From positions 1 to 32,104 of IMG/VR virus record IMGVR_UViG_3300014914_000023: a stretch of 32,104 bases of DNA; one strand, written 5' to 3'. Below are positions 1-32,104 of the stretch, piece after piece; position 1 is the stretch's first letter, and every line of letters starts with the position of its first letter. Under the pieces are notes generated by a model, which worked only from the letters and a program-made list of their open reading frames with translations, did no database searches and was not told the origin of the DNA. Both the position numbers and the translations under genes were made by a program. The stretch comes from a virus.

Positions 1-16
1 CATGGTGAATATTGCA
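1..16. repeat. Terminal direct repeat, left copy
   Basis: These 16 bases (catggtgaatattgca) are identical to positions 32089-32104. They lie inside the small-terminase reading frame. Joining the two ends at this repeat restores one open gene, so the repeat is best read as the overlap of a circular or circularly permuted assembly rather than a biological terminal repeat. Confidence 0.9.
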
Positions 17-264
17 AAGTTAGAGTTGATCTTGTCGAACAGCGCGAGCTTAACCAGCTTAGACTCAAATATGTCCTTCTGATACTCCAACGCCTCTTTA
101 AACTCATCGCATTTTTCAGCGAATGCAGATATGCGCTGTGCGCTGTAGCCTCTCTCGGCACAGAAGGTTTTCAAGTAAGGGAGCGCATTGCTCTTAGCGT
201 AATCCCGGAAGGCTTTCGCTTCCTTCTTGATAAACGCTGGAGTGAATTTGGTTGGCCTAGCCAT
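1..264 (-). CDS. terS: Terminase small subunit, N-terminal part (gene continues at the right end)
   Basis: The small terminase subunit binds phage DNA and starts packaging together with the large subunit. The frame opens at an ATG at 264 (MARPTKFTP), with AGGG a few bases upstream, and runs off the left edge after 88 codons. Joined to 31936-32104 it gives about 138 residues. The first half looks like a helix-turn-helix segment (TFCAERGYSAQRISAF). The continuing sequence KLALFDKINSNFAIF followed by TMKNCCGWRD closely resembles the central region of P22-gp3-type or T1-type small terminases. It lies directly upstream of terL with an ATGA overlap, the normal order. In P22-like phages the pac site lies within this gene; whether that holds here cannot be read from sequence alone. 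Confidence 0.8.
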   Translation of the reverse strand, partial: MARPTKFTPAFIKKEAKAFRDYAKSNALPYLKTFCAERGYSAQRISAFAEKCDEFKEALEYQKDIFESKLVKLALFDKINSNFAIFTM

Positions 265-309
265 GAGCTGCCCTTTGGATCACAAGGTTTTTATGCTGTC
301 AAGAATAGT

Positions 310-843
310 CTACACGGAATTGACTAATTTTTCCATTTCTTCTTCATCCGGGTCGGGATGAGACTTGACGTAGCGATCGATAGCAATGGCAACCATAGAG
401 CCGTGAAGGTAACCAATAACAGCCTCGACTATTTTCCAGTGAAACCAATTGAAGTTCAAACTAATCAGCATCAATCCGGTAAAGGTTATCGACGTCAGCA
501 AAGGCCATAGCCACCAGCGGGTAGTAGGACGCCATCCCTCGCATAACAGGAGCGGTGTGGCCCCATAGCTTGCGGATATGATAGCGATTAGCCACATAGG
601 GTTACGTTCCGGGGAATACCCCAAAGAAAAAGCTCCGATCGTCGCAACGACGTAAAGGAGGCATCTGTACCACCTGACACCGTACAGAAGGGCCAAAAAA
701 CCGCCAGAAAGGGGCAAAACATAGCGCCGAAGCCATTTCATAGCCCAACCCCCCAGGGCGAAAAGAAAAGCGCTGTATGCGGGAAATACCCAGTTTAAGT
801 CCCTGAGCTTGTTCTGCTTTGGAATGTTGCCCTCTTCGTCCAT
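310..843 (-). CDS. Multi-pass membrane protein upstream of terminase
   Basis: This 177-residue protein has several hydrophobic segments: roughly residues 20-37, 42-60, 62-76, 82-100 and 108-130, with aromatic- and Arg-rich connecting loops. The C-terminus is soluble and acidic (SHPDPDEEEMEK). It probably sits in the cytoplasmic membrane with four or five passes. It starts just after the preceding gene stops (846) and precedes terS by about 45 bases, so it should be co-transcribed with the packaging genes. I do not recognise the family. A role in superinfection exclusion or host membrane takeover is possible, but nothing in the sequence shows it. It is too long and has too many segments for a typical holin. 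Confidence 0.75.
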   Translation of the reverse strand: MDEEGNIPKQNKLRDLNWVFPAYSAFLFALGGWAMKWLRRYVLPLSGGFLALLYGVRWYRCLLYVVATIGAFSLGYSPERNPMWLIAIISASYGATPLLLCEGWRPTTRWWLWPLLTSITFTGLMLISLNFNWFHWKIVEAVIGYLHGSMVAIAIDRYVKSHPDPDEEEMEKLVNSV

Positions 844-845
844 GA

Positions 846-1223
846 TCAGCCTCCTTTTCTCCAGTCAGTTTCTGGATCGTCGATCCCTAACTCCTCGTAG
901 ATAACGTCTGCAACCTCGGCAAGGACACGGTCACCTTCCCTCACTTTACCAAAACAACACACCTGCCCATTCGGTTGGTTATAAACAATTAAGAACCCTC
1001 GCGGACACATCTTTTCGAGAGCTTTAAGGATGTCTTCGACCATGCCCTCATACAGTTTAGGCACTACCTCAAGGCCGATTTGGTTAGCCGAAAGCCCGAT
1101 GCCATTGTTTTTGAACATGGTACTTAGCATGTCGATCACAAGGCCGGGCTGTGGAACTGTTTCACTTGTTACCGGCAGCGTCGGGTTCGTCAATACGCTA
1201 TGCGGGTACGGCACGATCTTCAT
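846..1223 (-). CDS. Truncated peptide deformylase fused in frame to unrelated sequence
   Basis: Peptide deformylase removes the formyl group from nascent proteins and is carried by several phages. Residues 1-52 (start MKIVPYPHS at 1223, AGGGGA upstream) match the deformylase N-terminus, ending in motif I as GIGLSANQIG at residues 41-50. Everything after that is missing. There is no EGCLS-type motif II and no HExDH motif III, so all three metal ligands are absent and the enzyme cannot be active in the usual way. Residues 61-125 (from MVEDILKALEKM) look like a separate small phage protein joined in frame. The start overlaps the preceding gene by 26 bases. An upstream start at 1292 would add 23 residues but lies deep in that gene. 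Deformylase identity of the first part is fairly sure; the role of the whole is unknown. Confidence 0.7.
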   Translation of the reverse strand: MKIVPYPHSVLTNPTLPVTSETVPQPGLVIDMLSTMFKNNGIGLSANQIGLEVVPKLYEGMVEDILKALEKMCPRGFLIVYNQPNGQVCCFGKVREGDRVLAEVADVIYEELGIDDPETDWRKGG

Positions 1224-1416
1224 TCTTGTTCCCCTTTTTGTTCTTCCGTCGACGAGCAAGAGTCTCGGCGTGTCGGATAGCCTCATCCACAAAGGAATAT
1301 GTTTTATTGAGAATGTGTTTGAAGCACTTGAGCTTACCTGTTGCGTCCCGTTTATGAGCGTAATGAAGCCTGCAGTCGGAGCACCACCTACAAACGATTT
1401 CTGTTCTATCCGACAT
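1198..1416 (-). CDS. Small Cys-rich, Lys/Arg-rich protein
   Basis: This 72-residue protein has the cluster CRWCSDCRLH near the N-terminus (residues 9-18) and one more Cys at about 31. This suggests a small zinc-binding fold. The C-terminal half is helical and strongly basic (LARRRKNKKGNKNED), as in small nucleic-acid-binding proteins. It overlaps the gene before it by 11 bases and the deformylase-like gene after it by 26 bases, as expected in a compact operon. I do not recognise a family. Confidence 0.6.
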   Translation of the reverse strand: MSDRTEIVCRWCSDCRLHYAHKRDATGKLKCFKHILNKTYSFVDEAIRHAETLARRRKNKKGNKNEDRAVPA

Positions 1417-1594
1417 GCTTTACACCCGTCTCGCGTTGTTGTTTTTCGATCTCATGCTTTTTGACGAGCGACAGGACGAGGTCTGTTAGATCGTTGGTTA
1501 GCATCTCCATACGTTCACCGTCAATTACCTCCTGAACACCTTGATCGTATAACGAGCTTCTTACGGCCTCTTTGATGCTCATCGTTTCGCTCAT
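1406..1594 (-). CDS. Small helical hypothetical protein
   Basis: This 62-residue, charged, mostly helical protein (MSETMSIKEAV to ETGVKHVG) has no recognisable motif. I chose the ATG at 1594 because GGAGGTG lies about 11 bases upstream; the alternative ATG at 1612 would place that Shine-Dalgarno sequence inside the gene. It is the first gene after the tRNA-like element and overlaps the Cys-rich gene that follows. The function is unknown. Confidence 0.6.
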   Translation of the reverse strand: MSETMSIKEAVRSSLYDQGVQEVIDGERMEMLTNDLTDLVLSLVKKHEIEKQQRETGVKHVG

Positions 1595-1641
1595 GATAAA
1601 GAACACCTCCATTTATTTTAATAACCCTCACTGCTGTTAAA

Positions 1642-1707
1642 ATCGGGCACCCAAGGAATCGAACCTTGCCCATAGAGTTTTGGAGACTCCATCAACTCGA
1701 GCCCAAT
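1642..1707 (-). tRNA. tRNA-Trp(CCA)-like element without a D arm
   Basis: On the minus strand this segment contains an anticodon hairpin GGAGT-CTCCAAA-ACTCT, with CCA at loop positions 34-36 after T33, a 5-base variable region ATGGG, and a perfect T arm CAAGG-TTCGATT-CCTTG. Counting canonically from the T arm, the acceptor 3' strand is GGTGCCC followed by G73, the discriminator base expected for bacterial tRNA-Trp. The 5' half is abnormal. Only about 10 bases (TCGAGTTGAT) stand where the D arm should be, and no GGGCACC lies upstream. The best closing stem is ATTGGGC (1707-1701) with GCCCGAT (1648-1642), one G-T pair included. No CCA is encoded. It could be a decayed tRNA, a D-armless tRNA-like RNA, or the 3' half of a host tRNA kept as an attachment core. 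It sits between two small genes of the same strand. Confidence 0.5.
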
Positions 1708-1745
1708 TTAGTACCGCAGTACCAGCACAAGCCTTTTGATTTGTT

Positions 1746-2027
1746 CTATACCCCTTGTCGCAGCTTATCATCAGAGGGCATTTCCTTTGATACAACAATG
1801 CCTGATGTTGGCACTCGCAAATGAATAATCAACGCATCTAGCTTGCTTTCAATGCGGTCAAAACGGGCAATTAGAAATTCACGCTCTGCTTTCAACTTCT
1901 CCAATTCTTCTTTTGTTCCCTGATGTAACAATTTAGTGTTAGCATCCTTAAGAACGTCACTCAACTTATCTTTCTCTGATATGTTAAATATCTCACTCAT
2001 AGAACCATCACAACGTTCTTGCATCAT
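1746..2027 (-). CDS. Small coiled-coil hypothetical protein
   Basis: This 93-residue protein starts in a TGATG overlap with the previous gene, behind AAGGAGG. The middle (about residues 37-70, EELEKLKAEREF onward to ESKLDALI) has heptad-like spacing and is probably a short coiled coil. The C-terminus is polar. I see no catalytic or binding motif. It is the last gene before the tRNA-like element. The function is unknown. Confidence 0.65.
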   Translation of the reverse strand: MMQERCDGSMSEIFNISEKDKLSDVLKDANTKLLHQGTKEELEKLKAEREFLIARFDRIESKLDALIIHLRVPTSGIVVSKEMPSDDKLRQGV

Positions 2028-2254
2028 CAGTCCTCCTTAGTTCCTCCTGTGGAAGGTGGCACGGGCTTGCCGTAGTTCATAATGTATTCTTTAGCCTCTT
2101 GCCTCGTCATAGGTCTGCCGTCCCAATCGTTATAGAATTCACCATCAAATTTATCAATTAATTCGCACAGAATAGCCTTCCTTGCTTCATCTGGATAATC
2201 TGCCGCGCAAGACATTCCCCTTCTAGGCCATCCCAACCTTTCAAATTCCCCCAC
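2027..2254 (-). CDS. Small hypothetical protein, first gene of the late-side block
   Basis: This is 75 residues with a GTG start at 2254, or about 62 residues from the ATG at 2215. The best Shine-Dalgarno sequence nearby (GAGGAG) belongs to an ATG at 2274 in another frame, which opens a 38-codon ORF overlapping this one. The true start is therefore uncertain and a short leader peptide is possible. The C-terminal half (DEARKAILCELIDKFDGEF and RPMTRQEAKEYIMNYG) looks like a compact helical domain. It is followed without a gap by the 1746-2027 gene. No family is recognised. Confidence 0.55.
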   Translation of the reverse strand: MGEFERLGWPRRGMSCAADYPDEARKAILCELIDKFDGEFYNDWDGRPMTRQEAKEYIMNYGKPVPPSTGGTKED

Positions 2255-2469
2255 TTGAACAATAGTCGTTTCATTAGCTAGTACTCCTCGTTGTTGTTTT
2301 TACTTAGGTATATGGAAAACCATCATAGTTTCCGGCGGTTCAGCCGGCTCTTTCCGATTTAAACCTATTTAATTTAAAAAATTCCCAGTAAATTCCCTTT
2401 TGCTCCCCCCATAGTTACCCCCCTCTAAGCGTACTCTTGAGTCAGAACACAAAATGTGGTGAATCTGAC
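2255..2469. promoter_or_regulatory. Divergent intergenic region, AT-rich, probable promoters
   Basis: This is about 215 bases between the minus-strand gene at 2254 and the plus-strand gene at 2470. It holds a small GC hairpin (CCGGC-GGTTCA-GCCGG, 2332-2347), an AT-rich core at about 2360-2395, two direct copies of AAATTCCC next to it, and C-runs on the far side. The layout suggests divergent promoters with a possible regulator site. I cannot assign clear -35 and -10 boxes. The hairpin has no T tract on either strand, so I do not call it a terminator. Confidence 0.4.
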
Positions 2470-2676
2470 ATGAGAGAACGATCAATAGACAACGATTTTT
2501 TGGACGAAACCATCCAGGTGTGGCAGCCACTCTCCCCGGAGCCGCTGACCCGCGAAGATGCCCGCGAGATCATCGAAAACTCCGTAGGTTTCTACGGAAC
2601 CCTTATACGATGGGCTCAGGAAGCGAGTGTCTCAAAAAAATCTGACGGAGGAAGCGATGCCCAGCTTGCCTCCTAA
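2470..2676 (+). CDS. Short conserved phage protein, the only confident plus-strand gene
   Basis: This is 68 residues from the ATG at 2470 (MRERSIDNDF); a TTG at 2437 would add 11. The core (FLDETIQVWQPLS, then LTREDAREIIENSVGFYGTL) matches a short protein type I know from phages and other mobile elements of proteobacteria, with the recurring pattern of a VWQP segment followed by L-T-x-E-D-A-x-E-I and an aromatic/Leu end. No biochemical function is known to me. It faces against all its neighbours and converges on the gene ending at 2721, 44 bases away, so it is probably regulated on its own. Confidence 0.65.
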   Translation: MRERSIDNDFLDETIQVWQPLSPEPLTREDAREIIENSVGFYGTLIRWAQEASVSKKSDGGSDAQLAS

Positions 2677-2720
2677 AGCTTTTTTTCTCAAAACCCCGCT
2701 GTCGATTTCCGAGGTTGACA

Positions 2721-2912
2721 TTATGCCCGTAAAGCCGCGTGATCGCCATACCACTGAACCAGGCGCTTATTCATATGCGCCCGGAACTCGAGCGCAAACT
2801 TCCAGGCTTTAATGCTCCACCACTTTTTGGGAACGTAGAAAAAGAACATGACGTCCATGTCATCGCTCCAAGCCTCCGGGTGTGATGGCTCACTCCAGCA
2901 GACTTTATCCAT
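2721..2912 (-). CDS. Small hypothetical protein rich in aromatic residues
   Basis: This 63-residue protein (MDKVCWSEPSHPEAW to GDHAALRA) has a Trp/Phe-rich centre (FFFYVPKKWWSIKAWKF). GGAG lies upstream inside the previous gene, which it overlaps by 8 bases. It is the last minus-strand gene of the early block before the convergent plus-strand gene. I do not recognise a family. The aromatic patch contains charged residues and is not a good membrane segment. Confidence 0.55.
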   Translation of the reverse strand: MDKVCWSEPSHPEAWSDDMDVMFFFYVPKKWWSIKAWKFALEFRAHMNKRLVQWYGDHAALRA

Positions 2913-3126
2913 CGTAATTACACTCCGAGATCACCGGTCGACACTTCGGACAGTCGAAGTTCTCTGTGAAGCCCCAGGGGATAGCCGTTGCTGCGTCTGG
3001 GTGTTGAATGGCCTCAGCAATCTTCTTCCTCGCCCCGTCGAGGTTTTCAGCAATCACCTCAACGTCGGTACAGCTCCGTGTTTTGTTTTCGCTCGGCAAT
3101 CTGAACGTGAATAGGTACTTAGGCAT
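2905..3126 (-). CDS. Small hypothetical protein with C-terminal CPKC
   Basis: This 73-residue protein starts at 3126 behind AAAGGAAAA. The first 50 residues (MPKYLFTFRLPSENKT, then VEVIAENLDGARKKIAEAI) look like a small alpha/beta fold of the kind common in tiny phage proteins. Near the end is CPKC, with a further Cys seven residues later, hinting at a metal site. It overlaps both neighbours by a few bases, so it is translated as part of the early operon. Confidence 0.65.
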   Translation of the reverse strand: MPKYLFTFRLPSENKTRSCTDVEVIAENLDGARKKIAEAIQHPDAATAIPWGFTENFDCPKCRPVISECNYDG

Positions 3127-3346
3127 TCTTTTTCCTTTTAGCTCTCAACCACTTGTTAACCAATGGCTGACTACGATAGTCGGTTGTTGCGTGGTCGCCA
3201 CCGATATGCGACCAGTATATAAGCACAGGCTGTCCCGGCTTCTTCAATCGGAGTACTTCCCACTCATTTTTTGTGCGCGTTCTCGAATAGCCGTGTGTCT
3301 CAGCCCAGACAGCAAACTCTATGTGATCTTTACATCCCTCCGTATC
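3119..3346 (-). CDS. Probable small protein with no canonical start codon
   Basis: This open frame ends in TAA at 3121-3119, overlapping the next gene's ATG, and is closed upstream by TAA at 3349-3347. From about 3331 it reads KDHIEFAVWAETHGYSRT, later GQPVLIYWSHIGGDHATTD and a basic tail KWLRAKRKKNA. That composition is protein-like and fills what would otherwise be a 190-base hole in a genome without holes. There is no ATG, GTG or TTG before about residue 30 of the frame. An ATA at 3322 follows GGAGGG at 13 bases. It may use a non-standard start, be reached by a frameshift from the 3319-3567 gene, or reflect a one-base assembly error joining the two. Confidence 0.5.
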   Translation of the reverse strand, partial: DTEGCKDHIEFAVWAETHGYSRTRTKNEWEVLRLKKPGQPVLIYWSHIGGDHATTDYRSQPLVNKWLRAKRKKNA

Positions 3347-3567
3347 TTAAACTCCTCATCGTATTCCCAGAAGTAATCCCACCGCACCACGTTTGCCACC
3401 AGCCACATGCTGAAATACCTGCGCCTTTGAATGAGCATTTGAACACGCTCCTTGAACATACCAATCACCACGTTGTGGTGCCCACGCCAATCGAGGTGGT
3501 CCTCGGCTAGGGGGTGGTTTTCAAGCTCAAATCGTATACGCTTGTCTGATAAAACCTGCTTTTCCAT
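3319..3567 (-). CDS. Small hypothetical protein
   Basis: This is 82 residues from the ATG at 3567, chosen because AAGGAGGG stands 4-5 bases upstream. A longer frame from 3678 would put that site inside the gene. The protein is helical and charged, with two Trp/Tyr-rich stretches (MWLVANVVRWDYFWEYDEE) near the C-terminus. It is co-directional with the nuclease gene upstream. Its end overlaps an open frame in the -1 phase (3119-3346), so it may be the front part of a longer, frameshifted protein. No family is recognised. Confidence 0.6.
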   Translation of the reverse strand: MEKQVLSDKRIRFELENHPLAEDHLDWRGHHNVVIGMFKERVQMLIQRRRYFSMWLVANVVRWDYFWEYDEEFKIRRDVKIT

Positions 3568-3671
3568 TGACCCTCCTTTTTTAGGCTTCCTGAAACAACT
3601 GCCAACCCGATCAACATAGCCCAAAGTATGCTTGATAGGCCTAATCCCCAACACCACGCTTTGGGGCTCAT
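3507..3671 (-). CDS. Possible single-pass membrane peptide
   Basis: This is 54 residues if the ATG at 3671 is used. Residues 4-25 (KAWCWGLGLSSILWAML and on) form one hydrophobic helix, followed by a basic tail. The last 20 codons overlap the start of the 3319-3567 gene in another frame. No convincing Shine-Dalgarno sequence precedes it. It fills the otherwise empty stretch between 3567 and 3735, which is why I list it. It could be a chance frame. Confidence 0.35.
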   Translation of the reverse strand: MSPKAWCWGLGLSSILWAMLIGLAVVSGSLKKEGQWKSRFYQTSVYDLSLKTTP

Positions 3672-3734
3672 AGTGCATGCCAGACCATGTGAATAATTAT
3701 CAGCCAAAACGCTGCTATTGCTATTGTTTTCGCG

Positions 3735-4100
3735 CTATGTATTTGCATTGAAGAACTCCTTCCACTCCTTTTGAAGCTGCTCTACGTCATACACACAGGT
3801 CGCAAAACCGCCCATAAGTGCTATCTTTTCAAGGAAATCAGCCTGATTTGAGCCATCTTTTAGCCTATTTGGTAGCCTTTTGCACTCAACAGCGATAAAT
3901 GTCCCGTAGGGCCCTACCCCAACAATGTCGCTCATGCCGGGCTTATTGAAGCGAATCATACGTTCTCGCGTTTTTCCGTCACGTTTGCGCGTGTAGGTAG
4001 ATCGCACAGCTCCGGTATTGTTCCTCCATACATAGGCATTTGAGGCTGTTAAATAGGCAAGACAGGCGTTAACCAGGGCAGTCTCGTTAGCTTTGGGCAT
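3735..4100 (-). CDS. VRR-NUC family nuclease
   Basis: This 121-residue protein is about the normal size for a stand-alone VRR-NUC domain, a PD-(D/E)XK fold related to Holliday-junction resolvases and FAN1. The motifs run in order: an N-terminal Glu (NETALV), the WRNNTGAV segment at 25-32, GMSDIVGV with the catalytic Asp at 58, and VECK with Glu72 and Lys74, followed by Gln86. It should cut branched or structured DNA, here probably replication or recombination intermediates before packaging. It overlaps the replication initiator gene by 14 bases, so the two are translated together. Confidence 0.85.
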   Translation of the reverse strand: MPKANETALVNACLAYLTASNAYVWRNNTGAVRSTYTRKRDGKTRERMIRFNKPGMSDIVGVGPYGTFIAVECKRLPNRLKDGSNQADFLEKIALMGGFATCVYDVEQLQKEWKEFFNANT

Positions 4101-5130
4101 TGTTTTCCTTCAATATTTTGACCTGTTCCCAGAACACCTTGGGGTGAGGATCGTGGCCATTGGCTATTTTTTCAAAGATTTGTGTTATAGGTTCAACCCC
4201 ATGCTTCTTGATTGTTCTAGCCAATTGCTCTTGAAGCTCATCCTTTGGTTTTGTTGTATTGAATGTTTTTCTATGCATCCATTCACAAATTCTCTCAGCG
4301 AGGTTATCCACAGCTTTTCCACTGCTTGTGGATTTCTTTTCATTGGAGCCACTATGTGCCTGTGCCTGCTTCTGTGCCTGCTCCTGTGCCTGTGCCTGTG
4401 CCTGGTGAGGCACTCGTCCCGAAGGGGTCTGCAAGGGGTCGGCAACCCCTTCTGATGATTCAGAAAAGGGTATTCCTAAATGGCTAGCCCAGAAAGCTTT
4501 ACGATCATTCGCAGCTTTTTTCGCGTTACAAGAGGCGCATAAAACCTGCAAATTATCGAATTCTGTCTTTCCACCCAAAATCTTAGCCAAAATATGATCC
4601 ATTTGGAGGTCTTTAACCCCTTGGCAACCCCTACAAGACCCCTTGTCACGCATCATCACAGCGCTTACTAGCTGCCGTGAAATCTTCTCGTGATTCGGGC
4701 CTTTGGGGTATACCGGGGCATCCAGATGGTACACATCCTTGTAGCGATCGATAAACAACTCCTTGTAGCTCTCATGGGTAACCTGTTCGATCATCCGAAC
4801 AACGGCTATCCGTTGGTTATCTTTAACACTCAGCTCCTCGCCTATTTGGAAACGAGCCATTTCGGGGATGAAGACGAACTCCTCATCCTCATCATAGTAG
4901 GCGTATCCAGCGCCCTCTAGCGTTTGCAGAGCGTTATATACCTGATCAAGAGCCATGCCTACCTCATGGCATATCAGCGTCAGCGGTAGGTAGTAAAGGC
5001 CGATCATATTGGCAGACGGACAGGTAATCAGATAGAACGCTACGCGCTGCACATCTGGCCCCGACTTGCGTAAAAACTTCCCTGTTTTACCTGTCCAGAA
5101 CTGTGGGGCAACACGGGAGTAATTCCTCAT
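4087..5130 (-). CDS. Replication initiator-like protein with internal HNH domain
   Basis: This is 347 residues. The N-terminal 135 residues (MRNYSRVAPQFWTGKTGK to RYKDVYHL) match the winged-helix domain of replication initiator/DnaD-like proteins common in proteobacterial phages, which bind the origin and recruit the host helicase. Next comes a complete HNH endonuclease domain: CRGC at 166-169, DH at 178-179, GG and N193, and CASC at 198-201, with the CxxC pairs binding zinc. A Gln-Ala run (about 242-258) links to a C-terminal helical domain (281-347). The HNH insertion is unusual. The gene sits after the recombination genes, overlapping both neighbours by a few bases. In lambda O the origin lies inside the initiator gene; the repeat at 4355-4402 could play that part here. 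Confidence 0.75.
   Translation of the reverse strand: MRNYSRVAPQFWTGKTGKFLRKSGPDVQRVAFYLITCPSANMIGLYYLPLTLICHEVGMALDQVYNALQTLEGAGYAYYDEDEEFVFIPEMARFQIGEELSVKDNQRIAVVRMIEQVTHESYKELFIDRYKDVYHLDAPVYPKGPNHEKISRQLVSAVMMRDKGSCRGCQGVKDLQMDHILAKILGGKTEFDNLQVLCASCNAKKAANDRKAFWASHLGIPFSESSEGVADPLQTPSGRVPHQAQAQAQEQAQKQAQAHSGSNEKKSTSSGKAVDNLAERICEWMHRKTFNTTKPKDELQEQLARTIKKHGVEPITQIFEKIANGHDPHPKVFWEQVKILKENNAQS
4355..4402. repeat. Hexamer tandem repeat inside the initiator gene
   Basis: Eight 6-base units stand in phase, six of them exactly tgtgcc (starting 4355, 4361, 4373, 4385, 4391, 4397) and two variants (tgcttc, tgctcc). On the coding strand they give the Gln-Ala linker of the replication protein. 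The regular spacing inside an initiator gene is like iterons at a replication origin, but it may be only a low-complexity linker. Confidence 0.8.
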
Positions 5131-6173
5131 TCGTCAACGCCTCCGTCCGTCTTGGCTACCAAAGCGTCAGCGCTCCATTTCCACCACCGATATGCTGCCT
5201 TTGGCTTCGGATTTGGATTCCCTTTCATCTCTACCCACTTGCCGGTGATGGCGTAGTTGCCAGCCAGCACCATTTCCTTACCTTCGACCGCCATTTTGAT
5301 CTCCTTTTTGAGCCCCTCTAGCTCTTTTACCAGCGGCTTGAGGTCTGCGTTCAGGTGGGAGTAACGATCGATTTTCTCGACCATCTCCGCATCGATCACC
5401 TGGGCCCCCTCCCCGAAATGCTTATCCGGGGCGCATACCGCATACCAAGAGCAATAGCCACAAATCTTACCGTCGTATTTGATACGCTCCGGGAGCAGGG
5501 CATCTATGTCTGCATCCGGGTTTGCCGTTTTCAAGGCTTCGATCCTATCCAGGCATCCCTTGACGCTTTCGCAGAGCTTCCAGATAGCCTCGGCTTTTTC
5601 ATAGTCCAGCTCGACCGGGATATACTTTCGCTTACCCAAGCCGTTGCTTAGAATGAAAAGACCAACCTCAATGTTGTGGCCGAGCATATACAAGTGCAGC
5701 TGGTTCATGTATTTGCGAAGCCACAGGCTATCCTCGAAGTCCTCAACGCTCTCGATCCGATCAAACACGAACGGCTGCAAGCGCTTTACCTCAAACGGAA
5801 TCTTGTTACCGTTCCATTTGATTTTTCCGTCTATCCGTCCGGTCGCCCAAATAGCATCAATGTCAAAGCTAACCTGGCTTTCCACGACCTCGAAACCGTC
5901 CTCCATAAGCTCCTGGATGATCAGCTTTTCTTCGTGGTTCCCATCTTGCATTGACGCCATAGCCTGTGGGTTAAACGGGCTTTTCTCGTTCCAGTGCGTG
6001 TGAGCGTATACCATCTGCCGTTCACATTCAGAAAGCCCCGACGCAAAAATGCGACGAGGCTTCCACGGTTCCTTGTGACACTCACGGTCTAGCCTGGCAT
6101 ACCTTCGAGTCGCTAAACTCTTTGCTAGATCGTGCGCGTCAGCTTGAATTGTGGAGGTTTCAGGCATTGGCAT
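5127..6173 (-). CDS. Cas4-like PD-(D/E)XK exonuclease with Fe-S cysteines
   Basis: This is 348 residues. The nuclease core reads GLSECERQ with Cys50, His80 in DGNHEEK, GRIDG with Asp115, FEVK with Glu128 and Lys130, and the QLHLY motif starting at Gln158. Three more cysteines follow as CGYC-x5-C (238, 241, 247). One N-terminal and three C-terminal Cys around a RecB-type nuclease is the Cas4/AddB arrangement that holds a 4Fe-4S cluster. The C-terminal 90 residues contain a coiled-coil stretch (LVKELEGLKKEIK). Directly after the annealing-type protein it should supply the 5'-3' exonuclease of a phage recombination pair, like Red alpha with Red beta. It overlaps its upstream neighbour by 14 bases. 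Confidence 0.8.
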   Translation of the reverse strand: MPMPETSTIQADAHDLAKSLATRRYARLDRECHKEPWKPRRIFASGLSECERQMVYAHTHWNEKSPFNPQAMASMQDGNHEEKLIIQELMEDGFEVVESQVSFDIDAIWATGRIDGKIKWNGNKIPFEVKRLQPFVFDRIESVEDFEDSLWLRKYMNQLHLYMLGHNIEVGLFILSNGLGKRKYIPVELDYEKAEAIWKLCESVKGCLDRIEALKTANPDADIDALLPERIKYDGKICGYCSWYAVCAPDKHFGEGAQVIDAEMVEKIDRYSHLNADLKPLVKELEGLKKEIKMAVEGKEMVLAGNYAITGKWVEMKGNPNPKPKAAYRWWKWSADALVAKTDGGVDE

Positions 6174-6981
6174 CCCCCCGCAACTCGGCCATCTTCTTAG
6201 CCATTGCAGAGACGCCTTGCTCCGTTAACGCACAAATTTCCTCATACTTATCGCGCTCGATGTCCTTCGAGCTTGAGTAGCCATAGGCCTGAAGGAAATC
6301 CTTCATGTTCTGCTCCGATATGCCCTGGCCCTGACTGATAGCGTACAAACGACCACACTGCTTCGCAGAGATCAGGTTCGTTTTACCGCCCCCTTCGGCC
6401 CCGGATTGATAGCTCACGCCTATGATCTTATCTACGGCCACACCGTTGGTTTTCAGGTCTTCGTCGGTGAAGTTCTTCAACCCAAGTAATGCAGCGACCG
6501 CTCTGGCCTCCCAGTTTGCAAGCGCTGCCTTACGAACGTCCATCGGATCGGGCTCTCTATCGCCCTTTGTGAAGAATGGGTCTTTTGAAGAGCGTCCTCC
6601 ATCGATCTCGATTACCGTTTCACCGTAAAGCTGGTCAAGCACCTTTGAGCCAACCTTGCCCTCTACGATGTAGGCGTAACCGGCATCGTCGCCAGGTAGT
6701 TGCTCGAATGTGACCTTCCGATCGCGATAGTAAATACCCCATACCGGCCTGACTTTTTGAGCGCCAGTAGCTTGTAGGTAATACTTATCGCCCATCTTTA
6801 CCCAATCGGCTGCGTTTGTTCTTTGTAGCGACGCTTTCGCGCAGCCAGAAATAACCTCCGCTACTGCACCAATACGGGTAATAACCGCCTTACTATCAAG
6901 CTGAAGCTCCATTGGTGTGGGAGCCCCTGCCTGTTCAGCGACAACATCGCGCTGTTCCTGTGTAGTCACGACTTGCGTCAT
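6160..6981 (-). CDS. Probable single-strand annealing recombination protein
   Basis: This is 273 residues from the ATG at 6981, chosen because GGAGGAG lies just upstream; the ATG at 6993 is a weaker choice. The middle (ADWVKMGDKYYLQATGAQK, later GGRSSKDPFF and VRKAALANWEARAVAALLGLKNFT) resembles a phage family usually found beside recombination exonucleases, with a Rad52-like or ERF/Sak-like beta-beta-alpha layout. I infer that it coats single strands left by the Cas4-like nuclease encoded next and anneals them. The neighbour supports this more strongly than any single motif. A plain ssDNA-binding role is the main alternative. Confidence 0.5.
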   Translation of the reverse strand: MTQVVTTQEQRDVVAEQAGAPTPMELQLDSKAVITRIGAVAEVISGCAKASLQRTNAADWVKMGDKYYLQATGAQKVRPVWGIYYRDRKVTFEQLPGDDAGYAYIVEGKVGSKVLDQLYGETVIEIDGGRSSKDPFFTKGDREPDPMDVRKAALANWEARAVAALLGLKNFTDEDLKTNGVAVDKIIGVSYQSGAEGGGKTNLISAKQCGRLYAISQGQGISEQNMKDFLQAYGYSSSKDIERDKYEEICALTEQGVSAMAKKMAELRGDANA

Positions 6982-7178
6982 GTACTCCTCCATTTTTTGA
7001 CCCTCGTCGACGGGGTCGTTGCAAAGCGAATTTCGTACAATAACTGCTCGTTCAGGGTTTTTGGGCCTTGGAAGATAATGCGATTAAAGAATCGCTCTTC
7101 CGACCGGCGATGGCAAGGAGAGAGTCGGTGTGTTTCCCAATTCATAACCTCGCAATTACACACTCCGCAGCGATCCAT
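6978..7178 (-). CDS. Small zinc-finger-like protein
   Basis: This 66-residue protein starts in a TGATG overlap at 7178 (MDRCGVCNCEVMNWETH). Cys at 4, 7 and 9, then His16 and Cys21 followed by His22, could form a small zinc site of treble-clef or ribbon type. The rest is basic (RRSEERFFNR) and ends just inside the annealing-protein gene. I infer a nucleic-acid-binding accessory of the recombination module. The family is not recognised. Confidence 0.6.
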   Translation of the reverse strand: MDRCGVCNCEVMNWETHRLSPCHRRSEERFFNRIIFQGPKTLNEQLLYEIRFATTPSTRVKKWRST

Positions 7179-7408
7179 CAGAACCACCCCTTTAAAACGC
7201 CAACTATGGCTGCTGTTCCGTTTTCTACCCAGTCCGGTCTATTTGGCGTGTAGGCCATGTTGTTTAGGACAGTGATCACTACATAGGAGCCAAGCCCCCA
7301 TTTGATCATTCCTACAAAGGCCATCGACACTTTCTCGCAGACCCAATCGCCAAACTTCCGAAGGCGCGTTGTCCAACGAGGCCGTCTTGTCTTAGGCTTT
7401 GATGACAT
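7178..7408 (-). CDS. Small membrane protein
   Basis: This is 76 residues: a basic N-terminus (MSSKPKTRRPRWTTRLRK), one hydrophobic stretch at about residues 29-49 (MAFVGMIKWGLGSYVVITV), then a polar loop and a short amphipathic end (AAIVGVLKGWF). It is likely anchored once in the cytoplasmic membrane with the basic end inside. It overlaps the 55-residue gene upstream by 17 bases and the Cys-rich gene downstream by one base. The function is unknown. Its early position argues against a holin. Confidence 0.6.
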   Translation of the reverse strand: MSSKPKTRRPRWTTRLRKFGDWVCEKVSMAFVGMIKWGLGSYVVITVLNNMAYTPNRPDWVENGTAAIVGVLKGWF

Positions 7409-7562
7409 GACCCGCCCCCGGATGTGCCAGAAACGCCTGTAATTGCGCGAACGTCAGGCTCTCAGCTACTACAGCGCACTTTTTATAAGGCTCCGCGCAG
7501 CCGTCTGGAAAGATTACGAGCAGGTTGAATCTCTTCATATTGGGCTTCTTTTTAACTTTCAT
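7392..7562 (-). CDS. Small 56-residue early protein
   Basis: The ATG at 7562 overlaps the stop of the amidase gene as ATGA, a strong sign of coupled translation, and TAA falls at 7394-7392 inside the next gene. The product is basic at the start (MKVKKKPNMKR), then NLLVIFPDGCAEPYKKCAVV and a helix ESLTFAQLQAFLAHPGAG. It has two cysteines and no clear motif. It would be easily missed by length-filtered gene finding but fills the gap between amidase and membrane gene exactly. The function is unknown. Confidence 0.65.
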   Translation of the reverse strand: MKVKKKPNMKRFNLLVIFPDGCAEPYKKCAVVAESLTFAQLQAFLAHPGAGHVIKA

Positions 7563-8044
7563 AGGTTTGCTCTCCTATATTTTTCAGCGTTGAACCGCTC
7601 CACGTTCAGCCCACGACCGGGGCATTTCTCGTGATGCCGTTCTACTGAGGTTATTTGGTACTGCTCTTTCAACTCACGAATAAGCCCGGCCAATGCTTTC
7701 TTTTGGGCTTTCGTGAATGAATCAGTACCGACGAGACAGATGCCTAGACTCGAATAATTTCGACCTTTGGCATGAGCGCCAACGAATTTCGATTTACGGC
7801 CCTCGTGGACTGTCCCGTCGGTGTAAATAACAAAATGGTATCCCACATCGTCCCAGCCACGTTGTTCCACATGGAACTTTCTAAATGATTCGACCGTTCC
7901 TGTTTCAGTGGCCGAGTGGTGGACGATTATCGTATCAATGTTATCAGCTGCCCTACTATCCATCGCCATCGCAAGCTTAGGATTTATAGTTATTGTTCCG
8001 ATTGAAAATAGCAAGGCAGCCGAAAGGAATGATTTAGCCTTCAT
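7559..8044 (-). CDS. N-acetylmuramoyl-L-alanine amidase (T7 lysozyme/PGRP type) with signal peptide
   Basis: This is 161 residues. An Amidase_2 zinc amidase cuts the bond between MurNAc and L-Ala of peptidoglycan. Residues 1-27 form a Sec signal peptide (MKAKSF, hydrophobic core, KLAMA before MDS). The catalytic part follows: VHHSA (His42 as ligand), GYHFVI with Tyr69, the GxH-A-type segment VGAHAKGRN, and RHHEKCPG with His137/138 and Cys141. The loop between the second His and the Cys is shorter than in T7 lysozyme. As an exported endolysin it may need no holin to reach the wall. It sits behind the HTH regulator in the early operon, not in the lysis block, which is odd. Confidence 0.85.
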   Translation of the reverse strand: MKAKSFLSAALLFSIGTITINPKLAMAMDSRAADNIDTIIVHHSATETGTVESFRKFHVEQRGWDDVGYHFVIYTDGTVHEGRKSKFVGAHAKGRNYSSLGICLVGTDSFTKAQKKALAGLIRELKEQYQITSVERHHEKCPGRGLNVERFNAEKYRRANL

Positions 8045-8249
8045 CGGTCTCTTCCACCCAAAGTTGGGATCGCTCTACTCCTAGAGCCCGACAGAGCTTG
8101 TTGATAGTGCTTGCCCAGGGTTTTATTACATCCCCCTTTTCAAGCGCACAAATTCGAGAAATGCTTAAATCAGCTATACCGGAAAATGATTCGATGGTAA
8201 GGCCCATCTCCTCCCGGCGCTCTCGAATTATCTGGTAGTTGAATCTCAT
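8034..8249 (-). CDS. XRE/Cro-CI type HTH regulator
   Basis: This 71-residue protein is a single HTH_3 domain: IIRERREEMGLTIESFSG (helices 1-2), IADLSISRICALEKGD (recognition helix region), then KLCRALGVERSQLW. It is close to the size of a lone Cro-type domain and lacks a CI dimerisation/cleavage domain. AAGGAG lies 7 bases before the ATG. Its promoter carries repeated sites, so it probably represses itself and the early operon behind it. The end overlaps the amidase gene by 11 bases. Confidence 0.9.
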   Translation of the reverse strand: MRFNYQIIRERREEMGLTIESFSGIADLSISRICALEKGDVIKPWASTINKLCRALGVERSQLWVEETDEG

Positions 8250-8276
8250 GTAAAGCTCCTTTTCGCTTGTGGGACT

Positions 8277-8306
8277 ACTATACCAGCTTATTCCTCAAAA
8301 TTGCAA
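8277..8306 (-). promoter_or_regulatory. Sigma70-type early promoter
   Basis: On the minus strand TTGCAA (8306-8301) and TATAGT (8282-8277) are separated by 18 bases, with the HTH gene's ATG 28 bases past the -10 box and AAGGAG between. It is the best promoter match I find in the window and drives the regulator and the early operon. Confidence 0.65.
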
Positions 8307-8331
8307 CTTATTCCTCAATTACTGAGAATAA
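8287..8331. promoter_or_regulatory. Operator-like repeats over the early promoter
   Basis: Two exact 12-base copies of cttattcctcaa (8287-8298 and 8307-8318) are spaced 20 bases, about two helical turns, and an inverted related half-site ctgagaataa lies at 8322-8331. The first copy is within the -10/-35 spacer and the second abuts the -35 box, so a bound regulator would block RNA polymerase. The HTH protein encoded next is the obvious binder (inference). Confidence 0.65.
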
Positions 8332-8340
8332 TATATTTAC

Positions 8341-8560
8341 GCTGAAAATAGCATGAATCCACTCAGAAAAATAGGCCACATTCGCCGTATATGGGCCGAT
8401 CTGGGGTAGGGTAGGGCAAGGCGACCAGGGAGAGGTTTCAGGGCCACACGGCTAAACGTGGGCTAAATTTGGGCACTTCGGGCCTAATGTGGGGAGGGCA
8501 CACCCGCCCTGGCAACGGATGCGCCCCTTTTGGTAGACTTCAGTGTAGTAATTGGCCTAG
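8341..8560. other. Non-coding G-rich intergenic region
   Basis: This is about 220 bases between the end of the lysis genes and the early promoter. I find no convincing gene on either strand. It holds a plus-strand run of G tracts (8403-8430: GGGG-TA-GGG-TA-GGG, then GGG 11 bases later) able to form a quadruplex, two copies of ggctaaa at 8450-8467, and a hairpin agggc/gccct around 8507-8522 without a T tract. It could hold the late terminator, an origin or a regulatory structure. Confidence 0.5.
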
Positions 8561-8791
8561 CTATTCCTCCATCGTCTTTTGGTTGCAGCCCTCTATTGCC
8601 CTCTGGTACGCGCCGGGGCTCATGCAGATAGCATCCACAAGCAACGATTGTCCCTCGGATACGAATGTCGGCTCCATACTATCTCCGAGCCAGATACCGC
8701 CACTCTTCGCGCAGCCTCCGCAGATGCTCAGTATGCAAAGCCACACTATCGGCATCTTTCTCGTGGAGCGCTTTAGCCAATAAGTGTTCAT
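8561..8791 (-). CDS. Probable o-spanin (Rz1-like), overlapping the i-spanin out of frame
   Basis: This is 76 residues, with start at 8791 behind AAGGAG (10-base spacing). It begins inside the i-spanin gene in another frame and extends about 118 bases beyond it, the classic Rz/Rz1 layout. The N-terminus is basic (WLKRSTRK), then hydrophobic (MPIVWLCILSI), then CGGCAKSG. Cys27 would be the lipidated residue, but Cys stands at -3 where Leu is usual, so the lipobox is atypical. The mature part is longer and less Pro-rich than lambda Rz1. The function as the outer-membrane partner in the last lysis step rests mainly on position. Confidence 0.55.
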   Translation of the reverse strand: MNTYWLKRSTRKMPIVWLCILSICGGCAKSGGIWLGDSMEPTFVSEGQSLLVDAICMSPGAYQRAIEGCNQKTMEE

Positions 8792-8909
8792 GTTCTTTAA
8801 TCTCCTTGCGTATTCGATCCTTTTTCCGACGTTCCTTGTTTTTAACCCACCAAACGAACGCAGTCGCTATTGGCGTTAAAAGGCCAAGGATAGCAAGCGC
8901 TAACTTCAT
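8679..8909 (-). CDS. i-spanin-like protein (Rz-like)
   Basis: This is 76 residues: an N-terminal membrane anchor (LALAILGLLTPIATAFVWWV, residues 3-22) and then a fully helical charged domain (KERRKKDRIRKEIKEHE onward) typical of an inner-membrane spanin reaching into the periplasm. It is shorter than lambda Rz. It begins in an ATGA overlap with the holin-like gene, and a second gene overlaps its 3' half out of frame. With that partner it would fuse inner and outer membranes after the wall is cut. Confidence 0.65.
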   Translation of the reverse strand: MKLALAILGLLTPIATAFVWWVKNKERRKKDRIRKEIKEHEHLLAKALHEKDADSVALHTEHLRRLREEWRYLARR

Positions 8910-9112
8910 GACGCAGGCGGTGCCGGTGGTATTGGGCCACTCTTAGTGATACCAGCACGTACCGTTGCGAATAACGCAGCAAACGATTGTGATTGCAATA
9001 GGTTCATAATTGCAGTCATGCTGAAATCGCCTACAGCGAGGAACTCAATCAGAAACGAAAGAGCCGCCAATCCAGCTACGATGTACGTCTTTTTACCTTT
9101 TAGCCATTCCAT
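8906..9112 (-). CDS. Holin-like membrane protein
   Basis: This is 68 residues: a basic start (MEWLKGKKTY), one strong transmembrane helix (IVAGLAALSFLIEFLAV, about 11-27), a second weaker hydrophobic helix (about 32-52) and a short Pro-rich tail. Size, topology and place directly before the spanins fit a small class II-type holin that opens the inner membrane for lysis. I do not recognise a specific family from the sequence. Confidence 0.6.
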   Translation of the reverse strand: MEWLKGKKTYIVAGLAALSFLIEFLAVGDFSMTAIMNLLQSQSFAALFATVRAGITKSGPIPPAPPAS

Positions 9113-9120
9113 GTGTCACC

Positions 9121-9822
9121 TCAGGTTTTGTTATACAACTTAAACTTAGCAGACTGATCTGCTACCAGCAGTCTACCTATTATCTCACCATCTACATCTC
9201 TAGTGAAGATGCCATGCTCGACTACTCCAGCTGGCGTGGAGTGACGGATCACCGGAAAGCCACAGGCCAAATAGAATAACTCCGCACACTGAGAACACGT
9301 AAAAGCATTTAACTGCTGACGCAAAAAATAACGGAATAGCTTTATAGAGCGGAACAGATTTTCTTCGGCGTATTTTAAGCCGTCCGTCTTCAAGCTGAGT
9401 GCATGAATCTTTGATTGATAGTTCGGGTTCATCCCATACGCTTTTATGTGATCTAACGGCACCCATGCTGCCACTCCCTTATGGTTTTGTAGGACGGTAG
9501 AGCCTAACTCTGTATGCACCCCGCCGTGTTTCGTTGCGTGTGCTAATTGAATCCAAACCGCTACTGTGTTTTCCATGATCATCGGAGAATCATATGCTAC
9601 CCACATCTCCGGTGGCCCCCCGGCTTCTTTCCAGTTGGGCCGTTCTATAAGTCTATACGCGATAATGACGGCAATATGCGACCACGGCGATTGAGAGGCT
9701 TTCCGTATCGCTGCCGGGATCAATACAGTATCTGGAGCTTTCCACGTGCCGTCTGTTTGAAAGAGGATCACATCGCCGGTACGCATCCTCGGCTTTAACT
9801 CGTTGAATTGGGTAATCAACAT
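9121..9822 (-). CDS. YiiX/YebB-type permuted NlpC/P60 cysteine hydrolase
   Basis: This is 233 residues. The circularly permuted papain-like fold shows in GDVILFQ at 16-22, SPWSHIAVI with the catalytic His49, and the downstream CSQCAELFY in which Cys179 is the likely nucleophile (CAEL matching the usual CSEL). The family includes peptidases and amidases of cell wall or lipid-linked substrates. No signal peptide is visible, so it would act inside the cell or pass through the holin. It lies among membrane and spanin genes, so a second wall-degrading enzyme is the simplest reading. A host-targeting protease is the alternative. Confidence 0.65.
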   Translation of the reverse strand: MLITQFNELKPRMRTGDVILFQTDGTWKAPDTVLIPAAIRKASQSPWSHIAVIIAYRLIERPNWKEAGGPPEMWVAYDSPMIMENTVAVWIQLAHATKHGGVHTELGSTVLQNHKGVAAWVPLDHIKAYGMNPNYQSKIHALSLKTDGLKYAEENLFRSIKLFRYFLRQQLNAFTCSQCAELFYLACGFPVIRHSTPAGVVEHGIFTRDVDGEIIGRLLVADQSAKFKLYNKT

Positions 9823-10125
9823 TCATTGACTTCCTATTTGCTCCAATTTCTGCAAAATTTGAGTATTGGCTGTTCGTTGCTCGTAGCGGAACGCTTCAAA
9901 ATCCTCACCAAGCTCGTCTGCTTCTTTTTTTATGTAACCAATGTCCGCAGTTTGTTGAACGATGATGTCATGGTCTTTTTGGCGCTTCTCATCCACCTCT
10001 TCAATCTTTCGCTCTTGGGCGTCTACTCTATACTGCATAACAAAATACGCCCCAACAGCCGGGATAAACGGGAGCAATATAAATATTGTTCCAACGGATA
10101 CTTTCTGACCTGTGTTCATGCCCAT
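9823..10125 (-). CDS. Membrane-anchored coiled-coil protein of the lysis block
   Basis: This is 100 residues. A transmembrane helix (VGTIFILLPFIPAVGAYFV, about 11-29) is followed by a long charged helix with heptad spacing (AQERKIEEVDEKRQKDHD to the end). The layout is like XhlA-type hemolysin accessories or an Rz-like spanin. Since a separate spanin pair exists nearby, a holin partner is a fair guess. It starts in a TGATG overlap at 10125 and its stop directly adjoins the hydrolase ATG at 9822. Confidence 0.6.
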   Translation of the reverse strand: MGMNTGQKVSVGTIFILLPFIPAVGAYFVMQYRVDAQERKIEEVDEKRQKDHDIIVQQTADIGYIKKEADELGEDFEAFRYEQRTANTQILQKLEQIGSQ

Positions 10126-10367
10126 CAGTTCACATCCTCATTTTTTTCAACAAAGTGCATATTTTTTACCTGAGAATTAACAAACATACCTAACGCTTCG
10201 TGTAAAACTTTTTGCAAAAGAATCGGCCCTTTACTTTCACAAGCTGAACAGAAATCTTGCTCCTCAGATATGATTGAATCATTATCAAATATAGCTAGAA
10301 CAAAAGTTAAATTCCTTTTTGTCAGCTCTTCTATGATTTGCTCTGTAGAAGCTAGTTCTAAGTTCAT
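10125..10367 (-). CDS. Small hypothetical protein
   Basis: This is 80 residues. I place the start at the ATG at 10367 (MNLELASTEQ) because it overlaps the stop of the 28-codon gene as ATGA; a GTG at 10379 would add four residues. It reads as a small soluble alpha/beta protein (IIEELTKRNLTFVLAIFD) with a CSAC pair in the middle (FCSACESKGP). The family and function are unknown. It sits between two membrane-peptide genes at the front of the lysis block. Confidence 0.6.
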   Translation of the reverse strand: MNLELASTEQIIEELTKRNLTFVLAIFDNDSIISEEQDFCSACESKGPILLQKVLHEALGMFVNSQVKNMHFVEKNEDVN

Positions 10368-10450
10368 GTCAACACCCACACTAGAGGGAATAGTAAGAGA
10401 AACGCTGTTCCGAGTAGGACTATGGCTGCGTAAATACCATAAAGTTTCAT
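10364..10450 (-). CDS. 28-residue single-pass membrane peptide
   Basis: The peptide MKLYGIYAAIVLLGTAFLLL plus FPLVWVLT is almost wholly hydrophobic after a single Lys, long enough for one membrane helix. Its ATG overlaps the previous gene's stop (ATGA at 10450-10447) and its stop overlaps the next gene's ATG (ATGA at 10367-10364). Double overlap on both sides is strong evidence that it is translated. It is too short for most gene finders. It stands first in the lysis block, so a tiny holin or antiholin-like role is possible. Confidence 0.65.
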   Translation of the reverse strand: MKLYGIYAAIVLLGTAFLLLFPLVWVLT

Positions 10451-11010
10451 CGAACCTTATCTGTGTCCTTTGAATTAATCTTTGCCTTCACCGCTGAAAT
10501 AGCCTGCTGCTTCGTTATTTGCGGAATCTCTGCTGCTATCCCATGAGCCTTTCGTAAATCATTTATTGCAGTCGCAAATGCGTTTAATCGAGTGTTTGTT
10601 GATAATAATAAACTCCTGTTAAATCGTGCCGATGACCCGCCAGCCTCTAATTCTGCCTCTGCTGCTGCTTTTTCGGCTAGAGCTAGAGCACTTGCCTGTG
10701 CAACTTGCTCATCAGCAATCTCTTGCGCTGTTTTAGATATAACCTCATCTACCTGCCCGTCTAAATCTGAATCGTTGCACTTTCGCTCATTCTCAGGAAT
10801 AGCAATCGAATCACATCCCCCAGGAATATAGATAAATCCATCTTTTATGGTAGATAAATCGTTTGGGTCATTGAGGAATACGTTAGTGTCTCCAATAGAA
10901 CGACACCACTTGTACTCAGTTCCGTTACATTTGACTACTGGTTCAGCTTGAACCATTTGCCCACCTGTAATTACTATCAATCCTGTTAAAATTGCATCTC
11001 TTATATTCAT
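10447..11010 (-). CDS. Exported Cys-rich, Ala-rich protein with signal peptide
   Basis: This is 187 residues. Residues 1-22 look like a Sec signal peptide (MNIRDAI, hydrophobic core, GQMVQA before EPVV). The mature N-terminal half has four Cys (KCNGTEYKWC, PGGC, KCNDSD) that could pair in the periplasm, and an acidic DSDLDGQVDE stretch like a calcium loop, though its last ligand position is not conserved. The second half is an Ala/Glu-rich helix followed by a helical tail. It follows two other genes whose products also begin with signal peptides. I do not recognise it. An exported host-surface or adsorption factor is an inference. Confidence 0.65.
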   Translation of the reverse strand: MNIRDAILTGLIVITGGQMVQAEPVVKCNGTEYKWCRSIGDTNVFLNDPNDLSTIKDGFIYIPGGCDSIAIPENERKCNDSDLDGQVDEVISKTAQEIADEQVAQASALALAEKAAAEAELEAGGSSARFNRSLLLSTNTRLNAFATAINDLRKAHGIAAEIPQITKQQAISAVKAKINSKDTDKVR

Positions 11011-11028
11011 AGTCTCTCCGTGCTCTAG

Positions 11029-11787
11029 TTATGGGTAAGATAGATTCTCATTTGCAACAGAAATAATACTAGCTCCACCATTTGCCGTACAAACATGTCT
11101 ATTTGGTAAATTTACAAAAGTATTCCCACTGACCCCATCTCCATCCGGATAATCATCAAGATAAAAATAAGCATCAGGAGAAAATTGAAGCCCAATACCT
11201 TTTACCTTCGATTTTCCTAGAATCTTCATTTGATGAGCATTTATAACAGTGTTTGTCCAAATATAAACTTCATCTATAGTCCCATTAAAATAAAAAGAGT
11301 TTGCTTTGCCTATTTGAAAAGGAATGCTATTACCTCCAGTGTTTAAAGCATCAGAAATTGCTTTAGTCCCATCGGCACTTCCATTCAAATAGTGTGTAAC
11401 TGTACTCCCATCATAAGTAACACCAACCTGAGCCCATTCATTCAATGTGAGTTGTGTGTTTGATGTTGAACCACGACCAACGCCACCAGTACCCCAAAAA
11501 TCAAAAGTCATATATCTATCATTTGGACTCCATTGCCCAAACTCAAAAGAATAATAATCAGTATTAGCTCCCCATCCAGACCTTTTCCCTAAAACTGCAT
11601 CTTGACTTGATGTGCCAGGGGAAACATCAGGGTTTATCCATGCAGAAATAGAAAATGCAGTTCCACTCCCTGACGGATGTAAAACATTTCCACAATCTAT
11701 ATAATCATTAGACCCATCGGTATCTATAGCAGCAAAAACAGGTTGAACAAATAAGAAACTAAGAGCCAGTGTAAGCAAACGTAACAT
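11029..11787 (-). CDS. LamG/concanavalin-like protein with signal peptide
   Basis: This is 252 residues. A signal peptide (MLRLLTLALSFLFVQPVFA, then AID) precedes a LamG/Pentaxin-like jelly-roll: DGSNDYIDCGNVLHPS, AFSISAWINPD, WAQVGVTYDGSTVTHYLNG and FNGTIDEVYIW are the characteristic strands of the Laminin_G_3 family, which binds sugars or proteins. The C-terminal 70 residues carry DDYPDGDG and one Cys. In phages such domains occur in receptor-binding fibres, normally without export signals. The gene overlaps the giant fibre gene by 29 bases, so the two are translated together and may form one structure. Confidence 0.8.
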   Translation of the reverse strand: MLRLLTLALSFLFVQPVFAAIDTDGSNDYIDCGNVLHPSGSGTAFSISAWINPDVSPGTSSQDAVLGKRSGWGANTDYYSFEFGQWSPNDRYMTFDFWGTGGVGRGSTSNTQLTLNEWAQVGVTYDGSTVTHYLNGSADGTKAISDALNTGGNSIPFQIGKANSFYFNGTIDEVYIWTNTVINAHQMKILGKSKVKGIGLQFSPDAYFYLDDYPDGDGVSGNTFVNLPNRHVCTANGGASIISVANENLSYP

Positions 11788-14700
11788 TCACTACCTCCCT
11801 GTCCCCTGTTGCTGTGTCATTAGTCGCATCATCTGCATCAGTGGATAAGTAAATCCAAGTTGCATCATTAGCAGCACAAGAATCATCTGTAAGAGTTATG
11901 CTTACCTCATCAAGATAACCCGCTGTTCCAGGAACTGTAGCCGAGGCAACTGCAATAGTTGAAAATGAAGCTGTTCCTACATCAGCAGCATCTCCATCAG
12001 AAACACACATAATCGCACCTTCGTACTCAACTGTACCTGATGTTGCAGATGTCATCGAATATTGCGCCTTTAAAACAGGCCCAGAAGAATAATTTGCAGG
12101 CATACGAAACTGCCAAACGGCAGCTTCATCTGTAGTAGGGTCAAACAATAATCTCCAATTCCCGTCACCCGCATCTATTTGAGCGCCTTGAGTAGCATCT
12201 TGATCTGTAACAAATGAGCCTGTTATTTTTGCTGATTGAACAGGCAGCCGAACCTCTGTCATGGCAGTTCCGCCACCACTGCCCCCCTGAGCCTTCCAAG
12301 TATTCGCACTCTCACAGAGATACCACCGCGACCCACTCGTAGCATCGGTGTCCATGTAAGAATCTCCAACCTCACAAGTGCCAGGAAGTGACGTGCTATT
12401 GGGAACTTGCAAAACTCCACCGCCGAAGTCGAAATCTGAGGTTACCGTTTCTGCTCCATAGTCAGTATCAAGATCAGTAAACCCTCCTGATGTATCGAGG
12501 TCGGTCAAAACATTGTCTTGGCATTTCTTAAACTTTCCTTCTGAGTCATCAAAATAAATTCCACCGCCTGTCGCTGAAAAAGCAGAACAATCAGAATGAT
12601 CATCACCTGCTGTAAACTCAAGGCCAAGATTGTCTACGGTTACCTCCCCGGTGAGAGTCCCACCTGTCAGTGAGAGTTTCCCATCCAACTGCGTCTGAAT
12701 TGCAGAGGTTACGCCATCGACATAGAGTAGTTCTGCTGCGGTGAGAGTGCCTGAGTCGGAGATTCCGTCAATAATATTCAAATCACCAACACTAAGCGTT
12801 GCGCCGTCAAGTATATCCAGCTCAGCCGATCCAAGCGTTTCAGCGATACCACCAAGAGTAGCCCATTGGTTTGCTGAGATGGTAGTCGCTCCGATGGTCT
12901 CCAACTCTTGAAACTCCGTAAGAGTGACAGAGGCCCCGTCTAATGGTGTATTAATCTCTGAAGCTGTTGCGGTAAGGCCAAGTGTGACCAGTTGCGCCAC
13001 ATTGTCCGCATCGTCCCATAAGGCTATGCCAGCTGTTGTAGCACCACCCAAACCTGCCCACTGTGCTGCGCTTATTGTTGTTGCCCCAATGGTCTCAAGC
13101 TCTGCTAGTTCGGTCTGTGTGACGCTTACGTCGGAAATATCAGCCGTTGCCGGTGCCCCGCCACAAGCCCCGCCACTACCAGCTAAAAGCCCGGTGTTAT
13201 CAACCTGAACACACTGTGTCCCGCCACCAGCCAGCGACGCAGACAGAATTGCCCCCTCCGCTGCTACTTGAAATTTCAGATCACTCGTATTGTCAAACGC
13301 TTCTATAAACGTACCCTGTGCGTCCCCATCATCGGTATGGATTAAATCGAGAAGCGTCATATCGGTAATCGATGTTGAATCAAACGTCACCGACACAACA
13401 GGCCCAGCGCTGTCAAGCGAATCGTCCGCGTTGATATCAACCTTGCCGTCTTGCGCGACTTGAAATTTAAGGTCAGAAGTATTATCAAACGCTTGAATAA
13501 AAATAGTATCAGGATCGCCATCGTCTGTATGGATTAAATCGAGAAGCGATGAGTCATTGGTAAGGCTCCCATCCGTATTTTGAAGGGTAACCGCTGCTTC
13601 TATTCCAGCAGTAGCATCGTCCAATGTGGTTGTTATTAATTGTTCATAATCACCAAATGCAATGGTTCCTTCTGCGTCTGGATCGCCTATATCATCCCAA
13701 GCTGTAGCGCCTCCACCAGCGCCACAGGCAGACCCACTATCGGTTAAGTTTCCGCTACCATCCCATTGGGCACAATAGACAGCTCCAGCAGCTGTACCAA
13801 CAACAACTTTTGATGTGTCGTTAGCTGCTGTCTTTATGCCCTGGGCAATTTCTGTTAATGCATCAACACCATCTGCCCCTAGATTGGCTGCGGTCGTAGC
13901 GTTGTCAATCGTAATAGTATCTGGCACATCAGCGTCCGCAATAGCTTCACATTCTGCTGCCCCGTCTGCATCAACCCCGACAGCAAATTGAGTTGCAACA
14001 CCACAGTTCGCGCCATTCGCTGCTAAGGCTGATGCTGTGTCAGCGTTGCCTGTAAGGGCACCAACGAACGCTGTGGACGTAATCGACGTCGCTCCGGTAA
14101 CAACACCAGCATCAACAACGATCGTGCCATCTAGGACTATTTGCTGCCCGGCAAGAGGCGTTATAGTCAGGTCTGTTCCAGCGGTCGAGGATATATCATT
14201 TCCATTCAACCGCAGGTTATCAACATCAAGAATAGTCAGCGTTCCAACAGAGGTAATATTGGGCTGCGCTGCCGTAGTTACTGTCCCAGCGGTCGTTGCT
14301 GCGGTTGCTAGATCAATGGTTATATCATCATCTACCTCGGCATCTGAGATTGACTGCCCAAGTAAAGAAATCTCCCCAGCTGCATCCGGTAGGGTAACCG
14401 CTCTAGCTGCCGTTAAAGCGGGAACAGTAAGCGTCATGGTGTCCCCACCCTCCTGAACTTGGAACGACGTATCGTCAAGGATTAACGGTTGCGTAATGGT
14501 TATGGTTCCGGTGTCAGAGATAGTTGGGCCACCAGAAGTGTAGGCTTGGATAACCTTTCCTGTCGTGCTATCAAACCGGACGATTTCATTATCAACCGAA
14601 GACGCTGGCCCGGAAACGTCACCGCCCCCACCAGCTCCGGTGGTAACGGTAACCTGCCCCCCGCCATCATCGGCAACAGAGCCGTTAGTAAAACGAATTG

Positions 14701-14995
14701 TATCGACGTCGTTAACCGTAGGCGTCCCGTCAATATCTTGAACGGTCAGCGCGGTGCCACCACCGCCAACACAGTCGGCATATGCCCCGCCATTTTCAGA
14801 ACACTTCAGCTTGTTCGCTGTCGCGTCAAAATACATCCGAGCTTCTCCAAGGCCTGACACAGAGGGAGCGCTCATAGCGTCAAAAGACAAAATATCAACG
14901 TCCGCTCTCTGTTTACCTTGAACCCAGATGTCGTCAAACGCAAAAACCTGCGATGCGATCAATAAAAATGGCAGAGCATATAGTATCCGCTTCAT
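11759..14995 (-). CDS. Giant fibre-like protein (1078 residues) with signal peptide
   Basis: I place the start at the second ATG (14995) because AGGGGA stands about 5 bases before it; the ATG at 14998 is next to it. The protein begins MKRILYALPFLLIASQVFA, a good Sec signal peptide ending VFA before FDD. The rest is Asp/Thr/Ala/Gly-rich, low in Lys, with many short beta repeats as in trimeric tail fibres. Two copies of LLDLIHTDDGD, each ending AFDNTSDLKFQVA, and two of ELETIGATTIS are clear. The last 190 residues form a distinct beta-rich domain with Cys pairs. Position after the ejection genes fits a tail fibre or spike. The export signal does not fit normal cytoplasmic assembly. Confidence 0.75.
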   Translation of the reverse strand: MKRILYALPFLLIASQVFAFDDIWVQGKQRADVDILSFDAMSAPSVSGLGEARMYFDATANKLKCSENGGAYADCVGGGGTALTVQDIDGTPTVNDVDTIRFTNGSVADDGGGQVTVTTGAGGGGDVSGPASSVDNEIVRFDSTTGKVIQAYTSGGPTISDTGTITITQPLILDDTSFQVQEGGDTMTLTVPALTAARAVTLPDAAGEISLLGQSISDAEVDDDITIDLATAATTAGTVTTAAQPNITSVGTLTILDVDNLRLNGNDISSTAGTDLTITPLAGQQIVLDGTIVVDAGVVTGATSITSTAFVGALTGNADTASALAANGANCGVATQFAVGVDADGAAECEAIADADVPDTITIDNATTAANLGADGVDALTEIAQGIKTAANDTSKVVVGTAAGAVYCAQWDGSGNLTDSGSACGAGGGATAWDDIGDPDAEGTIAFGDYEQLITTTLDDATAGIEAAVTLQNTDGSLTNDSSLLDLIHTDDGDPDTIFIQAFDNTSDLKFQVAQDGKVDINADDSLDSAGPVVSVTFDSTSITDMTLLDLIHTDDGDAQGTFIEAFDNTSDLKFQVAAEGAILSASLAGGGTQCVQVDNTGLLAGSGGACGGAPATADISDVSVTQTELAELETIGATTISAAQWAGLGGATTAGIALWDDADNVAQLVTLGLTATASEINTPLDGASVTLTEFQELETIGATTISANQWATLGGIAETLGSAELDILDGATLSVGDLNIIDGISDSGTLTAAELLYVDGVTSAIQTQLDGKLSLTGGTLTGEVTVDNLGLEFTAGDDHSDCSAFSATGGGIYFDDSEGKFKKCQDNVLTDLDTSGGFTDLDTDYGAETVTSDFDFGGGVLQVPNSTSLPGTCEVGDSYMDTDATSGSRWYLCESANTWKAQGGSGGGTAMTEVRLPVQSAKITGSFVTDQDATQGAQIDAGDGNWRLLFDPTTDEAAVWQFRMPANYSSGPVLKAQYSMTSATSGTVEYEGAIMCVSDGDAADVGTASFSTIAVASATVPGTAGYLDEVSITLTDDSCAANDATWIYLSTDADDATNDTATGDREVVNVTFAYTGS

Positions 14996-15903
14996 CATTT
15001 CCCCTGTTTAAGTACCTTCTCAACGTTCTGCTCACGAGCAGCTTTCTGAACACGAAGTTTGGCGTACTCGATCTCTTTCTCACGAGCGTCAAGTGCTTCC
15101 TTCCGTTGATCGTTGGCGAACTGCGCCGCTTTCAGCTCTTCCTGTGCTTTTTCCAATTTTGCCTGGGTCTTTTCATATGCTGATTCTTTTTTAGAAATTG
15201 CATCTTCCCTGTAGGCGATAGCTTTTTCATTTTCAGCACACTCAGCCTCACGCTCTTTGAGAGACGTTTTTAGGCTGCTTTGACTCTTTCTGACATGCTC
15301 GATATCCGCTTGCTGCTTTTTAATAACAGCTGCTTTATCCTCCAAAGCAGAAGCCTGAGCGTTCAGCTGCTTCTTATCCTTAGCGATGCTTTTTTTGAGG
15401 TCTTTAAGCTCATCCATATTTTTATTAAGTGCAATCCGATCGGCTTTAAGATTAAATAGCTCCTTGGACAGCCTGTCTTGATCCGCATTGATTTCTTTGG
15501 TCTTCTCGGCTATAAGCTGATCCGCTTTCTTAATGCTGACAATGTTATTGCGCTCGATCTTTGCAGCCTTACTCGTCAGCTTCTTTACCTCATCCACCAA
15601 GTCATGTTGCTGTTTTTTAAGCTTTTTGATGCTCTCTTTCAAAGAGTCGCTCTTCTTCTCAATTGCCTTATGGCGCTCAAGAGTCGCTTCATCAATAGTC
15701 TCATCGATGGACTTAAGAACATGCTCCCGCTTTCCGACCGCCTCGATCGTTTTATCCAGCTTCTTTTGTGCATCAGCGATCTTGCCGTCTAACTCTTCAA
15801 GCTGCTGTTTCTTCGCCTTGATAGAAGCAGAATGAGCGTTTGCCAGTTTAGCCAAATCGCGGGTTTTCTTTTGTATTTTTTTTAGCTCTTCACTTTCACT
15901 CAT
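14995..15903 (-). CDS. Long coiled-coil protein
   Basis: This is 302 residues and almost entirely alpha-helical and charged, with heptad repeats from about residue 5 to 290 (ELKKIQKKTRDLAKLAN to REKEIEYAKLRVQKAARE). It has one Cys and no membrane segment. A dimeric or trimeric rod some 40 nm long is plausible. It lies between a small beta protein and the giant fibre gene, whose start overlaps its stop (TGATG). It might be a fibre shaft, a fibre chaperone or an injected protein. The sequence does not decide. Confidence 0.75.
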   Translation of the reverse strand: MSESEELKKIQKKTRDLAKLANAHSASIKAKKQQLEELDGKIADAQKKLDKTIEAVGKREHVLKSIDETIDEATLERHKAIEKKSDSLKESIKKLKKQQHDLVDEVKKLTSKAAKIERNNIVSIKKADQLIAEKTKEINADQDRLSKELFNLKADRIALNKNMDELKDLKKSIAKDKKQLNAQASALEDKAAVIKKQQADIEHVRKSQSSLKTSLKEREAECAENEKAIAYREDAISKKESAYEKTQAKLEKAQEELKAAQFANDQRKEALDAREKEIEYAKLRVQKAAREQNVEKVLKQGK

Positions 15904-15915
15904 CGTAGGCTCCTA

Positions 15916-16254
15916 TTATGCGTGTAGACTTCTAACAAGCACCGTCAGGTAAACACTCCCTGTTGTGTTGGCATTGGTACAAGCTGCGCTTACTTTGTCA
16001 CCCTTTTGGAATACCTGCGGTTCAGTAGGGCGAAAAACGTAGTCTGTCTCTGCCGTTAAGTCAGTAGAATCTAAAAGCGTGTCGTAATTAGCACCATCCT
16101 TAGAATCAAACGTCACGGACACCGTTTCAGTAATAGCCTCCGAAGCGTGTAACAACACAGCTACAAGCTCAACGTCATATTGGAACTCAAACGTCTGAGC
16201 TAGAGCAGCAGAGGTCAAATCGGCGGTTGCCTTTTTTCTCAGAACTATTGCCAT
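15916..16254 (-). CDS. Small beta-rich virion protein, probable
   Basis: This is 112 residues. AAGGAG stands 9-10 bases before the ATG. It is predominantly beta in character (FEFQYDVELVAVLLHAS, ETVSVTFDSKDG, GSVYLTVLVRSL), resembling small structural proteins seen beside fibre genes. No catalytic residues or membrane segments are visible. It is the first gene after a 172-base gap downstream of the ejection proteins, so it may have its own promoter. A weak TTGTAA-15-TATTTT lies upstream on the minus strand. Confidence 0.6.
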   Translation of the reverse strand: MAIVLRKKATADLTSAALAQTFEFQYDVELVAVLLHASEAITETVSVTFDSKDGANYDTLLDSTDLTAETDYVFRPTEPQVFQKGDKVSAACTNANTTGSVYLTVLVRSLHA

Positions 16255-16287
16255 CTTTAATACTCCTTATGTTAAAATAGACGCCTG

Positions 16288-16446
16288 ATGTTGTTTACAA
16301 TCTTCATGCTAACAACGTATCTCTCAGCATTTTTTGCGCCATATCCTTGGAACGCAATTGGTGGCACCCTCTGTGCCTCGTTCTTGCTGTTCCTATATTT
16401 CGCAGACAAACACGCTACAAAGTCCGTTAATCGCTTTCCCGGTTAA
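16288..16446 (+). CDS. Possible small two-helix membrane protein on the plus strand
   Basis: This 52-codon plus-strand ORF lies in the gap between the third ejection gene and the 112-residue gene, overlapping the former's 3' end by 20 bases tail to tail. It reads MLFTIFMLTTYLSAFF, a short PYPWN turn, then GGTLCASFLLFLYFADKH and a basic tail. Two hydrophobic helices with a charged end are protein-like. No good Shine-Dalgarno sequence or promoter is seen, so it may be chance. In P22 a membrane exclusion gene (sieA) sits close to the ejection genes; the comparison is by position only. Confidence 0.35.
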   Translation: MLFTIFMLTTYLSAFFAPYPWNAIGGTLCASFLLFLYFADKHATKSVNRFPG

Positions 16447-18418
16447 GAACCGTTCCTGAACGAAGAACACGACCGGTCGTTCCAGCTTGTGGAGCCACCG
16501 TTTGTATCGTTTTGCCAGCCCTAACACCTGGGCCAAACCTTTTAACCTTTGCCCCTTCAGAAAGTACTTTCTGCCCAAGGTCTGACCCTACACCTAGTGA
16601 AAGACCGAGGTCAGCTAAAAGAAGCTTAACAAAATGGGCTGGGTTCACAGAAAACGCTCCACCCAATGCAAGCGTTCGCATTAAGAATCCTGTCTGTGAG
16701 CCCTTTGCAATAGAATCAAATTTGCCTATGCCACGCGCAAGCTCATCGAGCTGCGTAATAGTCTTAAACTGGTCAGGCGTGACGATCCTCGCGAGCTTAT
16801 CCTCACCAAATCTTTTGATCTGTTTCGACAAACCTGCTGGCGTAAAATGTCCATCCGCGTTCTTTGCCCCGGTAAAGAACTCCTCAAGGAATGCTGCCTG
16901 TACCTGGGGAACGTTGTCTCGCCCAACCAATCGGTAGATTCTTTTTACATCCTCTGCCGAGGTGCTTTTATTAATAACGGCATGCATCACCTTGTCGTAC
17001 TGTCCCTTATCCGCGAGGTCGACAATCTTCTTGCCAAAAACACTATTTAGCTCATCAAGGCTTAAAGCAAAAAACCGATCGGCACGTGAAATATCCTTCG
17101 CTAATTCCGGATTACTTGCTTTAACCGCTGCGGATAAATCCTGATCTAGCAACGTCGCGATTTTATTCAAAACAGCTTTATTGCCGGTCACAACAGGATC
17201 GTTAATATTACCGATTTTCTTTTCCAACTCCATAACACCGGAATGTAAATCGGCTGCATTCATTTTTGGAAGAAACCTGCCATCCGCAGAACGACGACTT
17301 AACCTGTTAAGCAGATTTTCAAAAAACGGAACATCCGCTGCAACACCTGTTGTCCGTATGGCTCCCTGCTTTTGATCAAGAACCTCTTTGACGAATTCTA
17401 TTGTGCGAGGCGATACAACAGGGACGTCTTTCCCGCGTTTGGAAAAGTCGGCCTTTTTGTAAAGCTCATTTTTAACCTCAAAAAACCGCTTTCTAAAATT
17501 GTCAACACCCTCTGACATAGCCTTACCAGCAGAGGTCATATCATCAGCCTTGCCCGTCTTGGAAACGAGATCGTCTGCAACCTGAGAGAGCTTATCTCTA
17601 GCCTGACTGAATCGCTCAACTACCTTTTTACCGAAGAAACCCTTTGCTGTAAGGCTCTCTAATATAGGCGTAATTTTTGCAGTAGATTTAGCCGATGCAG
17701 GGAGATCAACTCCAAGCTCTTGAGCAGCCTGTACAGCTGCGCGGTTCACCTTCCCTGGCGCAACCCCAACCCTTCTGGCCGTAGATGCAGATTGGATAAC
17801 TTTGCCACCAGCCCTCGCTGTAGCCTCTAGAGGATCGATAAAATGGCCCGCTTTGGCTATTGTTTGGCCCGTTCTAGCCAACCGGCCCAGCTTACCTACC
17901 TGACCCGCTTTTGATACCGCTGTGCCCCCTCCTGTCAAAAATATTGAGGCATCTGATAGGAATCCGACAGGGTCTGTATCAATTGTGGTCAAAGCGCTAT
18001 CAACGCTACCGTATCGCTCGACCATAAAGTCCTTTAGAGCGTTAACCGTTTCCTCACCGGCGCTTTCGTCAATAACGCCTAATTTCACCGCAGCCTGACG
18101 CACCGGATTGAGCTTTTGAGCCGTACCAGAGGCAAGATCAACAAAAGCCTTGCCAGTTTGAATAGGATGCGAAAACGCATCGAATAAATCAGATGCAAAC
18201 TGCCCACCGCTTCTAGCGATCGCCTTTAAAGGCTCTTTAGTAAGCCGGGGAAGCCCCTCTGGCTCCTCTGTAGCAGCCACAGGCGCTGTTACAGAAGCAG
18301 TGCTATCCAAAACAAAGCCAGACGGCAACGCGGGCATAGCCTCGCGCTGTGGCTGTTCTTCGGTATCTCCATCCAGCACAAACCCTGCTGGTAATGTGGG
18401 CAGTTCAAGTCTTGCCAT
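16427..18418 (-). CDS. Probable ejection (internal virion) protein, third and largest
   Basis: This is 663 residues. The N-terminus has two copies of LPxGFVLD (residues 9-16 and 31-38), a short motif I know from phage and prophage proteins. A long Ala/Lys-rich helical body follows, then a Gly/Leu-rich segment near 575-615 (MRTLALGGAFSVNPAHFVKL, LGLSLGVGSDLG) that could insert into a membrane. Size and position as last of three helical proteins behind the tail genes match P22 gp16, which enters the cell ahead of DNA. Sequence similarity to gp16 itself is not obvious to me. It starts in a TAATG overlap with the previous gene. Confidence 0.6.
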   Translation of the reverse strand: MARLELPTLPAGFVLDGDTEEQPQREAMPALPSGFVLDSTASVTAPVAATEEPEGLPRLTKEPLKAIARSGGQFASDLFDAFSHPIQTGKAFVDLASGTAQKLNPVRQAAVKLGVIDESAGEETVNALKDFMVERYGSVDSALTTIDTDPVGFLSDASIFLTGGGTAVSKAGQVGKLGRLARTGQTIAKAGHFIDPLEATARAGGKVIQSASTARRVGVAPGKVNRAAVQAAQELGVDLPASAKSTAKITPILESLTAKGFFGKKVVERFSQARDKLSQVADDLVSKTGKADDMTSAGKAMSEGVDNFRKRFFEVKNELYKKADFSKRGKDVPVVSPRTIEFVKEVLDQKQGAIRTTGVAADVPFFENLLNRLSRRSADGRFLPKMNAADLHSGVMELEKKIGNINDPVVTGNKAVLNKIATLLDQDLSAAVKASNPELAKDISRADRFFALSLDELNSVFGKKIVDLADKGQYDKVMHAVINKSTSAEDVKRIYRLVGRDNVPQVQAAFLEEFFTGAKNADGHFTPAGLSKQIKRFGEDKLARIVTPDQFKTITQLDELARGIGKFDSIAKGSQTGFLMRTLALGGAFSVNPAHFVKLLLADLGLSLGVGSDLGQKVLSEGAKVKRFGPGVRAGKTIQTVAPQAGTTGRVLRSGTVLNRESD

Positions 18419-19575
18419 TAAAGGCCTCCCAATTCAGGGTTTGGCATTGGAACCCACTGACCGTTAACAAGCTCAAGCCGTTCGCCCGTTTGAGGGTTTG
18501 TTGCCGTTACTCGTTGCCCGGTGGTAACTTTGGCTTCCGGTTCGGCTATTCTATTTACATCAAATATCTCCTCATAACCACCGAACACATAATTGTCAGG
18601 GACGCCCAAAGACTGAGCTAGGTTACGTGTTACGGCAACAGAGTCCGCAGCCTGTACTTTCGCTGCGTTCAAAAGCTCATCAGCCATGTTCTTAAGCTCA
18701 CGGCGATCGGCATCGGTGAAGTTTAAACCACCTTCTTTGATCTGGATAAAACGACCGATAATCCTATTCAAAACAGCTGCACCTTGTGGGGTACGAGCAA
18801 ATTCACTTTCACGAACAACAGAGCCTGGATCGAGCATCTTGTTGAACGCAACAACTAACGCCTGGTCAGCAGCAATCTTACTTGTCGTCATAGGATCGAT
18901 GGCATTCTCAAATGCAGCATCAATGGTCGACGCAGCAAAACGAATCTTCTCAAAGTCCTTGATAGCGGTAGAGTCTTTAAACTCAGCGCGTAGGTCTTTT
19001 GATCGCTTCCATAAACGCTCATCAGCTTCAGCAGCGGCTTTATCCTTCTTGACCTGCTCCTCGCTGCGGAGCTTCTTACCCTTTGCAGCAGCAAGGCGAG
19101 AGAAATCATTCCGTTTTGAGGATTTACCATCAATAAGTTGCTGTGCCTTTGATGCATCCGTTACAACGCTTGCAGGGTCAACCCCGGCCTCAGCCAACTT
19201 AAGACTAATCTCATGCTGGCGGTCAGCTTCTTTAATTCTGTTGTTGTATTCATTCTTTCTGTTCTCAGCCTTGATAGCGATGTCGTCTGATATTTTTTTA
19301 AGCGAAATCGCATCTTGATGAGAGGCGTCTTGAAGCAGTTTCTGGTGCATCTGCTCGTCCAGACGATCCTCATCCCCAAGCTTGTTTTTAAGTTCTTCCA
19401 TTTGAACAAGCTGGTTAAATTTGCTTCGAGCAACCGAGTCTTCACGACCCCGATCAAGCCCGATACCGAGCCCAGCAAGTAAGGCATCTACACCAGAGGC
19501 TAACGGATCAGCTGCCTGTTTATTAAGCGCCTCTGCCTGGGCTAATCGAAAAAGGTTTAATCCTGATTCTGCCAT
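18418..19575 (-). CDS. Probable ejection (internal virion) protein, second
   Basis: This is 385 residues, largely helical. It has an N-terminal Ala-rich segment with LASGVDALLAGLGIGLD, long coiled-coil stretches in residues 60-200, and the motif KMLDPGSVVRESEFARTPQG near 250-270, which recurs in structural proteins of tailed phages. The end contains VTATNPQTGERLELVNGQW, a common C-terminal tag of such proteins. By order it corresponds to P22 gp20. It should be packed in the head and pass into the host periplasm or membrane during infection. Confidence 0.6.
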   Translation of the reverse strand: MAESGLNLFRLAQAEALNKQAADPLASGVDALLAGLGIGLDRGREDSVARSKFNQLVQMEELKNKLGDEDRLDEQMHQKLLQDASHQDAISLKKISDDIAIKAENRKNEYNNRIKEADRQHEISLKLAEAGVDPASVVTDASKAQQLIDGKSSKRNDFSRLAAAKGKKLRSEEQVKKDKAAAEADERLWKRSKDLRAEFKDSTAIKDFEKIRFAASTIDAAFENAIDPMTTSKIAADQALVVAFNKMLDPGSVVRESEFARTPQGAAVLNRIIGRFIQIKEGGLNFTDADRRELKNMADELLNAAKVQAADSVAVTRNLAQSLGVPDNYVFGGYEEIFDVNRIAEPEAKVTTGQRVTATNPQTGERLELVNGQWVPMPNPELGGL

Positions 19576-19587
19576 TATTACCTCACC

Positions 19588-20478
19588 TTATCTGAGCCCT
19601 ACTGAGGCTGGCCCACCGACCATTGCACCAAGAGCCGTTCCACCTGCTTGCAAACCGAAGTTAAGCAGCTTGCTAAACGTACTCTGTGGCGTATACGTTG
19701 ATGATTTAATGCCGAAAGGAATGTTCCGGTTGAAAACCGTTTCCAACCCGGATAATGAAGCAAGTTTTTCTTTGCGCTTTCGCATGAACTCATCGAAATT
19801 AAGCTGCGCTTTTGCATTCTTGAGCGTTCGATCTAAACCGCCAGCCTCAAATCCTAAGCTAAGGCGCGATTGCTCAATAGCATCCGCTGTAGACTCGAGT
19901 CCGCCTAAACCAAGCGCTGCTTGCAATGTTCTATCCTGAGTGTCACGGAAAAGAGCCCCAAGTTTTTCGGATATCAGATCACCCTGCCTTGCAGCAAGAT
20001 CACCCTTTTCACCAATAATCCTAGTTCCGAAACGATCGCCTGTAATAGCAGCTTCGCGATCAATAACATCGCTTGCCTCGCCAACCTCACGCGCTAATCG
20101 CCGCTTGAATGCTCCAAACTCACTATCTGGATCATCAAAGTCCATACCGGAAGTTGCTAACCGCGTCAGCGCATCCCTAGCAGTCCCTATTCCTTCCGGG
20201 GAGCCTCCGGTTAAAAGCCTTAGCAAACGATTGGTCGCTTCAGACTCGATACCTGTTTTCCCAAAATCAAACCCGCTAGTATCAAAGTCCTCTCCAGCAA
20301 CGTAACCAGATGGCGTTTTCCCTGTTTTACCAAAGTCCAGAAGAAGCTTCATGGCCTCTTGCTGCTCATCGGTAATCATAGGAACCTGAGTTACCGTTGT
20401 GCTTTCTGGTTTGTCAAACACGCCCATCGCCCCAAGTAAAGGTGAGGCACCTTTTGCAAATTGTCTTAATGTACCCAT
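19588..20478 (-). CDS. Probable ejection (internal virion) protein, first
   Basis: This is 296 residues from the ATG at 20478 (MGTLRQFAKG), chosen because GTAGGGG is upstream; a start at 20511 would overlap the previous gene. The body is helical (EVGEASDVIDREAAITGDRF and following), and the last 25 residues are glycine-rich and hydrophobic (LQAGGTALGAMVGGPASVG), as in proteins that insert into membranes. It is the first of three such genes in the position of P22 gp7. The DFGKTG phrase occurs twice near residues 48-76. Confidence 0.6.
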   Translation of the reverse strand: MGTLRQFAKGASPLLGAMGVFDKPESTTVTQVPMITDEQQEAMKLLLDFGKTGKTPSGYVAGEDFDTSGFDFGKTGIESEATNRLLRLLTGGSPEGIGTARDALTRLATSGMDFDDPDSEFGAFKRRLAREVGEASDVIDREAAITGDRFGTRIIGEKGDLAARQGDLISEKLGALFRDTQDRTLQAALGLGGLESTADAIEQSRLSLGFEAGGLDRTLKNAKAQLNFDEFMRKRKEKLASLSGLETVFNRNIPFGIKSSTYTPQSTFSKLLNFGLQAGGTALGAMVGGPASVGLR

Positions 20479-20486
20479 TTTCGCCC

Positions 20487-20894
20487 CTACTTGTTGGCTA
20501 AAATATACCAATTAGAACCGTCTGACTGTATGGTCAGCGCTTCATATTGCGTCGATAGTACCTGCGTGGCGCTTCCGTCAATTGTCTGACTGCCGTTTCC
20601 ATCCACAGTGACGTTATTGCTGTTATCAATTTTCTTGATAGTAAGTATCTTCTGATCCACTGTAGCTGCATCCGGGAGCGTTACTGTTACAGCCCCGCTG
20701 GTTGCATCCACAATGATGGCCGAATCTAAATCAGTCGCCGTATATGCAGCTGTCACAGACACCAATTGAGGAAACAGCAAATAGTTCACGTTGTCCTCAA
20801 CACGACGCATAAATTCTTCTATTGCGATACGCAAATCATTGGGCGTATCCGCTGGCAAAATTATGTCGCCAATACCAAGTCTGTTCTCAGCCAT
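20487..20894 (-). CDS. Fibre-like protein with beta-solenoid C-terminal domain
   Basis: This is 135 residues from the ATG at 20894, which overlaps the previous stop as TAATG behind GAGGGAG. Residues 1-45 contain a short helix (LRIAIEEFMRRVEDNVNYLL). From about 55 on, VTVTLPDAATVDQKILTIKK and NVTVDGNGSQTIDG, ending in DGSNWYILANK, match a domain found at the C-terminus of many phage tail fibres and needles. It may be the tail needle/plug or a short fibre; its place between the stabilisation-type protein and ejection proteins is where P22 has gene 26. Confidence 0.65.
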   Translation of the reverse strand: MAENRLGIGDIILPADTPNDLRIAIEEFMRRVEDNVNYLLFPQLVSVTAAYTATDLDSAIIVDATSGAVTVTLPDAATVDQKILTIKKIDNSNNVTVDGNGSQTIDGSATQVLSTQYEALTIQSDGSNWYILANK

Positions 20895-22432
20895 TAAATC
20901 AACTCCCTCTGAACACACGAAATAACGAACTGCTTACAAATTAATGTCCCGGCACCATCATGCGTAATTCTGAAACGATTCTTCGTACTTAAAACATCCA
21001 AATACCCACGCATTGGACTAGTATCAGCCGGGAAATCACCTGACAGAGTAAACGGACTACCAGATACAACATTCCAAGTAGAACCACCATCTGTTGAGTA
21101 CTCCAAATCAAAGGTGCCTGATCCCTTAAACCACATTAAAATTTCTTGCCACCGCAAAAGCCTATAAAATTCCTGGTCTTGATAATCTTTGCTCTGCCAC
21201 CTAGCATCAATTGCTGTGCCATTGTCGTCGTCTGCATCAGTATCTTTGATCGTAGTGTTACCTGATGTGTCGCCGAAATGTATCTCACCGCTTGCCGTTC
21301 CTAGCTGACCACTGTTCCATCGATCGGTTGACGCGTCCCACGTTCCAGATGCATCATCCCAAGCGTTAGCTTCAGATTCTGAAGCTCTCCAGACAGCGTT
21401 AATATTTGCTCGAGTGTCTTTATATAACACACGAGTTTTATAGTTGAACTTGTAAACGGTCTCACCAACTGTCTGGCTTCCCAAAGGAACGCCGATCCAG
21501 ACCTCATCTTCCTCAAGAACTAGAACGCCCCAGGCTTTATGGGCAGTATTTAAATTAAGCTCATCGCGTATCTCATCATTAACCGGGGCATCAATAAGCG
21601 GTGCGCGGACGCCATTAAAAAGCCTAAGCCCGTCTTTTGCTAAAAATATCTGCTCTCCTGTTGGTAGATTGACGATGCTCCCATTGGCGATAGTGCCAAC
21701 CTCGGTGCTTTTACGGTCAAATCTAAAGATAGAAGTCGTCGAAACCAACCCGCCCAAATAGATGGAAGTCGGTTTATGAACACATAGGTATCCACCAAAT
21801 AAATTAAGTCCTGTAATATCTTCGCCATCCTCGACCAAATCCTTGCTTCCAGCGTTCCCGCTGTCCCACGTTTCAGGATTAGCTGTATGCGACCATTGAA
21901 CGCGCTGACTAACATCTGTCCCCCCGGCGATATTGGCGCAAACAAGGTATGTTTGATACTCTTGGATAAACTTAGCGACCGGAGGCGTTCCTCCAAGGGC
22001 TGCTGTATTACCTGTGCCCGTCCACTTGCGTATAGCGTCAATACCGTTTGTGATGCACAAGATACGCTTCCCGGATAACAAAGGAACCGCTGTGTCCACA
22101 AGATCATTCGTCGATCCAGTAAGCGCTGACCCGGTAATATCGTCCCAAGAGCTAGTTCCTGAGTTGTAATTTTCAATATTATCTCGACCGATGCGAACGT
22201 TGTACTTTGTGCCTTCACGAGTAAACTCTCGGCCATGCAGGATCTCTTTATCCGTACCACCAATAGCCGATCCACGAGCAGCAGTGCCGACACGCTTTGT
22301 CAAAAGACCGCGATCTACACGAAAGTTCTGAACAGCTGGGGTTGCCTGTTCGCTTATATATTCTCCGGGCTTGGATACGTCCAAACCATTGATTAGGAGA
22401 ATGCTACCTTTTTTCTGTGTCGTTACTGGCAT
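20894..22432 (-). CDS. Beta-propeller-like tail hub/stabilisation protein
   Basis: This is 512 residues. Repeated beta-rich blocks (LLSGKRILCITNGIDAIRKW, YQTYLVCANIAGG, LFGGYLCVHKPTSIYLGG, EQIFLAKDGLRLFNG) have the rhythm of a propeller. This is the organisation of P22 gp10-like stabilisation and T7 gp12-like nozzle proteins that close the tail below the adaptor. The last 130 residues, with GTFDLEYSTDGGSTWNVV and NRFRITHDG, form a separate beta-sandwich. Gene order after the adaptor supports the assignment. Exact family membership is uncertain. The start overlaps the preceding gene by 29 bases, with GGGGCAG upstream. Confidence 0.6.
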   Translation of the reverse strand: MPVTTQKKGSILLINGLDVSKPGEYISEQATPAVQNFRVDRGLLTKRVGTAARGSAIGGTDKEILHGREFTREGTKYNVRIGRDNIENYNSGTSSWDDITGSALTGSTNDLVDTAVPLLSGKRILCITNGIDAIRKWTGTGNTAALGGTPPVAKFIQEYQTYLVCANIAGGTDVSQRVQWSHTANPETWDSGNAGSKDLVEDGEDITGLNLFGGYLCVHKPTSIYLGGLVSTTSIFRFDRKSTEVGTIANGSIVNLPTGEQIFLAKDGLRLFNGVRAPLIDAPVNDEIRDELNLNTAHKAWGVLVLEEDEVWIGVPLGSQTVGETVYKFNYKTRVLYKDTRANINAVWRASESEANAWDDASGTWDASTDRWNSGQLGTASGEIHFGDTSGNTTIKDTDADDDNGTAIDARWQSKDYQDQEFYRLLRWQEILMWFKGSGTFDLEYSTDGGSTWNVVSGSPFTLSGDFPADTSPMRGYLDVLSTKNRFRITHDGAGTLICKQFVISCVQRELI

Positions 22433-22745
22433 TTAGCTGCCCCATTAAATTGCGGATATTATTATTTAACTCGATTAATAACAACGGTGTTTCAACGTGA
22501 GCGCATCTCCAAAAAGTAGTGGTTTCTTTAGTTTCTGCGTTTACAGAACTCAATTCCATAAAATGCTCACAGAATTCACCAATACACTTCTGCCCACCAA
22601 GCAAAGGACACTGTCTAGCGCCTTTAATGTTCCTGCCCATCACATCAAGAACGGCTTCTCCATTTTTGAGAATACGATTCTTCACATTCGTATCTAGCGG
22701 AGCAACTTCATTTTTTTGTGGCTTCAAACGCTGCAACCAACCCAT
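22404..22745 (-). CDS. Small four-cysteine protein
   Basis: This is 113 residues from the ATG at 22745, just past the preceding stop and behind AAAGGAT. The centre reads CPLLGGQKCIGEFCEHF with a fourth Cys in FWRCAHV (residues 46, 54, 59 and 80). I have seen similar CPLL...C...C patterns in small proteins of phage structural operons. A zinc or Fe-S site is likely. The last 30 residues are a helix. A virion part or an assembly helper are both possible. Confidence 0.6.
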   Translation of the reverse strand: MGWLQRLKPQKNEVAPLDTNVKNRILKNGEAVLDVMGRNIKGARQCPLLGGQKCIGEFCEHFMELSSVNAETKETTTFWRCAHVETPLLLIELNNNIRNLMGQLNASNDTEKR

Positions 22746-22746
22746 T

Positions 22747-23460
22747 TTAATCCTTTTGAAAAACAGCAACTTCTATATAAGCAGGGACGTTACTACTCGA
22801 ACCCGTATTACCCGTCCCACTCGCTCCGGTATTGCCCGTCCCACTCGCAGATGTAGCTGCTGCTGTAGATGCTGAATTACCACCATCCTGACCGGTGGTT
22901 AACTTTCCAGCCGTGGCTGTTGTCGTCCCCCAAACAGCACTATTAGCTGGAACGGTGTGGGTGTGGCTTGGCCCGGTATGTGTATGTGAAGGGCCAGTAT
23001 GGGTGTGTGCATCTGCGCCACCTGTTCCCAGTGGGGTCGCATCAAAGCGCATGAACTTATCCGCGTATGTGGCGGTTACGTTTGTCCAACCATTTCTTGC
23101 GGTTGTCACAGATGATATTTGCCAGTCTCCTGTTACGGCATAATTTAAAACACCGCCATTAGTCAGCTGAATTTCGTTATCGTCCTCGTCCATATAGAAC
23201 AACTCAGCCTTCCCAGAGACGTCTTTAACGTACAAAATACCTTGATCGGCAATCCCTGCACTGACGGTTGTGCTATTAAGAAGGGTAACCTTTTTGTGCT
23301 TACCCATATCAGCGTCTTGACCAGACGATTCATGCTTATGGTCAACCTCGCCGATTTCCCGCATTTGTGTTTTAAACTCGCGTATACGATTATCGCCCTG
23401 AGAGATATTATCGCTACCGGCTGGGCTAGTTTCGTCTAATGCTGTCGTTGGTATTGTCAT
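22747..23460 (-). CDS. Tail fibre/collar-like protein with HxH metal-binding motifs
   Basis: This is 237 residues. The N-terminal 40 residues would attach to the tail (DNRIREFKTQMREIGEVDH). After a beta region comes a His-rich run with three HxH motifs (152/154, 159/161, 166/168), the hallmark of trimeric fibre tips that bind metal ions along the axis, as in T4 gp12 and long-tail-fibre ends. A Gly/Ser/Thr-rich stretch with repeated SGTGNTG leads to the closing VPAYIEVAVFQKD, the usual last strand of collar-type tips. It probably contacts the host receptor. Confidence 0.75.
   Translation of the reverse strand: MTIPTTALDETSPAGSDNISQGDNRIREFKTQMREIGEVDHKHESSGQDADMGKHKKVTLLNSTTVSAGIADQGILYVKDVSGKAELFYMDEDDNEIQLTNGGVLNYAVTGDWQISSVTTARNGWTNVTATYADKFMRFDATPLGTGGADAHTHTGPSHTHTGPSHTHTVPANSAVWGTTTATAGKLTTGQDGGNSASTAAATSASGTGNTGASGTGNTGSSSNVPAYIEVAVFQKD
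22805..22848. repeat. Tandem 24-bp repeat in the fibre tip gene
   Basis: A 20-base string (gtatt[a/g]cccgtcccactcgc) occurs at 22805-22824 and 22829-22848 with one mismatch and a 24-base period. It encodes the repeated SGTGNTGA phrase just before the last strand of the fibre tip. Such repeats allow length change by slippage, which may tune receptor contact. Confidence 0.75.
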
Positions 23461-23462
23461 TT

Positions 23463-24122
23463 TTACACTCCGCTATATTGCACAGGAGAATCATCCTGTG
23501 CGTTAAAGTCATCGTTAGCCTGAATCTTTGCGAGGCCTCGTTCGTAATCGCCCTCAAATTGAGTGGCTTCGCCAAAGTTCTCCATGTGCTTATACATCAG
23601 CGACAGCACCCCATCGCGTAAAATACGCCGGTATTTATCCGTAAAAGGAACAGGATCAGTGCCAGCAACAATAGCTGCGACCTGATCGTCGGTATAGTTG
23701 ATCTTGAACTCGTAATCGGTAGCATCGACTGCCGGGCCAACGTAGATAGTCCCTGCAAAATGGCCGTAATGTATGGGAGTGCCTGTATTGCGGTTAGATG
23801 CCGTACTGGATAGGTTTTCGTGGTAAATGCGGTCGTATTCTTCCTTCGTGATCTTTTTTAAAGGAAAGTAGGTGTCGTCTGAGCCAGTATCGCGGATTAA
23901 TACATCGCCGAGCAGATGCCCGAAGTCGTCTGGGAGTGTAAGTTCGTAGTCGCCCACGGAGGAAATGCCTGAAAGAGCAGAGGAGACTTTCATGTTCACG
24001 TCTGCTAACAAACGCAGACTCATATCAACGACTATGTCTGTCGTTGCTTCGTAAATCTCAGTATCTTTATCTGTACGGAGGAATATCTTCTTGGTGTAAG
24101 CGAGAAATTCTGCACCTGTCAT
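23463..24122 (-). CDS. Head-tail adaptor protein
   Basis: This is 219 residues. MTGAEFLAYTKKIFLRTDKDTEIYEA (quoted in parts: MTGAEFLAYTKK, then TDKDTEIYE), ATTDIVVDMSLRLLADV, LTLPDDFGHLLGDVLIRD, PLKKITKEEYDRIY and the late helix RRILRDGVLSLMYKHMENF follow the pattern of tail-tubular-A/SU10-type adaptors: a helical bundle with an inserted beta barrel. It would sit below the portal ring and receive the tail hub. Position between head genes and hub agrees. P22 gp4 has the same job. Confidence 0.7.
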   Translation of the reverse strand: MTGAEFLAYTKKIFLRTDKDTEIYEATTDIVVDMSLRLLADVNMKVSSALSGISSVGDYELTLPDDFGHLLGDVLIRDTGSDDTYFPLKKITKEEYDRIYHENLSSTASNRNTGTPIHYGHFAGTIYVGPAVDATDYEFKINYTDDQVAAIVAGTDPVPFTDKYRRILRDGVLSLMYKHMENFGEATQFEGDYERGLAKIQANDDFNAQDDSPVQYSGV

Positions 24123-24156
24123 GTCAGCCCACCTTCGTCAACAGAACTAGTTATAT

Positions 24157-24402
24157 TTAATTCTGTAGTCTGTTTTTAAGTATTTGTCTTGCTGAATTCA
24201 CGAAGGAAGTCAGGTCATGTGTAAACTCTTCAACGTTGCCTGACTCTGTTCTGACAAGTACATCAGAGAATGTGTAATACCGTCTTGTTAATTGTACATC
24301 AACTTTTTTTGTTGCTGGAAAGATAGTGATGCTCTCAATGTCTTCGACATAGTAAGCTGGGGCGTCATCGATTAGAACTTTCTTTATAAAATCATCAGCC
24401 AT
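24157..24402 (-). CDS. Small hypothetical protein of the head-tail region
   Basis: This is 81 residues from the ATG at 24402, which overlaps the glycosyltransferase stop as TGATG. It looks mainly beta at the start (VEDIESITIFPATKKVDVQL) and helical at the end (FVNSARQILKNRL). No motif is recognised. Size and place just before the adaptor gene fit a minor connector or head protein, but this is by position only. Confidence 0.6.
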   Translation of the reverse strand: MADDFIKKVLIDDAPAYYVEDIESITIFPATKKVDVQLTRRYYTFSDVLVRTESGNVEEFTHDLTSFVNSARQILKNRLQN

Positions 24403-25013
24403 CAAACATTCACTACCGTCGTTAGATGTCCGACCTTATTGTTTGGGTCGAATAACATCTTGTGGCCTAAATCTTGGGCCTTTTTGCAAAAGTAAACAGC
24501 TTCATCGCCGTTATGATGCGCGTCCATATGGAATATGTCGCGATCGTACTTCTCGACCATCTGCTTAATGAACGATTGACGCATCAGCAGAAACCCAAAG
24601 CCGAGAACGTCTGCTTCCATTAGCTCGCCGTTAAGCTCTTCTTCTTTAAACTTTTCAAACTTGCCATCCTCAACATAGCGTCCATGCGCTGTTTTCTTTG
24701 GCATCCCGCGCACGAAATATGTAGCGGATAACAAGGGCAAATTCTTCTCTGTCGCTATTTCAATAAGCGAATATAGCGCTTTCGCGCTGTAAATGTGGTC
24801 ACTGTCTAAATTGAGTACCCAATCAACCTCTCCGGCTTTCTCAACCGCGTAAAGATATAATGATGTTCGGGCCATCGGTGCATTAAATCCATTCGCAAAA
24901 ACAATGTGCATATTATCGTTTCGGCTATAAACGTCAGCCTGTAATGCACATAAACTTTGAACAGCTGGAACTTCCATGATTTTGTAGCATGGCATTAAAG
25001 CAAGTATTTTCAT
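24402..25013 (-). CDS. GT-A fold glycosyltransferase
   Basis: This is 203 residues. The Rossmann-like start (KILALMPCYK), APMARTSLYLYAVEKAG, and NLDSDH with the Asp70-x-Asp72 metal/nucleotide-sugar motif are typical of a GT2-like GT-A domain. GFGFLLMRQSFIKQM and DEAVYFCKKAQDLGHKML form the acceptor side with a catalytic acidic residue. It is short for a GT2 enzyme but complete in core. It overlaps the methyltransferase gene as ATGA, so the two should be made together and may modify the same target, such as capsid protein, host surface or phage DNA. Substrate is unknown. Confidence 0.8.
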   Translation of the reverse strand: MKILALMPCYKIMEVPAVQSLCALQADVYSRNDNMHIVFANGFNAPMARTSLYLYAVEKAGEVDWVLNLDSDHIYSAKALYSLIEIATEKNLPLLSATYFVRGMPKKTAHGRYVEDGKFEKFKEEELNGELMEADVLGFGFLLMRQSFIKQMVEKYDRDIFHMDAHHNGDEAVYFCKKAQDLGHKMLFDPNNKVGHLTTVVNV

Positions 25014-25519
25014 TTTATAGCCCTCAGTGCGAAGTAAAAGGATTCTCCTTTAGTCGACAGGTGTACCGTTTCAAAATCTGCGCTGTAGATGTGCCTAAAA
25101 TCGCTCATCGAAGTCACGCCGATTTGCTGCTCGTACTGCTTCTGACTCAGGAATACAAGCGTTTCTGGCCTTATATGCCGTCTGTGTGATGGATCGCCCC
25201 ACACCCAAACCGAACCTGGCTTTGGTACAGACGCGCAAAATAAACCACCCGGCTTTAAAATGCGCCAATATTCACTGAATTCTCGAAAGAAGAATTCATA
25301 ATCGCCCTGATAGGCCAAATGCTCAAGCACTTCATAAGCGTGGATTTCGTCAAATTCATTATCCTCAAAAGGTAATGGATGCTTTGTCAAATCCCACAGT
25401 ACATCTGGATTGTGCCCTGCATTGTTATCGAGCGTCACTAAATTTTCAAAGACCTTTTTATCATCAAATATCAAACGTTTACTCTTGTCTCGGCCAGCAC
25501 CGAGTAGCAATTCCTTCAT
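25010..25519 (-). CDS. SAM-dependent methyltransferase (class I)
   Basis: This is 169 residues. Motif I is short (LLLGAGRDK, residues 4-12), Asp31 follows as the ribose-binding acid, and FDEIHAYEVLEHL at 56-68 plus RILKPGGLFCASVP at 86-99 are the post-motifs of the Methyltransf_11/UbiE-like type. Such small-molecule or sugar methyltransferases often accompany glycosyltransferases. It stands between the coat-associated gene and a glycosyltransferase, inside the virion gene order. The N-terminal helix before motif I is missing, making it a minimal version. Confidence 0.8.
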   Translation of the reverse strand: MKELLLGAGRDKSKRLIFDDKKVFENLVTLDNNAGHNPDVLWDLTKHPLPFEDNEFDEIHAYEVLEHLAYQGDYEFFFREFSEYWRILKPGGLFCASVPKPGSVWVWGDPSHRRHIRPETLVFLSQKQYEQQIGVTSMSDFRHIYSADFETVHLSTKGESFYFALRAIK

Positions 25520-25544
25520 GGAGCCCCCAGAGTGCGTTCAGACT

Positions 25545-25568
25545 GCAAGGGAGCAAAAGCCCCCTTGC
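25545..25568 (-). terminator. Strong 10-bp hairpin before the methyltransferase gene
   Basis: On the minus strand GCAAGGGGGC-TTTT-GCTCCCTTGC forms a 10-bp stem with one G-T pair and a 4-base loop. It lies between the end of the coat-associated gene (25586) and the methyltransferase ATG. No T tract follows, so it is not a full intrinsic terminator. It may stabilise the coat mRNA or lower readthrough into the enzymes. Confidence 0.5.
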
Positions 25569-25585
25569 TTATGCCTGATATATTT

Positions 25586-25888
25586 TTAGTAACCAACCGC
25601 TAACAAGTAGAAGTCAGTCGCTGTTTGCGTACAAGCTGTCACGTGGTCGTCTTCGTACAGTATACAGTCAATTTGATTGGCTGTAGTTGCATTAATTGAC
25701 GCACGAACATGTGCACACGTCGCTGTCGGCGCTTCTTTCATCTGCGCGAACACAGCAACAACAGTGTCCATCTCGTCAATTGTGACAGAGCCGGTTGTAC
25801 CCGTTGCCCCATCAACTTCAACAGCCGCGACTTTGAACTTACCGGAAAACTCCGTCACGTTGCTTGAGGTTTCAGTTAAAGCTGCCAT
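25586..25888 (-). CDS. Small probable head (decoration) protein
   Basis: This is 100 residues, Thr/Ala/Val-rich and beta-like (KFKVAAVEVDGATGTTGSVT, TVVAVFAQMKEAPT) with three Cys. AAGGAG lies upstream of the ATG at 25888. It directly follows the major capsid gene, the usual place for a decoration or head-stabilising protein, and its composition fits. No family is recognised, and the role is inferred from position. Confidence 0.6.
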   Translation of the reverse strand: MAALTETSSNVTEFSGKFKVAAVEVDGATGTTGSVTIDEMDTVVAVFAQMKEAPTATCAHVRASINATTANQIDCILYEDDHVTACTQTATDFYLLAVGY

Positions 25889-25936
25889 TTCTTCACTCCT
25901 TCGGTGTCAATGCTAAATTTAAGGCCGTAATAGGGC

Positions 25937-25956
25937 AGGGGGGCACGTACCCCCCT
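25937..25956 (-). terminator. GC-rich hairpin downstream of the major capsid gene
   Basis: AGGGGGG-TACGTG-CCCCCCT on the minus strand forms a 7-bp, six-GC stem 17 bases past the coat stop codon. No U tract follows. It could be a pause site, a partial terminator or a 3' cap that protects the abundant coat message from exonucleases. Confidence 0.5.
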
Positions 25957-25972
25957 ACCTGGGAAATTAACC

Positions 25973-27085
25973 TTACGACAGGTCAGTTGCACCTGTATCT
26001 ACAGCAATAACCGAATAGTCCAACGAATTAAACGCTGGCTTCTGGATACCGCCAATAAATCCAGCTGCGTAGCCGACCTTGTTCTTATAGTCGAAGGTCT
26101 CCTCAACCATCATCATCGACTTTTTGGTCTCGGCCATAACCGCTGCCTGAGCGCCACACAACAGAGCCCGGAAACAACGAACCGCTGCGTCTGTACCACC
26201 AGACGAGAAGTCCGAGCTTGCCTGACACGTTGGGACGTACTCATGGCTGTGTAGAATCACACCATCGTAGGCACCCAAGGCTCCACGGAAGATCGGGTTA
26301 CGATCGCCACGAACCTGAGCGTCACGCTGGATTTGACTCCAGTTGTTGCCAGTTGAAGCAGCTTTCAGGTCGTACTCTTGCCACGGATGGATGAACATCA
26401 CGTACCAATCCTGACCATCGACACGAATCGGTTGCATTCGCGGAGAAGCTAACTGAGCCTTAATCTTAGCGCGAGTAATCAACGATAAGGTAAGGATGTC
26501 CGTTGCTTCGAGAGAGTCGATACCGGCAGCGTCGGCACAAACGTACCGATTACCTGTACCCGCAGCTTCGTCAGCAGCAGGGACGATTGGAGCCGTATTT
26601 GACCACGCTGCTTGGCTAGAATAAACGCTACCAGCAACATCGGTCAGGTCTGTCTCCGTTACACCCCCCAGCTTCATGAAAATCTGTCTCTCAAGGAACT
26701 CACGAGTAGCAATACCAATCTTGTTCTTGGCATCACTCCGCATATCGTAAGCAGCCTTTTGCTCATCAAGCGAGCCGGTCAGACGGACGGGAAACCGAAC
26801 CTGATCAATAGCCACTGCTTCTGCGTAAGACGAGATAGCCGTTTCATTACCTTCGGCCTCATTGTCCCCGGTAATTGCAGCGCTGTCGTCCAGCTTCGTG
26901 GTCAGCCCAAATGTCACTTGATCACCCTTGCTCTTAACAAGCTGATCTTTCACCTGGACTAGACTATTTTCACTCGTCCCCATCATCTGCTTATTAGCAA
27001 AGAACAGGTTGTCCTCACGGTCTTTATAAAGCTCTTTCTGCCAAATTTCCGGGCGAAGAGCGTCAATACTAACTGTATTAGCCAT
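25973..27085 (-). CDS. Major capsid protein, N4-gp56 family
   Basis: This is 370 residues. The start (VSIDALRPEIWQKELYKD, then REDNLFFANKQMMG), GDQVTFGLTTKLDD, FPVRLTGSLDEQKAAYDMR, WYVMFIHPWQEYDLKA, NPIFRGALGAYDGVILHSHE and KVGYAAGFIGGIQKPAFN are the recurring blocks of the N4-gp56 (DUF4043) coat family, which has the HK97 fold. Length is normal. GAGGAAAG precedes the ATG. It follows the scaffold gene, but an intrinsic terminator lies between the two, so coat expression is set apart from the upstream packaging genes. Confidence 0.92.
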   Translation of the reverse strand: MANTVSIDALRPEIWQKELYKDREDNLFFANKQMMGTSENSLVQVKDQLVKSKGDQVTFGLTTKLDDSAAITGDNEAEGNETAISSYAEAVAIDQVRFPVRLTGSLDEQKAAYDMRSDAKNKIGIATREFLERQIFMKLGGVTETDLTDVAGSVYSSQAAWSNTAPIVPAADEAAGTGNRYVCADAAGIDSLEATDILTLSLITRAKIKAQLASPRMQPIRVDGQDWYVMFIHPWQEYDLKAASTGNNWSQIQRDAQVRGDRNPIFRGALGAYDGVILHSHEYVPTCQASSDFSSGGTDAAVRCFRALLCGAQAAVMAETKKSMMMVEETFDYKNKVGYAAGFIGGIQKPAFNSLDYSVIAVDTGATDLS

Positions 27086-27110
27086 TTGCTTTCCTCAAGT
27101 GTTTACCAAC

Positions 27111-27151
27111 AAAAAACGGCAATCAGGTGATTAGGCACCTAACTGCCGTTT
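27111..27151 (-). terminator. Intrinsic terminator between scaffold and coat genes
   Basis: On the minus strand AAACGGCA (27151-27144) pairs with TGCCGTTT (27121-27114), and inside this AGGTG pairs with CACCT. The stem runs straight into six T residues (27116-27111). This is a textbook rho-independent terminator for the scaffold-side transcript, ending about 26 bases before the coat ATG. I see no promoter between it and the coat gene. Confidence 0.85.
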
Positions 27152-27204
27152 CAAACTTTGCTGGTTCTCTTACGGGAGCTACCCGCAGAGTATTAAATTG
27201 TCAA

Positions 27205-28293
27205 CTATGCACCGCCTTTTAAGCGGGTTCTTACATGATTTGGTAATGCGTTCCATTCTTTTTGCGACATATTCACAACGTCTTCGGGCGTTAAATCGTC
27301 ATAGCTGACAACTCGTCGACCTTTGCCACCCCCGACTGCGGCACTTGAGGTCTTCTTTTTCGCATTCTTCAACATGCGGTTGATGTTGTCCTTCGACTCC
27401 TTGCCAGACTTATCCTTGTCTGACTCCTCTTCGTCGTCGGACTTCTTTTTCCCATAATTGGGATTTAGCTTGGCAATCTTGATAACGGTATTTACAAACT
27501 TCTGCTCGTCAAATTCTTTTGCCAACAGTACAGATTGTATAAGCTCCAAATACGTTTTATCTTCGTTGACGACTTCTTGCGCTTGGTCAATGATCGTCTC
27601 GAAGTTCTCGACATTGGCTTCGCCCCATTTATTGGCTTCTTCAAGTCGATTTGTGAGGGCTTTTTGATTAGCTTCCTCAGTGGCCTTGGCCTCTTTTTCT
27701 TTTACGAGGTCTTCTTTTGTAACGAACTCAGGCTGACTTTCTTCATCACCGACAATTTCTAAAATTTGTTCAATGGTGACGTCGTCTGGGTTGTTCTTTA
27801 GGCGTTCGCGTATTTTTGCGATTTTGGTAAGGCTGCCAGTGACTTTGACTCCAAGCAAATCTGCTTTTTTATCGGTGTCCTGGCGCTTCTGTTCTTCGCT
27901 CTTCAGGCGCTTATAAAGGCCCTTCGAGTTGTGGTAGAGACCACGAATGTTTTTAGGCAGTTGCCTAAACTTCTCAGGTTCATTCTCGAACAAATTATGA
28001 ACTTTGTCAAATGAATCTAAGTCGTCCGCTTTTATTTCTTCGGACTCTTCCTCTTCACTCTCATCTTCAGAGTCATCATCTTCTGATTCATCGTCGACGA
28101 TTTCTTTATTGTCATCATCGTTTTTGTTTTCGTTATCCTCTGACTTATCAAGCATACCATGTTTCTTTGCAAGCGCGATCTGATCCGCGCCGACCCCTTC
28201 TTCTACAAGGGATTCTTCGGTCATAGGATTATCTTTTGCTTCCGGTTCTGGCTCATTGATAACGACTGTATTCTCTTTATTTTCTTCGCCCAT
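27205..28293 (-). CDS. Scaffolding protein, probable
   Basis: This is 362 residues. The first 100 residues are extremely acidic (DDDNKEIVDDESEDDD and ESEEEESEEIKADD runs), followed by helical, charged sequence to about 290 and a basic C-terminus with GKGRRVVSYDDL and WNALPNHVRTRLKGGA. An acidic, coiled-coil protein with a basic C-terminal end directly before the coat gene is the standard description of a phage scaffold, which guides procapsid assembly and leaves. Scaffolds are poorly conserved, so the call rests on composition and place. Confidence 0.75.
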   Translation of the reverse strand: MGEENKENTVVINEPEPEAKDNPMTEESLVEEGVGADQIALAKKHGMLDKSEDNENKNDDDNKEIVDDESEDDDSEDESEEEESEEIKADDLDSFDKVHNLFENEPEKFRQLPKNIRGLYHNSKGLYKRLKSEEQKRQDTDKKADLLGVKVTGSLTKIAKIRERLKNNPDDVTIEQILEIVGDEESQPEFVTKEDLVKEKEAKATEEANQKALTNRLEEANKWGEANVENFETIIDQAQEVVNEDKTYLELIQSVLLAKEFDEQKFVNTVIKIAKLNPNYGKKKSDDEEESDKDKSGKESKDNINRMLKNAKKKTSSAAVGGGKGRRVVSYDDLTPEDVVNMSQKEWNALPNHVRTRLKGGA

Positions 28294-28320
28294 TGCGATT
28301 TTCCTCTCGGTTACGAGTTG

Positions 28321-30171
28321 CTATTCCTGTGGGATATCCTGCGCTTGCTGAGCAGCTGCTATTGCTGCCATAATTTTTTTCTTTTGTGACTCTGCTAGAG
28401 CGCTTTCCTCAATGATAACGTCCGGCGGGATAGGAATACCCTTATCGGTCATCTCCATAAGCGTGACGAAGTTCGCCAGCCTGGTGGTTTCCGCGTAAGC
28501 TCCCTCTCCAATCGAAACGTCATACTTTCCGAGCGACGCGTCGTTCAGAATTTGATTGATCATCATCCCAACATCGTCGGCGTTGACCACAATCTTAGGG
28601 CTACCGTCCTCATTCAAAACTGGCTGGTTATCTTCACCCAATACCGGGCCTGAAAAATGCTCCGAAAGAAAAGCATCGCCAAGCACACGAGAGGCTGTTT
28701 CTACGGTGTATATTTCGCCTAGCTGCGAGAGAATAAAGCGCCCTAGTATCTGCTTCGTTTCGCTGTAGTTGTCCAGAGACTCCTGAACCATAACAAGCCC
28801 CTGGCGCTGCTTGAGCAAGATGGCTCTACCGCTCTGGCTTTGCGAATCATTCGCGAGCAAATCCGGATTAATTCCAGAGGATTCCTTGATATCCTTCTCC
28901 GACTCAGCAGCTAGCTCTTTATGCCCTGTACTAAGCGGAGCCGGGCGTATACGGAAGGTCTCTGGGTTAACAACCCCGCCTGTTTTTGACGTGTCATACT
29001 CCCCTACGAAGCCTGGACTCGATCCAAACTGCTTGAACCGGTCCTTTGTACGACGATCCAACGCTCCCTTTGGAAACATCCAACCGCTATTTGCGGTGCT
29101 ATTCAGATGCCTTAGTTCCTGGGTGCGTCGCTTATTAAGCTCCTCCTGAAGGTCTCGGAGGCCTCTGGTGATGCCCTGGATAAGAAGATCGGTGTCTTTA
29201 ATATCCACGGTCATTTGCTCACCGATAAACTGGAAGAATGGATAAAACTTCCAGCGAGGATATGACCACGCCACTTCGTCGGTAAACTCCTGATCCCCTA
29301 TGACCTGTTGCAGCCAGATTTCAGGGATTTGTTTCTTCAGGATATGAGGGTCTTCAAATTCATTCTCCTCAATAAACTTTTCAGCTTCTTCCTTGCTGTC
29401 AGTCTCCTTGATCGTTCCAGATTCCCTATCGACGGCGAAATATTTGGTTACCCAGTTCTTGTAGTAGTACTCCACCAAATCGTAGCCGTTGCTGCGCTCT
29501 TTCGCGTCCCCAACCTCCGGAGCATTCTCATAATCGCGCTTCTGGATATGCTCAACAAACGCGTCCATATCCTTTAGGTCAACACGGCGCATACCGACCT
29601 TATCAATTTTGTCCTCATCCTCTGGAAAAAGCTCTAGCACCTGATCGCGGGTGAGGTTTGGCGAGTATTTGATCACAAAGCGCCGATCGGAAAGGTCGTA
29701 CTCTTCACCGTCTGGATCGGGGAATATTCGGTTAGCGTTTAGCTTCCTGAACTTCATCGATCCGTTGATGAGGTTATAGGTGTAATCCAGAAACCCCTCG
29801 CAGTAGCAAAGACCGCCTGTCATGCCCTCTTTAAATTGGTCAGAGAGCTTCTTATCGACCCTAGATAGTTTGACCACGTTCTTTAGCAAACGTGTGGATA
29901 TTTCAGAGCGGATAACGTCCTCGCCTCCTTCTGGAAAGGCGATAAGATCACTACGACTCTGCCGTTCAATACCCGTGATTATTTTAATCATAGGCTTAAT
30001 ACGATTGATCGTGAGAGCCTTCACGCCAGCTTTGCGAAGGGTCTCAACGTCTTCCGGTTCCCACTGCTTTCCTAAAGCAAACTCAAAGTCTTTTTCAATC
30101 TCTCGAAGAAGTTTACTTTGTGCCTTAGAGGAAATAGCGAAATCCGCATAAATTTTCTCTATTTTTGGCAT
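28321..30171 (-). CDS. Portal protein, P22 type
   Basis: This is 616 residues, the ring at the unique head vertex through which DNA enters and leaves. The N-terminal helix (REIEKDFEFALGKQW) plus KALTINRIKPMIKIITGIER, LCYCEGFLDYTYN, ANRIFPDPDGEEYDLSDRRF and later ITRGLRDLQEELNKRRTQEL with GRAILLKQRQGL are the usual blocks of P22-like portals (P22_portal family). The C-terminus is short (AAIAAAQQAQDIPQE), lacking the long barrel of P22 itself. It starts 9 bases after the acidic/basic gene. Confidence 0.9.
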   Translation of the reverse strand: MPKIEKIYADFAISSKAQSKLLREIEKDFEFALGKQWEPEDVETLRKAGVKALTINRIKPMIKIITGIERQSRSDLIAFPEGGEDVIRSEISTRLLKNVVKLSRVDKKLSDQFKEGMTGGLCYCEGFLDYTYNLINGSMKFRKLNANRIFPDPDGEEYDLSDRRFVIKYSPNLTRDQVLELFPEDEDKIDKVGMRRVDLKDMDAFVEHIQKRDYENAPEVGDAKERSNGYDLVEYYYKNWVTKYFAVDRESGTIKETDSKEEAEKFIEENEFEDPHILKKQIPEIWLQQVIGDQEFTDEVAWSYPRWKFYPFFQFIGEQMTVDIKDTDLLIQGITRGLRDLQEELNKRRTQELRHLNSTANSGWMFPKGALDRRTKDRFKQFGSSPGFVGEYDTSKTGGVVNPETFRIRPAPLSTGHKELAAESEKDIKESSGINPDLLANDSQSQSGRAILLKQRQGLVMVQESLDNYSETKQILGRFILSQLGEIYTVETASRVLGDAFLSEHFSGPVLGEDNQPVLNEDGSPKIVVNADDVGMMINQILNDASLGKYDVSIGEGAYAETTRLANFVTLMEMTDKGIPIPPDVIIEESALAESQKKKIMAAIAAAQQAQDIPQE

Positions 30172-30179
30172 CGCTTATC

Positions 30180-30560
30180 TCACTTGCTGCGCCGTCTCCG
30201 TCCCTGTCCTTTTGCTTTCGACTTTGGCTTAGGTTTTGCCTTGGACTCGACAGCAGGTTGCTCAACATCAGCCCCTGGAGCCTCTTGCTCCGGCTGCTCT
30301 ACAACATCTTCAGCGTCATCCTGCGACTCTGCTTCCTGTTCTTCTTCTTGAGAGACATCTTCTGCCGTTGTATCTTCATTATCGTCAACATCAACTGCAA
30401 CAGTCGTTGTGCCAACGTCGTTCAACACGCGCTGCCAAAACTGGACGAGTCCGAGCGCGATGACATTTTGCTTACTTTGTTCACTCGTATCTTTATTAAT
30501 TGTCGAGGCAATTTCTTTAGCCTTAGTCTTCGCCAATGCTTTAATGTCATCTAATTTCAT
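30180..30560 (-). CDS. Acidic protein with Lys/Arg-rich tail
   Basis: This is 126 residues. A helical N-terminus (KLDDIKALAKTKAKEIAS, then VIALGLVQFWQRVLNDVG) is followed by a very acidic middle (about 58-100) and a basic end (KAKPKPKSKAKGQGRRRRSK). Between terL and the portal gene it may bind DNA or the portal during packaging or help assembly. The charge split could also mark a small scaffold-like or head-filling protein. No family is recognised. Confidence 0.65.
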   Translation of the reverse strand: MKLDDIKALAKTKAKEIASTINKDTSEQSKQNVIALGLVQFWQRVLNDVGTTTVAVDVDDNEDTTAEDVSQEEEQEAESQDDAEDVVEQPEQEAPGADVEQPAVESKAKPKPKSKAKGQGRRRRSK

Positions 30561-30568
30561 TATGTCCT

Positions 30569-31939
30569 CTACACTGTTGCGGGGTTGTATTCGTCTTCTT
30601 CGTCGTACTCGAAGTTGTACCGTTTGCTTGCCCGTTTAGGCTTCCATGCCTCAACGTGGTCGTGGGCCCAAACGCCCATTACATAAGCATCGGCGCGGTC
30701 TGGACTCCGGCCTATGTTCTTCTTAACCTCGTCCTTCTCGACCATAATAATTCGGCCATTTTTTATTTTAAACTTGACAGCGTACAATTGACGCCTGGTC
30801 TCTTCGTCTTCAATGTATGAGCATACTTTATCATGTATCTGCTGCATGGTGTACCAATATGCTTCTGCACGACAGTTTGCATACTTCTCTGGCTCCATCG
30901 ATTTCGATGCGGAGTTAAAACGAATGATCCGATAGTACTCGTCTATTTTCTGAACGCCAGAGGCAATGCCACCACCTAAACCAATCTCATCAATAACAAG
31001 ATCATAGGTCTGCGTTGTTTCCATGAACGCAGCAAGCTCCGCTGCAACCTTCATCTCATCATCAGGACGAGCGAGTATCTTTTGCTCCAATACCTTATAG
31101 TTTTCAAATAGCTTAAAGACACACTCGTCGTGGCTGGTAGCAGGGTCACATGAAATAAGCCGCTTCTTATGCGGAAAGTGCATGTTGACCTTCCGCAACG
31201 CTTCGATCATCTCCGGGTTGATAAGGGTGTTGTTATCCTTAAGCCCTGTCCAATCACCGTGGATGTAAGCGCGTTGCAAAACGTCGTTGTACTTAAACGC
31301 CTCTTGCAGCGTGGCAATATAGTCCTCCGGGAGATGCGGATTATCCGTTGGCAGCGCCGGTATATAGGCATACTTAGCCTGTTCAACATCCACCCAATCA
31401 GACTTCAGCCAACAGTCGGCGGGGTTCGCCGTATAAAGCTCTTTGTAGGCCGGTTTGATGCCTTTGTACGTTAAACGAAGCGACCCACGAAGGACACCAA
31501 CCTCCTCGCGAGAAACCTCCTCGGCCTGATCTAAAGCAAAAAACGCAAGCTCGGCTGAGTTAAACTTGTTGATAGTCTCTGAGCTATCGAGCCCACCGTA
31601 AAATATCTTGCAGCGCCCACCAAAAAGAATAATCTCTGAGTCTTGTTTCTTTATCTCGTAGGCGGTTGGTGGAATGATCTTCTTCCACGTTTCAAGCGTT
31701 GTTTTCTTAAAGTCTGTCGCCTGTTTACGGCCTATGAACCCAAGCGGAATCGGATGCTCCCTCGGTTTAAGCCCGAATAGCTTGCAGAGCATTTTGCACC
31801 ACATGAAAACCCAGAGGCATAGCAAGTACGACTTGCCTCCTCCCTTCGCACCACCATAGAGAATGTACCGGGTCACCGCGTCGAGTAAATACTCAAGAGC
31901 AAGCGACTGCCTCTCGGTAAGTTCAAAGTTGAACTTCAT
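30569..31939 (-). CDS. terL: Terminase large subunit
   Basis: This 456-residue protein is the ATPase motor and nuclease that packages DNA. Walker A is GGAKGGGKS at 29-37. Walker B is AFFALDQAEE with Asp137 and the catalytic Glu following. The nuclease acids lie in ISCDPA (Asp265), LVIDEIG (Asp317) and RSPDRADA (Asp414, Asp417). The nuclease region belongs to the RNase H-like fold of large terminases. It is complete and of normal length. The ATG overlaps the stop of terS as ATGA, and the downstream acidic protein follows closely. Confidence 0.95.
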   Translation of the reverse strand: MKFNFELTERQSLALEYLLDAVTRYILYGGAKGGGKSYLLCLWVFMWCKMLCKLFGLKPREHPIPLGFIGRKQATDFKKTTLETWKKIIPPTAYEIKKQDSEIILFGGRCKIFYGGLDSSETINKFNSAELAFFALDQAEEVSREEVGVLRGSLRLTYKGIKPAYKELYTANPADCWLKSDWVDVEQAKYAYIPALPTDNPHLPEDYIATLQEAFKYNDVLQRAYIHGDWTGLKDNNTLINPEMIEALRKVNMHFPHKKRLISCDPATSHDECVFKLFENYKVLEQKILARPDDEMKVAAELAAFMETTQTYDLVIDEIGLGGGIASGVQKIDEYYRIIRFNSASKSMEPEKYANCRAEAYWYTMQQIHDKVCSYIEDEETRRQLYAVKFKIKNGRIIMVEKDEVKKNIGRSPDRADAYVMGVWAHDHVEAWKPKRASKRYNFEYDEEDEYNPATV

Positions 31940-32104
31940 TGGACTAGCTTTCTCTTGGTATGCGTTGTAGTTTTGTGGCCGTTTTTGGATGCTTTCCTGC
32001 GGGGGGAGTGCGTCGTGATGGTCATCTCAAAATCACCATCGGACATGTGGTTCATATCACGGACATCTCGCCAGCCACAACAGTTCTTCATGGTGAATAT
32101 TGCA
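31936..32104 (-). CDS. terS: Terminase small subunit, C-terminal part (gene begins at the left end)
   Basis: The frame enters at the right edge and ends in TGA at 31938-31936. After AIFT it reads MKNCCGWRDVRDMNHMSDG and a basic tail (HSPRRKASKNGHKTTTHTK) that could contact DNA or the motor. Together with 1-264 it forms one uninterrupted gene of about 138 residues, with the ATG at 32091-32089 being the same internal Met as at 3-1. It should not be annotated as a separate gene starting at that Met. Confidence 0.85.
   Translation of the reverse strand, partial: AIFTMKNCCGWRDVRDMNHMSDGDFEMTITTHSPRRKASKNGHKTTTHTKRKLVQ
32089..32104. repeat. Terminal direct repeat, right copy
   Basis: This is identical to positions 1-16. 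It marks the point where the circular map closes inside the small-terminase gene. After removing one copy the genome is 32,088 bases. Confidence 0.9.

Follow-up and report, generated by a model that had tools for sequence, protein, structure and literature searches.

Similarity to peptide deformylases (PDFs) is found at the start of a minus-strand open reading frame (ORF), positions 846-1223 of the virus record IMGVR_UViG_3300014914_000023, and a different segment follows it in the same frame. This raises the question of what such a chimeric ORF encodes and how its two parts came to be joined. The window, i.e., the whole stretch of DNA that was analysed, is the entire record of 32,104 bases.

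Genomic Context and Expression Signals

Both ends of the record share a 16-base direct repeat (region of 1-264 and 31940-32104) and, when one copy is removed, the gene for the terminase small subunit reads through the join, with 138 codons; given the end repeat and the continuity of this frame, the record very probably represents a complete circular genome of 32,088 bases. The gene order over the join is the chimeric ORF, the gene at 310-843, the small terminase and the large terminase, the chimeric ORF belonging to a tightly packed operon that precedes the terminase genes. A tRNA-Trp (CCA) lies at 1644-1716 on the minus strand, just upstream of this operon. The genome also contains a second composite gene (4087-5130, minus strand), which comprises the start of a DnaD-like helicase loader (1-139), an HNH nuclease domain (approximately 150-215) and a Gln/Ala-rich repeat.

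The chimeric ORF has 125 codons (849-1223) with zero internal stops and terminates with the stop codon at 846-848. Its ATG at 1223 is preceded by the Shine-Dalgarno sequence AAGGGGAAC (-7.8 kcal/mol) and its start overlaps the upstream gene, located at 1198-1416; its 3′ end in turn supplies the Shine-Dalgarno sequence AAAGGAGG to the downstream gene (310-843). In the frame of the ORF both parts look like coding sequence: the codon score is 0.062 for the N-terminal part (residues 1-52; 1068-1223, minus strand), against -0.6 and -1.0 in the shifted frames, and 0.149 for the C-terminal part (residues 53-125; 849-1067, minus strand), against -0.5 and -1.0, while all the other five frames of both parts are negative. 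The other genes of the same genome have a mean score of 0.191 (sd 0.091), and the N-terminal part, which is a short stretch, lies about 1.4 sd below typical genes. Two candidate internal starts, GTG at 1064 and ATG at 1043, have a Shine-Dalgarno-like GAGG about 2 bases upstream; owing to this poor spacing, the C-terminal segment is not clearly a former separate gene.

The Deformylase-Like N-Terminal Part

An earlier note on this DNA had described the first 52 residues as a PDF start ending after motif I, and profile searches bear this out. Residues 2-52 match positions 3-54 of the 156 of Pfam PF01327 (E 3e-8, 33.8 bits, with a cut-off of 22.8), and the same part is matched by TIGR00079 of NCBIfam (1.7e-6) and by PHROG 2890 (4.3e-5), the three matches all ending between residues 52 and 55. 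With an HMM that we built on 38 viral PDFs, the score is 43.0 bits, and residues 1-52 align to positions 1-53 of the model, with nothing further. Likewise, when 79 viral PDFs were compared by tblastn with the whole window, nearly all of the best 60 matches ended at 1056-1077; among them, those of two PDFs (L015 and L040) extend past this point, weakly (28%). Pairwise scores with the N-terminal halves of three phage PDFs are 61-83, values equalled by none of 1000 shuffles.

According to the motif definitions taken from PMC5591237, motif I (G-phi-G-phi-A-A-x-Q) is present as GIGLSANQ at residues 41-48; the serine replacing the first alanine is shared with 3cpm_A and with viral PDFs whose motif II is intact. 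The score with the viral HMM indicates good preservation of motif I and of its helix. This part represents a piece of the PDF core; the full-length AlphaFold2 model has low confidence around motif I.

The Missing Catalytic Motifs and the C-Terminal Segment

The loss of motifs II and III, also claimed in the earlier note, is confirmed: motif II (EGCxS/EGCLS), which carries the metal-binding cysteine, is absent from the ORF, and no HExxH is found anywhere in it, motif III (HExDH) being the one that provides the two metal-binding histidines. As the cysteine and both histidines are missing, the product should be unable to hold the PDF metal and would therefore not deformylate; judging from the sequence, no working deformylase activity is expected. 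No second piece of a PDF was detected elsewhere in the record, either by a six-frame Pfam search or among the best 60 tblastn matches of the 79 viral PDFs; an intron, a split gene or a second exon were thus rejected. A frameshifted C-terminal half was also rejected, since the other frames of 849-1067 carry stops and no PDF motifs.

Residues 53-125 match no family at E <0.04 in Pfam, PHROGs, NCBIfam or PADLOC. They give nothing beyond chance against phage records and no match in IMG/VR contigs (8-mer scan) or GTDB genomes, and the single match of a degenerate pattern search was unrelated and due to chance. Extending the search in IMG/VR and GTDB genomes to the whole protein, the terminase and the portal did not retrieve relatives, with the limit that very close records may have been withheld from these searches. 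The segment does not resemble the missing half of the enzyme: it obtains no reported score with an HMM of the PDF C-terminal half, which 397 of 500 shuffles do obtain, and its pairwise alignment scores with PDFs equal those of shuffles. The possibility that the motif I helix had been duplicated within the protein was considered and rejected, the local score between the two parts (24) being matched by 11% of shuffles.

A single-sequence AlphaFold2 prediction for residues 54-125 (mean pLDDT 64) consists, counting residue 54 as 1, of a helix (4-19), two strands (23-29 and 35-41) and a second helix (46-59), and modelling the full-length protein (mean pLDDT 58) gives the same four elements. A helix-strand-strand-helix fold is thus predicted, with low to moderate confidence. 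This, together with the sharp boundary and with the lack of resemblance to the PDF C-terminal half, agrees with the proposal in the earlier note that a different helical/beta segment is joined in frame without a stop. No significant structural neighbours were found in BFVD and PDB, an absence that says little given the low confidence of the model; the loose neighbours in BFVD, none of them significant, are mostly uncharacterised phage proteins of 70-95 amino acids. Against MADS-box-like alpha-beta-beta-alpha domains, this low-confidence model reaches a Foldseek E of 0.1 at best, and VIA-align gives a Z of 4.5 with NRF1 (rmsd 4.5, 59 aligned) and of 3.8 with SRF (rmsd 4.8, 58 aligned).

Comparison with Viral Deformylase Loci

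Two scans of IMG/VR targeting motif I yielded 79 and 120 PDF loci. Of the 79 loci of the first scan, 78 have motif II and motif III, either as such or as close variants (e.g., ESCLS). In the remaining one, a PDF of another virus (L088:5001-5500), one in-frame stop occurs just before SCLS and is followed by HEVDH, suggesting either that a point mutation broke the gene or that the stop is recoded. The 120 loci of the second scan, which have a GLSANQIG-like motif I, are all PDFs running well past this motif: 110 extend beyond position 120 of the HMM and the other 10 reach the end of their contig. A tblastn search with the L013 PDF matched 166 phage records, 145 of them at a coverage of at least 80%, and coverage of the N-terminal region only was never observed in 50 matches sampled down the ranking. 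Overall, neither the chimeric architecture nor any relative with the same fusion, which the earlier note had suggested looking for, was found among the approximately 200 viral PDF loci examined, although very close records may have been withheld from these samples.

Origin of the Chimeric Gene

The reading that we favour, with fair rather than strong confidence, is that the gene arose by a deletion or an illegitimate recombination, which placed the first part of def in frame with a small protein of no recognised family and left a product devoid of deformylase activity. Such an event, which represents the simplest account of the join, would have deprived a phage def gene of its catalytic two-thirds, i.e., of everything beyond motif I, and connected what remained, the ribosome-binding site with the first 52 codons, to a putatively independently folding alpha-beta-beta-alpha protein of about 65-72 amino acids. 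The chimeric product would then be translated from the old def start, any function would reside in the C-terminal segment, and the PDF part would be a leftover leader. Against this reading, the searches retrieved no relative of either the phage or the C-terminal segment, and hence no unfused parents that would reveal the event directly.

Several other explanations were considered. The ORF may be a decaying pseudogene, in which the frame, after the deletion, ran into DNA that encodes no folded product, with both halves now free of selection; no PDF function is expected and residues 53-125 have no homologue in any collection searched, but the C-terminal part has a codon score near that of real genes and far above that of the other five frames, a plausible predicted fold and a tightly packed position in an operon, which make this reading rather unlikely. 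An artefact of assembly or of strain mixture, by which the metagenome assembly jumped over the middle of the def gene and its neighbour, would be compatible with a join for which no relative was found; however, the frame is kept across the join, which has a chance of 1/3, and the contig otherwise circularises, with terS reading over its ends, so that we regard it as unlikely. A single, highly divergent PDF that lost the motifs of its C-terminal half is the least probable case: a forced global alignment can set RGFLIV under EGCLSV and ETDW under HEIDH, but the first placement shifts with other inputs, as forced alignments would, the profile and shuffle tests are null, and helices are predicted where PDFs have strands.

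It is also conceivable, but quite unlikely, that the chimera is kept and functional, the PDF N-terminus still serving as a decoy, as a partner of the host PDF or as a folding scaffold. The preservation of motif I and of its helix and the persisting in-frame codon use of the N-terminal part point in this direction; a recent event, however, would also leave a preserved sequence, and the N-terminal part comprises a piece of the PDF core, predicted at low confidence around motif I. The more specific proposal that the N-terminal third of a deformylase, devoid of its catalytic site, was co-opted by the phage and now forms the functional front of a small new protein, for instance as a decoy or partner of the host deformylase, appears very improbable. 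A binding of the PDF N-terminus to the ribosome tunnel exit, suggested in the earlier note, is disfavoured as well, since the ribosome-binding element lies at the opposite end of the enzyme: in E. coli PDF it is the C-terminal helix alpha3 that binds the ribosome, and phage PDFs do not have this region anyway (PMC5591237).

Significance and Comparison with Known Systems

Under the favoured reading of a fusion by deletion or illegitimate recombination, the chimeric ORF would be a clean candidate for in-frame deletion as a source of chimeric small phage genes and, if kept by selection, it would indicate that one third of an enzyme can find a new use as a building block. It also illustrates how, on the basis of a short N-terminal family match, a phage gene may be mislabelled as "peptide deformylase", though all the metal ligands are absent.

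The chimeric ORF shares with the PDFs of phages and marine viruses (PF01327, PHROG 2890; e.g., Vp16 PDF and S-SSM7 PDF) the first 52 residues with motif I and the nature of a small phage gene; unlike them, it is devoid of the sequence that follows motif I, with all three metal ligands, and has an unrelated segment in its place. The def-fmt fusion of Exiguobacterium (PMC12690207) is similarly a deformylase gene joined in frame to another protein; however, that fusion retains a complete and active deformylase, whereas the chimeric ORF retains the N-terminal third only.
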